Shown piece after piece: positions 1 through 64,000 of a stretch of DNA of 64,000 nt. Numbering within the stretch: position 1 is the stretch's first letter; every line of letters begins with the position of its first letter. The stretch lies in the NCBI RefSeq assembly GCF_947498005.1, contig NZ_CANMIW010000011.1, forward strand, positions 1 through 64,000, written 5' to 3'. A model generated the notes under the pieces. The model ran no database searches. It was not told where the DNA came from and was given only the letters and a program-made list of their open reading frames with translations. This stretch comes from an uncultured Winogradskyella sp. (GTDB lineage Bacteria > Bacteroidota > Bacteroidia > Flavobacteriales > Flavobacteriaceae). The position numbers were made by a program, and so were the translations under genes.

Positions 1-2022
1 GGCACAGATGATAATGATCCAACGAATGATCCAACGGTAACTATTTTAGATGACAATCCAGAATTGACTGTAACAAAGACTGTGAATAATATTTCGTCTG
101 AAGGCGCAATAGGGTACTTAGATAATGTTATTACTTATGATATCGACGTAACTAACACAGGTAATGTGACCATTACTAACATAGAAATTACAGATGCAAA
201 TGCAGATGTAGGTTCAATTACTGGAAGTCCAATAGCAAGTTTGGCACCAGGCGATAGTGTTACTGTAACAGCGGAGCAAACGATTACGCAAGCTGATATA
301 GATGCTGGTTATATTGAGAATAGTGCAAGTGCAACTGGAGATAGTCCAAGTGGTACGGATGATGTTAGTGATGTATCCGATGCAGGAGACGAGGCGATAG
401 AAACACCAGATGGCGACGGAACAACAGATAGTGATCCAACAAATGATCCAACGGTAACACCATTACCAGATCCAAGTATTGAGGTTGTAAAAACATTTGA
501 AATTACTAATGATATATTACCAACAGGTGCAAGTTTAGATGATGAAATTACATATACTATAACGGTAACAAATACAGGTAATGTCACTTTAGACAATGTT
601 GCTATTGTTGATACATTTACAGATTTAGATGGGAACATATTAACTTTCGTTACAGGGCCAAGTTTTGTAAGTCCTTCAACAATGGGTAGTGTAGAAGGTA
701 TATTGTTAGTTAATGAAACAGCTACCTATACTGCTACATACAGTATTGAACAAGACGTAATTGATGTTGGTGGTTTCCAAAATAGTGTTGTTGCAAGTGG
801 TAATAGTCCTGACGATACTACAGTATCTGATACTAGTGATGATGGTAATGATGATGATGGTAATTTAGAGGATGATCCAACTGAGATTATTATAACATCA
901 GAACCTAGTATTAGTTTAATTAAAACAATATTGCCTTTAGAAGATACTAATGGTGATGGAATAGCTGGTGGTGTAGATGATATTATTAATTATGTATTCA
1001 TTGTTGAAAATACAGGAAACGTAACTTTAACTAATATTGTAGTTGAAGACAACCTACCTAATCTAAATTTAGTAGGAGGACCAATTTTAGAATTGCTTCC
1101 TGGCGAAATAGATAATGATACGTATACAGCAACTTATTTAATAACTCAAGAAGATATTGACTTAGGAACTGTAACAAATACAGCATCCGTAAGAGGAGAG
1201 CAACCAGGTGGTGATATAAATGATCCTTCTGATGATATCATTGATACAAGTGATGATCCTACGGATAATAATAATAATGATGATAATGGTGACGGTGAAC
1301 CAGATGATCCTACTGTAGTGATACTAAATTCAATTTTTGATTTAGAAGTAACTAAGGTTGTTGATGAAACGCGACCATTAATTGGTGATTTGGTAACCTT
1401 TACAATTGAAGTAGCAAACATCGGAAATGTAACAGCTACTAATATTGTTATAGATGAGCAAATTCCAAGTGGTTACGAAATTGCATTAGATCCAAATACG
1501 GGTGAACCATTGATTGATTTCATACCATTTGAACCAGATGCCTCATATTCAGTTGTAAATGGTGAATGGGTTATAAACCAATTAGATCCTGATGAAATAG
1601 GAATTCTTCAAATTACAGTGGAAGTTCTAGGATTTGGTGATTACTTAAATACGGCATATGTACAAAGTGCAGTTGGTGGAACAGATGAAAATCCAAGTAA
1701 TAATGAAGATGATGCAACTGTTAATCCAATATGTTTAACCATTTATAATGAGTTCTCACCAGATGGTGATGGTATAAATGAAACATTTGTGATTGACTGC
1801 ATTGAGCGTTTCCCTGATAATAAGTTAGAAGTTTATAATAGATGGGGTAATATCGTTTATAGCAAAAACGGTTATTTAAATGATTGGACAGGCATATCAA
1901 ACGGAAGAGCAGTAATTAATCAATCTGATGAGTTACCAGTAGGTACATATTATTATGTGCTGGATTTAGGAGATGGTTCAGATCCGAGAGTAGGTTGGCT
2001 ATATATTAATAGAAAAAACTAA
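1..2022 (+). CDS. Repeat adhesin with T9SS type B sorting domain (5' end missing)
   Basis: The reading frame is open from base 1, so the gene starts upstream of the window and 673 residues are visible. At least four modules of about 120-140 residues repeat. Each begins with a V/L-x-K-T strand and contains TxTVTNTGNVT-x-x-NV, which is the DUF11/DUF7507-type surface repeat. Modules are separated by Asp/Asn-rich linkers (DPTNDPTV, DDNGDGEPDDPTV) that look calcium-binding. The last ~95 residues, from FSPDGDGINETF through YNRWGNIVY to GWLYINRKN, form the gliding-motility-associated C-terminal (CHU_C) domain that targets proteins to the T9SS as type B cargo. The PorP/SprF gene directly downstream is the usual partner of type B cargo. 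A role as a cell-surface adhesin like SprB is inferred. Confidence 0.88.
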   Translation, partial: GTDDNDPTNDPTVTILDDNPELTVTKTVNNISSEGAIGYLDNVITYDIDVTNTGNVTITNIEITDANADVGSITGSPIASLAPGDSVTVTAEQTITQADIDAGYIENSASATGDSPSGTDDVSDVSDAGDEAIETPDGDGTTDSDPTNDPTVTPLPDPSIEVVKTFEITNDILPTGASLDDEITYTITVTNTGNVTLDNVAIVDTFTDLDGNILTFVTGPSFVSPSTMGSVEGILLVNETATYTATYSIEQDVIDVGGFQNSVVASGNSPDDTTVSDTSDDGNDDDGNLEDDPTEIIITSEPSISLIKTILPLEDTNGDGIAGGVDDIINYVFIVENTGNVTLTNIVVEDNLPNLNLVGGPILELLPGEIDNDTYTATYLITQEDIDLGTVTNTASVRGEQPGGDINDPSDDIIDTSDDPTDNNNNDDNGDGEPDDPTVVILNSIFDLEVTKVVDETRPLIGDLVTFTIEVANIGNVTATNIVIDEQIPSGYEIALDPNTGEPLIDFIPFEPDASYSVVNGEWVINQLDPDEIGILQITVEVLGFGDYLNTAYVQSAVGGTDENPSNNEDDATVNPICLTIYNEFSPDGDGINETFVIDCIERFPDNKLEVYNRWGNIVYSKNGYLNDWTGISNGRAVINQSDELPVGTYYYVLDLGDGSDPRVGWLYINRKN

Positions 2023-2050
2023 TTAGTACTTAATTATAATATATTTTAAA

Positions 2051-2977
2051 ATGATACATAAATCATCACAAATAAAAGGATTAATAGTTTTAGTATTCTT
2101 ACTAATTAGTACTATTAGTTTTGCACAGCAAGATCCGCAGTATACCCATTACATGTATAATACATTAAGCGTGAATCCTGCTTATGCTGGTCAAAGAGAA
2201 ACTTTAAGTGTTGTAGGTTTACACAGATCTCAATGGGTTGGGATTGATGGAGCACCACAAACACAATCATTAAGTATTCATTCGCCATTAAGAAATGAGC
2301 GAATTGGTTTAGGATTAAATATAGTAAATGATGCTTTAGGACCAGCAAGGGAATCTTTTATTGATGCTAACGTGTCTTATACTATTCCGTTAAACGCCGA
2401 GGATTTAAAGTTGTCTTTTGGTGTTAAGGGAGGTTTACATATCTTAGATACGGACTGGAGTAAAGGACGTTTTAGAAATACAGATCCAACATTTGAGGAT
2501 AATATAAATCTAATCTCGCCAATGATTGGTGCAGGTTTATACATGCACACTCGCAGATGGTACTTGGGTTTAGCAGTTCCAAATTTTATAACTACCGATC
2601 ATTATGATGATTATACAGAGTCAGTAGCAACAGAACGTATGCACTTTTACCTAATTGGAGGTTATGTATTTAATATTAGTGAAACCACTGAATTAAAACC
2701 GGCATTTTTATTAAAAGGAGTTTCGGGCGCACCAGTTATTGCTGATTTATCGGCAAACTTTTGGTTTCAAAAGAAATTAACTTTAGGCTTAGCATGGCGA
2801 TGGGATGATTCAGTAAGTGCTTTAGCGGGTTTCCAAGTAACTCCAGGTATGTTTATTGGTTATAGTTATGATATGACATCAACAGGTTTAAATAATTATA
2901 ATAGTGGAACACACGAAGTAACATTAAGATTTGAAGTAAAAAGGTTAGGTAGAATTTTATCTCCACGTTTCTTCTAA
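2051..2977 (+). CDS. PorP/SprF family type IX secretion outer membrane protein
   Basis: The product has 308 residues. An N-terminal signal peptide ends near ISFAQ, followed at once by the family hallmark QDPQYTHYMYN...VNPAYAG. The remainder alternates short amphipathic strands (for example GLGLNIVNDALGP and FIGYSYDM) and ends in RILSPRFF, as expected of an outer-membrane beta-barrel. PorP/SprF proteins associate with T9SS cargo carrying type B C-terminal domains and are needed for their surface display. The gene lies 28 nt after the adhesin and 4 nt before the OmpA-type gene, so the three are very likely co-transcribed. It therefore probably serves the adhesin encoded just upstream. Confidence 0.92.
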   Translation: MIHKSSQIKGLIVLVFLLISTISFAQQDPQYTHYMYNTLSVNPAYAGQRETLSVVGLHRSQWVGIDGAPQTQSLSIHSPLRNERIGLGLNIVNDALGPARESFIDANVSYTIPLNAEDLKLSFGVKGGLHILDTDWSKGRFRNTDPTFEDNINLISPMIGAGLYMHTRRWYLGLAVPNFITTDHYDDYTESVATERMHFYLIGGYVFNISETTELKPAFLLKGVSGAPVIADLSANFWFQKKLTLGLAWRWDDSVSALAGFQVTPGMFIGYSYDMTSTGLNNYNSGTHEVTLRFEVKRLGRILSPRFF

Positions 2978-2981
2978 AAAT

Positions 2982-4982
2982 ATGACTATGAAAACAGTAT
3001 CAAAATATATATTATTAACTTTTGTAATTGTAATTTCTTCTAGTGCATTTGGGCAAAATGGAAAGATACAAAGTGTTAAAGATGACTATAGAGATTTCGC
3101 TTATGTAAAAACAAGTGAAGTCTTGTTAGAAGTGGCAAATAATGGCTATAAGTCTGCGGATTTATTTCAAAAGTTGGCCAATTCATTTTACTTCCAAAAT
3201 AAAATGGAAGAAGCTTCTAAATGGTATGGAGAATTAATGAAACTCAATGAGGTTATTGATCCAGAATACTATTTTAGATATGCTTTAGCCTTAAAAGGTA
3301 TTAAAGATTATGAAGGTTCTGATAAATGGATGGAGAAATTTAATACATTAAAACCTAACGATTTAAGAGGTAAAGCCTTTGTTTCGAAGGTAGATTATAA
3401 ATCTGCGATTGAAGAATTGAGTAGAGATGATATTGAAATTGTAAATTTAGAAATCAATACGGAATTATCTGATTTTGGTACAACAGAGTACGAAAATGGA
3501 ATTGTATTTGCTTCAGCACGAGGCGGTGGAAGAAAATACAGATGGAATGAAGAACCGTATTTAGATCTCTACACCGTTGAAAAAATGGAAGATGGCACTT
3601 TTGCCGAAGTTAAAAGTGTAGGCGAAAATGTAAATACTAAGTTTCATGAATCTAGTGCGGTATTCTCTCCAAACGGAAAGTATATGTTTTTTACTCGTAA
3701 TAATTATTTCAAATCAAGATATAAAGAAGATGCAGTAGGTATTAATAGGTTGCAACTTTATAGAGCTACATTAGGAGAGGACGGAAATTGGGATAATATC
3801 CATAAAATACATTTCAATAGTTTAGATTATAGTGTAGCGCATCCAGCATTAAATTTACTAGGAACAAAATTATATTTTGCTTCAGATATGCCAGGAACTT
3901 TCGGCCAATCAGATATTTTTGTAGTAGATGTTAATGAAGATGGCACATTAGGAGAACCTGAAAATTTAGGAAGTTCTATTAATACTGAAGGTCAAGAATC
4001 GTTTCCTTTTATAAATACTAATGGAGATTTATATTATTCTTCAACTGGTTTTCCTGGTTTAGGTGGTTTAGATGTATTTGTATCTAAAGGTGCAGATCAA
4101 AAAGTAACGGGAGGTTCTAATCGTAACTTTCCTATTGAAAACGTTGGTGAACCAGTAAATAGTCCATGGGATGATTTTGGGTATTATGAAAACTTAGTAA
4201 CAAAACGTGTTTATTTCAGTTCTAACAGAGAAGGAGGAAAGGGAAGTGATGATATTTATACTTTCGAAATTCCTGAGATAAAACTTATAGTAGAAGGTAC
4301 TGTTCAAGATGTTAATACCGAAGAATTATTGCCTAATTCTACTGTTATTCTATTAGATAAAGATGGAAATGAAATAGATCGCCAAATCGTTGGAGATGAT
4401 GCTTATTTTAAATTTGATGTAGATCCAGAAAAAGAATATCTAATTAGAGTTGAGAAAGACAAATACACCTCAGATGAACAACGATTTACGACTCCAAATA
4501 AAAATCAGGAGTTGAAAATGGAGTTATTGATTGAGAAAGATGAGCAGCAAATTGAACCTTGTGATGATTTAGCGAAAGTATTAGATATCCCAATTATTTA
4601 TTTTGATTTCGATAAATCTAATATTAGATATGATGCAGAAATTGAGATTCAAAAAGTATTGGCGGTATTAAATAAATACCCAACAATGCATATTGATATT
4701 CGTAGTCATACAGATTGTAGAGGACCTGCTTCTTATAATGAAAAACTTTCAGATAGAAGAGCAAAATCTACAAGAGCATATCTAATTGAAAAGGGAATTG
4801 ACGCAGAACGTTTAACGGCTAAAGGTTATGGCGAATCTCGCTTAATTAACGATTGTGGATGTGAACCTACTAATGATTCTAATTGTTCTCAAGAAGAGCA
4901 CCAGTTAAATAGACGTAGTGAGTTTATTATAACTAGTATAAATGGACAAACATGTGAAGATAAAGAGGAGGATAAAGATTAA
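2982..4982 (+). CDS. PorE-like TPR/PD40/OmpA-domain protein
   Basis: This 666-residue exported protein has a signal peptide ending near SSAFGQ. ATG codons 1 and 3 are both possible starts. In order it shows a TPR-like helical region (about 35-130), WD40-like PD40 repeats (about 155-430: SSAVFSPNGKYMFF, FASDMPGTFGQSDIF, YFSSNREGGKGSDDIY), a carboxypeptidase-regulatory-like Ig fold (about 435-510), and a C-terminal OmpA domain (about 540-655). The OmpA domain keeps the peptidoglycan-binding residues in SHTDCRGPASYNEKLSDRRA and NRRSEF. This architecture matches the T9SS component PorE, which anchors the outer-membrane complex to peptidoglycan, and also the generic OmpA partners of PorP/SprF. The tight operon with PorP/SprF favours a dedicated partner of the upstream adhesin rather than the core PorE. 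Confidence 0.88.
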   Translation: MTMKTVSKYILLTFVIVISSSAFGQNGKIQSVKDDYRDFAYVKTSEVLLEVANNGYKSADLFQKLANSFYFQNKMEEASKWYGELMKLNEVIDPEYYFRYALALKGIKDYEGSDKWMEKFNTLKPNDLRGKAFVSKVDYKSAIEELSRDDIEIVNLEINTELSDFGTTEYENGIVFASARGGGRKYRWNEEPYLDLYTVEKMEDGTFAEVKSVGENVNTKFHESSAVFSPNGKYMFFTRNNYFKSRYKEDAVGINRLQLYRATLGEDGNWDNIHKIHFNSLDYSVAHPALNLLGTKLYFASDMPGTFGQSDIFVVDVNEDGTLGEPENLGSSINTEGQESFPFINTNGDLYYSSTGFPGLGGLDVFVSKGADQKVTGGSNRNFPIENVGEPVNSPWDDFGYYENLVTKRVYFSSNREGGKGSDDIYTFEIPEIKLIVEGTVQDVNTEELLPNSTVILLDKDGNEIDRQIVGDDAYFKFDVDPEKEYLIRVEKDKYTSDEQRFTTPNKNQELKMELLIEKDEQQIEPCDDLAKVLDIPIIYFDFDKSNIRYDAEIEIQKVLAVLNKYPTMHIDIRSHTDCRGPASYNEKLSDRRAKSTRAYLIEKGIDAERLTAKGYGESRLINDCGCEPTNDSNCSQEEHQLNRRSEFIITSINGQTCEDKEEDKD

Positions 4983-5004
4983 TTTTTTCTTTATCTACTA
5001 GAAT

Positions 5005-5039
5005 AAAATAGCCGTTTAATTATTTAAACGGCTATTTTT
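5005..5039 (+). terminator. Rho-independent terminator after the adhesin-porP-ompA operon
   Basis: A 15-bp stem, AAAATAGCCGTTTAA pairing with TTAAACGGCTATTTT, has a 4-nt loop and a T-rich tail. It lies 23 nt after the OmpA-type stop codon and separates that operon from idi. Confidence 0.85.
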
Positions 5040-5086
5040 ATGAAATCCTTTACTTTTTTTTATAATTAAGATGTTAATTTTACAGA

Positions 5087-5611
5087 ATGACAGAAGAACA
5101 AGTCATCTTAGTAGATGAAAATGATAACCAAATAGGTTTAATGCCCAAAATGGAAGCGCATGAAAAAGCGCTTTTACACAGAGCGTTTTCAGTATTTGTG
5201 TTCAATGATAAAAATGAATTGATGTTACAACAACGTGCAGCGCATAAATATCATTCTCCAGAGTTATGGACTAATACCTGTTGTAGTCATCAACGTAATG
5301 GTGAAACGAATTTAGAAGCCGGGAAACGACGTTTGCAAGAAGAAATGGGATTTGTTACCAATTTAGAAGAGAAAACATCGTTTATCTATAAAGCACCATT
5401 TGATAACGGTCTTACTGAGCATGAATATGATCATGTTATGGTAGGTTATTATAATGATGAACCTTCAGTTAATGACGAGGAAGTAATGGCATGGAAATGG
5501 ATGAAATTAGATGCTGTTAAGTTAGATATGATTGAAAATCCACAAGTATATACAGCGTGGTTTAAGATTATTTTCGAGAAGTTTTATGAATTCATAAACG
5601 TAAACAAATAA
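5087..5611 (+). CDS. idi: Isopentenyl-diphosphate delta-isomerase, type 1
   Basis: This 174-residue Nudix-fold enzyme interconverts isopentenyl and dimethylallyl diphosphate, the isoprenoid building blocks. The motif WTNTCCSHQ places the catalytic cysteine at about Cys66. The Nudix box reads G-ETNLEAGKRRLQEEMGF (about 72-89), and the second catalytic acid lies in HEYDHVMVG (about Glu113). Length is typical of type 1 Idi. The stop codon overlaps the next start as TAATG, so translation is probably coupled to the pterin-type enzyme. No functional link between the two activities is obvious. Confidence 0.95.
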   Translation: MTEEQVILVDENDNQIGLMPKMEAHEKALLHRAFSVFVFNDKNELMLQQRAAHKYHSPELWTNTCCSHQRNGETNLEAGKRRLQEEMGFVTNLEEKTSFIYKAPFDNGLTEHEYDHVMVGYYNDEPSVNDEEVMAWKWMKLDAVKLDMIENPQVYTAWFKIIFEKFYEFINVNK

Positions 5612-6021
5612 TGAAGGTTACTGTACATAGAAAAGCACATTTTAACGCAGCACATCGATTATATAGAAAAGATTGGAATTTTGAGAAAAACCAAGCAGTA
5701 TTTGGCTTATGTAATAATCCGAACTTTCATGGTCATAATTACGAATTAATTGCGAGTGTTACGGGAGAAATAGATCCTGAAACAGGTTATGTTATTGATG
5801 TGAAAATTTTAAAAGATATTATTAAATCTGAAGTTGAAGATGCCTTTGATCACAAGAATCTAAATGTAGAAGTACCAGAATTTGAAGATTTAAACCCAAC
5901 TGCAGAGAATATTGCAGTTGTCATTTACGACAAAATCAAGAAGAAATTAGATACAAAATTTTATCTTGAAATAACGTTATATGAAACACCTCGTAACTTT
6001 GTAACCTATTCGGGCCAATAA
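5611..6021 (+). CDS. 6-pyruvoyl-tetrahydropterin synthase / 6-carboxy-tetrahydropterin synthase family
   Basis: This 136-residue protein of the T-fold PTPS/QueD family converts 7,8-dihydroneopterin triphosphate. Zinc-binding histidines are visible in HFNAAHRL and FHGHNY. The catalytic cysteine is in GLCNNPNFHGH, the catalytic-relay histidine in FDHKNLN, and the pterin-anchoring glutamate in LYETPRN. Whether it is QueD (queuosine pathway) or PTPS (biopterin) cannot be settled from sequence alone, and no other queuosine genes lie in the window. It overlaps idi by one base (TAATG) and is followed 4 nt later by manA, so the three form an operon. Confidence 0.87.
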   Translation: MKVTVHRKAHFNAAHRLYRKDWNFEKNQAVFGLCNNPNFHGHNYELIASVTGEIDPETGYVIDVKILKDIIKSEVEDAFDHKNLNVEVPEFEDLNPTAENIAVVIYDKIKKKLDTKFYLEITLYETPRNFVTYSGQ

Positions 6022-6025
6022 CACT

Positions 6026-6997
6026 ATGAAAAATCCTCTATACCCATTAAAATTTCAACCTATTCTAAAAGATAAAATTTGGGGTGGAGAAAAGTTGCAT
6101 AAACATTTTAATAAAGATTCTAATTCTAAATCTTTAGGAGAAAGCTGGGAAATAAGTACAGTACCAGATGATGTTTCTATTGTTGTTAATGGAAGTTTAA
6201 AAGGGCAATCTCTTCAAGATTTAGTTAATGAATATACATCAGGTTTGTTAGGGAATAAAAACTGGGATCGGTTTGGTACTGATTTTCCGTTACTGATTAA
6301 ATTCATAGATGCTAAAGAGGATTTAAGTATACAATTACATCCAGATGATGATTTGGCAAGTTTAAGACATAATTCTTTTGGTAAAACAGAAATGTGGTAT
6401 GTAATGCAAGCCGAAACAGATGCAAATCTAATTGTAGGTTTTAACAGAGACATGGATAAAGAAACTTATCTAGAACACTTAAAAAACAAAACGCTTACCA
6501 AAATTTTAAATTTTGATAAAGTAAGCGAAGGCGATACTTATTTTATTGAAGCTGGAAGAGTACATGCCATTGGCGCAGGAGTATTGTTAGCAGAAATTCA
6601 ACAGACAAGTGATGTCACATACCGCGTGTATGATTGGGATAGAGTAGATAAGGATGGTAATGAGCGCGATTTACATAATGATTTGGCTATTGATGCTTTT
6701 AAATTTGAATTAAAAAATGATTATAAAATCGATTATAGTTTAGACAAAAACACATCTAATAAGATGGTACAATGTCCTTTTTTTACAACTAATATATTAG
6801 AATTAAATACTGAAGTGATTAAGCAAAATACGTTGGACTCATTTATTATCTATATGTGTGTAGATGGCGAAGTAGAAATAATCACTGAAGATTATAAAGA
6901 AATTATTACAAAAGGAGAGTCGCTTCTTATGCCAGCTGAGATTACAGATTTTAAATTAAAAGCAGATTACGGCAAATTACTAGAAGTTTACGTTTAA
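6026..6997 (+). CDS. manA: Mannose-6-phosphate isomerase, class I (type 1 phosphomannose isomerase)
   Basis: This 323-residue cupin enzyme interconverts fructose-6-phosphate and mannose-6-phosphate, feeding mannose and GDP-sugar synthesis. The N-terminal signature PILKDKIWGG is present. Zinc ligands appear in SIQLHPDD (Gln and His), in KTEMWYV (Glu) and in GRVHAIGAGVLLAEIQQTSDVTYRVYDW (His). The length fits the short Bacillus/Bacteroidota type without the extra insert. It is the third gene of a tight operon behind idi and the PTPS-like gene. Confidence 0.92.
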   Translation: MKNPLYPLKFQPILKDKIWGGEKLHKHFNKDSNSKSLGESWEISTVPDDVSIVVNGSLKGQSLQDLVNEYTSGLLGNKNWDRFGTDFPLLIKFIDAKEDLSIQLHPDDDLASLRHNSFGKTEMWYVMQAETDANLIVGFNRDMDKETYLEHLKNKTLTKILNFDKVSEGDTYFIEAGRVHAIGAGVLLAEIQQTSDVTYRVYDWDRVDKDGNERDLHNDLAIDAFKFELKNDYKIDYSLDKNTSNKMVQCPFFTTNILELNTEVIKQNTLDSFIIYMCVDGEVEIITEDYKEIITKGESLLMPAEITDFKLKADYGKLLEVYV

Positions 6998-7079
6998 AAC
7001 TTCTTGAGAAAGTAAATTTAACTTAGTTATATAACTAAAAGGAATTAGTACTTTTGTAAACATTAAAAAAATAAATATT

Positions 7080-7349
7080 ATGGCGAATAAAAGAGATTTA
7101 AAGAAAGATATAAATTACGTTTTGGGTGATATTATTGAAGCAGTTTATGTATGGGAACTAACTAATTCTGCAAAACCAACTAAAGATAGTGAAGCTATTA
7201 TTGATGAAGCTATTACTACTTTTGATGAGTTAATTGCTCGCGTAAACGATAGAAGTGTAGAAGATAAGAAAGCACACTTTAAAGCAATAAACAATGACCT
7301 TGAATCAAAAGGGAAAAACCTCATTGAAAAAATTAATAAATTAAAATAA
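7080..7349 (+). CDS. Small conserved cytoplasmic protein of unknown function
   Basis: The product is an 89-residue, lysine- and acid-rich, apparently all-helical protein (KRDLKKDINYVLGDIIEAVYVWE...). It has no signal peptide, no membrane segment and no cysteine. I recall similar small proteins annotated as hypothetical in flavobacteria, but cannot name a domain. A -7 element TACTTTTG (7049-7056) stands 23 nt before the ATG, which supports a monocistronic transcript. The region after the stop holds the promoter of the tRNA gene. No function is proposed. Confidence 0.75.
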   Translation: MANKRDLKKDINYVLGDIIEAVYVWELTNSAKPTKDSEAIIDEAITTFDELIARVNDRSVEDKKAHFKAINNDLESKGKNLIEKINKLK

Positions 7350-7354
7350 ATTGT

Positions 7355-7385
7355 TTTGCAAATTTGAATATCTATTTTAAATTTG
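7355..7385 (+). promoter_or_regulatory. Bacteroidota-type promoter of the tRNA-Thr gene
   Basis: A TTTG (7355-7358) is followed after exactly 19 nt by TAAATTTG (7378-7385), matching the -33/-7 consensus TTTG-N19-TAnnTTTG. The tRNA begins 14 nt further on. The two boxes also lie in the arms of a perfect 11-bp inverted repeat (7355-7365 with 7379-7389), so the same bases could form a hairpin in transcripts reading through from the upstream gene. Confidence 0.75.
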
Positions 7386-7398
7386 CAAACTCTTTTTT

Positions 7399-7472
7399 GC
7401 CGATGTAGCTCAGCTGGCTAGAGCAGCTGATTTGTAATCAGCAGGTCGTGGGTTCGAGTCCCTCCATCGGCT
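7399..7472 (+). tRNA. tRNA-Thr (anticodon TGT)
   Basis: A complete 74-nt cloverleaf. The acceptor stem is GCCGATG with CATCGGC, the D-arm GCTC...GAGC, the anticodon stem GCTGA with TCAGC around loop TTTGTAA (anticodon TGT at 7433-7435), and the T-arm contains GGTTCGAGTCC. The discriminator base is T at 7472. CCA is not encoded. It reads ACA codons. Confidence 0.97.
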
Positions 7473-7483
7473 CTTAAAAAAGA

Positions 7484-7517
7484 AAAATCCAATCATTAAA
7501 TTATGATTGGATTTTTT
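7484..7517 (+). terminator. Bidirectional terminator after tRNA-Thr
   Basis: The 13-bp stem AAAATCCAATCAT/ATGATTGGATTTT has a 6-nt loop and a T run. It sits 12 nt after the tRNA and 30 nt beyond the stop codon of the convergent DUF4369 gene, so it can serve both. Confidence 0.85.
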
Positions 7518-7546
7518 ATTTTATTACAATAAAATAAAAACTTATA

Positions 7547-8257
7547 CTATTCCGTAGTAGTTCTATTAGCAATAGCTTCGTTTAGCTTTTTACCATACAG
7601 TGAATTCTTTATCTCTGGTGTTAAACTATTATAAATTGAATCTATAAAAATAGGATTTGCATTCCTGGCTTCATACAAAGCCAAGTAAGGTGCAATTTCA
7701 TTGTCTTTATGATTCATAGCATATTGTATAGTATATGCGTATTTACGCTTTACCATGTTGTCTCCTAATCTATTTAAAGAGTCAACAGCTATACTATCGT
7801 TTTCTTTTTGTGCCAAAAAACGAGCCTCCAACATATCTAAATTTTGATCGTTAAATTTAGACATCACTTCTATATATTCCGCTAATAACTCTTGTTGTTT
7901 AGAGCCTTTTATTTCAGAATCATAATTAAAATTCTTTAAAGTTGTATTGATTTCGGTAACCCCTTTGTTAGCGAAAAATGGTATAAAATGCTCTTCACCA
8001 TCATTCTTAAACAATTTTAAATAAAGAATAATTGGTTCTTCTAAATCGGTATGCAACTTAAATTCTGATTGTCCATTAATAACCACAGAATCTAAATTTA
8101 TAATAGTAGAATCGCCATCTTTTTGAAGATAGACAATACCCTTTTTTAAACCTTTTACTTTTCCTTTTAGTGTGAATGTTGCCTCACTCTCCTTAGCGCA
8201 AGACACGGCCAAAATTGTTAAGATAATGAGCGTTAAGGCTTTGTTTAATTTTGTCAT
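7547..8257 (-). CDS. DUF4369-domain lipoprotein
   Basis: This 236-residue protein has a lipoprotein signal peptide with lipobox LAVSC (lipidated Cys20). The N-terminal FTLKGKVKGLKKGIVYLQKDGD is the recognisable start of DUF4369, a beta-sandwich that usually precedes a thioredoxin-like (TlpA/ResA) domain in Bacteroidota. Here the rest is helical and no CxxC or thioredoxin fold can be seen, so it is a stand-alone form. The neighbour 51 nt upstream on the same strand is the DUF819 protein, so the two may share a transcript. The function is unknown. Confidence 0.8.
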   Translation of the reverse strand: MTKLNKALTLIILTILAVSCAKESEATFTLKGKVKGLKKGIVYLQKDGDSTIINLDSVVINGQSEFKLHTDLEEPIILYLKLFKNDGEEHFIPFFANKGVTEINTTLKNFNYDSEIKGSKQQELLAEYIEVMSKFNDQNLDMLEARFLAQKENDSIAVDSLNRLGDNMVKRKYAYTIQYAMNHKDNEIAPYLALYEARNANPIFIDSIYNSLTPEIKNSLYGKKLNEAIANRTTTE

Positions 8258-8308
8258 ATTTTGATAAATAATTAAGTGCGTAAATATCTTATAATTGTTT
8301 TAAAAAAA

Positions 8309-10021
8309 CTAACCTGCTGCTGCAATTTTCATAAGTTCTGCACATAGAATTGCACCATAGGTACCAACAACATAACCAAAAACGGCTAATAAAGCACCAA
8401 CGGTTGCTAAAGATGGATGAAAAGCAGCAGCCACCACAGGAGCAGAAGCAGCACCACCAACATTAGCTTGGCTTCCTACGGCTAAAAAGAAAAATGGTGC
8501 TTTAATTAATTTAGCAACTAAAATGAGTAAAATAGCATGTATTGTCATCCAAACTAAACCAATTAAAATTAATCCAGGGTTTTCAAAAATTTTGCCCAAG
8601 TCCATTTTCATTCCGATAGTAGCAACCAAAATATAAATGAATACACTACCTATTTTACTCGCACCTGCACCTTCATAATTTTTAGCTTTTGTAAATGATA
8701 ATAAAACACCAATTAAAGTTGCAATAGAAATAAGCCAAAAGAAACCACTACCAAATGACGACAACGCGCTTTTGGGATTACTTACAGCTTCAAAATTATC
8801 TTTTAAGTAAACGGAAATATGGTCAGCCCCAAAATGGGCAATACCAACCGCACCAAATGCAAAAGCTAGTATTACAATTATATCTGTAAGTGATGGGTTT
8901 CTAGTAATCTTATCACTAAATGCTTGTACTTTATTCTGTAAGGCATCAATGGCTGAATTGTCTGCTTTAAACCATTTATCTATTTTCTTTCGTTTTCCAA
9001 TACCAAGTAGAATTATGGCCATCCAAATATTAGCAACGACGATATCAACTAAAACCATGCCTCCATAAAGTTCTTGATTAAACTCATAAATCTCCAACAT
9101 AGCTGCCTGGTTGGCTCCACCACCAATCCAACTACCCGCTAAAGTAGCTAATCCTCTCCATGTGGCATCAAAACCTGCTCCTCCAACGGTTTCTGGAGAA
9201 AATGAAGAGATAAGGAGTATAGCAATTGGCCCACCAATAACAATGCCTATTGTACCAGTAAAAAACATAACTAATGCTTTCCAACCTAAATTAAAAATCG
9301 CTTTTAGGTCTATACTTAATGTTAATAGCACCAATGATGCTGGTAATAAATAGCGACTGGCTATGAAATAGCTTTCAGAGATTTTATCAGAGATTAAACC
9401 TAGTGAATTAAATATAGCAGGAATTAAATAACACATTAATAGGCCAGGAACTATTTTGTAAAACTTAGGCCAAAATCCGGTTTTCTTAGATTCAGTAAAA
9501 AACACTAATCCTAAAGCAATCATTAATAAACCAAAAACAATAGCATCGTTTTTAAATAAAACCCACTGATTGGCTGTTGCCTTTTCAATTTTTTTCTTTT
9601 TAAGTGGAATTAAATTTCGATCTAATAAAAAACTGCTCGATGCTATATTTAGGAGTTCTACATCCTTAAAGCGTCCTTCTGTTTTTAAAACAATATCAAA
9701 TAATGCCGACTTTTTCTCATAAGTAAGATTAGAATAACCAACATACTCTATAGAATGCACTTTGTCATTTACGTTGTAATTAAAAGTACCTTTTGCTAGT
9801 TTTTTATTTGGTATAAATTGAACAATATCAGCAAGATCATCGGTTATAGTTAAATCAATTTTAAAAGAATTGAAGCTTATAGAATCTATTTTTACAGGAA
9901 TTGTAAATACATCTGAATGGCTCGAACTCGGTTTTTCAAAAGTAAGGGTTTGAGCAAACGAAATATTAATGCTAAAGAGGATTACAGAAAGTAGTAATAA
10001 AGTTTTTATAAGGGATTTCAT
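8309..10021 (-). CDS. DUF819-family membrane protein with an added N-terminal exported domain
   Basis: A start at 10021 gives MKSLIKTLLLL, a normal signal peptide ending near SFAQ. The ten codons upstream (MYFAINKRQN) are judged untranslated. The product has 570 residues. Residues about 25-160 form a hydrophilic, strand-rich domain outside the membrane. From about residue 165 onward there are many hydrophobic helices (VFGLLMIALGLVFF, ILIGLVWMTIHAILLILVA) and the glycine-rich signatures LAGSWIGGGANQAAM and GSQANVGGAASAPVVAAAF. The latter typify DUF819, a putative transporter family usually ~380-400 residues long. The substrate is unknown. The extra N-terminal domain is unusual and suggests an extracytoplasmic sensing or binding role, which is inference. 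Confidence 0.8.
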   Translation of the reverse strand: MKSLIKTLLLLSVILFSINISFAQTLTFEKPSSSHSDVFTIPVKIDSISFNSFKIDLTITDDLADIVQFIPNKKLAKGTFNYNVNDKVHSIEYVGYSNLTYEKKSALFDIVLKTEGRFKDVELLNIASSSFLLDRNLIPLKKKKIEKATANQWVLFKNDAIVFGLLMIALGLVFFTESKKTGFWPKFYKIVPGLLMCYLIPAIFNSLGLISDKISESYFIASRYLLPASLVLLTLSIDLKAIFNLGWKALVMFFTGTIGIVIGGPIAILLISSFSPETVGGAGFDATWRGLATLAGSWIGGGANQAAMLEIYEFNQELYGGMVLVDIVVANIWMAIILLGIGKRKKIDKWFKADNSAIDALQNKVQAFSDKITRNPSLTDIIVILAFAFGAVGIAHFGADHISVYLKDNFEAVSNPKSALSSFGSGFFWLISIATLIGVLLSFTKAKNYEGAGASKIGSVFIYILVATIGMKMDLGKIFENPGLILIGLVWMTIHAILLILVAKLIKAPFFFLAVGSQANVGGAASAPVVAAAFHPSLATVGALLAVFGYVVGTYGAILCAELMKIAAAG

Positions 10022-10083
10022 ATTTTGGCGTTTATTAATCGCAAAATACAAAAATTAAAAACTAAAAAAGTGACCGTTTCCGA

Positions 10084-10263
10084 TCACTTTTTTTCATTGG
10101 GTTTATCCTTTGGTTTAGGTTGTCTATTGTTTTCTTTTAGATATTGCATTAGCATCCATTCTATTTGGCCATTGGTGCTACGGAACTCGTCTGAAGCCCA
10201 TTTTTCAATTGCTTTCAGCATGTCTTCATTCATTCGTAACGCAAAGGCTTTCTTTTTAGACAT
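10084..10263 (-). CDS. Arc/ribbon-helix-helix type small DNA-binding protein
   Basis: The product has 59 residues, MSKKKAFALRMNEDML...PNEKK, with an ATG at 10263. The first strand KKAFALRM, the helix NEDMLKAIEKWASDEF and the turn RSTNGQIEWMLMQYL follow the ribbon-helix-helix pattern of Arc-like regulators. The C-terminal tail is Lys/Pro-rich. It is the last gene of the SPFH operon, 5 nt downstream of the PH-like gene, and has the same strand and spacing as its neighbours. It probably binds DNA as a dimer. Its target is not visible. Confidence 0.8.
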   Translation of the reverse strand: MSKKKAFALRMNEDMLKAIEKWASDEFRSTNGQIEWMLMQYLKENNRQPKPKDKPNEKK

Positions 10264-10268
10264 TATAA

Positions 10269-10769
10269 TTATTTTAATTTTTCTTTATAGGTTTCTAGCA
10301 CACTAATGGCTTCAGTTCTTTTTTGAGTACCAATTAAAAGTTTTTTTCCATTTATTAATTCTAATTGTATGCCAATATCTCCAGAGACATTTATGGCTTT
10401 ACCTTTAGATGATTTCAAAAGTGAGCTACCTCTCAATCCCCAATCACCATATTCGCTTATTGCACTGTAGGTTCTCACATAAACTTTTTCTATCTCATTC
10501 CACCGAATAACTTTAAAACTCCAGTGACTTGGAAAGAATTTATAATGAATACCATTGTCATCAATTCTAGTATCTAATTTAAAGATAAAAATGATACTTG
10601 CCGATACTAAAATAACACTAGTAAACATTATGATATCTGATGTAGAGAAACTACTCTGATTGGTTGTATATTCTTTTGCCATAATTCCTAAAGGAATCAA
10701 AGTGCCAATTAGTATTAGAATAATTAACCAATTTTGATTAAAACGTTGCTCTTCGTTGAAAATTTTCAT
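10269..10769 (-). CDS. Two-helix membrane protein with PH-like domain
   Basis: The product has 166 residues. Two transmembrane helices lie near the N-terminus (WLIILILIGTLIPLGIMA and IIMFTSVILVSASIIFIF). They are followed by a soluble beta-strand domain with IHYKFFPSHWSFKVIRWNEIEKVYV and IQLELINGKKLLIGT, ending in a helix. That pattern resembles the bacterial PH-like domains found in small membrane proteins. The start codon overlaps the stop of the DUF4177 gene (TAATG), so translation is probably coupled. Its place beside an SPFH protein suggests a role at the inner membrane, which is inferred. Confidence 0.7.
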   Translation of the reverse strand: MKIFNEEQRFNQNWLIILILIGTLIPLGIMAKEYTTNQSSFSTSDIIMFTSVILVSASIIFIFKLDTRIDDNGIHYKFFPSHWSFKVIRWNEIEKVYVRTYSAISEYGDWGLRGSSLLKSSKGKAINVSGDIGIQLELINGKKLLIGTQKRTEAISVLETYKEKLK

Positions 10770-10927
10770 TATCTGTTTTTATCGCGTTCAAATATAACTA
10801 AAGGCGAATTATGTCCTATATGTTTCACTTCCCAACCTTCTCTTGCATATTGATTTAAAAGGTCTTCATATTTTTGAATTCTGTTTTTAAAACCTAATTT
10901 TGGTTGAATTACTTTATACTCTTTCAT
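10769..10927 (-). CDS. DUF4177-domain small protein
   Basis: The product has 52 residues, MKEYKVIQPKLGF...VIFERDKNR. The pattern MKEYKVI...YEDLLNQYAREGWEVKHI...VIFER is that of DUF4177, a one-domain family of unknown function. Its stop codon shares one base with the next start (TAATG), and its start lies 3 nt after the SPFH stop, so the gene is firmly in the operon. Codon use matches the neighbours. Confidence 0.82.
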   Translation of the reverse strand: MKEYKVIQPKLGFKNRIQKYEDLLNQYAREGWEVKHIGHNSPLVIFERDKNR

Positions 10928-10930
10928 ATT

Positions 10931-11791
10931 TTAATGATTTAAGGTTCCTGTATTTAAAACTGGTGAAGCGTCCTTATCGCCACAAAGTACAACCATAAGA
11001 TTACTTACCATAGCAGCTTTTCTTTCTTCATCTAAATCTACAACTTGTTTTTTATTCAGTTCTTCAATTGCCATCTCTACCATACTCACAGCGCCTTCTA
11101 CAATTTTATGTCTTGCAGCTACGATTGCTGTTGCTTGTTGACGTTTTAGCATAGCACTTGCAATTTCATTTGCATAAGCTAAGTAACCAATTCTTGCTTC
11201 TAGCACTTCAATCCCTGCAATAGATAATCGTTCGTCTATTTCTTTTTCTAAGGCAGTACTCACTTCATTTACACTAGAACGAAGTGTAATATCTTCGTCT
11301 AAGCCTTCATCTGCAAAGTTATCATAAGGATACATACTTGCTAGTTTACGTACAGCAGCATCAGTCTGTACGCGTACAAAGTTTTCGTAATTATCGACTT
11401 CAAAAGCTGCTTTGTACGTATTATGTACTCGCCAAACTAGGATAGTGCTAATCATTACAGGATTTCCTAATTTGTCATTTACCTTTAAGCGTTCACTATC
11501 AAAATTACTAGCTCTTAAAGAAATCTTCTTTTTAGAATAGAATGGGTTTACCCAATAGAAACCATTCTTTTTCACAGTACCTACATATTTACCAAATAGG
11601 AGTAAAACTCTCGATCCATTTGGTTGTACCATTAAAAAACCAAAAGCGAGTACTAATGCAGCAACAATACCAAATATTGACCAACCTGTTTTAGTGATTG
11701 GTATTAGGGCAATGCTTCCAATAAATAATATTAAAAATAAGAATAGCATTAAATAGCCATTTGCCGGAACGATGATTTTTTCTTCTGTCAT
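10931..11791 (-). CDS. SPFH/band-7 domain membrane protein (stomatin/prohibitin superfamily)
   Basis: The product has 286 residues. Two closely spaced hydrophobic helices (about 13-31 and 33-52) precede an SPFH domain (about 60-230) containing RVLLLFGKYVGTVKKNGFYWVNPF and the helical NEIASAMLKRQQATAIVAARHKIVEGA. The family forms oligomeric ring scaffolds on the inner membrane that organise proteases and lipids. It is the first gene of a four-gene operon (SPFH, DUF4177, PH-like, RHH). Upstream (11792-11880) are A/T-rich inverted repeats and a likely promoter. The specific partner is unknown. Confidence 0.88.
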   Translation of the reverse strand: MTEEKIIVPANGYLMLFLFLILFIGSIALIPITKTGWSIFGIVAALVLAFGFLMVQPNGSRVLLLFGKYVGTVKKNGFYWVNPFYSKKKISLRASNFDSERLKVNDKLGNPVMISTILVWRVHNTYKAAFEVDNYENFVRVQTDAAVRKLASMYPYDNFADEGLDEDITLRSSVNEVSTALEKEIDERLSIAGIEVLEARIGYLAYANEIASAMLKRQQATAIVAARHKIVEGAVSMVEMAIEELNKKQVVDLDEERKAAMVSNLMVVLCGDKDASPVLNTGTLNH

Positions 11792-11930
11792 AATTTATAA
11801 GTTTAATTAGTTAATAAATATTATAATTTATTATGATATTAAAATGATATCATAAAGATATAACTTATAATGTTAGTGTGCAAATAGATTTAAATGTTAC
11901 AGTTTTATTAAAAAATAAATAATTTAAACT

Positions 11931-11947
11931 TTGGCACAGCATTTGTA
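11931..11947 (+). promoter_or_regulatory. Sigma-54-type promoter candidate
   Basis: The sequence TTGGCAC-AGCAT-TTGTA fits the RpoN -24/-12 pattern (TTGGCAC-N5-TTGC-W) with correct spacing and one mismatch in the -12 GC. Transcription would begin near 11957. No gene follows on this strand, only a terminator at 12036-12065. Flavobacteria commonly encode RpoN, but no activator site was identified. Confidence 0.5.
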
Positions 11948-11956
11948 ATATACTAA

Positions 11957-12065
11957 ACGTAATGAAAATTACTTTAGTTATCGAGAGGTAACACTACTAC
12001 AGAGTAGTCTCATTACATTTGGTTGGTTAGTTAGAAAAAAGCATCTCGTGGTTGGGATGCTTTTT
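11957..12065 (+). ncRNA. Candidate small RNA driven by the sigma-54-like promoter
   Basis: This stretch is most of the 351-bp gap between the SPFH gene and the alpha/beta-hydrolase gene. It lies between a sigma-54-like promoter and a strong terminator and has no ORF longer than 9 codons. A hairpin ACTACT-ACAG-AGTAGT sits in the middle (11993-12008), and the 3' end is the terminator. A 9-codon ORF (MKITLVIER, 11962-11991) could be a leader peptide or chance. The predicted length is about 110 nt. The call rests on signal order only. Confidence 0.45.
12036..12065 (+). terminator. Orphan terminator on the plus strand
   Basis: The stem AAAAAGCATC/GATGCTTTTT has a 10-nt loop and a T run. There is no plus-strand gene upstream, so it supports the candidate small RNA that precedes it. 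Confidence 0.75.
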
Positions 12066-12090
12066 CATTTTAGAAAGTTTTGGAACAAAA

Positions 12091-12118
12091 AAAAGCATGT
12101 ATATAACTACATGCTTTT
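12091..12118 (-). terminator. Terminator of the alpha/beta-hydrolase gene
   Basis: The 10-bp stem AAAAGCATGT/ACATGCTTTT is followed on the minus strand by a run of eight T. It lies 25 nt past the stop codon of the gene at 12143-13072. Confidence 0.85.
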
Positions 12119-12142
12119 AAATATTATATAATTTTGGATGGC

Positions 12143-13072
12143 TTAAGACTGAATGAAATCTGTAAGAGATTTTATAAGTTGAGGTGATAATGGTCTGAAC
12201 GATTCGTTATAAGATTTTGAATTTTCTAAATCATCACCTTCAATTTCAAATAGCACATGGTTCATGTTATCAATTATTTCTAATTGTGCTTCATCATTCG
12301 CCTTTTTTAATAATTGCGCTTCGTCTTCAGATACCTGAAGATCTTTAGTACCATTTACAATTAAAATTGGCATGTCTAATGTTTTTATAACCTCAGTTGG
12401 GTTGTAAGACATCCAGTTCATCATAAATTTCTGAATATTTGGCCCAAATAATGATGCTAGTTCATTAGGGTAATCCGTAGTTGTTTTTCCTGTTTTTAAA
12501 GTGTCTACAATACGCTGTGTTTCAATACCTAACTTTGGTGCCATTTTTGTGACCTGTTCTACAAGTACGTCTCCTATATTGTTACCTGCACCTGCAAGTG
12601 AAATAAAACCGTCTGCTTTATCTTTTGCAGCTAGCATACCAACTAAACTCCCTTGGCTATGACCTATGATATATATTCTATTGTATTTTCCTTTAGCTTT
12701 AAAATAGTCTATGACATCAGAGGCATCATTGACAAAATCATCAAACATAATATCATTGTCTACATCATTTTTTAAAATTTGTTTTACAATACGCTTATCA
12801 TACCTAAATGTGGCAATACTATTATTAGATAGACTTTCTGCTAATTTTTTTAAGGAATTATTTTTTAGAAAATTTTGATTTCCATTTCTGTTAGTAGGAC
12901 CAGAGCCTGCAATAATAATAGCAAGATTTATTTGTTTTGAATCTACAAGAGGTTCTAGTAATGTACCATCTATATGTTTGGTTATTGTAAGTTCTTCTTC
13001 TGAAAAGAAGTTGTCTTGACCAAAACCAACTGAAGACACTAAAAATAAGATAATGATAATATAAGCTTTCAT
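12143..13072 (-). CDS. Exported alpha/beta-hydrolase
   Basis: The product has 309 residues with a signal peptide ending near VGFGQ, so it acts in the periplasm or outside. The nucleophile elbow GHSQG puts the catalytic serine at about 139. An oxyanion segment is IIIAGSGPTNRNGN (about 53-66). The remaining triad is probably the Asp of NGTKDLQVS and the His of NMNHVLFE. The fold is that of esterases and peptidases of the serine aminopeptidase/dienelactone-hydrolase type, and the substrate is unknown. It is transcribed alone, with its own terminator. About 110 bp upstream lies a tandem 8-bp repeat that may be an operator. Confidence 0.87.
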   Translation of the reverse strand: MKAYIIIILFLVSSVGFGQDNFFSEEELTITKHIDGTLLEPLVDSKQINLAIIIAGSGPTNRNGNQNFLKNNSLKKLAESLSNNSIATFRYDKRIVKQILKNDVDNDIMFDDFVNDASDVIDYFKAKGKYNRIYIIGHSQGSLVGMLAAKDKADGFISLAGAGNNIGDVLVEQVTKMAPKLGIETQRIVDTLKTGKTTTDYPNELASLFGPNIQKFMMNWMSYNPTEVIKTLDMPILIVNGTKDLQVSEDEAQLLKKANDEAQLEIIDNMNHVLFEIEGDDLENSKSYNESFRPLSPQLIKSLTDFIQS

Positions 13073-13573
13073 TTGTATTTTATTTAAGTTGTATAAAGTT
13101 ATATTAATTAGAATTGAATCTCAATATTAGCAACGAAATTTATCTAATTTTATGATTTTCTCGTGAAATAAACAGAATGTAAAATCGGTATTTAATCGGT
13201 AAAAAGCACTATTCTGTCTTGTAATGTTAAAATTATGTGTATTTCAACGATTAAATGTGTTTTTTGACGTGTGATTTCAAAATGAGTTATATATTTGACA
13301 TGTACTAGAAATTTAGTTTTTAGTTCAATGGATTAATTAATTAATATTTGTTTTATGTTGTGTATAATTAGAGACCCTAAATCTACCAGCATAGTAAAAA
13401 AGCAAATAAAACTAAAACCGAGATTGAGGGATCTCGGTTTTTTGTTTTTATAAGGTTATCTACTTCAATTCTCTTTCTTTCCTAATAATTATACCTGATT
13501 ATAATCCTAAATAGAAGGTTTGCGTATATAATTTAATTACAGCATCTGTTTTTTGATTAATTTAGTAATCGAT
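13073..13573. other. 500-bp intergenic region: tandem repeat and orphan terminator
   Basis: No ORF of useful length is present. It holds two direct copies of AATCGGTA, 11 bp apart (13183-13190 and 13194-13201), upstream of the minus-strand hydrolase gene. It also holds a strong terminator at 13414-13446 on the plus strand with no gene before it. An E. coli-like TATAAT-type box lies near 13360. The stretch could encode a small RNA of roughly 70-80 nt. Confidence 0.5.
13414..13446 (+). terminator. Orphan Rho-independent terminator
   Basis: The 11-bp stem AAAACCGAGAT/ATCTCGGTTTT has loop TGAGGG and a T run. Upstream genes point the other way, so it either ends a small RNA or shields the M15 peptidase gene from read-through. 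Confidence 0.8.
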
Positions 13574-14254
13574 ATGAATTATAAAACACTCTTTTTTATT
13601 GGAAGTCTTTTGTTAATCACATTAGGTTTCAATCTAAAACAATCTTTACCAGAAGGTTTTGTTTATGTAGAAACTGTGATTCCGGATTTAAATGTGGAAT
13701 TGCGGTATTTTTCTGAAAACAATTTTGTTGGCGACTCCATTGATGGCTATAAAGCAAATCGATTAATTCTAACCAAAGCTGCTGCTGAGAAGTTAAAATT
13801 GGTGCAAGAAGAGTTACAAAATCAAAATCTGTGTTTAACGGTTTATGATGGTTATAGACCACAGCGCGCTGTTAATCATTTTATTCGATGGGCAAAAGAT
13901 TTGAATGATACATTAAAAAAGCAACAGTTTTATCCTGCAGTCAATAAACGAAACTTGTTTAAATCTGGTTACATCGCTTCACGATCTGGTCATAGCAGAG
14001 GTAGTACTTTAGATTTAACCATTTCAGATGGTGAAACAGGCGAGCCTCTCGATATGGGAAGTCCTTTTGATTTTTTTGGCGAAGAATCTTGGGTTGCGCA
14101 TGAAGGTTTAACAGAGGAACAACGTAAAAATAGGCAGCTTTTAAAGACTGTGATGTTAAAACACAATTTTAGAAACTACCCAAAAGAGTGGTGGCATTTT
14201 ACATTGCGTTGGGAACCTTTTCCAAAAACGTATTTTGATTTTGAGATTGAATAA
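13574..14254 (+). CDS. M15-family D-alanyl-D-alanine dipeptidase (VanX/DdpX-like)
   Basis: ATG at 13574 begins a normal signal peptide (MNYKTLFFIGSLLLITLGF). An in-frame TTG at 13553 would add an unlikely tail. The mature enzyme shows YDGYRPQRAVNHFIRWA, the zinc-binding SRSGHSRGSTLDLTI (His and Asp), the WVAHEGLTEEQRKNRQLL helix and the third ligand in EWWHFTL. These are the markers of zinc D-Ala-D-Ala dipeptidases. The role is periplasmic turnover of peptidoglycan dipeptides. There is no vancomycin-resistance cluster nearby, so a resistance role is not supported. It converges on the MFS gene, with 1 nt between stop codons. Confidence 0.9.
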   Translation: MNYKTLFFIGSLLLITLGFNLKQSLPEGFVYVETVIPDLNVELRYFSENNFVGDSIDGYKANRLILTKAAAEKLKLVQEELQNQNLCLTVYDGYRPQRAVNHFIRWAKDLNDTLKKQQFYPAVNKRNLFKSGYIASRSGHSRGSTLDLTISDGETGEPLDMGSPFDFFGEESWVAHEGLTEEQRKNRQLLKTVMLKHNFRNYPKEWWHFTLRWEPFPKTYFDFEIE

Positions 14255-14255
14255 T

Positions 14256-15425
14256 TTAAGACCTCTTCAAGTAAATTAAACCAATAAAGGGACCAAGAGC
14301 TAATACCATAAAAGCGTAAGGTGTGTAGTTTGTATTTGCTAATAAAACGTTGAGCAGCTGAATACTAATAATGGTTATAGCAAAACCAATAGAATTAACT
14401 ATGGTAAGTGCAGTACCTTTGGCATTAGCATCACAATTTTGAGCAACCATTGCAGAGAATAATGGAGAATCTGCAATAACTGCCATTCCCCAAATTACAA
14501 GAAATACTATAAAAATAAAACTAGAGTTTACCATAAAAAGTAATGGCGAGAGTAGGCAACATATGCCAGAAATACTAAGCGAGAAAAAAGCTGTTTTTTT
14601 TATACCATAAGTCTTGGATAGAAAACCGCCAAGAATACATGATACTGCGCCCGAAGCGATAACAATAAACGAAAACAAAGAAATGTTTAATGTCACATGA
14701 TGTAATTGCGAATGTGTGATTAGCAAAACAGGTACAAAAGTCCAAAAGGCATAAAGTTCCCACATATGACCAAAGTAGCCAAAGGCTGCAGATTTAAAAG
14801 ATTCATCCTTAAACACCTTTAGAATTTTAGACATTTCAAATTTTTGAACTAATTTTTGATAAGGACCATCTGGTACTAATGCAAAAATTAAAACGCCTCC
14901 TAATAGAGCTAAGGAAGATGTGACCCAAATAACCAATTCCCATTTTAAATCTAGATTAAACGATTTAATTAAATACGGAAATGCGGTTCCTAAAACCAGA
15001 GCAGCAATTAAAAAACTTAGTGATTTTCCTAGTCCTTTTTCAAAATGATCTGCAGCAATTTTCATACCTATTGGGTAAATACCAGCTAAACTAAAGCCAG
15101 TTAAAAACCGAAATAAAAGTAATGTTGTCATAGTGTTGTTTTCGTATAATACACCAATATTAAAGATGGCAGCGAACACTGAACAAATGAAGAAAATTCG
15201 TGACGGAGAAAAGCGGTCACCAAGCGTAAAAATGGCAAAAATAAAAGTACCAACTATAAAACCAAACTGAACCGAAGAGCTGATGTAGCCTAAGGATTCA
15301 GGTCTTAATTGAAAAAACACAATTAAATCATCTATAATTGAGTTACCTGCAAACCACAAAGAAGTACAGCAAAATTGCGAGAAAATAATAATAGGTAATA
15401 TCTTTTTAGACGTTGTGGTTTTCAA
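14256..15425 (-). CDS. Major facilitator superfamily transporter
   Basis: The product has 389 residues with about 12 hydrophobic helices (SLGYISSSVQFGFIVGTFIFAIF, FLTGFSLAGIYPIGMKIAADHF, TALTIVNSIGFAITIISIQLL). The loop between helices 2 and 3 carries GDRFSPSRIFF, a variant of the MFS G-x-x-x-D/R-x-G-R-R motif. The fifth-helix region with FEKGLGKSLSFLIAALVLGTAFPYL is also typical. The gene starts 6 nt after the stop codon of the DoxX-like gene, so they are co-transcribed. The substrate cannot be predicted. Confidence 0.88.
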   Translation of the reverse strand: MKTTTSKKILPIIIFSQFCCTSLWFAGNSIIDDLIVFFQLRPESLGYISSSVQFGFIVGTFIFAIFTLGDRFSPSRIFFICSVFAAIFNIGVLYENNTMTTLLLFRFLTGFSLAGIYPIGMKIAADHFEKGLGKSLSFLIAALVLGTAFPYLIKSFNLDLKWELVIWVTSSLALLGGVLIFALVPDGPYQKLVQKFEMSKILKVFKDESFKSAAFGYFGHMWELYAFWTFVPVLLITHSQLHHVTLNISLFSFIVIASGAVSCILGGFLSKTYGIKKTAFFSLSISGICCLLSPLLFMVNSSFIFIVFLVIWGMAVIADSPLFSAMVAQNCDANAKGTALTIVNSIGFAITIISIQLLNVLLANTNYTPYAFMVLALGPFIGLIYLKRS

Positions 15426-15431
15426 TTGCGA

Positions 15432-15788
15432 TTAATTTAAATATGTCCAAGCCCAATACATCAATACAAATTGTAATGGTAAACGAAATAATAATAGCCA
15501 TTTTGGAAATCCTGCAGATGCCTTTTTACTCGATAACATATAAAAATGGACCAATAAAAATACAGCCAACATGGCGATAATACCATAAATAGAAATAGTC
15601 TTTAAAGTGGGAATACAAAGTCCTATAGCTAAAAGTATTTCGGCTAAACCACTCAGATAAACAAGAGTTTTATGCTTAGGTAAATAGTTAGGCATTATAC
15701 GCATGTACGCTTTTGGCTTAATAAAATGCATAATTCCAGCAATACAATATATAGCAGCCATAACATAAAGACCTAATGGCTCATTCAT
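15432..15788 (-). CDS. DoxX-like four-helix membrane protein
   Basis: The chosen start at 15788 gives MNEPLGLYVMAAIYCIAG, with 118 residues. An upstream in-frame start would lie within the preceding gene. Four hydrophobic helices (YVMAAIYCIAGIMHFI, LVYLSGLAEILLAIGLCI, ISIYGIIAMLAVFLLVHFYML, LQFVLMYWAW) and the motif GIMHFIKP-KAYMRIMPNYLP identify the DoxX-like family. The start lies 7 nt before the end of the carboxypeptidase-regulatory-like gene, so the two overlap by 8 bases and are translationally coupled. The function is unknown. Confidence 0.8.
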   Translation of the reverse strand: MNEPLGLYVMAAIYCIAGIMHFIKPKAYMRIMPNYLPKHKTLVYLSGLAEILLAIGLCIPTLKTISIYGIIAMLAVFLLVHFYMLSSKKASAGFPKWLLLFRLPLQFVLMYWAWTYLN

Positions 15789-16758
15789 CTTTGTATGTTT
15801 TGTAGGTAATACCAATACCGTAATTAAATAGATTTTTATCTAATAAACTAGACTTAAATTGGTTGCCTTTATCAAAATTAACCCAATCGTTTCCATTGAT
15901 AAATACACGTTTTATATAGGTGTTTTTACCTTCAACCTCATTAGTAAAAGGAAGTAAAGGTCTAAAATTGGTAGGTATTTTAACTATTTTACCGTTTTTA
16001 GATTCAATTTCTTTGTATTTTTTATTTGGTAATAATTTCCCGGCTTTATTGGTGTAGCCTAAAACTTGTAGCGATACAAAAAAACCATTATCAGGTACAC
16101 GTATGTTATAATCATCTACATTAAGCTCATAGGCATCTCCATCTTTTTCAGTAGCTCTAAATACTATAGTTTCATAAGTGAGCACGTCGCCAGGAACACC
16201 ATTGTTATTATCGTAAAATTGCACCTTAAATAGGGTTGAAAATTTCTTTTTCTCACTGTTTTTTTTGTTTCGTTTTTCCCAATCTTTAGATTCTAATGCA
16301 ATAGGAAAAAAAACAGTTTTTAGATTTTGATCTTTAGTTGTCGATTTTGGAAAATAAACAGCGATTTCAGATTCTATAGTTGGTAACCAGCAATTATAAT
16401 AGTCATCATCTAAAGAGGGTTTTAGTTTTTCTTCTTTAAATTTTCTGTCTTTTTTAAAGTTAAGCATTACTTCATCTAATTGATGCGATTGTGCTTTCAT
16501 TATTAATACTTCAGGTAGATTTTTTGTAGCAACATTTAAATCTTTAAATCCTATTGCAGATATAAATAGTGAATCAATATCTGGGTATAACTTTTCAGTA
16601 AAAATAAATACACCTTCATCATCTGCAAAAATGCCGTTTCCATTACCAAAAGATATGGTTGCGTAGCTCACAGGATATTGAGAAATACTATCTTTTATAG
16701 TGATTTGTGCAAAAGATAATTGCCCAATACATAGAAGCGTAAATAGAATTTTGTACAT
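15781..16758 (-). CDS. Exported protein with carboxypeptidase-regulatory-like domain
   Basis: The product has 325 residues with a signal peptide ending near LSFAQ. Residues about 20-95 form an Ig-like carboxypeptidase-regulatory domain (ITIKDSISQYPVSYATIS...GFKDLNV). Residues about 110-270 form a second strand-rich domain with a YNIRVPDNGFFVSLQVLGY signature. The same order and a matching signature (YNVIFPKNGFYVAFEWLYI) occur in the gene at 46317-47219, so the two are paralogues. The function is unknown; a surface or periplasmic structural role is plausible. It leads a likely operon with the DoxX-like and MFS genes. Confidence 0.78.
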   Translation of the reverse strand: MYKILFTLLCIGQLSFAQITIKDSISQYPVSYATISFGNGNGIFADDEGVFIFTEKLYPDIDSLFISAIGFKDLNVATKNLPEVLIMKAQSHQLDEVMLNFKKDRKFKEEKLKPSLDDDYYNCWLPTIESEIAVYFPKSTTKDQNLKTVFFPIALESKDWEKRNKKNSEKKKFSTLFKVQFYDNNNGVPGDVLTYETIVFRATEKDGDAYELNVDDYNIRVPDNGFFVSLQVLGYTNKAGKLLPNKKYKEIESKNGKIVKIPTNFRPLLPFTNEVEGKNTYIKRVFINGNDWVNFDKGNQFKSSLLDKNLFNYGIGITYKTYKDE

Positions 16759-16803
16759 GCTTAAGTTTTATAGATTTTAAAGATACATCATTTATAGGCA
16801 TAA

Positions 16804-16831
16804 AAAAACGCCTCAATTATGAGACGTTTTT
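16804..16831 (-). terminator. Terminator after the DUF6249 gene
   Basis: The stem AAAAACG-c-CTC/GAG-a-CGTTTTT has one mismatch, a 6-nt loop and T-rich flanks on both strands. It lies 22 nt past the DUF6249 stop codon and before the next minus-strand gene. Confidence 0.75.
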
Positions 16832-16852
16832 ATATTATAAAAATTACAAGAG

Positions 16853-17197
16853 TTACTCGTTACCTACATGTTTTTTAGTTTGTGTAAAACCTACATACAA
16901 GCCAACGCCTGCCAGAAAGAATATTAAAGATGGGTAAACGGCATCACCTAAACCTGTATAGGTGTCTAAAATATTTGCAATAAATACACCCAAACCAATT
17001 CCCATTAATAGAAAAGCTAAATTTAGTACAACAACTTTCCAAGAAGAGCTTGATCGTTTGCCTATGTTAAAAATACTGGCATCTGCACCTTTTTCTATAA
17101 GTGCTAAACGTTCTTTGTTTCGGGTGGAAAAGTATAGATATACAATTCCGAAAATAGATAAGAATAAACTTAAAGGGATTAATATTTCTTCATTCAT
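16853..17197 (-). CDS. DUF6249-type small membrane protein
   Basis: The product has 114 residues. An N-terminal helix (LIPLSLFLSIFGIVYLYF) is followed by a charged segment STRNKERLALIEKGADASIF, then two further helices (VVLNLAFLLMGIGLGVFIANIL and SLIFFLAGVGLYVGFTQ). The NKERLALIEKG segment is characteristic of DUF6249. It is divergent from the ECF sigma gene at 17343, and its promoter region carries the same -35 arm, 16-nt spacer and CGTC as the sigma promoter. It is therefore probably a member of that sigma regulon. The biochemical role is unknown. Confidence 0.82.
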   Translation of the reverse strand: MNEEILIPLSLFLSIFGIVYLYFSTRNKERLALIEKGADASIFNIGKRSSSSWKVVVLNLAFLLMGIGLGVFIANILDTYTGLGDAVYPSLIFFLAGVGLYVGFTQTKKHVGNE

Positions 17198-17244
17198 AAT
17201 GTTTGATTTTTAATTGATTAAATTTAATTGTTACATAGCTTATG

Positions 17245-17330
17245 ACGATAACATTTAATCTTAGGTTACACTTTTTGTAAAAAAAAATAAATATTTATAT
17301 AAGTGTAACCTTAAATAATGTTTTGTCGTC
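17245..17330. promoter_or_regulatory. Twin divergent ECF-type promoters sharing an inverted repeat
   Basis: Arms AGGTTACACTT (17264-17274) and AAGTGTAACCT (17301-17311) are perfect inverted copies 26 bp apart. Reading outward from each arm, AACC is followed after exactly 16 nt by CGTC: plus strand 17307-17310 to 17327-17330, minus strand 17268-17265 to 17248-17245. AAC-N16-CGTC is the classic layout of ECF sigma promoters. Both the sigma gene and the DUF6249 gene are placed to be read from them. Confidence 0.75.
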
Positions 17331-17342
17331 TATACTAATATA

Positions 17343-17927
17343 ATGACCACCAACGACGACCAAATACTAATTAATGCTATTAATAATGGCAACACTAAAG
17401 CGTATGCACAACTTGTAAATCGCTATAAGGATTTAGTATTTACCTTAGCTTTAAGAATGTTAAAGCATAGAGAAGAGGCAGAAGAAGTAGCGCAAGATAC
17501 ATTTGTAAAAGTGTTTAAGTCATTAGATAATTTTAAAGGCGATTCTAAATTTTCTACTTGGATTTATAGAGTGACCTACAACACTTGTTTAGACCGTATA
17601 AAAAAGAATAAAAAACATATAAATGATGTTCCTATTGATGAATTTACCTTTAATAAATTAGATACTATAGATAATGCATTAGATAACTTAATTAAAGAAG
17701 AAAAACATGCTTTAATTAAAAAGTGCGTTAATATGTTGCCAGAAGATAGCAGTGCATTATTAACTTTATTTTATTTTGAAGAATTATCCTTAGATGAAAT
17801 ATCGAGGATTATAAATATTGAAGCAAATACTATAAAAGTGAAGCTCTTTAGGGCACGAAAGAAATTGGCAGTTATATTAGAGCAATATTTGAAACCAGAA
17901 AACAGATTGAAACATGAAAGAGGATAA
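17343..17927 (+). CDS. ECF RNA polymerase sigma factor
   Basis: The product has 194 residues. Region 2 spans about 20-85 (YKDLVFTLALRMLKHREEAEEVAQDTFVKVF...KFSTWIYRVTYNTCLDRIKK). Region 4 spans about 125-175 (LLTLFYFEELSLDEISRIINIEANTIKVKLFRARKKL). There is no region 1 or 3, which is the ECF (sigma-70 group IV) architecture. The promoter directly upstream has the ECF layout and is shared in mirror image with the DUF6249 gene, which suggests autoregulation. The gene overlaps the next ORF by 14 nt, the usual arrangement with an anti-sigma partner. Confidence 0.93.
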   Translation: MTTNDDQILINAINNGNTKAYAQLVNRYKDLVFTLALRMLKHREEAEEVAQDTFVKVFKSLDNFKGDSKFSTWIYRVTYNTCLDRIKKNKKHINDVPIDEFTFNKLDTIDNALDNLIKEEKHALIKKCVNMLPEDSSALLTLFYFEELSLDEISRIINIEANTIKVKLFRARKKLAVILEQYLKPENRLKHERG

Positions 17928-18318
17928 TAAAAAAATAGAGGAATTTATAGATAAAATAATGTCTGAAGATGTTTTAGAACAACCCTCTTTAGATTTTACA
18001 ACTAATGTTATGTCTCAGGTTGAAGCTATTTCTAATTCTGATGCAACTGTTTATAAACCATTAATTTCAAAACCAGTTTGGTTTATTATTCTAGGTAGTT
18101 TTATGGCCTTAATTGGTTATGTTATTTTAGGAAATGCCGAAACAACTGCAAGTTGGACAGACCGTTTAGAATTATCAGAAATTCCTATTAATTTGTTTGA
18201 AAACATATCTTTTGAGTTTTCATCAACATTTATGTATGCGGTTGTGTTTTTGGCTGTGATGGTTAGCATTCAAGTACCAATACTTAAGTTTTATTTTCAG
18301 AAAAGAATAACTTTTTAG
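17914..18318 (+). CDS. Membrane protein, probable anti-sigma partner
   Basis: The product has 134 residues: a hydrophilic N-terminal half (about 1-50), then two transmembrane helices (VWFIILGSFMALIGYVIL and FMYAVVFLAVMVSIQVPIL). It overlaps the sigma gene by 14 nt, so the two are co-translated. The cytoplasmic N-terminal segment followed by membrane anchors suits a membrane-bound anti-sigma factor, but no zinc-binding His-x3-Cys-x2-Cys motif is present, so this is inferred from position. Its stop overlaps the convergent gene at 18315 by 4 nt. Confidence 0.7.
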   Translation: MKEDNKKIEEFIDKIMSEDVLEQPSLDFTTNVMSQVEAISNSDATVYKPLISKPVWFIILGSFMALIGYVILGNAETTASWTDRLELSEIPINLFENISFEFSSTFMYAVVFLAVMVSIQVPILKFYFQKRITF

Positions 18319-19649
18319 TCTGGATAATACCAAAAGAGTATTGATTTCAATCTTTTGTTTAATGTATCTTTTTCTTTTAACGTTTTATAATTTACATGCA
18401 AAATATGTTTTCCAGGTGTTAGATTTTTCGTTGGTATATAGGTTTCAAAACCTAACTTATTTTTATTAACGACAAAATCAGATTTAAACGCTAATGAATC
18501 TATTTTAATGTCATACAATTCATTAAAGGTTTTTACATAGTCTTGCTTAATACTATCTAATCGCTTTCTATTGTTTCCCCAATCATTTTTTCCGTTATTA
18601 TAACCAACAACAACATCAGAGGTTATACCTCTCGAATCTTTATCTGGTTTTAATCCTTTGTTAAAATTAAAGATATTGTCTTCAATAGATTCAGATAATT
18701 TAATGAAAATATTTATATAATTATCGGTAATAATTTTAGATTGTATTGCAGCATCCTTAACAAATAGTTCTGCATTTTCATCTATAGAATCTAAATAATT
18801 ATTGTCACTAGTTATATAGCTTGTAGCTCTACTTCTTTCGTTAAAATAGTTAGAGAAATTATTATTTAATGAAGACAACATTATAATTAGTAAAAAAATT
18901 GGAAATAGAATTAAACTCAATCGTTTACCAAATTTATTATCTAGAAAATTATATACAATTGGTCTATATAAAAAGGATAACGTTATAAAACTAAACAACC
19001 AATAAAAAGGAAAATAAAGTTTAGAAATCCACTTTTTCTTTTTTAACCAGCCTTGGGTTATAAAGTCAAAGAAGGTTAAAAACATACCTAAAACAATAAA
19101 AATCATTAAAGGAATTCCTAATGCTTTGCTGAGCCAACCAGGAAGGTTTTCATTACTTATAACATACTCAGCAACTAATACTATAGTTAATATTGTAAAG
19201 GTAAGTGCAAGCACATAAAAGATCAATAAAAAAGAAACAGCGAAAATTATACTACAGTAATTCTCAAGACGCGCAATGTATCTATCAAAAGAACCAACTC
19301 TTTTCTTTAAGTATTTTGTAAATTTTTCACTGTAGTTTAATTCACTGTAATCAATATCTCCAGAGACATAGCGTAAACCTAGAGCTCCAATCCACAAACC
19401 TCTAAGTAAAACATGTAATAGTAAATTGAAAAGCAAAATAACACACGAATATAAGCCAACAATTGCAATAATAAATTCATGTAAAACACCATTGTTTTCA
19501 GCTTCTATAGCTGCTATGCTTAAAGGGTCATAAGCACTGACTAAACCAAAAATGGCAAAACCCGAAATCAGTAATTCTAGTTGCCAGCTTTCTTCTTGTA
19601 ATTTTTCGAGGAGTTTTTTAAAGGCTGGTTTGTTATAATCTTGACTCAT
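18315..19649 (-). CDS. Polytopic membrane protein of unknown function
   Basis: The product has 444 residues. About six hydrophobic segments lie in the first 260 residues (LLISGFAIFGLVSAY, FIIAIVGLYSCVILLFNLLLHVLL, IIFAVSFLLIFYVLALTF, IPLMIFIVLGMFLTFF, LYFPFYWLFSFITLSFL, LILFPIFLLIIML). They are followed by a soluble 180-residue C-terminal domain, predicted to be extracytoplasmic. The N-terminal QEESWQLELLISGFAIFGL is distinctive, but I cannot assign a family. The gene stands between two ECF loci and is read against both. Its own promoter region carries a repeated ACTGAATAT (two copies near 19665-19700). Confidence 0.65.
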   Translation of the reverse strand: MSQDYNKPAFKKLLEKLQEESWQLELLISGFAIFGLVSAYDPLSIAAIEAENNGVLHEFIIAIVGLYSCVILLFNLLLHVLLRGLWIGALGLRYVSGDIDYSELNYSEKFTKYLKKRVGSFDRYIARLENYCSIIFAVSFLLIFYVLALTFTILTIVLVAEYVISNENLPGWLSKALGIPLMIFIVLGMFLTFFDFITQGWLKKKKWISKLYFPFYWLFSFITLSFLYRPIVYNFLDNKFGKRLSLILFPIFLLIIMLSSLNNNFSNYFNERSRATSYITSDNNYLDSIDENAELFVKDAAIQSKIITDNYINIFIKLSESIEDNIFNFNKGLKPDKDSRGITSDVVVGYNNGKNDWGNNRKRLDSIKQDYVKTFNELYDIKIDSLAFKSDFVVNKNKLGFETYIPTKNLTPGKHILHVNYKTLKEKDTLNKRLKSILFWYYPD

Positions 19650-19723
19650 TATAAGGTTGTTGATTGATATTCAGTTTAAAATTAAACATATTCAGTTAAA
19701 ATCAATCTTTTTATTAATATTTT

Positions 19724-19748
19724 GAAACCTTTTATAAATTCTATCGTT
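19724..19748 (+). promoter_or_regulatory. ECF-type promoter upstream of the second sigma gene
   Basis: GAAAC (19724-19728) is followed after 16 nt by CGTT (19745-19748), the RpoE/SigW-like layout. It lies 29 nt before the start of the sigma gene and differs in the -35 element from the first sigma locus. It may be autoregulatory. Confidence 0.55.
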
Positions 19749-19777
19749 TTTAAAAATAGAAACCGCTAATCAACACA

Positions 19778-20326
19778 ATGCATCAAACAGAGACTAAACT
19801 AATTAAGCTATGTAAAAAGGGAAATGAAGTTGCACAAATGCAAGTTTATGACACTTATGCACAAGCAATGTTTATTATCGCTTGTAGATATCTCAATAAT
19901 GATGAAGACGCTAAAGACGCGATGCAAGAAGGTTTTTTAAAAGCATTTACCAATATAGAAAGCTTTCAACCGGAAGCTACTTTTGGCGCTTGGCTAAAAC
20001 GGATAATTATCAATCAATGTTTAGATGTTCTAAAGAAAAATCAATTGCAATTTGATGCTGTTGAGGTTTCAGAATTAAGAATAACAAACGAAGAGGATTG
20101 GCAATTTGATAGTTCAATTTCAAAACAAGAGATATTAACTGCCATTGAGCAACTCAACGAAAAGCATAAAATAGTAGTGAAATTATACCTGTTAGAAGGT
20201 TATGACCATGAAGAGATTTCAGAGATTCTTGATATTCCTATAAAAACATCAAGAACACATCTTAGACGAGGGAAACTTAAACTACAAGACTTGTTAAAAG
20301 TAAAATACGATGAAGCGAGATATTAG
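19778..20326 (+). CDS. ECF RNA polymerase sigma factor
   Basis: The product has 182 residues. Region 2 spans about 22-90 (YDTYAQAMFIIACRYLNNDEDAKDAMQEGFLKAFTNI...FGAWLKRIIINQCLDVLKK). Region 4 spans about 120-175 (QLNEKHKIVVKLYLLEGYDHEEISEILDIPIKTSRTHLRRGKLKL). It overlaps the downstream membrane protein by 17 nt, which in turn overlaps the third gene by 17 nt, so the three form a coupled operon. The sequence differs enough from the sigma factor at 17343 that recent duplication is unlikely. Confidence 0.93.
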   Translation: MHQTETKLIKLCKKGNEVAQMQVYDTYAQAMFIIACRYLNNDEDAKDAMQEGFLKAFTNIESFQPEATFGAWLKRIIINQCLDVLKKNQLQFDAVEVSELRITNEEDWQFDSSISKQEILTAIEQLNEKHKIVVKLYLLEGYDHEEISEILDIPIKTSRTHLRRGKLKLQDLLKVKYDEARY

Positions 20327-20831
20327 AGAATTATTTAATAACGAAGAAGAACAGGAGGTAAAACAGCTTCCTAATAATCATAGAGCTGAGTTTTTGACGC
20401 AACTGAAAAAGCAGTCTAAACCAAAACGAAAGCCATACGGTTGGTTAAGTGTAGCGGCAATATTACTCATTGCATTAACTATTGGTTTTAGTGTTTTTAA
20501 TACAGACATTGATAAAGATGATCCTGAGCCAATAATTGCACAAATAGAAGCTGTAGAAGCAGAATATTTGGCAAATATAGAAACCGAATGGCAAAGTTTC
20601 ATAGCGCTCACTGAAGATGAAAAATTGGTAACACGTTTTAGAAAAAAGCTTGATGAGTTAGATATGGATTATAAAGAAATTTCAAAGCAATTTAAAAACG
20701 ACAGTAATAATATTTTAGTTATAGAGGCTTTGGTGGACAACCTTCAAACGCGACTTCAAATATTAAAGGACATACAAAAACACATCAAAATATTAAATCA
20801 AAAAAACGAACAACATGAAAACACTTTTTAA
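20310..20831 (+). CDS. Single-pass membrane protein, probable anti-sigma factor
   Basis: The product has 173 residues. A cytoplasmic N-terminal segment (MKRDIRELFNNEEEQEVKQLPNNHR...) precedes one transmembrane helix (WLSVAAILLIALTIGFSVF, about 45-63). The C-terminal ~110 residues are helical, probably coiled-coil, and extracytoplasmic (LARFRKKLDELDMDY-like heptads). It overlaps the sigma gene upstream and the exported gene downstream by 17 nt each. The layout is that of ECF anti-sigma factors in Bacteroidota. No zinc motif is visible. Confidence 0.75.
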   Translation: MKRDIRELFNNEEEQEVKQLPNNHRAEFLTQLKKQSKPKRKPYGWLSVAAILLIALTIGFSVFNTDIDKDDPEPIIAQIEAVEAEYLANIETEWQSFIALTEDEKLVTRFRKKLDELDMDYKEISKQFKNDSNNILVIEALVDNLQTRLQILKDIQKHIKILNQKNEQHENTF

Positions 20832-21996
20832 AATATTGGCATTGACGCTCATCACGTCAGCACCTATTATTGCTCAAAACTCATTAGAAGCGAAAATGGA
20901 TGAAACTCATATCATTTATGACGAAAGTTTTACAACAGATGCAAATACCACTTTAGTTTTAGATTTAAGTAATACTGCAGCGATAATTAAAAAATCCAAG
21001 GATAGCAAAGTCCATATAAAATATACAAAGGCTTTTAAAAACTATAAAAAGAAATTTGTGGAATCGAGTTTAAAGAGTCATACCGTTTCGGGGAAAAAAG
21101 AGAATAACAAAATAACTTTTACCTCAAAAAGCCGCAATTCAAGATACTACAGAGAGTATCAAATGGAGCAAGTATTAATTGGTCGATTGGCAAAAATGAA
21201 AGATACAACGACTACAATTAAGCCTATAATTAGAAAATCAATTGATTCTGTTTTAACTCAAATCAGTTTAGCTGAACGCTCAACTTTAAAAGATCTTTTA
21301 GGTACCATTAAAATTAAGCCAAGAGTACAGAAATGGAAAAAGAATGATAAGATGCAAATATCAAAAATGATAATCTTTATTCCGGAGCATATCCAAGTTA
21401 GGATGACACTTGGTAACGCTAATCTTTTTTTTACAGATGAGTTTTTAAATAAAACCACAATGAATTCTAGAAATTCAAGATTGAAATTTAAAAGCATTGG
21501 TAATGTTTTAAATGTTTTTGACGTGGATAATGGTTATTTCAATGTAGAAGAAATCACAGCAGGTAATTATAGTTTCGCAAACACGAGAGAATTAACGATC
21601 GGAAGAGTTAGTAATTCATTAATAAATTCTGAATTTACAAAGGTTGAAATTGGCGAAGTTGGAAGCAAAGTTGAGGTTGTGGATTTCAATAGTAAATTTA
21701 CACTCCATAATTTTTCTAAAGATTTCCAAATTCTAGATATGAATACTGAATACTCAGAAATTAATCTATTCTTTCCAGAAGATCTGAATTTTAACCTCAC
21801 AACATATGGAAGTCACACAAAACACTTTACAGATAATAAAGTATTTGATCTTAGTAATGCTAATCCGCGAACAGATGGTATAATGTTTCAGCTAAAAAAT
21901 GAAGATAGCTATGGGAAAAATGTAAACAATATTAAGATTAACTCCATTAATGGTATTATCAGATACGGAAAAGACCTGATTGAAATTAATGAGTAA
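20815..21996 (+). CDS. Exported protein of the ECF operon, adhesin-like strand-rich
   Basis: The product has 393 residues with a signal peptide ending near PIIAQ. The middle and C-terminal part is an array of short beta strands (NANLFFTDEF, KFKSIGNVLNVFDVDNGYFNVEEI, FTKVEIGEVGSKVEVVDFNSKFTLHNF). It resembles the right-handed repeats of DUF4097-type proteins. It is the third gene of the coupled sigma/anti-sigma operon, so it is probably made in response to the same envelope signal. The exact function is unknown. Confidence 0.72.
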   Translation: MKTLFKILALTLITSAPIIAQNSLEAKMDETHIIYDESFTTDANTTLVLDLSNTAAIIKKSKDSKVHIKYTKAFKNYKKKFVESSLKSHTVSGKKENNKITFTSKSRNSRYYREYQMEQVLIGRLAKMKDTTTTIKPIIRKSIDSVLTQISLAERSTLKDLLGTIKIKPRVQKWKKNDKMQISKMIIFIPEHIQVRMTLGNANLFFTDEFLNKTTMNSRNSRLKFKSIGNVLNVFDVDNGYFNVEEITAGNYSFANTRELTIGRVSNSLINSEFTKVEIGEVGSKVEVVDFNSKFTLHNFSKDFQILDMNTEYSEINLFFPEDLNFNLTTYGSHTKHFTDNKVFDLSNANPRTDGIMFQLKNEDSYGKNVNNIKINSINGIIRYGKDLIEINE

Positions 21997-22046
21997 TTTT
22001 TCTTAAATAAAATACGGATTAACGGTAATTGTGTCATCATAAAACC

Positions 22047-22124
22047 TGTCATTCTGAACTCGTTTCAGAATCTAAATTGATAATTCAGTACATTTTATTG
22101 AGTATCTGAAACAAGTTCAGATTG
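22047..22124. repeat. Double-palindrome intergenic repeat, copy 1
   Basis: GTCATTCTGAACTCGTTTCAGAATCT (22048-22073) and the inverted half TATCTGAAACAAGTTCAGATTG (22103-22124) frame about 30 nt. Each arm is itself a partial palindrome (TTCTGAA...TTCAGAA). Related copies lie at 51490-51578, 47231-47303 and 23521-23597. It sits between convergent genes. Confidence 0.75.
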
Positions 22125-22196
22125 ATAAATCAGTGGATTTATAATCACAAATAAATGGTAGTGAAGACAACGTCTTTCATTTAATGTTATCTAAAG

Positions 22197-22230
22197 AAAA
22201 AGCACTCAGATATTCTAAGTGCTTTTTTTT
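22197..22230. terminator. Bidirectional terminator between convergent genes
   Basis: The stem AAAAAGCACT/AGTGCTTTTT has an 11-nt loop and T-rich tails on both strands. It lies between the ECF operon on the plus strand and the helicase gene on the minus strand. Confidence 0.8.
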
Positions 22231-22265
22231 ATTCTAAAAATCTAATTAATCTAACCATCTAATTA

Positions 22266-23501
22266 TTAATACCAACGCTTTTTCTTCTTTTTTGAAGCTT
22301 CACTTTTACGACCTTTTTTATACTTACTCCCTTGTTTTTTGTGTACAATAGGTTTCGCTTTTGGGTCTAAAGGATAAGGATGTTCAGTTTCAACAGGTAT
22401 TTGTACGTTTATAGCATTCTGTATGGTTTTTACGTAACTTTTCTCATCTGCGGAGCACATAGCATATGCTGTACCCAAATTCCCGGCACGTCCTGTTCGC
22501 CCTATCCTATGAACATAGGTTTCTGGTACGTTTGGCATATCAAAATTAAATACATTATCGAGTTCGTTAATATCAATTCCACGTGCTGCAACATCTGTTG
22601 CAATTAGTACTTTTACGTATCCGTTTTTAAATTTGTTAAGCGCTGTTTGACGTTCGCTTTGCGCTTTGTCGCCATGAATACTGTCCACTGTATAACCATT
22701 TTTAAGCAAAGTTTGTTCTAGCTTGTTAACACCAAATTTTGTGCGTCTAAATATTAAAACATTACCTTTTATAGTATTACGCATTAGGTGCAAGCACAAT
22801 TCAATTTTGTTGCGTTTAGGTACATAATACAATACTTGGCTTACATCTTTTGCTACAGAACGTGTTGGTGTAACATCTATACGTTCTGGGTTTTTAAGTA
22901 TGGTTTTTGCAAATTCTTCAATCTTAAACGGAATAGTTGCTGAGAACAATAGTGTTTGCTTGTCTTCAGGACAAAGACGATCAATTTTCTTTACATCATC
23001 TATAAAACCCATAGCAAGCATTAAATCTGCTTCATCTAAAACAAAGGTTTCAATATAATCTAGGTTAATATAATCTTGTTTGTGTAAATCGAGTAGTCGA
23101 CCAGGAGTTGCTACTAAAATATCTACGCCTTTTTTTAAAACGTCAATTTGTGGTTCAATTGAAGCACCACCAAAAACGACTAAAGATCGTAGGTTAGTAA
23201 ACTGAGCATACGTTTTAAAGTTTTGCTGAATCTGAACAGCCAATTCTCTTGTAGGGCTCACAATCAGAGCTCTAGTTTTTTTACCCTTTTTTGGAGCATC
23301 TTGTTTATCAAACAACTGCTGTAAAATTGGTAATGCAAAAGCAGCTGTTTTTCCTGTACCTGTTTGCGCAGAAACTATTACATCTTTTTTGTCTAAAACC
23401 AAGGGAATAGCGCGTTGTTGCACTAGAGTAGGCTCTACGTAACCAGAAGCGTCAATGGCTTTTAATAAAGGTTTTATGAGATGTAAGTCTTTAAATGACA
23501 T
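22266..23501 (-). CDS. DEAD-box ATP-dependent RNA helicase (RhlE-like)
   Basis: The start at 23501 gives MSFKDLHLIKPLLKAI, with 411 residues. The longer in-frame extension (MILAYEGIPDN...) is a translation of a degraded intergenic repeat and is rejected. Motifs in order: Q motif (GYVEPTLVQQRAIP), I (AQTGTGKTAAF), Ia (SPTRELAVQ), Ib (TPGRLLD), II (DEAD), III (SAT), IV-VI (LIFRRTKFGV, ATDVAARGID, HRIGRTGRAG). The C-terminal tail is very basic (KKQGSKYKKGRKSEASKKKKKRWY), as in RhlE-type helicases that work in ribosome assembly and RNA decay. Confidence 0.93.
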   Translation of the reverse strand: MSFKDLHLIKPLLKAIDASGYVEPTLVQQRAIPLVLDKKDVIVSAQTGTGKTAAFALPILQQLFDKQDAPKKGKKTRALIVSPTRELAVQIQQNFKTYAQFTNLRSLVVFGGASIEPQIDVLKKGVDILVATPGRLLDLHKQDYINLDYIETFVLDEADLMLAMGFIDDVKKIDRLCPEDKQTLLFSATIPFKIEEFAKTILKNPERIDVTPTRSVAKDVSQVLYYVPKRNKIELCLHLMRNTIKGNVLIFRRTKFGVNKLEQTLLKNGYTVDSIHGDKAQSERQTALNKFKNGYVKVLIATDVAARGIDINELDNVFNFDMPNVPETYVHRIGRTGRAGNLGTAYAMCSADEKSYVKTIQNAINVQIPVETEHPYPLDPKAKPIVHKKQGSKYKKGRKSEASKKKKKRWY

Positions 23502-23520
23502 ATGTTTTGTATTTGTGTTA

Positions 23521-23597
23521 TCTGGAATACCTTCGTAGGCAAGAATCAATTTTAACGTATAGATTAAAGTCTATTCTGCATTAAGTGCGGAATGACA
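23521..23597 (-). repeat. Double-palindrome intergenic repeat, copy 4 (degenerate)
   Basis: Read on the minus strand, TCATTCCGCACTTAATGCAG starts the element and GATTCTTGCCTACGAAGG near its end corresponds to the second palindrome of copy 3 (47231-47303). Its sequence supplies the false N-terminal extension of the helicase ORF. Confidence 0.65.
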
Positions 23598-23614
23598 AAA
23601 TTAGAATATTAATT

Positions 23615-24571
23615 TTACCAACGTTCAGCAATCCAATCCTTTTGTTCTTTTTTTGTTAAAAATGTCCAAGCAACAAAGCGACTAATCTTATTACCTTGTC
23701 CCATTTCTATAGTTTTAACATCAGTAGCATCTACTTTTTGTAATATCTTGTAAGTTGGCTTTAAGGTTGCTTCTTTAGAAATTAAACTAGTGAACCAAAA
23801 GCATTGTTTGCCAAAATGTTTGCTTTCGTAAATCATATCTTTTACAAAACGTGCTTCACCTCCTTTAGTCCAAAGTTCATTTTGCTGGCCTCCAAAATTT
23901 AAAAGGGCCTTGCTTGGTCGTTTTCCTTTTAGGTTTTTTAATTTTTTTAGACTTGCTTTTTGAGCATCATCTAAAGACGCATGAAAAGGCGGATTACACA
24001 TCGTAAAATCTACTTTTTCTTCAGGTTTTAAAATATTGTAGAAGAAGTCGTTAGATTTTTCTTGTCGTCTAATTTCTAAGGTCGATTTTAATCTGCGATT
24101 TTTTTGTTCAATATCTTTTGCAGAGGTAATGGCATTTTCGTCAGTATCACTGCCAATAAAAGACCAACCGTATTCATGGTTACCGATAATAGGATAAATA
24201 CAATTGGCACCAACACCAATATCTAATCCTTTAATATGGATTCCTTGAGGTATTTCAGGCTGATTTCCTTGTAAAAGATCTGCAATATTATGAATGTAAT
24301 CTGCTCGTCCAGGAATTGGAGGACATAGGTAATGCTGAGGAATATCCCAATATTGTAATTTATAATGATGAATTAATAACGCTTTATTCAATGCTTTTAC
24401 AGCCGCTGGATTAAAAAAATCGATTGATTCGTCTCCATATTTATTAGGTGCAACATAGGCAGCTAATTCTGGCGAACTTTTAATAAGTTTTTTAAAATTA
24501 TAGCGTTCTCTATGTTTACTTCTAGGATGAAGTTCAGTTTTTACTTTAGGATGTGTTTTTTTCTTTTGCAC
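23615..24571 (-). CDS. rlmF: 23S rRNA (adenine(1618)-N6)-methyltransferase
   Basis: This SAM-dependent enzyme methylates N6 of A1618 in 23S rRNA. The family markers HPRSKHRERYNF, LDIGVGANCIYPIIG (SAM-binding motif I) and the catalytic MCNPPFHAS are all present, as is the RlmF-specific ELWTKGGEARFVKDM. No ATG is available. GTG at 24571 yields MQKKKTHPKVKTELHPRS, which agrees with homologues I recall, whereas TTG at 24610 would add 13 residues. The gene follows a second methyltransferase with a 39-nt gap (0 nt if TTG is used). Confidence 0.92.
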   Translation of the reverse strand: MQKKKTHPKVKTELHPRSKHRERYNFKKLIKSSPELAAYVAPNKYGDESIDFFNPAAVKALNKALLIHHYKLQYWDIPQHYLCPPIPGRADYIHNIADLLQGNQPEIPQGIHIKGLDIGVGANCIYPIIGNHEYGWSFIGSDTDENAITSAKDIEQKNRRLKSTLEIRRQEKSNDFFYNILKPEEKVDFTMCNPPFHASLDDAQKASLKKLKNLKGKRPSKALLNFGGQQNELWTKGGEARFVKDMIYESKHFGKQCFWFTSLISKEATLKPTYKILQKVDATDVKTIEMGQGNKISRFVAWTFLTKKEQKDWIAERW

Positions 24572-24610
24572 TATGTTGCTTATTTTAGGGCCAAAGGTAA
24601 GATAAATCAA

Positions 24611-25408
24611 CTAAGCTTTATCTGATTCTTTTTGGGCAATGATATATAAATAGTCACCCAATTCGTTTTTATAAGAGTCAATGATTTCATTAATTTTTCC
24701 AGAATCAATATCATGCCTTAATGAAATGAGTCCGTTTTCTACTTCCTTAATATTTGCTAAAGCACTAAACGATGAAATACCATGTCTAATCTGCTCATCA
24801 AAATACAATTCTGGATTTTGCTTTCCACAATACAAAAATTGATCTTCTAAATCGGGTTTTATACTATAGTTTTCTGTATTTGTTATGCTTAATCCAGACC
24901 TGGTAAGTGCTTCTTTCACAATCTCTAAACTTGGCATTTGTAACATTGAATCTTCAAGCATTTTAGGAAAATAATGATTGAGCCAATAACCACTCATTTG
25001 TTGAGGTGTAGATGTGAAAATTACTATTTTACCTTCAGGTTTTAAAATGTATTCTAATTCTGAAAATGCACGCGTTAAGTTGGCCCAATGATGAATAGTT
25101 AAGGTTGCCACTATACCATCTACACTTTGATTTGATAATCCTGTAATTTCAGCAGATCCAATTTTCCAGTTTATAGCTTTGTTTCGAGCTTGTGCTATTT
25201 GTAGCATTTCAATGGAAGGATCAATACCAATATATTGAAACCCTTTTTTTTGAAGCGCGTCTGTATAATTACCAGTGCCACAACCAATGTCTAAATATAG
25301 ACCATCTTTATTTGGATTAAGATGCTTTATAAATTGCTGTGTTAAGTGCAAGTCTGCTTTACGCGTTTCGTTATAATTTGCACCTATTTTATTGTATTTA
25401 ACTGACAT
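24611..25408 (-). CDS. Class I SAM-dependent methyltransferase
   Basis: The product has 265 residues. Motif I (LDIGCGTGNYTDAL) and the motif II region (GIDPSIEMLQIA) mark a Rossmann-fold methyltransferase of the Methyltransf_11/25 type. The segment TLTIHHWANLTRAFSELEYILKPEGKIVIFTSTP is typical of small-molecule methyltransferases such as the UbiE/Coq5-like group. Which molecule is methylated is not visible. It is flanked by the MOSC gene upstream and rlmF downstream on the same strand. Confidence 0.85.
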   Translation of the reverse strand: MSVKYNKIGANYNETRKADLHLTQQFIKHLNPNKDGLYLDIGCGTGNYTDALQKKGFQYIGIDPSIEMLQIAQARNKAINWKIGSAEITGLSNQSVDGIVATLTIHHWANLTRAFSELEYILKPEGKIVIFTSTPQQMSGYWLNHYFPKMLEDSMLQMPSLEIVKEALTRSGLSITNTENYSIKPDLEDQFLYCGKQNPELYFDEQIRHGISSFSALANIKEVENGLISLRHDIDSGKINEIIDSYKNELGDYLYIIAQKESDKA

Positions 25409-25431
25409 TTTTTAAATGGTTGATTATTATG

Positions 25432-26067
25432 TTATGTTAAGAAATTTTGCAAGCGCTGTCTTTTCTGAAGCGGTAAGGCATCATTATTTTCAATTAACTT
25501 TATATGATCCTTATTTTTATCTCGAGTGTATAATAACTTAAAAAAATCGAAAATTGAAATACTTCCCTGTATGTGTTCTATTAATTTGAAATCATCTCCA
25601 TTTTTAACAAAACCCTCTTCTAAAACTCTCACATATGTACCAGAATAACCATGATCAATAAATTGCTTCAAAACATCGTTGGTTCCGAATTTGTGTGCAA
25701 ATTTAAAACAAGGTTCTCTTGGTTGTGTAATTTGAACTAAAGCTTCGCCTAATTTATAAATGTCTCCAATAATGAGTTCACTTTCATTAAGATGACTAAT
25801 GGTTAAATTTTCGCCAAGCATACCATAGCTCCAATCTAAATTTGGATATAGATTTTGCCAATATGGATACTGATTTTTAGAAAATAAGTAACAAGCTTTA
25901 AACTCTCCACCATGTACTTTTTTATCTGAAACTTCATCACCATGTACCTGCTCTTTACCAATAAAAATTGGGCTGTCTGTGGGTTTTTTGTATATACCAG
26001 TGGTCACTTCATTACCATTCCATAAGAAGGTAATTGGTTGTGCAATATTTGTAGAAATAACTTTCAT
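25432..26067 (-). CDS. MOSC-domain protein (YiiM-like)
   Basis: The product has 211 residues. The MOSC fold is indicated by GEQVHGDEVSDKKVHGG-like and GMLGENLTISHLNES segments. The conserved cysteine is in QPREPCFKF, the position that binds sulfur or molybdenum cofactor in this family. YiiM-type proteins handle molybdenum-cofactor-dependent reduction of N-hydroxylated bases. A terminator-type hairpin lies 15-47 nt upstream of the start codon, which suggests that expression may be attenuated. The upstream Crp/Fnr gene is on the same strand. Confidence 0.85.
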   Translation of the reverse strand: MKVISTNIAQPITFLWNGNEVTTGIYKKPTDSPIFIGKEQVHGDEVSDKKVHGGEFKACYLFSKNQYPYWQNLYPNLDWSYGMLGENLTISHLNESELIIGDIYKLGEALVQITQPREPCFKFAHKFGTNDVLKQFIDHGYSGTYVRVLEEGFVKNGDDFKLIEHIQGSISIFDFFKLLYTRDKNKDHIKLIENNDALPLQKRQRLQNFLT

Positions 26068-26081
26068 GCTCTAATTTAAAC

Positions 26082-26170
26082 AAAAAAAGCGCAAGTCTAT
26101 ACAACTTGCGCTCTCCAGCTATTAATCTTAGGGTAATAAGGGATATTACCTTGTTAGGACTGCAAAAATA
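26082..26170 (-). promoter_or_regulatory. Leader with two hairpins and a terminator before the MOSC gene
   Basis: On the minus strand a -7 box TATTTTTG (26170-26163) is followed by the hairpin GGTAATA-TCCCT-TATTACC (26150-26132). Next comes the 9-bp stem AGCGCAAGT/ACTTGCGCT (26112-26088) with seven T (26088-26082), ending 15 nt before the MOSC ATG at 26067. A transcript started here would be about 75 nt, or would continue into the gene if the terminator were avoided. No known riboswitch consensus was recognised. Confidence 0.6.
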
Positions 26171-26218
26171 GAACTATAAATGAAGTTAAATATTGATGTA
26201 TGGTAAGAAATCGATGTC

Positions 26219-26791
26219 TTAAGATAATTCTTTTCTAATGCGACTTAAACTTTCTGTAGTTATTCCCAAGTAAGAGGCAATATGGTAGTTTTTGATACTC
26301 TTTTCTATTTTGGGATACGTTTCAATAAAATTAATATAACGCTCCTTCGCAGGTTTTGATAGGTTAATTAGAATTCTTTTTTGAAATGCCGTAAAGGCTT
26401 TTTCGAGTTTTATTCTAAAAAAATGATCCACTTTAGGCATTTTAGAATACATATATTCTTTATCCTCTCTAGAGATTCTGTATAAGGTAGAGTCTTGTAT
26501 GGCTTCAATGTTTAAGACAGCTTTGCCACCACTGAAAAATGCAGTGTAGTCACTAATCCACCAATCGCTAATCCCAAATTGAATGGTATATTCTTTACCT
26601 TCTTTATCAACGTGAAAGGTTCTCATACAGCCATCTACAACATAATATTGATAATTGACAAGGTCACCTGCTTTTAGTAAGATATCCCCTTTTTTAATTT
26701 TTACTTTACGAAACACAGATTTTACAATCGTAATTTCTTCATCTGTAAAATTAAGCTCGTCAAAAATCTTATTTATGTACGTAAAATCCAT
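26219..26791 (-). CDS. Crp/Fnr-family transcription regulator
   Basis: The product has 190 residues. The N-terminal two thirds is a cyclic-nucleotide-binding-like beta barrel (KGDILLKAGDLVNYQYYVVDGCMRTF). The C-terminal helix-turn-helix is IASYLGITTESLSRIRKELS. The usual cAMP-contact Arg and Ser are not evident, so the ligand is unknown. It resembles the regulator at 60970-61539 in length and layout (both end in ...LSRIRK). The gene lies 151 nt upstream of the MOSC gene, separated from it by the two-hairpin leader and terminator at 26082-26170. Confidence 0.88.
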   Translation of the reverse strand: MDFTYINKIFDELNFTDEEITIVKSVFRKVKIKKGDILLKAGDLVNYQYYVVDGCMRTFHVDKEGKEYTIQFGISDWWISDYTAFFSGGKAVLNIEAIQDSTLYRISREDKEYMYSKMPKVDHFFRIKLEKAFTAFQKRILINLSKPAKERYINFIETYPKIEKSIKNYHIASYLGITTESLSRIRKELS

Positions 26792-26890
26792 TACTATCGT
26801 TTAATGAATATAAAATTACGTAAAACCTTTTAAATGAGTAGTTTAATTCGTTGTGGGATATAAAAATAGGTTTATCAGACAAAGTGTAAA

Positions 26891-26918
26891 AAACCACTTT
26901 TAATTAACAAAGTGGTTT
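26891..26918. terminator. Terminator hairpin, downstream of the serine hydrolase gene
   Basis: The stem AAACCACTTT/AAAGTGGTTT has loop TAATTAAC. Its arms are identical to those of the hairpin at 28654-28681 on the other side of the serine hydrolase gene. Confidence 0.8.
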
Positions 26919-26940
26919 GTTTGATTCTTTGGACTGATAA

Positions 26941-28596
26941 TTAATTAATTTTCTTGGCGACAGATTCTTGTCCGCCTTGATATAGTGTGAAACTTTCAAT
27001 AGCGTCTTTTTCAGTTTTATTAAACTTTACTTTAAGCGCTGTTACCTTAGCAAAAAACGTGGTTTCATCTTCTGCGAAAAGTTCAAATTTACCTTGACCT
27101 GTAGCTTGTCCAAATATTTGGCTGTCTTCAACAGTAATCTCCACAACAAAATTTGGAGCTAATTCATATTTACCAATATATTTTTTTAAGAGATCATTAG
27201 ATAACGATATTTCTTTTCTGGCTTTAGGCATTGCCTTGTCTATTTCTATTCCAATATTTTCCTTGTCAGTGATGAAAATGGCTTGTCGTTTTCCGTTCGC
27301 TGTCTTTGAGAATTTATATTCTATATTTCCTTCTTCAAACATAAAATGGTTTTCAGATAATGGGAAAATTTCGAATACAGTGTTGGTTTCAGATTCTCTC
27401 ATGCTGCTAAGTTTTCCGTCCTTCATAAATATATGTCTTATAGCTCCATCTTCAAATTCGTATGCGCCAACCCATTGTTTTAGCTTTTTCTCAGAAACTT
27501 TGACCACATCATTCATTGTAGGATAAGGTTTGCCGATAGCTGCAGCGGCTAAACTTTGAGTGACAGCACCAATATCGTTGCAGCTACAATTACTAAGACC
27601 AATAACATAGAGGTCTTCTTCAATAAGGTATATACCATTAGTAGAAGTACCAAAAATTCCACCGCTATGCGTGTAACCTTTAGACCCTTTTAAATTAAAT
27701 TCACCAAGACCATAACCATAAGAAATATGCTCTCCATCATTGAGATTAGAACCATTAATTGCTTTTTCTAATGTTGATGCTTTAATAAATGTGTTATTAG
27801 TAAGTGCATTTTGCCATTTTAACATATCTTCTACAGTAGAGGTTAAGGAACCCGCAGCATGAGGTATAGTCATACTGAGGTAACTAGCGTTAACAAAACC
27901 AGAAGGTTCTTCTTCATAAGCCTCAACTCTGTTTTTAACTAATTCTCTATTATTTCCATATCTAGAATTATTCATGTTAATACGCTCAAAGATGTTTTTC
28001 TCAATATAATTTTCATACGTATCTCCAGATAATACTTCTATGATTTTACCTAATAATACATAACCAGAATTATTATATTGATAAGCTTCGCCTGGATCGA
28101 AATCCATGGGTTCATTTTTAAAATAATCAATTAACTCATCTAGAGTAAAGTCTTTTCTAGCCACTTCTAATAAATTACCAATGCCTGTATAACTTTTTAT
28201 ACCAGACGTATGATTTAGTAAATGATGCACAGTAATGGTTTTTCCATGCGTAGGATAATCTGGTATGAACTTAGTAATAGGATCATTGAGACTTAGTTTT
28301 CCTTGCTCTTCTAACATTAAAATGGCTACGGCCGTAAATTGTTTAGTGATTGAGGCTAACATAAATACGTTCTCAGGAACCATATCTACATTGAGTTCTA
28401 AACTCGATTTGCCAACCGCTTTTTTATAAATGGTTTTGCCATTTTTGGCAACTAAAATTGTTGCACCAGGAGCATCAGGATTATCATAAAATTGAGATAC
28501 GATTTCATCGAATTGCGCGGTGTTGTTTTGAGCAAATGTTGCTGTTGTAAATACAAAACTTAAAAGGAGTAATGAGATAGTTTGATTGATTTTCAT
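26941..28596 (-). CDS. Exported beta-lactamase-fold serine hydrolase
   Basis: The product has 551 residues with a signal peptide ending near TFAQ. The catalytic domain (about 25-350) has the S-x-x-K motif in LASITKQFT, the Y-x-N motif in YQYNNSGY, and H-S-G-G in YTHSGGIFG in the place of K-T-G. After it, about 190 residues of strand-rich sequence resemble the DUF3471-type C-terminal extension. This family includes esterases, D-aminopeptidases and penicillin-binding-like proteins. A resistance role is not implied. The gene is bracketed by two identical terminator stems. Confidence 0.87.
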   Translation of the reverse strand: MKINQTISLLLLSFVFTTATFAQNNTAQFDEIVSQFYDNPDAPGATILVAKNGKTIYKKAVGKSSLELNVDMVPENVFMLASITKQFTAVAILMLEEQGKLSLNDPITKFIPDYPTHGKTITVHHLLNHTSGIKSYTGIGNLLEVARKDFTLDELIDYFKNEPMDFDPGEAYQYNNSGYVLLGKIIEVLSGDTYENYIEKNIFERINMNNSRYGNNRELVKNRVEAYEEEPSGFVNASYLSMTIPHAAGSLTSTVEDMLKWQNALTNNTFIKASTLEKAINGSNLNDGEHISYGYGLGEFNLKGSKGYTHSGGIFGTSTNGIYLIEEDLYVIGLSNCSCNDIGAVTQSLAAAAIGKPYPTMNDVVKVSEKKLKQWVGAYEFEDGAIRHIFMKDGKLSSMRESETNTVFEIFPLSENHFMFEEGNIEYKFSKTANGKRQAIFITDKENIGIEIDKAMPKARKEISLSNDLLKKYIGKYELAPNFVVEITVEDSQIFGQATGQGKFELFAEDETTFFAKVTALKVKFNKTEKDAIESFTLYQGGQESVAKKIN

Positions 28597-28653
28597 TTTT
28601 CTGAAGATTGATTAATACTAATAAGACGATTCTCAGAAGATTAAGTTACAAAA

Positions 28654-28681
28654 AAACCACTTTGAATTAACAAAGTGGTTT
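28654..28681. terminator. Terminator hairpin upstream of the serine hydrolase, downstream of htpG
   Basis: The stem AAACCACTTT/AAAGTGGTTT has loop GAATTAAC and poly-A/poly-T flanks. It terminates htpG on the minus strand. Its stem is the same as that at 26891-26918. Confidence 0.85.
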
Positions 28682-28720
28682 TAAATATTTAAGAAACTGA
28701 AACAAGTTCAGTAAAAGAGA

Positions 28721-30631
28721 TTATTTTATCATCTCATAACTACGCTTAATAAAGCTTGTTAACTCTTCGCCTTTTAAAAGCCCTTGAGATAAACGTGCTA
28801 AATCTAAACTTTGAGAAATTAAACGTTCTTGTTTCTTCTTCGTTTTAGTGCCTAATATTTCGCCAACTAATTCAGAGTTTGTGTTAACGATAAGGTTATG
28901 AATTTCTGGCATGTTACCAAACATATTCATTCCGCCTCCACCAGTCTGCTGCATTTCTTTCATTCTACGCATAAATTCTGGTTGTGTAATAATAAATGGA
29001 GACGCATCGCTATCCATAGCTTCTAACTGAATTGAGAATTTTTCAGAAGGAATTACTTCCTTTAAAAGTGTATCTAATTCTGTTTGTTGCTCATCTGTTA
29101 ATTTAGAAATTGTGTTTTCGTCTTTCTTAATTAAATTGTCAATATGATCACCATCAACTCTAGCAAAAGAAATATTTTCTTTAGTAGACTCTAATTTCTG
29201 AATTAAATGCGAAACAATAGGAGAGTCTAACATCAATACTTCATAGCCTTTAGCTTTAGCAGCTTCGATATAAGAGTGTTGCTGATCTTTATTTGAAGCG
29301 TAAAGGATTACAAGTTTACCATCCTTGTCAGTTTGGTTTGCTTTAATCTTGTTGAATAATTCGTCATACGTAAAGAATTTACCATCTACTGTTGGGTAAA
29401 GTGCAAATGCATCTGCTTTTTCAAAGAATTTTTCTTCAGAAAGCATTCCGTATTCAATAACGATCTTAATATCATCCCATTTTGCTTCAAAATCTTCGCG
29501 ATTGGCGTTAAATAAAGATTTTAATTTATCTGCAACTTTACGTGTAATGTAAGATGAAATTTTCTTAACTGCACCATCTGCTTGTAAGTAAGAACGAGAT
29601 ACGTTTAATGGAATATCTGGAGAATCAATAACACCTCGTAGCATTGTTAAAAATTCAGGAACAATACCTTCAACATTATCAGTTACGAAAACTTGGTTTT
29701 GGTATAATTGAATTTTATCCTTCTGCATGTTCATATCATTCGTCATCTTAGGGAAATATAAAATCCCTGTTAAGTTGAATGGATAATCTACATTAAGGTG
29801 AATGTTAAATAATGGCTCTTCAAACTGCATTGGGTACAATTCTCTATAGAAACCACTGTAATCCTCATCTTTTAATTCTGATGGTTGTTTTGTCCAAGCC
29901 GGATTAGGGTTGTTGATTATACTATCTACCGTAATTTGCTTATGTGGCTCAGTTGTTTCTTTACCGTCAGCATCCTTTATTGTTTTTGGCGTGAAATCTG
30001 GATCGTTAATTTCCTTAGTTCCAAATTTAATTGGAATAGGCATAAACTTGTTATACTTATTAAGTAATTCACTGATTCTAGACTCTTCTAAAAACTCTGT
30101 AGAATCTTCTGCGATATGAAGAATGATCTCTGTTCCTCTAGATTCTTTATCAGATTTTTCTAAAGTAAATTCTGGAGAACCATCACACGTCCAATGTGCA
30201 GCATCTGCTCCTGTGTGAGATTTTGTAATGATTTCAACTTTCTCCGCAACCATAAAAGCAGAATAGAAACCAAGACCAAAATGGCCAATGATTCCAGAAT
30301 CTTGTGCAGAATCTTTGTACTTGTCTAAAAATTCTTCAGCACCAGAAAAGGCAACTTGGTTAATGTATTTTTCAACTTCTTCAGCTGTCATACCTAATCC
30401 TTGATCAATGATATGAAGCTTTTTACCTTCTTTATCAATCTTTACTTCAATCTGTGGATTTCCGTACTCAGATTTAGATTCACCAATACTGGTAAGGTGT
30501 TTTAATTTTAGTGTGGCATCTGTACCATTACTAATAAGCTCACGTAAAAATATTTCGTGATCACTGTATAAGAATTTTTTAATAAGCGGAAAGATGTTCT
30601 CTACCGATACATTAATACTTCCTTTTGTCAT
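28721..30631 (-). CDS. htpG: Molecular chaperone HtpG (Hsp90)
   Basis: The product has 636 residues, the usual length. The N-terminal GHKL ATPase has IFLRELISNGTDATLKL, IDQGLGMT and GHFGLGFYSAFMVA. The position usually reading NASDA is NGTDA here. The middle domain carries NVSRSYLQADGAVKKI, with the ATPase-stimulating Arg. The C-terminal dimerisation domain ends ...SFIKRSYEMIK, with no MEEVD tail, as in bacterial forms. It folds client proteins under stress in the cytoplasm. The gene is monocistronic, with the terminator hairpin 39 nt past the stop. Confidence 0.97.
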   Translation of the reverse strand: MTKGSINVSVENIFPLIKKFLYSDHEIFLRELISNGTDATLKLKHLTSIGESKSEYGNPQIEVKIDKEGKKLHIIDQGLGMTAEEVEKYINQVAFSGAEEFLDKYKDSAQDSGIIGHFGLGFYSAFMVAEKVEIITKSHTGADAAHWTCDGSPEFTLEKSDKESRGTEIILHIAEDSTEFLEESRISELLNKYNKFMPIPIKFGTKEINDPDFTPKTIKDADGKETTEPHKQITVDSIINNPNPAWTKQPSELKDEDYSGFYRELYPMQFEEPLFNIHLNVDYPFNLTGILYFPKMTNDMNMQKDKIQLYQNQVFVTDNVEGIVPEFLTMLRGVIDSPDIPLNVSRSYLQADGAVKKISSYITRKVADKLKSLFNANREDFEAKWDDIKIVIEYGMLSEEKFFEKADAFALYPTVDGKFFTYDELFNKIKANQTDKDGKLVILYASNKDQQHSYIEAAKAKGYEVLMLDSPIVSHLIQKLESTKENISFARVDGDHIDNLIKKDENTISKLTDEQQTELDTLLKEVIPSEKFSIQLEAMDSDASPFIITQPEFMRRMKEMQQTGGGGMNMFGNMPEIHNLIVNTNSELVGEILGTKTKKKQERLISQSLDLARLSQGLLKGEELTSFIKRSYEMIK

Positions 30632-30801
30632 GATATATAGTTTTTTGTATTATTAATTTTAATATTTAGCTATAGTCAAATAAAATACCAAGACTTAAAA
30701 AGTGACAAACTGACACAAGTACTATGCGTGCATAACGAATGTAAATTCTAATAAATGGTAATCGTATCTTAAATATTAAATTGCAGTACTAAATAATAAC
30801 T

Positions 30802-31812
30802 ATGTACAATTCAAAAATAATAGGCTTAGGCAAATATGTGCCAGATAATGTTGTCACTAATGATGATCTATCAAAAATGATGGACACTAATGATGAGTGG
30901 ATTCAAGAACGCACTGGTATTAAAGAACGTCGTTGGGTAGAAAAGGGTAGTGGAGACACTACAGCTACAATGGGAGTGAAAGCAGCGAAAATTGCTATTG
31001 AGCGCTCAGGATTAGATAAAGACGATATTGATTTTATCATTTTTGCGACACTAAGTCCTGATATGTATTTTCCAGGTCCAGGCGTACAAGTACAACATGC
31101 TTTAGATATAAAAACTGTTGGTGCTTTAGATGTACGTAACCAATGTTCTGGTTTTGTATATGCCATTTCTGTAGCAGATAATTTTATTAAAACAGGAATG
31201 TATAAAAACATTCTTGTCATAGGCAGTGAATTGCATTCTCATGGATTAGATAAAACCACGAGAGGACGAGGCGTTTCTGTTATATTTGGAGATGGTGCAG
31301 GCGCTGCTGTTTTAACTAGAGAAGAAGATACGAATAAAGGTATTTTGTCTACACATTTACATTCTCAAGGTGAGCATGCAGAAGAGTTAGTGTTGGTTGC
31401 TCCAGGAATGGGTAAACGTTGGGTAAATGATATTTTGGCTGCAAACGATCCTAATGACGAAAGTTATTTTCCATATATGAATGGGCAATTTGTATTTAAA
31501 AATGCGGTTGTTCGTTTTAGTGAAGTCATTATGGAAGGGTTAATGAAAAATGAATTACAGGTTGATGATATAGATATGCTAATTCCGCACCAAGCGAATT
31601 TGCGTATTGCACAATTTATACAACGCAAGTTTAAGTTAAATGACGACCAGGTATTTAATAATATCCAGAAGTATGGAAATACTACTGCTGCATCCATCCC
31701 AATTGCGTTAACGGAAGCTTGGGAAGAAGGAAAAGTAAAAGAAGGTGATACGGTTGTGTTAGCTGCCTTTGGTAGTGGTTTTACTTGGGGAAGCGTGATT
31801 ATTAAATGGTAG
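30802..31812 (+). CDS. 3-oxoacyl-ACP synthase III family protein
   Basis: The product has 336 residues. The thiolase-fold condensing enzyme has the Cys-His-Asn triad: Cys115 in RNQCSGF, His263 in IPHQANLRI and Asn293 in YGNTTAAS. The family starts fatty acid or related acyl chain synthesis from acyl-CoA and malonyl-ACP. The N-terminal SKIIGLGKYVPDNVVTNDDL is close to FabH, but the extra HSHGLDKTTRGRGVSV segment suggests a specialised paralogue rather than the housekeeping enzyme. No other fatty acid genes are adjacent. It is divergent from htpG. Confidence 0.9.
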   Translation: MYNSKIIGLGKYVPDNVVTNDDLSKMMDTNDEWIQERTGIKERRWVEKGSGDTTATMGVKAAKIAIERSGLDKDDIDFIIFATLSPDMYFPGPGVQVQHALDIKTVGALDVRNQCSGFVYAISVADNFIKTGMYKNILVIGSELHSHGLDKTTRGRGVSVIFGDGAGAAVLTREEDTNKGILSTHLHSQGEHAEELVLVAPGMGKRWVNDILAANDPNDESYFPYMNGQFVFKNAVVRFSEVIMEGLMKNELQVDDIDMLIPHQANLRIAQFIQRKFKLNDDQVFNNIQKYGNTTAASIPIALTEAWEEGKVKEGDTVVLAAFGSGFTWGSVIIKW

Positions 31813-31847
31813 TAGATTGTTCTAATTAAGTTAGAATTTTAAGTATA

Positions 31848-31882
31848 AAAAAGCCCAAGCAGAATGTCTGTTTGGGCTTTTT
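31848..31882 (+). terminator. Terminator of the KAS III gene
   Basis: The stem AAAAGCCCAAGCAGA/TCTGTTTGGGCTTTT (one mispair) has a short loop and a T run, 36 nt past the stop codon. Confidence 0.88.
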
Positions 31883-32018
31883 CGCTATTAACCAACCTTA
31901 ACTAATCACTATTATAAACTAAGTTTATAATTCCCATGATAAAAAAAACTTATAATAATGAAGACGTAATAATTGCCATTTTATTTCAATGAATATTACA
32001 TTTAACTTGTATTTAACA

Positions 32019-32053
32019 AAAATCCTGATATGTCCAAAGACCCTCAGGATTTT
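32019..32053 (-). terminator. Terminator of the TonB-type receptor gene
   Basis: The 10-bp stem AAAATCCTGA/TCAGGATTTT has a 15-nt loop. The minus-strand tail is TTTTTG. It lies 65 nt past the stop codon of the receptor. Confidence 0.75.
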
Positions 32054-32117
32054 CTTGATTTAATAGTTGAGTTCTAACACTAACCATCAACATTTTTGTC
32101 AACTATTAAATACTATC

Positions 32118-34562
32118 TTAAAACATGCCACCATCTTGCTTTACATCATTATCTCTTTGTTTACGCGATTTTGCTCTGTACTTTCCTCCACCAAAACGGT
32201 ACGATAAGCTTGTTGTAATTTGTTGGCTCTCCCAGTTAAACTGTCCACGTTGGGCATAAGGTCTTTCTCCATCGAATTCTGCATACATAGTATCAAAAAT
32301 ATCGTTGTAACTTAAGCTGAAGTTGGCTCTGCCTTCCATAAAGTTATAGCGCATTCCTAGGTTGACCATTAACATATCATTCATTTCAAATTGAATATTC
32401 TTGTTTTTTGAGCGGTACATTCCAAATGCAGAAAAACTAAGACTCTTACTCACTTTAAAATTATTGAATGCTCTGGCACTCCAAGCTATATTATCGACTT
32501 CAACTGTATTTAAAACAATGTCTTGGTTGGTGTCAAAAGATTCAGCTAAACTCTTTTGTGTTTGCGAATACAAATCAAAACTAGCATTTACGCTCCACCA
32601 TTTTGTAGGTCTGTAATTTGAAGATACTTCTATACCGTAAGACGTAGTATTGTCAAAGTTTAAATTGGTAAATATTAAACGGTTAACATCAGTTCTGTCA
32701 ATTAAGATAGCTTGTTGAATTTCGTCTTCAATAATTCTGAAGAATACACCTGCCGTAATACTCCCTTTTTCAAATTGTCTAGTATAGTTTGTTTCTATAG
32801 AATTAGTAAATTGAGGACGTAATTCTTGATTTCCAAATTCTGAAATTAATGGTGTGCTCCAATTAGGTAATGGGTTTACTTGTCCTATTCCTGGTCTATC
32901 TATACGTCTACTATAACTAAATTGATACGAGTTTTTCTCAGAGGGTGAATAGGTTACAAATGCAGATGGATATAATTCAAAATAATCATTTGTAAAAGGA
33001 ATATTTAATTCTTCACTAGAATCTAAATCTTTTTTAAAGGCATCAGAATCTACATTTACAGTTTCTGCCCTTACGCCAAACTGATAACTCCATTTTTCTA
33101 ACTTTTTACCATAAGTGGCATATGCAGAATAAATATTTCTGGTGTAATCAAAAAGTGTTGTTGTTGGTATGTATGTACCTGCTTCGTTTTGTTCTCTTGC
33201 ATCAGATTCGTAAAAGATGCTGGTGTCAAATAAACGTGCTTGTAATCCCAATTCAAATTTTACAGACTCTGATAATGGATTAACATAATCTAAATTAACA
33301 GTTGTACTATTTCTATCAATATCAGTATCTTCTATAAAATCTGGACGTTGAGAGCTAAAAAACACATTACTGTTATCCACCAAACCTTCATAAATATTAT
33401 GATCAACTTCTAATTCTATATTATGACCTTCTTTATCAAAATCATGCTTATAATTAAAGTTGTACTGTTGAGAATCGTTTTCGTTTATGCCACTTAAGTA
33501 TTGAGATTCATCAAGTGCATTGTTAAATAAATAAGCAATATTAGAGTTAACATTAGTTTCTCCATTAAAAATATTTTGATTTGTAAATATTGAAATCGTG
33601 TTTTTATCGTTTAGGTAATAATCCAGTCCAATTTTAAATAAATGAGATTTGTTGTCATTAAGAATATCAAAATTTTGTTGAATGTCTTGTTCTATTCTAT
33701 TTATGTAACCGTAGTTTACGTTTCTCCTAATGTTATTTCCATATGAGCCATAAAAGTTAATTTTCCCGTTACGGTAATTAGCATCGATAGAGCTATTGAA
33801 TTTAGCTTCAATATCATGAGCTAAACCAACATTAATATTACCATTAAAACCAATTTTAGTGTTTTTATGAAGTACAATATTAATTATACCACTCATACCT
33901 TCAGGATTATATTTAGCAGAAGGATTTGTGATTAATTCAACACTTTTTATAGAGTTTGATGGAATCTGTTTTAGCAATTGATCAGCAGGTATATTAGAAA
34001 GTTTGCCGTCTACCATGACCCTAACATTTTGGTTGCCACGCAAGCTTATTGATCCTGTCTGTTGGTCTACACTAACTGATGGTAAATTGTTCATCAGTTC
34101 ACTAGCCGTAGCTCCAGCGGTTTGCAAATCTTTACCAATAGTGATGACCTTACGATCTACTTTTTGTTGAATTGTAGAGACATCTGCAACAATGGTCACT
34201 TCATCTAAACCTGTAGATTCTTCTTCGAGTTTAATATCTCCAAGATTAACTTTATAATTTCCTTTTCCGAGAGTAACGTTATTATTTATTGTTTTAAAAC
34301 CAACAAATTGAATGGATACAATAATTGTACCTTCAGGTATATTTTCAATTTCAAATGTTCCGTCGTCTTTAGTGATACCACCTGTAATTATTTTATTGTT
34401 ATTGTCTTTTATAACCACGTTTACATATGGTAATGGCTCATTAAGTTGCGCGTCTATAACGCGTCCATATACAGAACCGTTTCTTATATCGTCATTAGAA
34501 TTGGGTTGGGCTGATGCTATTACCGAAAATAAGAGCATGCAGAGAAGCATAATTGATTTCAT
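32118..34562 (-). CDS. TonB-dependent receptor-like outer membrane protein
   Basis: The product has 814 residues with a signal peptide ending near VIASAQ. Residues about 28-115 are a carboxypeptidase-regulatory Ig domain (VYGRVIDAQLNEPLPYVNVVIKDNNNK). Then comes a plug domain (about 125-225: GATASELMNNLPSVSVDQQTGSISLRGNQNVRVMVDGKL). The large C-terminal barrel belongs to the OMP_b-brl_3 group (GMSGIINIVLHKN, RRIDRPGIGQVNPLPNW, ITTSLSYRFGGG). Such proteins transport or secrete at the outer membrane. No SusD partner is adjacent, so a polysaccharide role is not supported. The 3' end is basic (KYRAKSRKQRD). Confidence 0.87.
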   Translation of the reverse strand: MKSIMLLCMLLFSVIASAQPNSNDDIRNGSVYGRVIDAQLNEPLPYVNVVIKDNNNKIITGGITKDDGTFEIENIPEGTIIVSIQFVGFKTINNNVTLGKGNYKVNLGDIKLEEESTGLDEVTIVADVSTIQQKVDRKVITIGKDLQTAGATASELMNNLPSVSVDQQTGSISLRGNQNVRVMVDGKLSNIPADQLLKQIPSNSIKSVELITNPSAKYNPEGMSGIINIVLHKNTKIGFNGNINVGLAHDIEAKFNSSIDANYRNGKINFYGSYGNNIRRNVNYGYINRIEQDIQQNFDILNDNKSHLFKIGLDYYLNDKNTISIFTNQNIFNGETNVNSNIAYLFNNALDESQYLSGINENDSQQYNFNYKHDFDKEGHNIELEVDHNIYEGLVDNSNVFFSSQRPDFIEDTDIDRNSTTVNLDYVNPLSESVKFELGLQARLFDTSIFYESDAREQNEAGTYIPTTTLFDYTRNIYSAYATYGKKLEKWSYQFGVRAETVNVDSDAFKKDLDSSEELNIPFTNDYFELYPSAFVTYSPSEKNSYQFSYSRRIDRPGIGQVNPLPNWSTPLISEFGNQELRPQFTNSIETNYTRQFEKGSITAGVFFRIIEDEIQQAILIDRTDVNRLIFTNLNFDNTTSYGIEVSSNYRPTKWWSVNASFDLYSQTQKSLAESFDTNQDIVLNTVEVDNIAWSARAFNNFKVSKSLSFSAFGMYRSKNKNIQFEMNDMLMVNLGMRYNFMEGRANFSLSYNDIFDTMYAEFDGERPYAQRGQFNWESQQITTSLSYRFGGGKYRAKSRKQRDNDVKQDGGMF

Positions 34563-34652
34563 TTTGATTGATTTTGATAGTTTGTTATAGAATAGACGAC
34601 TAACTTTACAGTATGTTACTCAAATTATTTACGTTAACATCATTTTAACATT

Positions 34653-35015
34653 ATGAACAAAACCACATTAGTTATTGGCGCATCTTTAAAGCCACAACGT
34701 TACTCAAATAGAGCTATTAGAAAATTAAGACAATACAATCATAACGTGAAAGCACTTGGGTTACGAAAGGGTGACGTTGAGGATGTAACAATTGATACTG
34801 AATTAATGCCATATGTAGATTTAGATACTGTAACATTATATCTAAATCCTATGCGTCAAAAATCCTACTACGATTATATCATAAATTTAAAACCATTGCG
34901 TGTCATTTTTAATCCAGGAACAGAAAACCCTGAATTCTATAATCTTTTGAAACAAAATTCCATTGAATTTGAAGTAGCTTGTACGCTAGTACTATTAGCG
35001 ACAGATCAATATTAA
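34653..35015 (+). CDS. CoA-binding domain protein
   Basis: The product has 120 residues. The Rossmann-type CoA_binding domain is recognised from TLVIGASLKPQRYSNRAI (nucleotide-binding turn) and from YLNPMRQKSYYDYIINLKPLRVIFNPGTENPEFY. The homologous YccU-type proteins bind CoA; a physiological role is unknown. The gene overlaps the convergent sodium symporter by 4 nt at the stop codon. Confidence 0.87.
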   Translation: MNKTTLVIGASLKPQRYSNRAIRKLRQYNHNVKALGLRKGDVEDVTIDTELMPYVDLDTVTLYLNPMRQKSYYDYIINLKPLRVIFNPGTENPEFYNLLKQNSIEFEVACTLVLLATDQY

Positions 35016-36544
35016 TTTTTTCTTTTTGAAATTATTAGAAGCCCTAAGAAAGTAATTAAACCATTTAATGGTAATATCTCCCAATGGAAATTGTAATAAT
35101 TATTCTGGGCATATATAGCAGCACATTCCCAAGCAGACTTGGTACAATTCTCTATAGATAATCTTTGACTGTAGGCTAAATAAGTTGGTATAAGCGTAAC
35201 GCAATAGGTTAATAGGATAGAAACTAAGCCAACTACCCATACATATTTATCTTTAATAGAAGTTTTAGTTAAAATACCGAAAGCAAAAAGTCCTAGTAAT
35301 GGTCCGTAAGTAAAAGTGGCGAATTTAAAAAGGTTACTTACGACACTGCCTTCTAAAGAATTGAAAATAATAACCACAATGATCAATAGCAAAGACACTG
35401 CAATATGAACCTTTTTACGTAATGGTTTTTGATCTTCAATAGGTTTCTTTTCAATGTTTAAAAAATCTATCGAAAATGACGTAGTTAAGGACGTTAATGC
35501 AGAATCTGCACTACTGTAAGCTGCTGCGATTAGGCCAATAATAAAAGTTATGGCTAATCCCTTACCTAAGCCTTGGTTCATAGCAATTTCTGGAAATAAT
35601 AAATCAGTTCTGGTAACGCCATCTAATTTAGGAATTGTAACATTAAACTGATCTGCGTAGATAAAAAGTAAAGCACCTAGTGTTAAGAAAACTACATTTA
35701 CAATTACCAGTAAAACTGACATTGAGAGCATATTCTTTTTAGATTCATTAGCGTTTTTACAAGTTAGATTTTTTTGCATCATATCTTGGTCTAAACCTGT
35801 CATGGCAATGGTTATAAATATTCCGCCAATAAAGTATTTCCAAAAATTAATTTTACTGTTGATGTCATCAAAATAAAAAACTTGACTCTTATTTTTAAAC
35901 GTTTCTTTTGTGAATGTTTCTGCTAATGTCCAATCTAATTTATTCAGAATTAAAATAATAGCGACAATCACAGATGTTAGCATCGCAACGGTTTGTAAAG
36001 TGTCTGTCCAAATAATTGTTTTAATACCACCTTTATTGGTATATAGCCATATAAGTAAAATAGAAATAACCACTGTTACCCAAAATGGAACTCCTAAACT
36101 TTTAAAGACAATATATTGCATAGATAGCGCAACTAAATACAACCTAAAAGCAGCACCAGTGACACGTGAGAGTAAAAAGAAAAATGCACCAGTTTTATAA
36201 CTTACTATACCAAAACGTTCTTCTAAATATTGATAAATAGATGTCACATTTAAACGGTAATACAGCGGAATCAAAACGAAAGCAACAATCAAATAACCAA
36301 CAAAAAAACCAAATACGCCTTGCATATAGGCAAATTCTTGGCCCTTCACTAAACCTGGAACTGAAATAAAAGTTACGCCAGATAAAGAAGCTCCAATCAT
36401 CCCAAAAGCGACTAAATACCAAGGTGCAGATTTATTGGCTTTAAAAAAAGCGGCATTAGAATCTTCTTTACCAGTGAAATAGGAAATTAAAATTAGTAAC
36501 CCGAAGTAACAAGCAATTAATATTAAAATGGATATAGGAGACAT
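35012..36544 (-). CDS. Sodium:solute symporter family protein
   Basis: The start at 36544 gives MSPISILILIACYFGLLI, with 510 residues. The longer form (MYYFSKIL...) is rejected because homologues start with the first membrane helix. About 13 transmembrane helices are present, with the SSF motifs GMIGASLSGVTFISVPG and YSSADSALTSLTTSFSIDFL. This matches the sodium/glucose symporter superfamily. The transported solute cannot be predicted. The 5' end faces the T9SS cargo gene divergently. Confidence 0.9.
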   Translation of the reverse strand: MSPISILILIACYFGLLILISYFTGKEDSNAAFFKANKSAPWYLVAFGMIGASLSGVTFISVPGLVKGQEFAYMQGVFGFFVGYLIVAFVLIPLYYRLNVTSIYQYLEERFGIVSYKTGAFFFLLSRVTGAAFRLYLVALSMQYIVFKSLGVPFWVTVVISILLIWLYTNKGGIKTIIWTDTLQTVAMLTSVIVAIILILNKLDWTLAETFTKETFKNKSQVFYFDDINSKINFWKYFIGGIFITIAMTGLDQDMMQKNLTCKNANESKKNMLSMSVLLVIVNVVFLTLGALLFIYADQFNVTIPKLDGVTRTDLLFPEIAMNQGLGKGLAITFIIGLIAAAYSSADSALTSLTTSFSIDFLNIEKKPIEDQKPLRKKVHIAVSLLLIIVVIIFNSLEGSVVSNLFKFATFTYGPLLGLFAFGILTKTSIKDKYVWVVGLVSILLTYCVTLIPTYLAYSQRLSIENCTKSAWECAAIYAQNNYYNFHWEILPLNGLITFLGLLIISKRKN

Positions 36545-36621
36545 GGTAAATTGAATTAGTGGTAATATTTTTGAAAAGTAGTACATTTGGTAAAATAGAA
36601 TGCTTGAAAAATTAAATTTTT

Positions 36622-39156
36622 ATGAAAAAATATACTTTCCTATCCGTATTTTCCATGTTCTGTTGTGTTTTGATTGCACAAGATTTTAAAGAACTTATAG
36701 CCGAAGGAACTCATACAGTTGAAGATATTGTAACTGTAGCTGAAAGTCATTTTGATTCGGTCGGTAGAGAACGAGGCAAAGGTTATAAACCGTTTAGACG
36801 TTGGCAATATTTTGCAGAACGCGCTATGAATGAAAATGGTATGCTAGAAACACCAGAGTTTTATTTCAATGAGTTAAATACTTATAACTCTAATATAAAT
36901 AATGAAGGGTTTATTGCAAAAACTGTTGTGGGATCTTGGGAAGAAATGGGACCAACGTATTGGAATGCAACTTCAGGTTATAATCCTGGTGTTGGTAGAA
37001 TTACCTCAGTTTCCGTAGATGAAAGTAATTTAGATCATATAATTGTAGGTAGTGTAACTGGTGGTGTTTGGAAAAGTTTAGATGGCGGAACAACATGGAC
37101 AGTACTAACCGATGATTTAGCAAACATAGATGTATATGCTTTAGCTATTGACCCAAATAATAGTTCTCATTATTATTGGGGAACGACTAACGGTTCAATT
37201 TTTAAATCTGAAGATGGTGGTGCTACATGGACGTTACATGGCTCTGTTTCTGGTGGAACGGTAAATAAAATTTTAATCCACCCAACAGATCCTTCAATTA
37301 TGTATTGCAGTTCTCAAGGTAGTGGTTTGTATAAATCTACTGATGGAGGACAAAATTGGAGTTCAATTTACTTTGCTGGTGTGTCAAATGGTTATGATGT
37401 TAGATTTAAACCAAACGATCCAAGTGTAGTTTATGCTTCGGGAAGTAGTTTTTATGTGTCTTCAAATGGAGGTACTAGTTTTACAAAAGTTGATGGTGTA
37501 TCACCAAATCAGTTTAGTTCTGGTCCAAAAATGATTGGTGTTTCTCTAAATGACCCATTAGTAGTATATGTATTAGAAGCCGAAAGTGGAAAATTTGGTG
37601 CCTTGTATAAATCAACTGATAATGGAAGTAGTTTTACAAAATTAAATCATGACGGAAGAAATTATTTTGGTTACGATACAGCAGGTGTTGACGATAGTGG
37701 TCAAGCACCAAGAGATATGGCTATAGCTGTAAATCCTAATGATGTAAATGATGTTCATATAGCAGGAATTAATACATGGCGATCAACCGATGGAGGTTTA
37801 AATTTTAATATTTCTTCTCAGTGGACACCAAATAATGCCAATAATCAAAACATTGGTTATTGCCATGCAGATGTAGATTTGTTAGAGTTTGTAGGTTCTG
37901 GTGCAAATGTTAAGTTGTTTGTAGGTTCAGATGGCGGCATTTATAAAGCTGATAACCCAACCGTTGTGAATAGTACCTATTATACGGATTTAACGGCTGG
38001 TTTAGGGATTAGACAATTCTATAAAATTGGTATAAGTCAAACCACACCAGTTGTTGTTACAGGAGGTTCTCAAGACAATGGGTCTTCAGTTTTAGGTGCA
38101 AATGGTAATTGGACAGATTGGTGGGGAGCAGATGGCATGGAAGGATTTGTAGATAAAAACAATACTCAAATTATCTATGGTACGTCTCAATATGGATCTT
38201 TTGTAAAGAGTTTTAATGGAGGTTCTAACATTACGTATTTAACACAACCAGATGATAAAGGAGGCGATTCTAATTGGAATTGGGTAGTGCCATTTGAGCA
38301 AGATCCAATTTTACAAGATGTAATTTATTGTGCATTTGATGAAGTTTATAAGTCAATAGACGGAGGGCAAAATTGGGTGTCTATTTCTCAAAATTTTTCA
38401 AGTGATATAGATCACTTTAAGATAGCTCCGACCGATAGTAATAAATTGTATTTATCTATAAATGGTGCATTTTGGTATTCATTAGATGGAGGTGCTAATT
38501 GGATGCAATCGACGGCTAATTTAGGAGGTGGACAAATTAATAGTATTGCTGTTCATCCTGAAAACCCTGACAAATTAGCAATAGCAACTACTAATAATCA
38601 AAAGGTGTATGTCAGTAGTGATAATGGAGTGTCTTGGACATCCATAAAATGGGATTTGCCTAATTTTTCATCTCAGGCAGTTGCATGGCAAACAGGTTCC
38701 TCGGATGGTCTATATGTTGGTATGAATTATGGTGTCTATTATACAGATAACACCATTGGTGATTCTTGGACATTATTTAATAACGGATTACCAAATGTTA
38801 GAATAAACGAATTAGAAATTAATCATTTAGAAGGTAAGTTGTATGCTGCCACATATGGTAGAGGTTTATGGCGAACTAACTTATATCAAGAATCACTGAG
38901 CAACGATTCTTTTGAAATGGATGAATTAGCCATGTTTCCAAATCCTGCTTCTAGTGCAGTGAACTTAAAATGGAAGTCAGGAGAAACAGTTGCTGTTAGA
39001 ATTTATAATTCTTTAGGGAAATTAGTATTCTATTCTAAAGCAACAGATTTATCTAATGGTTATAAAATTGAAACGTCAGCCTTAGAAACGGGTGTTTATT
39101 TTGTGAAATTAAATTCTACAAAAGGCGCACTGACTAAAAAGCTAATTATAAAATAA
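36622..39156 (+). CDS. T9SS type A cargo with sortilin/BNR-type beta-propeller
   Basis: The product has 844 residues with a signal peptide ending near LIAQ. Repeated SxDGGxTW motifs (SLDGGTTWTVL, SEDGGATWTL, STDGGQNWSSI, STDNGSSFTKL, SSDNGVSWTSI) are BNR/Asp-box turns of a sortilin-like beta-propeller (about 105-765). A type A sorting domain occupies the last ~75 residues (MFPNPASSAVNLKWKSGE...GVYFVKLNSTKGALTKKLIIK). The protein is thus secreted and probably attached to the surface through T9SS. The family includes exo-alpha-sialidase-like and glycosidase-like proteins, but no catalytic site can be assigned. Confidence 0.88.
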   Translation: MKKYTFLSVFSMFCCVLIAQDFKELIAEGTHTVEDIVTVAESHFDSVGRERGKGYKPFRRWQYFAERAMNENGMLETPEFYFNELNTYNSNINNEGFIAKTVVGSWEEMGPTYWNATSGYNPGVGRITSVSVDESNLDHIIVGSVTGGVWKSLDGGTTWTVLTDDLANIDVYALAIDPNNSSHYYWGTTNGSIFKSEDGGATWTLHGSVSGGTVNKILIHPTDPSIMYCSSQGSGLYKSTDGGQNWSSIYFAGVSNGYDVRFKPNDPSVVYASGSSFYVSSNGGTSFTKVDGVSPNQFSSGPKMIGVSLNDPLVVYVLEAESGKFGALYKSTDNGSSFTKLNHDGRNYFGYDTAGVDDSGQAPRDMAIAVNPNDVNDVHIAGINTWRSTDGGLNFNISSQWTPNNANNQNIGYCHADVDLLEFVGSGANVKLFVGSDGGIYKADNPTVVNSTYYTDLTAGLGIRQFYKIGISQTTPVVVTGGSQDNGSSVLGANGNWTDWWGADGMEGFVDKNNTQIIYGTSQYGSFVKSFNGGSNITYLTQPDDKGGDSNWNWVVPFEQDPILQDVIYCAFDEVYKSIDGGQNWVSISQNFSSDIDHFKIAPTDSNKLYLSINGAFWYSLDGGANWMQSTANLGGGQINSIAVHPENPDKLAIATTNNQKVYVSSDNGVSWTSIKWDLPNFSSQAVAWQTGSSDGLYVGMNYGVYYTDNTIGDSWTLFNNGLPNVRINELEINHLEGKLYAATYGRGLWRTNLYQESLSNDSFEMDELAMFPNPASSAVNLKWKSGETVAVRIYNSLGKLVFYSKATDLSNGYKIETSALETGVYFVKLNSTKGALTKKLIIK

Positions 39157-39224
39157 AGGTATTTAAATAGTGAAATTTAAGTTTGCAAGGCGTAATCAAT
39201 CACATTTTTGTGCCTAAAAAACTT

Positions 39225-39232
39225 TACCTTTG
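39225..39232 (+). promoter_or_regulatory. -7 promoter element of recR, almost leaderless
   Basis: TACCTTTG matches TAnnTTTG and ends 5 nt before the recR ATG (39238). If used, the mRNA would begin at or next to the start codon. No good -33 TTTG is seen at 19 nt spacing, so the call is moderate. Confidence 0.5.
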
Positions 39233-39237
39233 CACTC

Positions 39238-39855
39238 ATGGAATTTTCATCAAAACTCTTAGAAAATGCAGTCAATGAGGTATCTCAATTACCAGGTATT
39301 GGCAAGCGAACTGCATTGCGTTTAGTATTACATTTATTACGTCAGCCAGAAAGTCAAACGTTTCAATTAGCAAATGCAATTTCTAAGGTAAGGGCCGAGA
39401 TTAATTTTTGTAAATCTTGCCATAATATTAGTGACAAAATTCTATGTGAAATTTGTGAAAATCCTAATCGGAATAGCGAGCTTATTTGCGTGGTAGAGGA
39501 TATAAGAGATGTAATGGCTGTAGAAAACACAAGTTCATTCAAAGGTCTATATCATGTTTTAGGTGGTAAAATTTCTCCTATGGATGGGATTGGTCCTCAA
39601 GATTTAAATATATCATCATTGGTAGAGAAAGTAAAAGAAGGCAAAGTAAAAGAATTAATTTTTGCTATGAGTCCAACCATGGAAGGTGATACTACTAACT
39701 TCTATATCTTCAGACAAATTCAAGGTTATAATGTTTCTACGTCAACCATTGCTAGAGGTGTTGCGGCTGGTAATGAATTAGAATATACAGATGAAGTTAC
39801 ATTAGGTCGCAGTATTATAGACCGTGTACCATTTGAGACGTCACTAAAATCTTAA
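39238..39855 (+). CDS. recR: Recombination mediator RecR
   Basis: The start at 39238 gives [15 protein letters not shown]; ten codons of upstream frame are rejected. The product has 205 residues. A helix-hairpin-helix ([20 protein letters not shown], about 16-35) is followed by a C4 zinc finger ([16 protein letters not shown]) and a Toprim domain ([15 protein letters not shown]...). This is the full RecR architecture for loading RecA through RecFOR repair. The next gene starts 7 nt downstream with TTG. Confidence 0.96.
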
Positions 39856-39862
39856 ACAATAT

Positions 39863-40963
39863 TTGAAGTTATCGGTTGTCATACTAAACTATAATGTACG
39901 CTATTTTTTAGAGGCGTGTCTAAAAAGTGTTGAAGTGGCCATTGCTAGTATTGATGCGGAGATTATAGTCATAGACAACAATTCTTCAGATGATAGTTGT
40001 GAAATGGTTAAGCAACTGTTTCCTTCAATAAAGCTAATTGAAAATAAAGAGAACTCAGGTTTCTCAAAAGGTAACAATATTGGTGTGGCTGAGGCGAAAG
40101 GTGAATATCTTTGTATTCTTAATCCAGATACTATTGTTGCAGAAAACACTTTTATAAAACTTTTAAAATTTTCTAACGCAAAGCAAAATCTAGGTATTGT
40201 TGGATGTCAACTTATAGACGGAACAGGGAATTATCTTCCAGAAAGTAAACGTAATGTACCAACGCCTAAGGTAGCATTAAAAAAGGTTCTTGGTAAAGTC
40301 GATGATTATTATGCAAATAATATAGACAGTGATAAAACTGGTAAAGTTGATATCTTAGTAGGTGCATTTATGTGGCTGAAAAAAGAGGTTTATGAAGCGG
40401 TTAAAGGTTTTGACGAATCTTATTTTATGTATGGAGAAGACATCGATTTATCATACAAAATCAAAAAAGCAGGCTACGATAATTATTACTTTGGAGAGAC
40501 TACAGTCATTCATTTTAAAGGTGAAAGCACTTTTAAAGATGCAAAATACGCTAAGCGATTCTATGGTGCAATGCAGATTTTTTATAAAAAGCATTTTAAG
40601 CAGAACATGCTTTTTAATTTTATAGTTTGGTTAGGTATTAAGATGGCGCGAGTTACAAGAAAACCACAAAAGTCATTAAATTATAGCTCAGACAGAACTT
40701 ATCTGTATGCCAAATCAATTAGTCAAACCTTAGAGAATCAATTGCCTAAGCCAATTGAAGTAATGGACTCAATTGCTGGAAATGTAAAAGGCAAAAGCAC
40801 CTTAATATACGATTTAAATTTGTTTAAAACGACTGAGGTTTTTAATGATATGAAAGAGAAATCTAAACAAGAAAAGATTGTTTTTAGATTTATGCCAAAA
40901 AGCAGTAAATTTATCCTCGGAAGTGATAGCGCTACAAATAGAGGTGAAGTGTTACATTTCTAG
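39863..40963 (+). CDS. Family 2 glycosyltransferase
   Basis: The product has 366 residues. The GT2 fold is shown by LSVVILNYNVRYFLEACLKSV (nucleotide-binding start), VIDNNSSDDS, GNNIGVAEAKGEYLCILNPDT (DxD-type acid site) and FMYGEDIDLSYKIKKAGY. The start is TTG at 39863, because homologues begin M-K-L-S-V-V-I-L-N-Y-N and no ATG is available. The gene follows recR after 7 nt. The acceptor is unknown; surface polysaccharide synthesis is likely. Confidence 0.9.
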   Translation: MKLSVVILNYNVRYFLEACLKSVEVAIASIDAEIIVIDNNSSDDSCEMVKQLFPSIKLIENKENSGFSKGNNIGVAEAKGEYLCILNPDTIVAENTFIKLLKFSNAKQNLGIVGCQLIDGTGNYLPESKRNVPTPKVALKKVLGKVDDYYANNIDSDKTGKVDILVGAFMWLKKEVYEAVKGFDESYFMYGEDIDLSYKIKKAGYDNYYFGETTVIHFKGESTFKDAKYAKRFYGAMQIFYKKHFKQNMLFNFIVWLGIKMARVTRKPQKSLNYSSDRTYLYAKSISQTLENQLPKPIEVMDSIAGNVKGKSTLIYDLNLFKTTEVFNDMKEKSKQEKIVFRFMPKSSKFILGSDSATNRGEVLHF

Positions 40964-41008
40964 GTTGTAATTATTGAATAAAAATCAGTTATTGATATGT
41001 TTTTTTAT

Positions 41009-41016
41009 TAATTTTG
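41009..41016 (+). promoter_or_regulatory. -7 element upstream of the E2 gene
   Basis: TAATTTTG matches TAnnTTTG and lies 37 nt upstream of the E2 ATG. The -33 partner is not at the standard distance. Confidence 0.4.
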
Positions 41017-41053
41017 CAATCGATTATAAAATAAAGACCTTCAAATTAAATAT

Positions 41054-42475
41054 ATGTCAAAGTTTGAACTTAAGTTACCTAAAATGGGAGAGAGTGTTGC
41101 AGAAGCAACTATAACCTCATGGCTTAAAGATGTTGGAGATGCAATTGAAGCAGATGAAGCTGTTTTAGAAATAGCTACGGATAAAGTAGACAGTGAAGTT
41201 CCTAGTGAAGTGGATGGTGTTTTAGTAGAAAAACTATTCAATGTTGATGATGTAGTGCAAGTGGGTCAAACTATTGCGATAATTGAAACAGAAGGTGGTG
41301 AATCTATAGAAGTGAAAGCACCAGCTGCAGAACCAGAGCCTGTTGTAGAACCAGAAGCTCCTAAGGCAGTTGCAGACGTATCGCAAACTGTTGTAGCTGC
41401 AAAAGCATCTGTAGACCCAGTAGTTTCTACAGAAGATCGTTTTTATTCTCCATTAGTAAAAAATATAGCAAAACAAGAAGGCATTTCTCAGGCCGAATTA
41501 GATTCTATAGCAGGATCAGGAAAAGATAATCGTGTTACAAAAAATGATATCAAAGCGTATTTAGAATCTCGAAATTCAGCATCAAGTAAGCCACAGACTC
41601 CAGAGGCAGTTGCTCTACCAAAGGTTGAGTCTAATGAAACAAAGAAGGAACAGGCTGTAAATAATCAAGTAGATACGCCAAAAAGCAGCTCTAAACAAGC
41701 TGAAGACAAAGCTAAAACAGAAAAGCCTGCCAGCAAACCAGTAGAGAAACCAATTGAAGTATCAAATGGTGATGAGATAATTGAAATGACCAGAATGGGG
41801 AAACTCATTTCTAAATATATGGTAGATTCTGTGCAAACTTCTGCGCACGTGCAATCGTTTATTGAAGCCGATGTTACTGATATTTGGAACTGGAGAAAGA
41901 AAATTAAGGACGACTTTATGAAGCGCGAAGGTGAAAACTTAACCTTTACGCCAATCTTTATGGAAGCTGTAACCAAAGCTTTAAAAGAATTTCCGATGAT
42001 GAATATTTCTGTACAAGGTGATAAAATCATTAAAAAGAAAGCCATTAATGTTGGTATGGCAGCTGCTTTACCAGATGGTAATTTAATTGTACCTGTTATT
42101 AAAAATGCGGATCAGTTAAATCTATTCGGAATGGCAAAACGCGTTAATGATTTAGCTAACAGAGCCCGTTTAGGTAAATTAGATCCAGATGATATACAAG
42201 GCGGAACATATACTGTAACCAACGTTGGTACATTTGGTAGTATAATGGGAACACCAATTATTAATCAACCACAAGTTGGTATTTTAGCTTTAGGTGCCAT
42301 TAGAAAAACACCAGCCGTTATTGAAGGACCACAAGGCGATTATATTGGTATTCGTTATAAAATGTACTTATCGCATTCTTACGACCATAGAGTTGTTAAT
42401 GGTGCACTTGGAGGGCAATTTGTAAAAGCTGTGAAAGATTATTTGGAAGGTTGGGATGTTAATCGTGAAATCTAA
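41054..42475 (+). CDS. 2-oxoacid dehydrogenase E2, dihydrolipoyl acyltransferase
   Basis: The product has 473 residues. One lipoyl domain (about 1-78) carries the lipoylated lysine in EIATDKVDSEVPSEVDG. A flexible Ala/Pro/Glu linker precedes the peripheral subunit-binding domain (about 132-170: YSPLVKNIAKQEGISQAELDSIAGSG). A second Lys/Glu-rich linker (about 180-240) and the catalytic domain (about 240-473), with HSYDHRVVNGALGGQF and GTFGSIMGTPIINQPQVGIL, follow. The combination fits the branched-chain or 2-oxoglutarate/pyruvate type; the substrate cannot be fixed from one gene. E1 and E3 genes are not adjacent. Confidence 0.92.
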   Translation: MSKFELKLPKMGESVAEATITSWLKDVGDAIEADEAVLEIATDKVDSEVPSEVDGVLVEKLFNVDDVVQVGQTIAIIETEGGESIEVKAPAAEPEPVVEPEAPKAVADVSQTVVAAKASVDPVVSTEDRFYSPLVKNIAKQEGISQAELDSIAGSGKDNRVTKNDIKAYLESRNSASSKPQTPEAVALPKVESNETKKEQAVNNQVDTPKSSSKQAEDKAKTEKPASKPVEKPIEVSNGDEIIEMTRMGKLISKYMVDSVQTSAHVQSFIEADVTDIWNWRKKIKDDFMKREGENLTFTPIFMEAVTKALKEFPMMNISVQGDKIIKKKAINVGMAAALPDGNLIVPVIKNADQLNLFGMAKRVNDLANRARLGKLDPDDIQGGTYTVTNVGTFGSIMGTPIINQPQVGILALGAIRKTPAVIEGPQGDYIGIRYKMYLSHSYDHRVVNGALGGQFVKAVKDYLEGWDVNREI

Positions 42476-42510
42476 ATTTTAGAGAACAGACTAATTTTAT
42501 AATATAAAAG

Positions 42511-42544
42511 AAAAAAGCACAGTTTTAAAACTGTGCTTTTTTTT
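42511..42544 (+). terminator. Terminator of the E2 gene
   Basis: A perfect AAAAGCACAGTTTT/AAAACTGTGCTTTT stem is followed by T run and TTATGATTCT. It is nearly duplicated at 43394-43422 on the other side of the next gene. Confidence 0.88.
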
Positions 42545-42679
42545 ATGATTCTTATATTATTTTATTTAGGAGTTCACTGATAAAAAATACAAAATTTGTA
42601 TTACAGCTAAACATTGTATGTATAGAGTCGACATCTAATATTTTATTCGTCTAAATTTGATTGAATTTAAAATTGATTT

Positions 42680-43366
42680 ATGAAAAAAGGTTACTATTTA
42701 TTAATATTTATGTTGGTTACGATATTTACGTATGGGCAAGAGATTAATTTTCAGAAAAATGAAAGCTATATTGCTCGTAAGCATAAACTAATACAAAAAT
42801 TAAATGTAAGTGGTGATAGTTTAATTTTAGAAAGTGAAAGAAAAAAGATAAAGCAAGTAGATATATTAAATGAAGACTATTTGGAGAGTATTATTATTGA
42901 TAGCACCAAAGGAAGAATTAATCTTAAGAAATTAGCAATAGGTAACTATGTAATACAAGCAAGAATTGGTAGAAATTGGATTGTTATGTACATAGAGAAA
43001 ACAACAGGTATTTACACAAGTTTAAATATAAAAGCTGAGTTGAAAGAAAAGAGTTCAGAAAAAGAAGTATTTGAAGAAGACAAAATGTATTGGGTGGTGT
43101 ATGAAAGTAATTCACAATTTTCATCGCAAAAAACAATGGGCTTAAAATACGTGGATGAGATACAAGAAATGATTTCTAAAGTTAAATTAGAATTGAAAAC
43201 GGAAGATGGAAAATACAATAAGTTAATTGTTTATGAAGTTTATAATAAACCAATGTTTATGAGAAGACAGCTTAGAAATAAAAAATATTATAAGTCAAGA
43301 AAATCAAAATTCTTTAATACGAAACCTTTATATAATTTAGAAATTGAAATAGAAGATAAATCTTAA
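42680..43366 (+). CDS. Exported protein of unknown function
   Basis: The product has 228 residues with a signal peptide ending near FTYGQ. The mature part is strand-rich in the middle (SIIIDSTKGRINLKKLAIGNYVIQARIGRNWIVMYI-type sequence) and lysine-rich at the C-terminus. I do not recognise a domain. It lies alone between two nearly identical terminator hairpins (42511-42544 and 43394-43422), which suggests that it is an inserted single-gene module. It borders the cassette-like repeat region. Confidence 0.65.
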   Translation: MKKGYYLLIFMLVTIFTYGQEINFQKNESYIARKHKLIQKLNVSGDSLILESERKKIKQVDILNEDYLESIIIDSTKGRINLKKLAIGNYVIQARIGRNWIVMYIEKTTGIYTSLNIKAELKEKSSEKEVFEEDKMYWVVYESNSQFSSQKTMGLKYVDEIQEMISKVKLELKTEDGKYNKLIVYEVYNKPMFMRRQLRNKKYYKSRKSKFFNTKPLYNLEIEIEDKS

Positions 43367-43393
43367 TTTTAAAAATTCTAACATTATAAATAT

Positions 43394-43422
43394 AAAAGCA
43401 CAGTAAATAAAACTGTGCTTTT
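43394..43422 (+). terminator. Terminator duplicated around the 42680 gene
   Basis: The stem AAAAGCACAGT/ACTGTGCTTTT has loop AAATAAA, T run and GTGATTCT. It matches the hairpin and 3' flank of the E2 terminator. Confidence 0.85.
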
Positions 43423-43494
43423 TTTGTGATTCTATTGATGTGTCTTGTCCTGAATTATGGCTAAAGGTTAAAATTGATTTTACGCTGATAATTT

Positions 43495-43526
43495 GTATAC
43501 CGTATTAGGTGTTGTGCACAATTTTT
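43495..43526 (-). repeat. Cassette-like module border, distal (partial palindrome)
   Basis: The sequence includes GGTGTTGTGCACAATTT (43509-43524 region). Its arm GTTGTGCACAATTT is an inverted copy, 13 of 14 bases, of AAATTATGCACAAC at 44560-44573. The rest of the ~130-nt palindrome is not intact here, so this looks like the degraded far end of the array. Confidence 0.6.
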
Positions 43527-44056
43527 TTTATTTCCAATATTACCAAAGTCAGAATAGTCATTATTACTCCTTGTAGAATTATCATTCCAATTCTAAATGA
43601 GAATAAATCTATTAATTCAAAATTTTCATTTTCTGGCAAATAATCTCTATGAAAACTTGTCACAATTATCACAAAACGCTCTAAATACATTCCACTTTTC
43701 ATTCCAAATGCGACTAAAAGTACATACCAAAATTTTGATGCTAATTTTTTAATAAGTAAAGTCAGAGGCAAAATTAAAGCGGATAAAAACATTATCCAAT
43801 ATGCCAAAGCATAAGGTCCAGTTGCTCGATTAATAAAAGCGTATTCATCAGGATTCATAGCCATTCCTATTAGATAGAACGTAAAGGTGACTATTGTATA
43901 AATAATTATTGTCCAACGAATTAAATTAAGCGTTTTTTTTGTTTCAAATCGGTTTTTGAAAAAGAGTTCGACAAGTGTTAAAGTCATAATTATTGGAATC
44001 AGACAATAAATCAGGTTCGCATCAACCATTTCAATTATACTTTTATATAACTCCAT
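43505..44056 (-). CDS. Five-helix membrane protein resembling the C-terminal part of NrfD/ActC
   Basis: The product has 183 residues with five hydrophobic helices (LIYCLIPIIMTLTLVELFF, WTIIIYTIVTFTFYLIGMAM, YALAYWIMFLSALILPLTLLI, WYVLLVAFGMKSGMYL, IGMIILQGVIMTILTLVIL). The stretch SGMYLERFVIIVTSFHRDYLP resembles the conserved WLERFVIIVTSLHRDFLP of NrfD/ActC quinone-interacting subunits, but those are far longer. The last residues VHNT and the stop codon are encoded by the module's border repeat. It is co-oriented with, and 11 nt from, the gene at 44068. The function is unknown. Confidence 0.6.
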   Translation of the reverse strand: MELYKSIIEMVDANLIYCLIPIIMTLTLVELFFKNRFETKKTLNLIRWTIIIYTIVTFTFYLIGMAMNPDEYAFINRATGPYALAYWIMFLSALILPLTLLIKKLASKFWYVLLVAFGMKSGMYLERFVIIVTSFHRDYLPENENFELIDLFSFRIGMIILQGVIMTILTLVILEIKKIVHNT

Positions 44057-44067
44057 TTTTTAGTTAT

Positions 44068-44532
44068 TCATATTTTGAAATCCCAAGTTGATTCAAAATT
44101 CCAATGACTTTTGTTAATAGGAATTGGAAAACTTTGGTCATGAATTATATCATAAGTATTGAGGTCAACTCTCCAAGTCAAAGTTTGTAATTCTGAATAT
44201 TCAGTTTGAAAATGGACTTTTGATTCAAGCCATATTAATTCAGATAATAATTTTTCGTATTTAATAAGCCATTCTTTTAATTCATATTCTACTGATTTTA
44301 GATTTGAACCAAAGTGAATGATTCGGCCAGAATATTCTAAATTCGGTCGATAAATTTCATTATTATGATTGCTGGTAATAGCAAACATTTCTTTTGAAAG
44401 TGGTGGCCATTCATCATTGTTTTTTAGATTTCCAATTACTTTATGATTATGGCTTTTAACTTTGTTTTTTATTGGACTTTTCCAAAAATCCATTTCTTCA
44501 ATATAACCATATAATGTGGTTCTCATTCCCAT
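44068..44532 (-). CDS. Hypothetical protein, repeat-bounded module
   Basis: The product has 154 residues (start at 44532, or two codons later at a second ATG). It is soluble, aromatic- and charge-rich, with no signal peptide, cysteine cluster or recognisable domain. It contains SHNHKVIGNLKNNDEWPPLS and ends WNFESTWDFKI. It lies between the attC-like repeat (44561-44704) and the membrane gene at 43505, reading in the same direction as the latter. I cannot assign a function. Confidence 0.6.
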   Translation of the reverse strand: MGMRTTLYGYIEEMDFWKSPIKNKVKSHNHKVIGNLKNNDEWPPLSKEMFAITSNHNNEIYRPNLEYSGRIIHFGSNLKSVEYELKEWLIKYEKLLSELIWLESKVHFQTEYSELQTLTWRVDLNTYDIIHDQSFPIPINKSHWNFESTWDFKI

Positions 44533-44560
44533 AGATTATCGACTTATCGATGTTTTCTTA

Positions 44561-44704
44561 AATTATGCACAACGTGTTTGTGTATGATTTAGTTGCGTGT
44601 TTTAAGCACTAAGGTTAGCAAATAAATCACAGATAGAAAGCCTGCGAGGACTTTCGTAAGTAGGCTATAACTAGCAATGATATACACGGTGTTGTAGGTA
44701 GTTT
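44561..44704. repeat. attC-like imperfect palindrome, copy A (about 131 nt core)
   Basis: The outer arms GCACAAC (44567-44573) and GTTGTAG (44691-44697) are complementary in the core ACAAC/GTTGT. Second arms GTTTGTGTAT and ATACACGGTG lie inside. The centre includes CTATAACTAGC and an eroded stem GAAAGCCT-GCGA-GGACTTTC. By eye about 85-90% of the centre matches the copy at 59766-59904. The arm to the left belongs to one module and the arm to the right to the next. Confidence 0.75.
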
Positions 44705-45302
44705 ACTCTTCAAATACTAAATCAATATAAGGTATTCCAAAATAGAATAATTGCTGAGATGATTGACTTCCGAAAGTTGCGCTGGTAATTATTAAATTAT
44801 TATTGCTAATTGGAAAATTCAAGTCATCATTATTAACGTTTTTTACTATTCGTCCAATAAAAATTGTAATATCATTAGTCGAATTATTTTGAACTCTTTT
44901 GATTGTATATGAGTTTCCTGAAACTAAATTTACAGGATTAATAGCTACATACTCTGTTATAGAGGATGAAAAAGTATGATTTTCAGAATATAATAGCATG
45001 TCGTTCGTGTTGTCATAGATTTCTATCAAATATGGATAAGTTTCAAAAGAAGGTTGGCTACTATATCCGATTTTGCAAATAGATTCATTTGATAAGACTT
45101 CAAATGTATAAGCATGATTAATTACATCAAGTGTTATTTCTTCTTGATTATTTACATCCATTAATAAATCAGTATAGAGTTGATTAAAAGTAGTGTTTGA
45201 CGAGTCACATAATTGATTTTGTTCCGAATCATTGTCGTCATCATTATTACAAGAATTGAAAAAACCAATCGCGATTATAAATAAAATTATTTTTTTAAAC
45301 AT
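44703..45302 (-). CDS. Hypothetical lipoprotein, repeat-bounded module
   Basis: The product has 199 residues. A lipoprotein signal peptide with lipobox FFNSC is followed by an Asn/Asp-rich linker (NNDDDNDSEQN). The rest is strand-rich with no recognisable fold. The stop codon lies inside the module's border arm (44692-44704). The gene fills the segment between that arm and its inverted partner at 45344-45356. The product is probably anchored to the outer or inner membrane; its function is unknown. Confidence 0.65.
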   Translation of the reverse strand: MFKKIILFIIAIGFFNSCNNDDDNDSEQNQLCDSSNTTFNQLYTDLLMDVNNQEEITLDVINHAYTFEVLSNESICKIGYSSQPSFETYPYLIEIYDNTNDMLLYSENHTFSSSITEYVAINPVNLVSGNSYTIKRVQNNSTNDITIFIGRIVKNVNNDDLNFPISNNNLIITSATFGSQSSQQLFYFGIPYIDLVFEE

Positions 45303-45343
45303 ATTCTTCTTAGTTAAGTTATTGTATAGAGCATTCGGTTCTC

Positions 45344-45455
45344 AAATTACCTACAATTCACTGATAAAAAAAACGTTTCAATGTTTTTTATCAAGCGTTA
45401 AACGAAGTTAGCTTTTTAATTTTACGAAGCCAAGTCAGCTTTTTCTTTCTTACTA
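45344..45455 (-). repeat. Conserved leader of repeat-bounded module A
   Basis: The sequence starts with the arm AAATTACCTACAA (45344-45356), an inverted copy of 44692-44704 (12 of 13). A 10-bp inverted repeat TGATAAAAAA/TTTTTTATCA (45362-45393) follows, then GCGTTAAACGAAGTTAGCTTTTT. About 40 nt of it are nearly identical to the leader at 61551-61650. It lies upstream of the first module gene on the minus strand. Confidence 0.7.
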
Positions 45456-45503
45456 AGGCTATTCTACATATTCTAATTATCTTTGATTATCAAAACAAAA
45501 ACA

Positions 45504-46280
45504 ATGCAACTCAATTTAACAAAACCAATCTGTTTTTTCGATTTAGAAACTACAGGAATCAATATATCTAAAGATCGAATTGTAGAAATTTCAATATTAA
45601 AAGTACATCCTAACGGAAAAGAAGAAGCTAAAACTTGGGTTGTAAATCCTGAAATGCCAATACCTGCAGAGGTAACGGCTATTCATGGGATTTCTGATGC
45701 AGATGTGGCAGATAAGCCTACATTTAAAGCACTATCAAAAGAAATTTATAATTTAATAAAAGATTCGGATTTAGGAGGATTTAATTCTAACCGTTTCGAT
45801 ATTCCTCTTTTAGCGGAAGAAATGTTGCGTGCAGAAGTAGATTTTGATATGAAAAATACACATTCCGTAGATGTGCAAACCATATTTCATAAAATGGAAC
45901 AGCGCACATTGGTCGCAGCTTATAAATTCTATTGCAATAAAGACTTAGATGATGCGCATAGTGCAGAAGCAGATACTAAAGCGACTTATGAAGTTCTGAA
46001 AGCCCAATTAGATCGCTATGAGGATCTAAAGAACGACACTAAATTTTTGGCAGAATTTAGCTCGCGTAAAAAATTCGCTGATTTTGCTGGTTTTTTAATT
46101 TTTAATAAAGAAGGCGAAGAATGTTTCTCGTTTGGTAAACACAAAGGAAAGCGCGTGGTTGATGTTATGGAAAAAGAACCAGGTTATTTTGGCTGGTTAC
46201 TAAATGCGGACTTTCCATTATATACTAAAAAGGTTCTAACGGCTATTAAATTACGCCAGTTTAATAATAAATTGGGCTAA
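45504..46280 (+). CDS. DnaQ-like 3'-5' exonuclease
   Basis: The start at 45504 gives MQLNLTKPICFFDLETTG, with 258 residues. An in-frame TTG seven codons earlier is not used. Exo I (FFDLETTG), Exo II (GGFNSNRFDIPLLAEE, with AIHGISDADV before it) and Exo III (HSAEADTKATYEVL) show the DEDD-family acids with the final His. The C-terminal FSFGKHKGKRVVDVMEKEPGYFGWLL region is common in flavobacterial forms. It probably works in replication proofreading, repair or RNA trimming. The product acts in the cytoplasm and the next gene is unrelated. Confidence 0.9.
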   Translation: MQLNLTKPICFFDLETTGINISKDRIVEISILKVHPNGKEEAKTWVVNPEMPIPAEVTAIHGISDADVADKPTFKALSKEIYNLIKDSDLGGFNSNRFDIPLLAEEMLRAEVDFDMKNTHSVDVQTIFHKMEQRTLVAAYKFYCNKDLDDAHSAEADTKATYEVLKAQLDRYEDLKNDTKFLAEFSSRKKFADFAGFLIFNKEGEECFSFGKHKGKRVVDVMEKEPGYFGWLLNADFPLYTKKVLTAIKLRQFNNKLG

Positions 46281-46316
46281 AATGTCTGCGATAGTAGCAA
46301 TCTTATTATTTATAGT

Positions 46317-47219
46317 ATGAAGCTTTTGTTTTTATTAATTCCCATTATAACTTTTTCTCAAGAGCAAATAGCTAAAGGTTTCGTTTTAGATAAAGTTTCT
46401 AACGAACCTATTCCTTATGTAAATATTTCTATTCTAGATTCTCAAATAGGCACATCTAGTAATGAGGATGGTAGCTATTCGCTAACAATAAGAGATAAAG
46501 ATTTAGAGAAAACTGTAAAATTGTCTTCATTAGGCTACGAAAGTAGTGTAATGCCTATTTCTCTATTTTTAAAGACTGGAGAAGTTTTTTTGAATTCCTT
46601 AGTGGAAAAATTAGATGAGGTTGTAATCTCTAAAAAGTTTGAGGAAAAGACTAAGATAATTAATGAAATCAGAGAAGAAGACCTGTGTCAAGGTTATAGT
46701 TCGCATGCTGAAAATCCTTGGATATTAGCATTGTATTTTCCATATGATGAAGCATATGATACAACAGATTATTTAAAGTCTATTAGATTTCATTTCGGAA
46801 ATTTTAGAAATAAAAAAGCGAAATTTAGATTGCGTGTATTTTCTATGGGTAAGGATAGCCTTCCAGATAAAGATTTACTAAAGGAGAGTGTTGTTGTAAG
46901 TTTAAAAAAGAAACAAAAAACTGTAGATATTAATATTTCAGATTATAATGTCATATTTCCTAAAAATGGTTTTTATGTTGCTTTTGAATGGTTATATATA
47001 CCTTACAATGAGGTAAAAGTAACTTATGTCGATGGTCCAAAAAATAAAAATAAACGAAAAGGTATAAAGTATGCACCGACTGTTTCTGGTATTTGTGCAG
47101 AAGAAGGTGAATTTAAGTTATCTATTTATAACGCTGGTAAATGGCGCTTTTATGCAGCGAATAAATATAAAAGTGATAAAAAAATTATTCCAGCAATATC
47201 ATTAACTTTGTCTAATTAA
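46317..47219 (+). CDS. Exported protein with carboxypeptidase-regulatory-like domain
   Basis: The product has 300 residues with a short signal peptide ending near FSQEQ. The N-terminal Ig domain (ITFSQEQIAKGFVLDKVSNEPIP-type start, then NISILDSQIGTSSNEDGSYSL) is followed by VISKKFEEKTKI and a strand-rich second domain with YNVIFPKNGFYVAFEW. The same layout and signature occur in the 15781-16758 gene, so they are paralogues about 30 kb apart. The function is unknown. It precedes the fumarylacetoacetate-hydrolase-like gene, separated from it by a repeat. Confidence 0.78.
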   Translation: MKLLFLLIPIITFSQEQIAKGFVLDKVSNEPIPYVNISILDSQIGTSSNEDGSYSLTIRDKDLEKTVKLSSLGYESSVMPISLFLKTGEVFLNSLVEKLDEVVISKKFEEKTKIINEIREEDLCQGYSSHAENPWILALYFPYDEAYDTTDYLKSIRFHFGNFRNKKAKFRLRVFSMGKDSLPDKDLLKESVVVSLKKKQKTVDINISDYNVIFPKNGFYVAFEWLYIPYNEVKVTYVDGPKNKNKRKGIKYAPTVSGICAEEGEFKLSIYNAGKWRFYAANKYKSDKKIIPAISLTLSN

Positions 47220-47230
47220 AAAGCTGTTTA

Positions 47231-47303
47231 TCATTCCGCACTTGATTCGGAATCCACGGAAAGTATAAAGTTCAATTAAATAAGGTTCCTGCCTTCGCAG
47301 GAA
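47231..47303 (+). repeat. Double-palindrome intergenic repeat, copy 3
   Basis: The sequence contains TCATTCCGCACTTGATTCGG (47231-47250) with its partial palindrome, and TTCCTGC-CTTC-GCAGGAA (47286-47303). The second hairpin ends 6 nt before the start codon of the downstream gene (47310). It is related to copies at 22047, 51490 and 23521. Confidence 0.8.
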
Positions 47304-47309
47304 ATAGAT

Positions 47310-47921
47310 ATGAAACTAATCTGTATAGGTCGTAATTACACAGACCACATAAAAGAACTAGAAAACGAAAAGCCAACAGATCCTGTGATCTTTTTAAAGC
47401 CAGACACTTCTATTTTATTGAAGAAACAACCGTTTTTTATTCCAGATTTTTCAGATGAGGTTCATCATGAAGTGGAAGTTTTAGTGAAAATCAATAAAGT
47501 AGGTAAGTATATAGATAAGAAATTTGCACATAAATATTATGATCAAATTGGGCTTGGTATAGACTTTACAGCTAGAGATCTTCAAGCAAAACTAAAAGCT
47601 AAAGGATTGCCATGGGAAAAGGCCAAAGCTTTTGATGGAGCAGCAGTAGTGGGTAAATGGTTATCAAAATCGAAATTTCAACATATCGATAACGTTAATT
47701 TTAGTTTAAAAAAGAATGATGAGGTAGTTCAAAGCGGAAACACAGAATTAATGCTTTGGAAAATAGACGAAATTATAGAATATGTATCAAAATATTTTAC
47801 TTTAAAAATTGGAGATATTATATTTACCGGAACACCTGCAGGAGTTGGAAAGGTTTTTGCAGAAGATCGACTAATAGGATACCTTGAGGACGAGGAAATG
47901 TTTTCAATAAAAATTAAATAA
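47310..47921 (+). CDS. Fumarylacetoacetate hydrolase family protein
   Basis: The product has 203 residues. The family fold is shown by CIGRNYTDHIKEL, PVIFLKPDTSILL, the metal-binding VHHEVEVLVKI (Glu and Glu), the DFTARDLQAKLKAKGLPWEKAKAFDGAAVVG segment and the C-terminal IFTGTPAGVGKV. The size is that of acylpyruvase/YcgM-type enzymes that cleave beta-diketones. The substrate is not visible. The 5' leader contains a strong palindrome that ends 6 nt before the ATG. The Hpt gene starts immediately after the stop. Confidence 0.9.
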   Translation: MKLICIGRNYTDHIKELENEKPTDPVIFLKPDTSILLKKQPFFIPDFSDEVHHEVEVLVKINKVGKYIDKKFAHKYYDQIGLGIDFTARDLQAKLKAKGLPWEKAKAFDGAAVVGKWLSKSKFQHIDNVNFSLKKNDEVVQSGNTELMLWKIDEIIEYVSKYFTLKIGDIIFTGTPAGVGKVFAEDRLIGYLEDEEMFSIKIK

Positions 47922-48263
47922 ATGGCACAACATTATAAATTAGATAGAGTAAGAGAAATGGCTGATAACGATGAAGATTTCGTTGCAGCTATAGCAGCCG
48001 CATTTTTAGAAGAAGTACCAGAAGACGCTGAACGTTTAAGAACAGCAGTGCCTGCTAAAGATTATAAAGAAGTTTACCAAGCCGCTCATAAAATGAAACC
48101 AACCATAGATTTATTTGAATTGGGTGTTTTAGACACTTTAATTGAAGTGCAAGATTGGGGAAAGTTTGAACAAACAGATAAGAACGTAGATGAGCAACTT
48201 ATTACAGTATTAACAGCTGTAGATAATGCAGTTACTGAAATTAAAGCCGATTTCGGATTGTAA
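47922..48263 (+). CDS. Histidine-phosphotransfer (Hpt) domain protein
   Basis: The product has 113 residues, a four-helix bundle. The phospho-accepting histidine is about His56 in YQAAHKMKPTIDLF, the position of the Hpt H-x-x-K/R signature. It starts 1 nt after the upstream stop and ends directly before the cinA start, so it is co-transcribed and translationally coupled. No histidine kinase or response regulator is nearby, so the signalling partner is elsewhere in the genome. Confidence 0.88.
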   Translation: MAQHYKLDRVREMADNDEDFVAAIAAAFLEEVPEDAERLRTAVPAKDYKEVYQAAHKMKPTIDLFELGVLDTLIEVQDWGKFEQTDKNVDEQLITVLTAVDNAVTEIKADFGL

Positions 48264-49511
48264 ATGCAAGCAGAGATTATAACCATTGGCGACGAAATTC
48301 TTATTGGCCAAGTTGTAGACACAAATTCCGCATTCTTAGGTGCGGAATTAAATAGAGTCGGTATTTCTATTTATCAAATTACATCTATTCAAGATGAAAA
48401 ATCTCATATTCTTAAGGCACTTAAAGAAGCTGAAGAAAATGCAGATATCATAATCATTACAGGTGGCTTAGGACCAACTAAAGATGATATTACTAAGCAT
48501 ACAATTTGCGAATACTTTAATGATACATTAGTAGAAAACGAAGATGTATTAGAGCATGTAAAACAAATATTTCTAAAATATAGTTCAGCACCACTTTTAG
48601 AAGTAAATAAGCAGCAGGCTTTAGTGCCATCGAGATCTACAGTGTTGATGAATCATAATGGTACTGCACCAGGAATGTGGTTAGAGAAAAATGGAAAAGT
48701 ATTTGTTTCACTTCCAGGTGTGCCTTATGAAATGAAAGCGCTTATAACAGAACAAGTGCTTCCTAAACTAAGAGCACAATTTAAGTTTCCATATATATTG
48801 CACAAAACAATATTAACCTATGGTAAAGGAGAAAGTGCTTTAGCGGAAGAGATTTCAGATTGGGAAGATAATTTGCCAAGCTATATTAAGTTAGCATACT
48901 TGCCTAGTTTAGGTCGTGTAAGGTTAAGATTGTCGGGAAAATATGATGACAAAAAAGCACTTGAAAAAGAAATACAGAATCAAGTCAATTTATTACTACC
49001 TCAAATTGAAGATATTTTTGTAGGATTTGAAGAAGACCAATCTATTGAAGCTTTAATAGGAGAACAATTCACTAAAGCAAATAAAACACTGGCAGTAGCA
49101 GAAAGTTGTACAGGTGGAAGAATTGCTCAGTCGTTTACAGCAAATGCAGGTGCATCAGCATATTTTAATGGTAGTGTGGTAACTTATGCTACAGCTTCTA
49201 AAGTAAAAATTCTAAATGTTTCTGAAGCTATTATAGAGAAACACTCCGTAGTAAGTAAGGAAGTAGCGGAAGCTATGGCAGAAAATGTTAGAATTTTGTT
49301 TAATAGTGATTATGGTATAAGTACTACTGGTAACGCAGGTCCATCTAAAGGAGATTCAGAGGCCGAAGTTGGTACAGTGTGGATTGCCATTGCAACAAAA
49401 GATGGTGTATATTCAGAAGTTTATAACTTCGGAAACTTGAGAGAGAAAGTAATTGGGAGAGCTACAAATAAAGCTTTTGAAATGCTTCAGAAACTTTTTT
49501 TGAAAAAGTAG
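48264..49511 (+). CDS. cinA: CinA family protein (competence/damage-inducible, NMN amidohydrolase type)
   Basis: The product has 415 residues. The N-terminal MoCF/COG1058 domain (about 1-170) has IITIGDEILIGQVVDTNSAFLGAEL, IIITGGLGPTKDDIT and SLPGVPYEMKAL. The C-terminal CinA domain (about 255-415) has TLAVAESCTGGRIAQ and GISTTGNAGPSKGD. The two-domain form combines ADP-ribose pyrophosphatase-like and nicotinamide mononucleotide deamidase activities in NAD recycling. The gene is the third of a tightly packed operon with the FAH and Hpt genes. Confidence 0.94.
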   Translation: MQAEIITIGDEILIGQVVDTNSAFLGAELNRVGISIYQITSIQDEKSHILKALKEAEENADIIIITGGLGPTKDDITKHTICEYFNDTLVENEDVLEHVKQIFLKYSSAPLLEVNKQQALVPSRSTVLMNHNGTAPGMWLEKNGKVFVSLPGVPYEMKALITEQVLPKLRAQFKFPYILHKTILTYGKGESALAEEISDWEDNLPSYIKLAYLPSLGRVRLRLSGKYDDKKALEKEIQNQVNLLLPQIEDIFVGFEEDQSIEALIGEQFTKANKTLAVAESCTGGRIAQSFTANAGASAYFNGSVVTYATASKVKILNVSEAIIEKHSVVSKEVAEAMAENVRILFNSDYGISTTGNAGPSKGDSEAEVGTVWIAIATKDGVYSEVYNFGNLREKVIGRATNKAFEMLQKLFLKK

Positions 49512-49520
49512 AGTTTTATG

Positions 49521-49551
49521 TTTGTTGAAACGTAAAGTTTTATTAAATTTG
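49521..49551 (+). promoter_or_regulatory. Bacteroidota-type promoter of the ribosomal protein operon
   Basis: TTTG (49521-49524), a 19-nt spacer, then TAAATTTG (49544-49551) is a perfect TTTG-N19-TAnnTTTG promoter. It stands about 130 nt before rpmB, leaving a long 5' leader of roughly 120 nt, where ribosomal autoregulation could act. Confidence 0.85.
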
Positions 49552-49679
49552 CACCCTGTTTAAAATATCCATGTTCGGATTTTAGATTCTTAATAGTAGT
49601 GTTTACAGGCAATACTGTAGAAAACAGCAAGATAATTAAGAGTTAACAGAATTACATTAATACCTAAAGAAAGAAAACA

Positions 49680-49916
49680 ATGTCAAGAGTTTGTGAACTT
49701 ACTGGGAAAAAAGCGATGGTTGGAAACAATGTTTCTCACGCTATGAATAAAACGAGACGTAGATTTGATGCAAATTTAATGAAAAAGCGTTTTTACATTC
49801 CTTCAGAAGATAAGTGGGTAACATTAAAAGTTTCTACATCAGCATTAAAGACTATCAATAAAATTGGTATCGAAGCAATGTTAAAAGAAGCTAGAGCAAA
49901 AGGATTTTACAAATAA
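49680..49916 (+). CDS. rpmB: Large ribosomal subunit protein bL28
   Basis: The product has 78 residues, the full length of bL28. The sequence begins [20 protein letters not shown] and continues [29 protein letters not shown], the family signature. A strong promoter is present upstream. It is followed 27 nt later by rpmG and then DUF4295, the conserved order in Bacteroidota. Confidence 0.98.
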
Positions 49917-49943
49917 TAGCGTTTACGCTTAAGTCAATTTACA

Positions 49944-50126
49944 ATGGCAAAAAGAGGAAATAGAATACAAGTTATCTTAGAGTGCACAGAGCACAAGACG
50001 TCTGGAAAACCAGGAACATCTAGATATATTACAACAAAGAATAAGAAGAATACGCCAGATCGTATGGAGATTAAGAAATTTAATCCTATCCTTAAGCGTA
50101 TGACAGTTCATAAAGAAATTAAATAA
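49944..50126 (+). CDS. rpmG: Large ribosomal subunit protein bL33
   Basis: The product has 60 residues, with the bL33 core [16 protein letters not shown] and the C-terminal [10 protein letters not shown]. Only one Cys is present (no zinc-binding pairs), so it is the zinc-independent (C-) form. It sits between rpmB and the DUF4295 gene. Confidence 0.97.
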
Positions 50127-50134
50127 TTTAAGAC

Positions 50135-50287
50135 ATGGCAAAGAAATCAGTAGCGTCTTTACAGACAGGATCAAAGCGTTTGACAAAAGCGATTAAAATG
50201 GTAAAATCACCAAAAACTGGAGCTTACATGTTTGTAGAATCAGTAATGGCACCAGAGTTTGTCAATGACTTTTTAAATAAAAAATAA
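50135..50287 (+). CDS. DUF4295-family small basic protein
   Basis: The product has 50 residues, MAKKSVASLQTGSKRLTKAI...MAPEFVNDFLNKK. It is strongly basic at the N-terminus. The family is restricted to Bacteroidota and always follows rpmG. From memory it corresponds to a Bacteroidota-specific ribosomal protein seen in the Flavobacterium johnsoniae ribosome (bL38), but that identity was not checked here. The gene lies 8 nt after the rpmG stop codon and is followed by a terminator. Confidence 0.85.
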   Translation: MAKKSVASLQTGSKRLTKAIKMVKSPKTGAYMFVESVMAPEFVNDFLNKK

Positions 50288-50311
50288 TCTTTATTTTTAT
50301 ATAGATTAACT

Positions 50312-50340
50312 AAACTGCTTTCATTTGAAAGCAGTTTTTT
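50312..50340 (+). terminator. Terminator of the rpmB-rpmG-DUF4295 operon
   Basis: The 11-bp stem AAACTGCTTTC/GAAAGCAGTTT has loop ATTT and a T run. It lies 24 nt past the DUF4295 stop codon. Confidence 0.88.
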
Positions 50341-50484
50341 TATGGCTATATTTGAAAAATATGACATCTTAGCAGTAATTCATTAAGGGCAAGGTTGTTG
50401 CTTTTGGTTTTAACAATATGATTAACTAACTAAGTCATATAGAAGTTTAAAAACATTTAAACTTTTAACTTTTAAACTAAATAA

Positions 50485-51459
50485 ATGAGTTTTTTTAAAA
50501 AAATATTCTCTTCAGAAAAGAAAGAAACCTTGGACAAAGGGTTAGAGAAATCTAAATCTTCTTTTTTTAATAAATTAAATAAAGCCGTAGCCGGAAAATC
50601 TAAAGTAGATGATGATGTTTTAGATAATCTTGAAGAAATCCTTGTTACTAGTGATGTTGGTGTCAATACCACATTAAAAGTAATTACAAGAATCGAAGAA
50701 CGTGTTGCAAAAGATAAATATTTAGGAACTTCAGAATTAAATAAAATTCTAAGAGAAGAAATAGCAGCATTACTTTCTGAAACCAAATCTGGTGAAGAAA
50801 CAGAATACACTATTCCAGATTTACCAAAACAAGCTGATGGCTCTAAAACGCCATACGTATTAATGGTAGTTGGTGTAAATGGTGTTGGTAAGACTACAAC
50901 AATTGGTAAACTAGCCTATCAGTTTAAAAAGAAAGGATTAAAAGTTGTTCTTGGTGCTGCAGATACGTTTAGAGCTGCAGCAATAGATCAATTACAAGTT
51001 TGGGCAGATAGAGTAGATGTACCAATGATAAGACAAGAAATGGGTTCTGACCCAGCATCTGTAGCTTTTGATGCCTTGCAATCTGGTGTTAACCAAGATG
51101 CAGACGTTATTATTATCGATACAGCAGGAAGACTGCATAATAAAATAAACTTAATGAACGAGCTAACAAAAGTTAAGCGCGTTATGCAAAAAGTTGTTGG
51201 TGATGCACCTCATGATGTACTTTTAGTTTTAGATGGTTCTACCGGACAAAACGCGTTTGAGCAAGCCAAACAATTTACAGCAGCTACAGAAGTAACCTCT
51301 TTAGCTGTAACTAAATTAGATGGTACTGCCAAAGGTGGTGTTGTTATAGGTATAAGTGATCAGTTTCAAATTCCGGTTAAATATATTGGCGTTGGTGAAG
51401 GCATTGAAGATCTACAAGTCTTTAATAAATATGAATTTGTAGATTCTTTCTTCAAGTAA
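50485..51459 (+). CDS. ftsY: Signal recognition particle receptor FtsY
   Basis: The product has 324 residues: a short, lysine-rich N-terminal part instead of a long acidic A-domain, then the N domain helices and the GTPase. The P-loop is GVNGVGKTTTIGKL, followed by DTFRAAAIDQL, DTAGRLHNKI, TKLDGTAKGG and the C-terminal KYIGVGEGIEDLQVF. FtsY docks ribosome-SRP complexes to the membrane. It is separate from the ribosomal operon, behind its terminator. Confidence 0.97.
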   Translation: MSFFKKIFSSEKKETLDKGLEKSKSSFFNKLNKAVAGKSKVDDDVLDNLEEILVTSDVGVNTTLKVITRIEERVAKDKYLGTSELNKILREEIAALLSETKSGEETEYTIPDLPKQADGSKTPYVLMVVGVNGVGKTTTIGKLAYQFKKKGLKVVLGAADTFRAAAIDQLQVWADRVDVPMIRQEMGSDPASVAFDALQSGVNQDADVIIIDTAGRLHNKINLMNELTKVKRVMQKVVGDAPHDVLLVLDGSTGQNAFEQAKQFTAATEVTSLAVTKLDGTAKGGVVIGISDQFQIPVKYIGVGEGIEDLQVFNKYEFVDSFFK

Positions 51460-51489
51460 CAAATAAGGTAGATTTAAAAGCCACAAAAT

Positions 51490-51578
51490 CTGTCATTCTG
51501 AATTTATTTCAGAATCTTAATGATCTGATGATTATCCTTTCAAAATAGAATCTGAAACTAATTCAGGTTGATAAACTA
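51490..51578. repeat. Double-palindrome intergenic repeat, copy 2
   Basis: The sequence contains TGTCATTCTGAATTTATTTC (starts 51491) and the inverted half GAATCTGAAACTAATTCAGG (starts 51549). It parallels copy 1 (22047-22124) in both sequence and spacing. It lies downstream of ftsY. Confidence 0.75.
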
Positions 51579-51702
51579 TTGTTTTTTTGAAAATACTTCC
51601 GCAAATTTATATTTCAAAGATTTATAGATCTTGGATGTGTTTTCCAAGGACATATTTATAACTTCATTGTTGTCTTAAGTCCTTATGATAACTAAATCTA
51701 TT

Positions 51703-53883
51703 CTATCTTTTTAAAGTAAAATGACCTCTATAGGTTAACCTATTTGCTCTTGTGACAACAAACCAGTAGTCTGACGTTGGTAATTTGTGACCATCATATG
51801 TACCATCCCAAACCGAATTAGCATCTAAAACTTTTATTAGTTTCCCGTATCTATTAAATATCTTAACTAGAATTGACGGTTCAGTAGTAGCATTTTTAAT
51901 ATACCAAGTGTCATTAATGCCATCACCATTTGGTGTAAAAAACTTTGGGAAATTTAATAGGTAAACAACTTGTTCTGTAATACCACATTCATTTTTATCT
52001 CTTACATAAACTGTGTATTCACCAGAAGCTAAATTGTTAAAGCTATTACTATCTTGGTAATAAAAGCCATCAAGAGAATATTCGTAATCGCCTAAGCTTA
52101 ATTCAGATAGGAAAACGGTAATGGAATTGTTATCATCTGTCCAATCCTCAACATCTATATCCGAAATTATAGCAGTATTTGACTGGACAACTTCAAAGGT
52201 CTTTGTAGATTCGCATAGGTAAGACAAATGATTTTCGGTAACCGTAACTGAATAATTTCCAATCATTTGGTTAGTAATTTCTATAGAGCTTGTAGTTGCT
52301 CCTGTAGACCATAAATAACTGTAAAAACCAGATCCAGCATCAATAGTTATATGGTTTTCATCCTCACAAATACCAACAAAATCTGAAATTGGTATAATTG
52401 GTGTCGGTTCTAGATCAATTGTAATTTCAGCAATTTGATAACAATTATCTGAAGAATCTATTCTTGCAAATACAATGTTCGATTCTGCATATGTCACATA
52501 ATTTGAAGGATCAAATAAACCGTCTTCATTATAATTTTCAGCGTCAGATAAATTTTCGAAATAATGAAAAGTACATTCTGTACATGTAGCAATTTCAGAT
52601 TCATAAAAGGTTAAATCGGTATTTTCTAGGTCATCATTATTTGTGTCACATAAAATAATCGATAGATCATTTACAACTAATATTGGCATTATAATACTTA
52701 CTTCTACAGCAATTCTCTCATCACTTTCACAACCATCGTTTGTAATTTGAGCGCCATAATAAAGATTACCATCAATAAGATGAGTCTCGTTAGAAATGAC
52801 ATTACCATTAATTTCAGCATCATACCAAACCGCATTTGAATTTACTTCAAGATCTGCTATAGTTGCTTGTTGAGTTATACAAAATACTTGTTCATATTCT
52901 CCAGTTAAAGCTTGCGGTTTTTCTAAAATGGTTATATCAAATATTTCCGAAGCAATTCTACATGCCGAAGATTCAATATTAATTCCGTTGGCTACGGTAA
53001 TTCTATATTGAAAACTTCCAGGAGTATCAGTTTCTGAAAATTCAAAATTAGTTGTTGTTTCATTGTCAATATCTGCCCATGTTATACCTAAATCATCTGA
53101 AAATTGCCATTGGTATTGAGGGTTTGTATAACCAGATAAAACATCAGCTTGAAATGTATATTGAGCTGAACTGCCTTCACATAAAGTAATAGCATTTCCT
53201 AATTCATTATTTATTGAGTTTGTAATTGTAGGACCACATGGTCTAAAGGCAATATCATCAAGAGCAAGGTCATTGCCAGGATGTGCACTTGGTGCAGAGT
53301 TTAATATTGTAATGACAACTTCTGTATCGTTTTCGAGGGTAAAGAAAAAACCGTATTGTAACCAATTTCCAGAAGAGGTCTGTGCAATGTCACCAGTGTT
53401 ATATGAACCTAATATGTTTCCAGACGTATCACTAACCCTAAAGGTAACATCGGGATGATATTCGTCCGTACCAACAGAAGGGTTCATAATGTTAATAAGC
53501 CAAGCAGAAAACTCGTAGGTTGTGTTTGAGCATAATCCTGTAACCGTTTTGGTGTAAAAAACGCCTTCATTTGCTAAAACAGCACTGTTTATTACCATCA
53601 TGTAACCATTGGTGTCGCCTGTGTGATCGCTAGTAACGTGCCAAGCATTTCCTTTTAATCCACTTGTGGTATTGGCTATAGTATATTCACCCTCATCTAA
53701 TTCACCAGCACTACTATAAGTAAATGCCGTGATATTATTACCTAAAGCATCTCCGCGTTCTGAGCCAAACCCAAAATCTATTTCTACTAAGGGATCACCT
53801 AAATTACCTTCGCATAATTGAGCATTCAATTTTAGTGACGTTAAAAAAAGAAAAACAATTAGAAACTGATTTTTTATATTCAA
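51703..53883 (-). CDS. Large adhesin-like protein with T9SS type B sorting domain
   Basis: The product has 726 residues with a signal peptide ending near LNAQ. After ~195 residues of a jelly-roll-like N-terminal domain (EGEYTIANTTSGLKGNAWH, TYEFSAWLINIMNPS, PGNDLALDDIAF) come several Ig-like domains. The C-terminal ~90 residues (FFTPNGDGINDTWYIKNA, VKIFNRYGKLIKVL, GTYDGHKLPTSDYWFVV, YRGHFTLKR) are the type B/CHU_C sorting domain. It is therefore exported by T9SS. The N-terminal domain resembles those of carbohydrate-binding modules in flavobacterial surface proteins, but no catalytic residues are seen. There is no PorP/SprF gene next to this one. Confidence 0.87.
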   Translation of the reverse strand: MNIKNQFLIVFLFLTSLKLNAQLCEGNLGDPLVEIDFGFGSERGDALGNNITAFTYSSAGELDEGEYTIANTTSGLKGNAWHVTSDHTGDTNGYMMVINSAVLANEGVFYTKTVTGLCSNTTYEFSAWLINIMNPSVGTDEYHPDVTFRVSDTSGNILGSYNTGDIAQTSSGNWLQYGFFFTLENDTEVVITILNSAPSAHPGNDLALDDIAFRPCGPTITNSINNELGNAITLCEGSSAQYTFQADVLSGYTNPQYQWQFSDDLGITWADIDNETTTNFEFSETDTPGSFQYRITVANGINIESSACRIASEIFDITILEKPQALTGEYEQVFCITQQATIADLEVNSNAVWYDAEINGNVISNETHLIDGNLYYGAQITNDGCESDERIAVEVSIIMPILVVNDLSIILCDTNNDDLENTDLTFYESEIATCTECTFHYFENLSDAENYNEDGLFDPSNYVTYAESNIVFARIDSSDNCYQIAEITIDLEPTPIIPISDFVGICEDENHITIDAGSGFYSYLWSTGATTSSIEITNQMIGNYSVTVTENHLSYLCESTKTFEVVQSNTAIISDIDVEDWTDDNNSITVFLSELSLGDYEYSLDGFYYQDSNSFNNLASGEYTVYVRDKNECGITEQVVYLLNFPKFFTPNGDGINDTWYIKNATTEPSILVKIFNRYGKLIKVLDANSVWDGTYDGHKLPTSDYWFVVTRANRLTYRGHFTLKR

Positions 53884-54030
53884 ATTAGAAATATTTAAAA
53901 ATGACTATATAAAGCTATTTCATTTAGGTTTAGCTATAAGTCTTTAGATGCTGTTTTTAAATATAACTTGTGCTTAAATTTTTTTAAGATCTGAAAAATG
54001 TAATTATTTTTTAGGAAGGGTCATTTTTGG

Positions 54031-55110
54031 CTAATCAATCAAAGCATTAATTTTTAACCATAAATCATTATCAAAACTAGATAAGGCAAAATTTTCATCT
54101 TCCGCAGATTGTCCCATTCTAATAACCACAATTTCTTTACTGGGAACAACATATATTTTTTGATCGTTTTTCCCTAATGCAGAATACATATCACTAGGAG
54201 CGTCTGGTATTAGCTCGCCTTGAAATTCAAATTGACTTTGTGGTAAATGATAAGTAGATTTTCCGTTTAACCACCACATATAGCCATAAGCTAAATTTAC
54301 AGTTTGAGATGTATTTGTAGCTTCGCTTAAGTAGTTTTCATTTATTATTTGTGTGTCTTCCCATTTACCATTAGCATAAGATAACAAACCAAATCTAGCC
54401 ATACTTCTGGTATTACTCCAATAAACACTTAAATCGCCAAGATCTATCCAACTACCATTCATGCCAATAGGGTCTTTTAATTTATCTGTAAAGTAATTAC
54501 TCCAAGTTTGATTAGTTGCTTCGGCTACAACATCTTGCATTTTTACATAAACGTTATGATATGCCCAACGCGTACCAGCATCAGCAACATATTGCAAATT
54601 AGTTGATGAAACATCATCGCCACTAGTATCATCAAGTCCTGAGGTCATTGTTAAGAGATGTTTACAGGTAATTAAATCTTCTTTGGTAGCAGAGGTACTT
54701 GTCCATCCTGTTCCTAAATAATCAGAAACTTTGTTATTGATATCTATATAGCCTTCTTGCTCGGCAATACCTGATACTGTGGTTGTAAGCGTTTTTCCGG
54801 CACTTGCCCAATACCAAGTTGAGTTGCTATCATGACCATTCATGTATTCTTCCACTACAATTTTTCCGTTATGGAGGATTATAAAACTTTTGGTGTCTTT
54901 TTCTTCTAAATAATCTAAAAGTGGTTGAAGTTGATCTTCATTCCAGTTTAACTCTGATATAGATTTAGTTTCCCAAGTATCTGAATTAATTGGTGGAAAA
55001 TAAATTTCTTCTTGTTGTGGATCTACGTCATCAGAACTGTTATCATCATTTGAACAGGACAAAAACACTAAAAATAGGAGCAAAATTGTGGTAAATAGAT
55101 GAGATTTCAT
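54031..55110 (-). CDS. Beta-lactamase-fold serine hydrolase lipoprotein
   Basis: The start at 55110 gives MKSHLFTTILLLFLVFLSCS, a lipoprotein signal with lipobox VFLSC. An upstream ORF extension is rejected. The product has 359 residues. The S-x-x-K motif is SAGKTLTTT, the Y-x-N motif YHNVYVKM, and a late motif with RMGQS stands where K-T-G usually lies. An Asp-rich linker (NDDNSSDDVDPQQ) joins the lipid anchor to the catalytic domain. It is a serine hydrolase of the class C beta-lactamase/esterase family, with unknown substrate. The gene lies divergent from rimO. Confidence 0.87.
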   Translation of the reverse strand: MKSHLFTTILLLFLVFLSCSNDDNSSDDVDPQQEEIYFPPINSDTWETKSISELNWNEDQLQPLLDYLEEKDTKSFIILHNGKIVVEEYMNGHDSNSTWYWASAGKTLTTTVSGIAEQEGYIDINNKVSDYLGTGWTSTSATKEDLITCKHLLTMTSGLDDTSGDDVSSTNLQYVADAGTRWAYHNVYVKMQDVVAEATNQTWSNYFTDKLKDPIGMNGSWIDLGDLSVYWSNTRSMARFGLLSYANGKWEDTQIINENYLSEATNTSQTVNLAYGYMWWLNGKSTYHLPQSQFEFQGELIPDAPSDMYSALGKNDQKIYVVPSKEIVVIRMGQSAEDENFALSSFDNDLWLKINALID

Positions 55111-55207
55111 GGTTAAGTTTTTATTTAAGACTCTAAAATATGCAAAAGGTTTAATAACCAGCACGTTTCAAATGTAAAACTACAATCGTAAATCGTAAAT
55201 CATTCCT

Positions 55208-55215
55208 TATCTTTG
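55208..55215 (+). promoter_or_regulatory. -7 element of rimO
   Basis: TATCTTTG matches TAnnTTTG and ends 20 nt upstream of the rimO ATG (55236). A -33 TTTG at 19 nt is not seen, so the call is moderate. Confidence 0.5.
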
Positions 55216-55235
55216 CCAACTGATTTATAAAAAGC

Positions 55236-56540
55236 ATGAGAACCAAGACTACAAAAAAGAATAGAATCAACGTTATTACATTAGGCTGTAGTAAAAATGT
55301 TTACGATAGTGAAGTTTTAATGGGACAGCTAAAAGCAAGTGGTAAAGACGTTGTACATGAAGAGGAAGGAAATGTTGTAGTTATAAACACCTGTGGTTTT
55401 ATAAATAACGCCAAAGAAGAAAGTGTAAATACCATTTTGGAGTACATGAAGAAAAAGGAGGAAGGCGATGTAGATAAGGTTTTTGTTACAGGTTGTTTAA
55501 GTGAGCGTTATAAGCCAGACTTACAGAAAGAAATCCCGAATGTAGATCAGTATTTTGGTACAACTGAATTGCCAGGCTTATTAAAAGCCTTAGGTGCAGA
55601 TTATAAACACGAATTAATTGGTGAACGATTAACAACAACACCAAAGAACTATGCGTATCTTAAAATAGCAGAAGGTTGTGATAGACCTTGTAGTTTCTGT
55701 GCTATTCCTATTATGAGAGGAAAGCATAGAAGTACACCTATTGAAAATTTAGTTACAGAAGCTGAAAAATTAGCAGCTACAGGAGTTAAAGAATTGATAT
55801 TGATAGCTCAAGATTTAACCTATTACGGATTAGATATCTATAAAAAACGAAATCTAGCAGAATTATTAGAAAACTTAGTTAAGGTAGAAGGGATTGAATG
55901 GATTCGTTTGCATTATGCTTTTCCAACAGGTTTCCCTATGGATGTTTTAGATATTATGAATCGTGAACCAAAGATTTGTAATTATTTAGATATACCATTA
56001 CAACATATTTCTGATGATTTATTAAAATCAATGCGTCGTGGTACTACCAAAGAAAAGACGACTAAGTTAATAAAGGAGTTTAGAACTATTGTGCCAGAAA
56101 TGACGATTAGAACCACATTAATTGTTGGTTATCCTGGAGAAACTGAAGCACATTTTGAAGAACTTAAACAATGGGTTTCAGAAATGCGTTTTGAGCGTTT
56201 AGGCTGTTTTACATATTCTCATGAAGAAAATACACACGCTTATAATTTAGAAGACGATGTGCCAGAGGACGTAAAAATGCAACGTGTAAATGAAATTATG
56301 GAAATTCAATCTCAAATTTCATGGGAACTGAATCAAGCTAAAATAGGACAAGAATTCAAAGTTGTTATTGATAGAAAAGAAGGAAATTATTTTGTTGGTA
56401 GAACAGAGTATGATTCTCCTGATGTTGATAACGAAGTGCTTATTGATGCATCTAAAACGTATCTAAAAACGGGAGAGTATACCACTGTAAAGGTAATTGA
56501 AGCAGAAGATTTTGATCTGTATGGTGAGGTGGTAAAATAA
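55236..56540 (+). CDS. rimO: Ribosomal protein uS12 methylthiotransferase RimO
   Basis: The product has 434 residues. The N-terminal UPF0004 domain (about 10-130) has cysteines in TLGCSKNVYDSE, NTCGFINNA and VTGCLSER, for the second Fe-S cluster. The radical SAM core (about 135-360) has the CxxxCxxC motif CDRPCSFCAIP. A C-terminal TRAM-type domain (about 370-434) follows. RimO methylthiolates Asp89 of ribosomal protein S12. It has its own TAnnTTTG-type -7 element. Confidence 0.96.
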   Translation: MRTKTTKKNRINVITLGCSKNVYDSEVLMGQLKASGKDVVHEEEGNVVVINTCGFINNAKEESVNTILEYMKKKEEGDVDKVFVTGCLSERYKPDLQKEIPNVDQYFGTTELPGLLKALGADYKHELIGERLTTTPKNYAYLKIAEGCDRPCSFCAIPIMRGKHRSTPIENLVTEAEKLAATGVKELILIAQDLTYYGLDIYKKRNLAELLENLVKVEGIEWIRLHYAFPTGFPMDVLDIMNREPKICNYLDIPLQHISDDLLKSMRRGTTKEKTTKLIKEFRTIVPEMTIRTTLIVGYPGETEAHFEELKQWVSEMRFERLGCFTYSHEENTHAYNLEDDVPEDVKMQRVNEIMEIQSQISWELNQAKIGQEFKVVIDRKEGNYFVGRTEYDSPDVDNEVLIDASKTYLKTGEYTTVKVIEAEDFDLYGEVVK

Positions 56541-56564
56541 TCTTATTGCATTATGAGCCTAGAT

Positions 56565-57140
56565 TTATTTAGGCCAAACAGTTTCAAATCTTACACAAAC
56601 TATTTTCATATCTTCAGTTGGTTCTTTTTCAATTTCTGCTAAGAAATTTTTAAAGAAATCCCAATGTGCTTTTTTCCATTTTTTTAAGGGCTCAGAGTCT
56701 GTTCCCATGTCTAATTGCGCATATTCCTTAGATATTTGATTGAACGGAATGGTGTCTATACTTTTGTTCTCTATGATTGCATATGCTTTACCATCAAAAT
56801 CAGTTATAATTTGTTTAGATCCAACTTTGGGTAGATCCAAGTTATATTGTTTATAGAGACTAAGTAGGCCAGAAGAGGCTTGCTTTTTTTTATTTGCAGT
56901 TAATTCTGCTAATCGTTTTGCATCTTCTTTGTTGTTGTGGAAAAAATCAAATTCAGGTAATTCTGTATTCTTAAATTCTGGATTTTGAGCAATGTAGCTG
57001 TTCCACATTGTTGTTACCGATTGGTCTATTACTATTTCAGAAGTCTTATTAGCCTCTGTTTGCTCGTCATTTTGTGTTTTTTCTTCATTCTTACAGCTGA
57101 TTAGAATTAAAAAGAAAATGATTAAAGTTTGTTTCATCAT
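56565..57140 (-). CDS. ASCH-domain lipoprotein
   Basis: The product has 191 residues. A lipoprotein signal with lipobox LILISC (Cys16) is followed by a Lys/Glu/Asn-rich linker. The ~140-residue mature domain has EDAKRLAELTANKKKQASSGLL, DLPKVGSKQIITDFDGKAYAII, IDTIPFNQISKEYAQ and SEPLKKWKKAHWDFF. This is the ASCH fold pattern (a PUA-like beta barrel), with the usual EGEGD replaced by DMGTDSE. ASCH domains are normally cytosolic RNA or nucleotide binders, so a lipid-anchored copy is unusual. The gene lies downstream of, and converges with, rimO. Confidence 0.7.
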   Translation of the reverse strand: MMKQTLIIFFLILISCKNEEKTQNDEQTEANKTSEIVIDQSVTTMWNSYIAQNPEFKNTELPEFDFFHNNKEDAKRLAELTANKKKQASSGLLSLYKQYNLDLPKVGSKQIITDFDGKAYAIIENKSIDTIPFNQISKEYAQLDMGTDSEPLKKWKKAHWDFFKNFLAEIEKEPTEDMKIVCVRFETVWPK

Positions 57141-57215
57141 AACTAGTCAGTAAAATTGTAAACTCCTTTATGCAATATAAAGAACGTTAACTGAATTTTA
57201 GTTTTTGCTAAAAAA

Positions 57216-57248
57216 AAAAAGACTACACATTAAATGAGAAGTCTTTTT
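57216..57248 (-). terminator. Terminator of the 57272 gene
   Basis: The stem AAAAAGACT/AGTCTTTTT has a 15-nt loop and long A/T tracts on both sides. It lies 24 nt past the stop codon of the gene at 57272-58084. Confidence 0.75.
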
Positions 57249-57271
57249 CCTTAGTAAATTTATATATCTCA

Positions 57272-58084
57272 TTAACAGCCATCATTAGAGCCAAATGTAA
57301 AGACAAATTCTTGCTCCATTTTTTCGCCATTGCTTTTTCTTGCAGGTAACCATTCTCCAGGTATCTTTTGTAGAAGGTCTTTAAATTTATTATCAATAGA
57401 AGGATATCCCGTTTTCATGGCATCATGCTTAACGTCTTTAACTTTACCTTCTTTAGAAATGATAAAAGAGTATTTTATGGCATTGAGTCTGTCATCAGTT
57501 ATAACATTCAACGCTTCTAAACTGTTTTCTTTTAGATACGTGATTAATGCTTCTTTACCATCAACATATGCAGCTTGTTGGTCTGGAACAATAGTAATGT
57601 GTGGACCAAAAAACTTATCTTCAATAACACCAGTCTCTTTGTTTTTGCCTTTAAATTCGGTTCTAATTGTAAAGTGATTAAAATAATCTAAGGATCTTAA
57701 TAGTTTTAATTGGGCTTTGGTAAGTTGAGCAGTGGTGCCATATTCTTGTAATTCAGACTGTTGGTTATCCTTAATTACAATAAGTTTTACGGATTTTATT
57801 TCCTCAATTTGGTGTTTTTCATCTTCATTAAGAAAATCGTAAATGCTGGTTGCTGCTTGTATATCAGCTTTTTGTACAGCTTCAAAGCGTGCGTCAACAC
57901 TATAATGCAAATCTGGTAGTTCTTTTAAAAATGGACCATAGTTAATGGCACTATCTATTGCAATGCTATTGTTCCTTTTTTTACTTAAATCTTTGGCGTC
58001 AGAAGATTCCATATTAGTTAAACCAAAAAATAGAATACTTAATAAGGCCAATGCAGTTCCTAAAATAATAATACGTTGTTTCAT
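57272..58084 (-). CDS. Exported protein with a TonB-C-like end
   Basis: The product has 270 residues. An N-terminal signal anchor (IIILGTALALLSILFFGLT) precedes a hydrophilic middle part. The C-terminal ~90 residues (VITDDRLNAIKYSFIISKEGKVKDVKHDAM...DLLQKIPGEWLPARKSNGEKMEQEFVFTFG) have the alpha/beta layout of the TonB C-terminal domain. The middle has repeated acidic helices. I cannot say whether it acts in energy coupling. It is the first of several minus-strand genes without recognised partners. Confidence 0.65.
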   Translation of the reverse strand: MKQRIIILGTALALLSILFFGLTNMESSDAKDLSKKRNNSIAIDSAINYGPFLKELPDLHYSVDARFEAVQKADIQAATSIYDFLNEDEKHQIEEIKSVKLIVIKDNQQSELQEYGTTAQLTKAQLKLLRSLDYFNHFTIRTEFKGKNKETGVIEDKFFGPHITIVPDQQAAYVDGKEALITYLKENSLEALNVITDDRLNAIKYSFIISKEGKVKDVKHDAMKTGYPSIDNKFKDLLQKIPGEWLPARKSNGEKMEQEFVFTFGSNDGC

Positions 58085-58220
58085 AATGTTTTGCTTTTTG
58101 AGATGAATATGCTCAAATGTATTACTGAATGTCTATGCTAGTGTAACATAAAATGTCAAAAAAGTGTAAAATCTTTGTGAATGCATAATTTACATTGCTT
58201 AATCTCATAAAACTGTTTTT

Positions 58221-58763
58221 TTAATTTGCTTTTTCATAGGCCTCTTTCATCCAAGCAATTAATTCATCGTCTAGATCATTAACCGATGTAATTTGTACAC
58301 GATGCGTGCACATTGTACCAAATGGACCAGAATTACCTAATCTATCAGTTGTTGGTTTTTCTGGAAGTTTTAAGCCTAAATCAATGCGTTTTTTAGTAGC
58401 TGGTTTAATGAGAACAAATTGTCGTTTTCTAATGAAACTTACACTAGTTTTCTTTGGTGTTATTGTGACATCTTTCCCAAAAGCTTCGATTTTGTTATGT
58501 AGCTTTTCATAAATAGGAAATAATAATTCTTTCCCTTCATATTGATTAGTAACTAAATCGTCTTCAGAATTATTTTCTTCCTTAGAAAGTGTCACAATGG
58601 TGTTGGCAAAACCATGCGTTACACCATGTTCTTTCTTTAAAAAATTAACACCTTCAGAATGTTTTACAAATGCTTTTTCTTTTAAAATAGATGTCCATTG
58701 GTCTAATGATTTACCTGTTTTCTCAGGCATATTGTTAATCATTGTTTGTAATGCTTTTTCCAT
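58221..58763 (-). CDS. DUF4287/DUF5655-domain protein
   Basis: The product has 180 residues. The N-terminal part (about 1-65: MINNMPEKTGKSLDQWTSILKEK) matches DUF4287. The C-terminal part (about 75-180: GKELLFPIYEKLHNKIEAFGKDVTITPKKTSVSFIRKRQFVLIKPATKKRIDLGLKLP) matches DUF5655, a domain also found in nuclease-associated proteins. Two-domain forms with this layout are common in Bacteroidota. No enzyme activity is known to me. It has no signal peptide. Confidence 0.82.
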   Translation of the reverse strand: MEKALQTMINNMPEKTGKSLDQWTSILKEKAFVKHSEGVNFLKKEHGVTHGFANTIVTLSKEENNSEDDLVTNQYEGKELLFPIYEKLHNKIEAFGKDVTITPKKTSVSFIRKRQFVLIKPATKKRIDLGLKLPEKPTTDRLGNSGPFGTMCTHRVQITSVNDLDDELIAWMKEAYEKAN

Positions 58764-58841
58764 GAGATATAGTTTTTAAAAGGGTTTACGTGACTTTTGT
58801 GGCAAATATGTGTCGTATAATTGAACACAAATCTTAGTATT

Positions 58842-58934
58842 ATGAACAGAGCGGTTAGACACAATAGAATGCAAATTATTTTATTATCTTGTTATGCGTT
58901 TGTCAGTTTTGTAATCTGGTATTTTCTTTTTTAA
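58842..58934 (+). CDS. Possible small hydrophobic membrane peptide
   Basis: A 30-residue ORF, MNRAVRHNRMQIILLSCYAF...WYFLF, has a positively charged N-terminus and one hydrophobic segment, as in small membrane proteins. It abuts the 3' end of the broken gene at 58935. It could be real or chance. No ribosome-binding signal can be used as a test in this phylum. Confidence 0.25.
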   Translation: MNRAVRHNRMQIILLSCYAFVSFVIWYFLF

Positions 58935-59261
58935 TTATTTTGAAGGTAAGCTATTAACGTAATTAAAACTATCCTCAAAATAACCAACTAATAAGTCTTT
59001 TTCATTGTAAAGCGATTTTGGTACTAATACATAATCTCTCATTTTTGCACCATGCGAATATTAGTCGTCAGCGTCATATTTCGCTTTAAATTTATTAGCA
59101 GTTTCTTTTGGCAATCTTATGCCAATTTCGCCTGCTTTATTTAATAGCGTAAACATATAACCATTAGAGGAGGTGTAAATCATCTTTTTGCCTTTGCGCT
59201 CAAATCCGTTACAAGCTTGCGTAATATCATCAAATACTTTTAAGGTGTCTTCCCAACTCAT
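58935..59261 (-). pseudogene. Small TfoX-like gene broken by an in-frame stop codon
   Basis: The first reading frame (59061-59261) gives 66 residues, MSWEDTLKVFDDI...KFKAKYDADD, then TAA (59061-59063). Without any shift the frame continues as YSHGAKMRDYVLVPKSLYNEK...SLPSK to a natural stop at 58935. The combined ~108 residues resemble homologues I recall in which KYxxxL-x-S-x-G-x-x-M-x-x-Y-V-x-V-P is continuous. A single base change (for example TTA to TAA) would explain the break. The stop may be real, a sequencing error, or bypassed. The N-terminal part alone lacks the C-terminal half of the fold. The gene follows the VOC gene with 1 nt. Confidence 0.75.
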
Positions 59262-59262
59262 G

Positions 59263-59637
59263 TTACACGTGCTGGTCTATTAAAATAGCATTACCATCTG
59301 GATCTAAAACCACAAAACTTGCTGGACCAGAAGTTGCCGTTTCTTCTATTTCACTAGCAAATGTTACAGCGTTAGATTTTAAATGTGTTTGAATAGCTCT
59401 AACATCATCAAAATTTTCTAAAGTATTGGCGTTTTGGTCCCAACCAGGATTAAAGGTAAGAATATTGTTTTCAAACATACCTTGAAACAAACCAATCAAT
59501 GATTCGCCATTTTTCATGATGAGGTAATTTTTTTCTAATTCACCACCAAAAACGGAGAATCCTAAAGTTTCGTAAAATGCTTTTGATGCCTTTATGTCGT
59601 TTACAGCAAGACTTACTGAAAATGCGCCTAGTTTCAT
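59263..59637 (-). CDS. VOC-family (glyoxalase-like) protein
   Basis: The product has 124 residues. The vicinal-oxygen-chelate fold is shown by FSVSLAVNDIKASKAFYETLGFSVFGG, the strand-helix repeats and the C-terminal GPASFVVLDPDGNAILIDQH. The metal-binding positions are only partly conserved, so activity is uncertain. The family covers glyoxalases, dioxygenases and antibiotic-binding proteins. It stands 1 nt upstream of the broken TfoX-like gene, in one operon. Confidence 0.87.
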   Translation of the reverse strand: MKLGAFSVSLAVNDIKASKAFYETLGFSVFGGELEKNYLIMKNGESLIGLFQGMFENNILTFNPGWDQNANTLENFDDVRAIQTHLKSNAVTFASEIEETATSGPASFVVLDPDGNAILIDQHV

Positions 59638-59765
59638 AATTTTGAGTTTAAGTTAGTACTTAAAGGTAATGAAAGTTTTAATTATGACTTTTAGTAGGTG
59701 TGTTTTTTAAATAAATATAATAATTTGGTGCTCTCAGAGCTTTAAATTTAATGGGATTTTGAACA

Positions 59766-59904
59766 GTCGATACACGGTTTTGTGTATGATTTCGTTGCGT
59801 GTTTAACCACTAAATTTAGCAAATAAATCACATATAGAAAGTCCGCGAGGACTTTCGTAAATAGGCTATAACTAGCAGTGAATTATACAAGGTGTTATAT
59901 ACCG
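59766..59904. repeat. attC-like imperfect palindrome, copy B
   Basis: The sequence contains the second arm TTTTGTGTATG (from 59778), the conserved centre CTATAACTAGC (59866-59876), and a perfect internal hairpin GAAAGTCC-GCGA-GGACTTTC (59837-59856). The right border arm TTATATACC (59895-59903) is an exact inverted copy of GGTATATAA at 61554-61562. The outer left arm is degenerate. Confidence 0.75.
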
Positions 59905-60908
59905 TTTTCTTTCTTCCAATCGGTCTTCAAATATTTTAAAGCATCTTCTAAAGCTTTACTTGAAGGTTTAGGGTTAAAATCTAATTCTTTTCTTGATTTA
60001 CTAATATCATAATCTTGTTTTAAGCCATAAAACATATCCAAGTAATGTCTCTGTAATAAAGGCTCTTTGCCTGTTAATTTACTTCTGAATTCCATTAAAC
60101 TAGCTACAGAATATAATAAACATTTTGGTACTTTTTTAGGTGTTTTTAATTTTAGTTGCGGATATAATTCTGATGCTATTTTTACTGTTTCTTGTAATGT
60201 TGTATGGTGCTCATTAGATAAAATATATCTTTCTTGATTTCTGCCTTTTTTCATTGCATTATACATACCATAAGCTACATCTTTTACATCTACCCAATTT
60301 AAAGTTACGTTTGTGTCTACAGGTATTTCTCCATTTAAAACTTGTAATACAAGCTTGTTAGAATAACTTAACTTATAAGCTTTAGACCCAATCATAGCAG
60401 AAGGTAAAACAAGAACAGTTCTGATACCATACTTTTTTCCTAATTCTAATGCGAGTTTATCGGAATCATTTTTAGAATTATAATACCAGTTTCGTCTGTC
60501 TTTGTTATATCCATTATCAACATTTGCAGGTAATTTTGTAAAATCTAAACTGGCTACAGAACTTACATAAACGATATTTTTGACGCCACATTCTTTAGCA
60601 ATGTCAAACAAATTTTGAGTTCCTTGCATATTATTATCATAAATTTCAGTTTTAGGGTTTTTAGCCCACATACTGAAATTTGCAGCCACTGCATATAAGT
60701 TTGTAACTCCTTGAAATGCTTTTTTTAGGGATTCTCTGTCGGTAATATCAGCTTGAACAACTTCACAGTCTAACCCTTTAAAGGGTTCAGTATTATTAAT
60801 ATTTCTTACAGTTGTTCTTACTTTTTGGTTATCCGAAAGTAAAAGCCTAATTAGGTTGTTTCCTAAATGTCCATTTCCGCCAGTTATTAATGAAATTTCG
60901 TTGCTCAT
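59895..60908 (-). CDS. NAD-dependent epimerase/dehydratase (extended SDR)
   Basis: The start at 60908 gives MSNEISLITGGNGHLGNNLI, with 337 residues. An upstream in-frame ATG eight codons earlier is less likely. The Rossmann motif is ITGGNGHLGNNLIRLL. The active-site region shows SVASLD and Y-x-x-S-K as WYYNSKNDSDK (a Y-N-S-K variant of YxxxK). These are typical of dihydroflavonol-4-reductase-like SDRs. The gene's stop codon is part of the border arm of the module (59895-59897). It is downstream of, and probably co-transcribed with, the Crp/Fnr gene. Confidence 0.87.
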   Translation of the reverse strand: MSNEISLITGGNGHLGNNLIRLLLSDNQKVRTTVRNINNTEPFKGLDCEVVQADITDRESLKKAFQGVTNLYAVAANFSMWAKNPKTEIYDNNMQGTQNLFDIAKECGVKNIVYVSSVASLDFTKLPANVDNGYNKDRRNWYYNSKNDSDKLALELGKKYGIRTVLVLPSAMIGSKAYKLSYSNKLVLQVLNGEIPVDTNVTLNWVDVKDVAYGMYNAMKKGRNQERYILSNEHHTTLQETVKIASELYPQLKLKTPKKVPKCLLYSVASLMEFRSKLTGKEPLLQRHYLDMFYGLKQDYDISKSRKELDFNPKPSSKALEDALKYLKTDWKKENGI

Positions 60909-60969
60909 AATTTTTAAATTTTGTTTGAGCAAATTTCGACACCTTTTAAGCGGTTAGAAATAACATTTG

Positions 60970-61539
60970 TTAGAAAGCGATTTGTTTTCTGATACGGCTT
61001 AAAGATTGAGGTTCCATTCCTAAAAAAGAAGCAATATTGTCAATAGATACATTTAAAGCTAATTTTGGATACTGTTTCACAAATTTAATATAACGTTCTT
61101 TTGCAGTTAAAATTTGAAAATCTTTAACGCGGTCTAATTTGCAACTTAAATGTTCATTTGTTACTTCTTTGACAAATATTGCCCAAAATTTTGTTTCCTT
61201 TTGTAAAATGTCAAAATCAAGTTTTGATATTTTTATTAGATTACAATCCGTGATAGTTTCATAATAATCAACGGATGGGGTTTCTGTCATAAAGCTATCT
61301 AAGGATGTGAAAAAATCTTGCTCAGCTACAAGATGTTGTACAACAATCTTTCCGTCAATATTTTGATATCCTTTTACAATTCCAGTATCTAAAAAATAAA
61401 TATATCGCTCAACTTTTCCTGCTTCTAAAAGATTAGTATGAGCTGAAATTTGTTCAGAAACAAAATACTTTTTGATAAAATCAATTTCGTTTTGAGTTAA
61501 ATCAATTTTTGATTGTATGTAATTAATTAGATTCTCCAT
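60970..61539 (-). CDS. Crp/Fnr-family transcription regulator (second copy)
   Basis: The product has 189 residues. The N-terminal cyclic-nucleotide-binding-like barrel includes SAHTNLLEAGKVERYIYFLDTGIVKGY. The C-terminal helix-turn-helix is IASFLGMEPQSLSRIRKQ. No conserved cAMP-binding residues are seen. The gene lies 61 nt upstream of the epimerase start and in the same module, between the leader and the border repeat. It may control the epimerase. It is similar in layout to the 26219-26791 regulator. Confidence 0.87.
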   Translation of the reverse strand: MENLINYIQSKIDLTQNEIDFIKKYFVSEQISAHTNLLEAGKVERYIYFLDTGIVKGYQNIDGKIVVQHLVAEQDFFTSLDSFMTETPSVDYYETITDCNLIKISKLDFDILQKETKFWAIFVKEVTNEHLSCKLDRVKDFQILTAKERYIKFVKQYPKLALNVSIDNIASFLGMEPQSLSRIRKQIAF

Positions 61540-61550
61540 TGTTGTGTCGT

Positions 61551-61650
61551 AATGGTATATAATGTCCCGCTAATATTAAAGCGTTTTAATGTTTTATGTC
61601 CAACGTTAAACGAAGGTAGCTTTTTTGAGATATAAAGTCAAGTGACTGAC
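61551..61650 (-). repeat. Conserved leader of repeat-bounded module B
   Basis: The arm GGTATATAA (61554-61562) is the exact inverted partner of 59895-59903. Read on the minus strand, the leader contains AAAGCTACCTTCGTTTAACG, then ...ACATTAAAACG and ...GACATTATATACC. About 40 nt match the leader at 45384-45415, with 4-5 differences. A CGCT...AGCG dyad lies near the arm. Confidence 0.7.
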
Positions 61651-61737
61651 TATTAATTGTCTATATTTTTTTAATCTTCAATTGTTAATAAACTTAAACA
61701 CTATTTATAATTATAGCAATAAGCTTTTTACTATCGC

Positions 61738-62388
61738 TTAACTCATACTTTTTAGCACTTTAACAATTTCATCAGGTTCAGAGCGCGTTCTGTAATCTAC
61801 ATTGACGTAATTCCATTTTACAATGCCATTTCTATCTAAAATAAAGGTTGCAGGAATAGGTAAAACATTAGCGTTACCATTATTAATGGCTTTTAAATCT
61901 AGTCCACGATCTACACGCATATGTTCCATTAAAAACTCAGGGACTTCCCAAGCTACACCATATTGTTTGGCAACTTTAGCATCTTGGTCCGACAGCACTG
62001 TAAATTCCATTTTACTAATTTCATTTTCAGTTAAAGAATCATCTGGTACTTCTGGGCTAATAGCAACTAGAGTTGCACCTAAAGCTTGTATTTCACTAAG
62101 TTTAGCTTGTAATGCTCTTAATTGTAAGTTGCAATAAGGACACCAACTACCACGATAAAAAGTAACTACAACAGGTCCTTTGTCTAGTAAGCCAGATAAT
62201 GAAATCGGTTGTCCTTTTGGGTTTGGTAATTCAAATTCTATAGCTTTATCGCCAACTTTTAGAGCATCTTTTCCGTCTTCAAAAGCTTTGGCTTTAGCTA
62301 TAACATCATCAACGCCTTGCATAAATTCAGGTTTTGCGTTTCGTCCTGCTGCAATTTTAGCGTCGGTTTGTTCTTTTAGTGTTTTCAT
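61738..62388 (-). CDS. Peroxiredoxin-like (AhpC/TSA fold) protein
   Basis: The product has 216 residues with no signal peptide. The thioredoxin-fold domain has VVVTFYRGSWCPYCNLQLRALQ, with a CxxC site at the peroxidatic position. After it come SEIQALGATLVAISPEVPDDS and ...RVDRGLDLKAINNGNANVLPIPATFILDRNG. This is the peroxiredoxin-like subgroup with a CPYC centre. It probably reduces peroxides or acts as a thiol-disulfide protein in the cytoplasm. It is not in the repeat-bounded module and has its own upstream region. Confidence 0.9.
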   Translation of the reverse strand: MKTLKEQTDAKIAAGRNAKPEFMQGVDDVIAKAKAFEDGKDALKVGDKAIEFELPNPKGQPISLSGLLDKGPVVVTFYRGSWCPYCNLQLRALQAKLSEIQALGATLVAISPEVPDDSLTENEISKMEFTVLSDQDAKVAKQYGVAWEVPEFLMEHMRVDRGLDLKAINNGNANVLPIPATFILDRNGIVKWNYVNVDYRTRSEPDEIVKVLKSMS

Positions 62389-62498
62389 TTTATGTTTTTA
62401 ATGTGTCGTTATTCTTAAATTATGAACTAAAAATAAATTTAGCCATAATCCATAAACTAGCCATGTTCTTTAATTTTAATTAACTTTTTAATTAAAGA

Positions 62499-64000
62499 TT
62501 ACAGCTCGTAAGCATTATTATTTACAAAGAATAAAGAATTCACAAAAAACAATTTACCGTTTTCCCAAAAGCTTCTAAAAAGAGGATTATCTACCATGTA
62601 AATAAAACTACCGCTTCCCATAGTTTCCTCACCAAAAACCAAAGTTTGGTCTAAGTTTTTTACAGCATTTTGACCTGCAAATCCAGAAAAGACTTTGGTG
62701 TCATTTAAGTAAGCCACATTATAGCCACTGTCTAATAAATTGTATGCAGAACTACCTAATTTTAATGTGAAATAGTTGTCATCATAACCGAAAGCCATAG
62801 GATGCGTAGCATCTACTTTAGTATTAAAAATGGCACCTGTAATTAAGTGGTTACTGTATTCGCGTTCGCGATTGGCGTAAGGTGTTAAGTTGTCGTCCTC
62901 GTCTTCATCATCGTCTGAATCTTTATAACTTAAACTAAATCCATCCTTACCAGCAAAACTGGCTAGTGCACCATCAATAGCGATTACTTTTCCACCAGAA
63001 CTTACCCATTTTTTTAGTTTCGTCATGTTATCACCAGTCAAAACTTTACCGTAATAACCATTTGGTATAACTAAAACGTTGTATTTATTCAGGTTGGTTT
63101 TGCCTAAATCATCGGTATTGATAGAAGTTACTGGGTAGTGTAATTGTTGCTCAAAGAAATGCCATATCTCACCATAACTTAAAGAGGACGTACCATCACC
63201 AGAAAGTATAGCAATTTTTTGCTTATTGACTAACTTAATATCTGGCGAGCCAATATCTGGTGTTTTGTGAGAAAATCCAGAAGTAATTTCTGTTAATGGT
63301 TGGGCATGTTCTTGTGCAATGGTATTCAATTTTGATACCATTTTTTCAATATGCTTGTTGTCGCCTTTAGTAATAATTAAAGAACCACGTCCAAAGGTTT
63401 TATCATTAGAAGAAAATGCTTTTTCAGTAAAACGCACCTTGAAATTATGTTTCAATAAAGCGGCTAAAAACTGAGCATCTTCCATAGAATTCCATTTACT
63501 TACATAACCGTAAGCATCATTTAAAACCTGGAGAGATTTTTTACTCGCCATTGTATTACTGCTTACTTTAGACGTTGTAGCAATAGCATCTAATCCATAA
63601 GCGTAAGGCAATGACCAAGCTGTAATATCATATGTTAATGAGTCGGAAAGCAATGTGTTGGGTTCAAACAAAACCTTAACCATTTTTCCTTTTGGTTGGT
63701 TAGAATGTACTACCAAAGCATTACTGTCTGCATTAAAACTACCTTGCTTGCCTGTAGCATAATGGTAACCAGAAACTTTAGTACTTGTAGCGTTTTCAAA
63801 TGTAATTTGATGTTTGTTTAATAGTGTTTTTAAGCTATTAATTTTGTCTTCATTCCCTTTTAAGACGTAGCTTTTATATTTTAGATTGGCATTATTGAAG
63901 AATTTACCAAACTCTGTATTCAGTTGTTTTGCGTTTTTTGAAGCCATTTCTACAGTAGAAATTCCTGTAGTGGTATGATGCGTTAATCGTTCTACCAAAG
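62499..64000 (-). CDS. Zinc carboxypeptidase-like (M14) protein, 3' part only
   Basis: The frame is open to the right edge, so the start and the catalytic domain lie outside the window. About 500 C-terminal residues are visible. Residues include the end of the M14 domain linker (RLTHHTTTGISTVEMASKNAKQL). A glutamine-amidotransferase-like domain follows (KIAILSGDGTSSLSYGEIWHFF, LVIPNGYYGKVLTGDNMTKLKKWVSSGGKVIAID). This C-terminal pair is characteristic of the large flavobacterial M14-family peptidases (about 830 residues in total). The zinc ligands cannot be checked. Confidence 0.8.
   Translation of the reverse strand, partial: LVERLTHHTTTGISTVEMASKNAKQLNTEFGKFFNNANLKYKSYVLKGNEDKINSLKTLLNKHQITFENATSTKVSGYHYATGKQGSFNADSNALVVHSNQPKGKMVKVLFEPNTLLSDSLTYDITAWSLPYAYGLDAIATTSKVSSNTMASKKSLQVLNDAYGYVSKWNSMEDAQFLAALLKHNFKVRFTEKAFSSNDKTFGRGSLIITKGDNKHIEKMVSKLNTIAQEHAQPLTEITSGFSHKTPDIGSPDIKLVNKQKIAILSGDGTSSLSYGEIWHFFEQQLHYPVTSINTDDLGKTNLNKYNVLVIPNGYYGKVLTGDNMTKLKKWVSSGGKVIAIDGALASFAGKDGFSLSYKDSDDDEDEDDNLTPYANREREYSNHLITGAIFNTKVDATHPMAFGYDDNYFTLKLGSSAYNLLDSGYNVAYLNDTKVFSGFAGQNAVKNLDQTLVFGEETMGSGSFIYMVDNPLFRSFWENGKLFFVNSLFFVNNNAYEL

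Follow-up and report, generated by a model that had tools for sequence, protein, structure and literature searches.

The segment described here belongs to a window (the whole stretch of DNA that was analysed) of 64,000 nucleotides from an uncultured Winogradskyella sp., whose genome of 3.88 Mb is available in 46 contigs. Between an AhpC/TSA-family gene and a glyoxalase-family gene we found a leader followed by a unit, module B, which on the minus strand runs from its own R' end through a Crp/Fnr-like gene and an epimerase gene to an attC-like site (Table 1). The latter is composed of the R'' arm GGTATATAAC (59895-59903), L'' TTGTAT, a central hairpin, L' ATACAC and a G. The first-pass annotation of this DNA had described perfect inverted border arms, an epimerase stop codon formed by one of them, and a module A with different arms but with the same palindrome and leader. 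All of this was confirmed: the arms TTATATACC (59895-59903) and GGTATATAA (61554-61562) agree in 9/9 positions, the stop codon TAA (minus strand) occupies 59895-59897, the palindrome recurs as a direct repeat of 87 nt at 44601-44687 (87% identity) and the leader as a repeat of 66 nt at a distance of 16,208 nt (77% identity), and the arms of module A are indeed unlike those of module B (TGTAGGTA/TACCTACA; TTGTGCA/TGCACAA). The repeats are also well above chance, with 40 BLAST matches of the palindrome throughout the genome and a leader that recurs in many other genomes. The proposal that both modules are mobile, follow one rule and share the leader as insertion site stands, but they differ in composition as module A consists of two cassettes and module B of one cassette with two genes, the true borders of which are 61562 (left edge) and 59775 (attC end).

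Table 1: Features of modules B and A in the window (↓ marks the crossover point here and in the text).
Feature	Position	Strand	Description and basis
Left flank, AhpC/TSA-family gene	61738..62388	(-)	domain and neighbourhood comparison
Leader, promoter-like part	61611..61641	(-)	TTGAC ... 20 nt ... TACCTTCG; from sequence and conservation
Leader, attachment site	61563..61614	(-)	R''-like TTCGTTTAAC and hairpin, to the crossover A(61563)↓T(61562)
Inserted cassette, module B	59775..61562	(-)	1,788 bp; R'/R'' complementarity and attC profile
R' arm, cassette 5' end	61554..61562	(-)	TTATATACC on the minus strand
Crp/Fnr-like gene	60970..61539	(-)	189 aa; cNMP_binding PF00027
NAD-dependent epimerase/dehydratase (SDR) gene	59895..60932	(-)	up to 345 aa; PF01370
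attC-like site, module B	59775..59903	(-)	profile match 103.8 bits and alignment
Eroded right half of landing site	59761..59774	(-)	TGTATCGACTGTTC; counterpart in G010 TTAAACGAACTGCT; homology inferred
Right flank, glyoxalase-family gene	59263..59637	(-)	domain and neighbourhood comparison
Second leader, module A	45354..45428	(-)	covariance model 76.1 bits
Module A cassette 1	44573..45356	(-)	gene 44703-45302 (199 aa, lipoprotein-like signal); attC-like site 44573-44693
Module A cassette 2	43470..44572	(-)	genes 44068-44532 and 43505-44056; truncated attC-like end TTGTGCACAACACC... (by eye)

The palindrome, about 120 nt in full length, belongs to a family of attC-like sites. As an exact-pattern regular expression missed most of the sites we adopted a profile search, which revealed 56 copies in the fetched contigs of the genome, most of them arranged in tandem with a spacing of 0.5-2 kb on short contigs whose ends coincide with repeats. 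In the direction of the genes a copy has the form NNNNNAAC-ACC-GTGTAT...ATTGC...central hairpin...GCAAC...ATACAC-AAACAC-G↓TTRNNNNNN. RNAalifold applied to the whole alignment with RNA energies returned almost no structure and no consensus fold, with pairing visible only by parts, and therefore the pairs were counted part by part: L'' and L' covary (GTGTAT/ATACAC 23 times, GTATAT/ATATAC 7 times), and so do the base 5' of ATTGC and the base 3' of GCAAC. In 36 cassettes the R' end was compared with the reverse-complemented arm of the attC that closes the same cassette, and 8.06 of 9 bases match, compared to 4.72 of 9 for the end of the next cassette and 4.56 ± 0.25 after shuffling, and none of 20,000 permutations reached the observed value; such a match to the own end is the signature expected of units that would move as circles joined at G↓TT. 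Since the arm of module B also matches its own 5' end, as in integron cassettes, the Crp/Fnr-like and epimerase genes form a single two-gene cassette, the perfect border arms being its R' and R'' boxes. The first-pass annotation took the epimerase to be the probable target of the regulator, and such a control may exist within the cassette. Sites of this family were matched in 201 of 249 Flavobacteriaceae genomes and in 67 of the 68 genomes that carry leaders.

The leader of module B matches a covariance model at 61563-61636 with 61.4 bits, and the source genome has two copies only. In relatives the leader reads TTGACTTT-N14-CTAMCTTCGTTTAAC, followed by a hairpin with the loop ATTRAAAC and then by the cassette. 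At least 117 DNA stretches show the exact form of the first part, nearly all of them from Flavobacteriales (Algibacter, Polaribacter, Hyunsoonleella, Olleya, Lacinutrix, Winogradskyella and others); among these matches L208 and L227 are not leaders. With the covariance model, leaders were found in 68 of 249 genomes of the family and in 64 of 235 genera, and five complete genomes possess 20, 27, 16, 9 and 16 leaders scattered round the chromosome on both strands. The conserved box TTGAC/TAnCTTCG resembles TAnnTTTG, the -7 box of Bacteroidota (cited in PMC7366714), and the predicted promoter probably drives the cassette genes. In the hairpin 92.0% of the cells are paired (69.8 ± 1.9 when shuffled), 57 cells show double changes (19.3 when shuffled), and leaders with their own arms fold at -6.29 kcal/mol, compared to -4.08 ± 0.17 with arms swapped. 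As the single empty leader L203 folds no better than its own shuffles (z -0.03), it is covariation and not energy that supports the hairpin.

Several leaders deviate from this scheme. L182, L246 and L248 have the promoter and GTTTAAC without the hairpin and are joined almost directly to cassette-like starts, possibly representing decayed or alternative joints. In L061, L065, L197, L202, L209, L233 and L241 the hairpin loop contains a REP-like insert (e.g. CTGAGCGTAGTCGAAG, GCTGAACTCGTTTCAGTATC), and a similar repeat is present in the window at 22038-22077 and 51482-51521. Tandem leaders, each with a cassette of its own, were observed at L209:1541 and 2413 and at L224:2458 and 4255, and in L209 the sequences upstream of both leaders are duplicated as well (CTGCTTTGCTATGCTCTCGTTTTGCTTGAC), hinting that leaders may duplicate.

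To define the crossover point we compared the junctions of 82 leaders. In eleven of them, the empty ones, the leader is directly followed by TTAAACGAA, a sequence reverse-complementary to the TTCGTTTAA of the same leader; 40 are filled, with TTAAACGAA following 0.3-3.6 kb downstream, nearly always right after an attC-like 3' end. Empty sites end with ..N↓TTAAACGAA and filled ones read ..N↓cassette..attC-G↓TTAAACGAA. The base 5' of TTAAACGAA is A or G in the empty sites (6/5), whereas 39 of the 40 filled right ends have G, and on the leader side of filled sites the base before TT is again A or G (17/9). The strands are therefore exchanged just 5' of TT, and the G of the right end comes from the cassette. 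The crossover in the leader is often A↓TT rather than the integron-canonical G↓TT; in classical systems a change of the base before TT lowers recombination (PMC4792948). Downstream of 31 of the 52 testable filled leaders the exact 8-nt partner (R'') of the first cassette end was found, compared to 7% in the control. The leader is a fixed landing site and no part of the cassette. An empty site had been expected to retain one copy of the palindrome, which was not supported: the palindrome belongs to the cassette as its attC-like site and is lost together with it, leaving behind the leader joined to TTAAACGAA. The right half-site of module B has eroded, and this copy may therefore be fixed and perhaps past excising.

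The address of module B is formed by the gene 62499-63998, AhpC, the leader, the cargo and the glyoxalase. The same address carries about 7 kb of different genes in G030, a 283-aa gene in G032 and, without AhpC and with the right half-site intact, a 301-aa gene in G010. Similarly, the address of module A (odhB, cargo, leader, exonuclease) is occupied by different genes in G003, G027 and G020, and it is empty in G019 where only 178 bp separate odhB and exonuclease. The first-pass annotation had proposed a search for relatives in which the module B site is empty, and relatives with differing or no cargo at one address were found; the epimerase-Crp/Fnr pair is not a constant feature of its place in all relatives, as G030, G032 and G010 have other genes there. 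Downstream of odhB the gene 42680-43366 sits between similar terminator hairpins AAAAGCACAGT..ACTGTGCTTTT (42504-42549 and 43374-43431), and G019 has one copy of the odhB terminator hairpin and no gene like it, which suggests a separate insertion.

We therefore regard the pair as a two-gene cassette of an integron-like system, put into the leader by site-specific recombination just 5' of TT (probability about 0.85). Cassette unit, landing site, crossover point and the swap of cargo at orthologous addresses are all read from sequence comparison. According to the proposed mechanism the landing site would combine a promoter-like sequence with a folded, attC-like half-site downstream of it, and the attC-like site of the cassette would recombine with this leader; strand exchange just 5' of TT would then give leader..N↓TT-cassette..attC-G↓TTAAACGAA. 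Recombination would proceed on folded single strands, catalyzed in trans by the tyrosine recombinase that heads the cassette arrays, and an active leader promoter would read into the cassette genes.

This 389-aa recombinase is located at the head of an array on contig C4 of the source genome, and members of its family adjoin attC sites in 16 of 21 genomes of the genus including the source, with contig ends cutting the view in several others. Its gene is oriented along the array in some genomes and divergently in others. In L017 the first cassette starts at ATATAAGGAG↓TTGCCAGT directly after the recombinase gene, and the arrangement in G002, G017 and G019 is similar. This first cassette (L017:204-1623, G000 contig C4) encodes a CBASS-like pair of a SMODS oligonucleotide cyclase and a SLATT_4 effector with two TM segments (PADLOC E 3e-124 and 5e-78), and elsewhere the arrays carry genes for a type IIG-like methyltransferase (L019:7272-8591), for an OLD-like AAA ATPase (L021:2104-3783) and for a TonB-dependent receptor (L020:2591-4777). 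The array recombinases are closest to NCBIfam XerA_Arch and PDB 4a8e, from which they differ by an N-terminal extension, their position at the head of attC arrays and separate profile scores (345-530 bits with the family profile, versus 152-182 for genomic XerC/D). Like the XerA/XerCD enzymes they lack the IntI-specific stretch: TIGR02249 gave no match above its cut-off in 25 genomes of the genus, the matches skipping positions ~181-239, and in the alignment to VchIntIA (2a3v) the recombinase advances from 294 to 300 while the chain runs from 197 to 248. The additional domain of IntI is described as an adaptation of the integron integrase to folded sites (PMC4792948), and the insertion is regarded as a requirement for the handling of folded attC sites.

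The recombinase is present in 54 of 68 leader-positive and in 102 of 181 other genomes (odds ratio 3.0, p=0.0007), a significant but loose co-occurrence, and none of the 80 leader loci contains it, so that the link between enzyme and leader is a putative one. At E<=1e-80 it was absent from 14 of the 68 leader-positive genomes, including the complete and leader-rich G229 and G267; G229, G267, G189 and G306 have 12-19 leaders each and no array recombinase at this threshold. Such genomes, together with the missing IntI insertion and the Xer proteins encoded in the source genome, leave some room for an explanation in which the site is as described but XerC/XerD or another recombinase moves the cassettes. 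We consider this unlikely, since the array recombinase is found heading attC arrays in the majority of the 21 genus genomes and is enriched together with leaders. Somewhat favoured, with clearly more reserve than the cassette nature of module B itself, is a distributed integron of the Flavobacteriaceae. In addition to arrays headed by a recombinase without IntI insertion it would comprise tens of scattered, promoter-armed and folded sites, which would be served in trans and would each take up and express a single cassette or a few.

The cassettes share with those of integrons the order TTRNNN end, gene(s), R''-AAC, L'', hairpin, L' and G, the crossover G↓TT, the tandem arrays and a cargo that is mostly of unknown function with some defence genes. 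The attC arrays show R''/R' and L''/L' pairing, an attI-like site lies beside the recombinase at the array head, and the crossover is G↓TT with G on the attC side in 39/40 and A or G on the leader side. In contrast, the host family is Flavobacteriaceae and the recombinase is without the IntI-specific additional domain; because of this missing domain, and because the platform is present more than once and away from the recombinase, we did not file the system as an IntI integron. The leader resembles attI/Pc as a fixed capture site beside a promoter-like sequence that would read into the cassette, but unlike attI it is found away from the recombinase in many scattered copies per genome, is palindromic and covarying, mostly carries one or a few cassettes and often has A before TT. 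In the Treponema chromosomal integron, the accessible part of whose description does not mention leader sites, the recombinase arrangement is unlike the divergent one seen in other Winogradskyella-group genomes (L161, L162, L164).

Chromosomal cassettes away from an integrase are also known from attG sites, for which single attC insertions with no integrase close by are described (discussed in PMC12901181). The cassettes might have landed at arbitrary attG-type sites with the leader being merely a host promoter, in line with 80 leader loci without recombinase. We find this improbable, as attG sites are described as divergent from classical att sites whereas the leader is repeated, covarying and strongly conserved across genera with its promoter-like sequence, and its right half TTAAACGAA is found past the last cassette and joined to it in empty sites; this conserved split site largely refutes such an origin. 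Still less probable is that the hairpin acts as regulatory leader RNA for ordinary genes with cassettes next to it by coincidence: its position between promoter-like box and genes would fit, and covarying pairs are equally expected of RNA, but the genes after each leader are unrelated, empty leaders share no common gene, the right half-site lies beyond the cassettes and Rfam has no family for the leader, the sole match across six sources being a tRNA. An ordinary transposon or island with terminal inverted repeats can be dismissed despite the inverted arms flanking the genes, as each cassette has its own arms, the palindrome is found at one end only, no transposase is among the cassette genes and the crossover is a single point without target duplication.

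Integrons have been regarded as very rare in Bacteroidetes, with integrases without cassettes known at first and then one complete integron from Salinibacter ruber (IntegronFinder 2.0, PMC9024848), and none of the published taxon models for attC comes from this phylum (PMC8352920). Programs for detecting integrons need the IntI domain to be present and work with attC models derived from other phyla (PMC9024848, PMC8352920). Our search, which covered open-access literature, gave no description of a leader/cassette system of this kind.

In summary, Flavobacteriaceae had been considered almost free of such cassette systems, and here we describe landing sites for cassettes, with a promoter-like sequence, that are scattered through the chromosomes of marine members of this family. 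Should the system prove active, a major marine family would hold a large pool of cassettes that has been overlooked, the IntI insertion would be unnecessary for cassette capture, and the expression of cassettes could be distributed among many places in the chromosome rather than confined to one array head.
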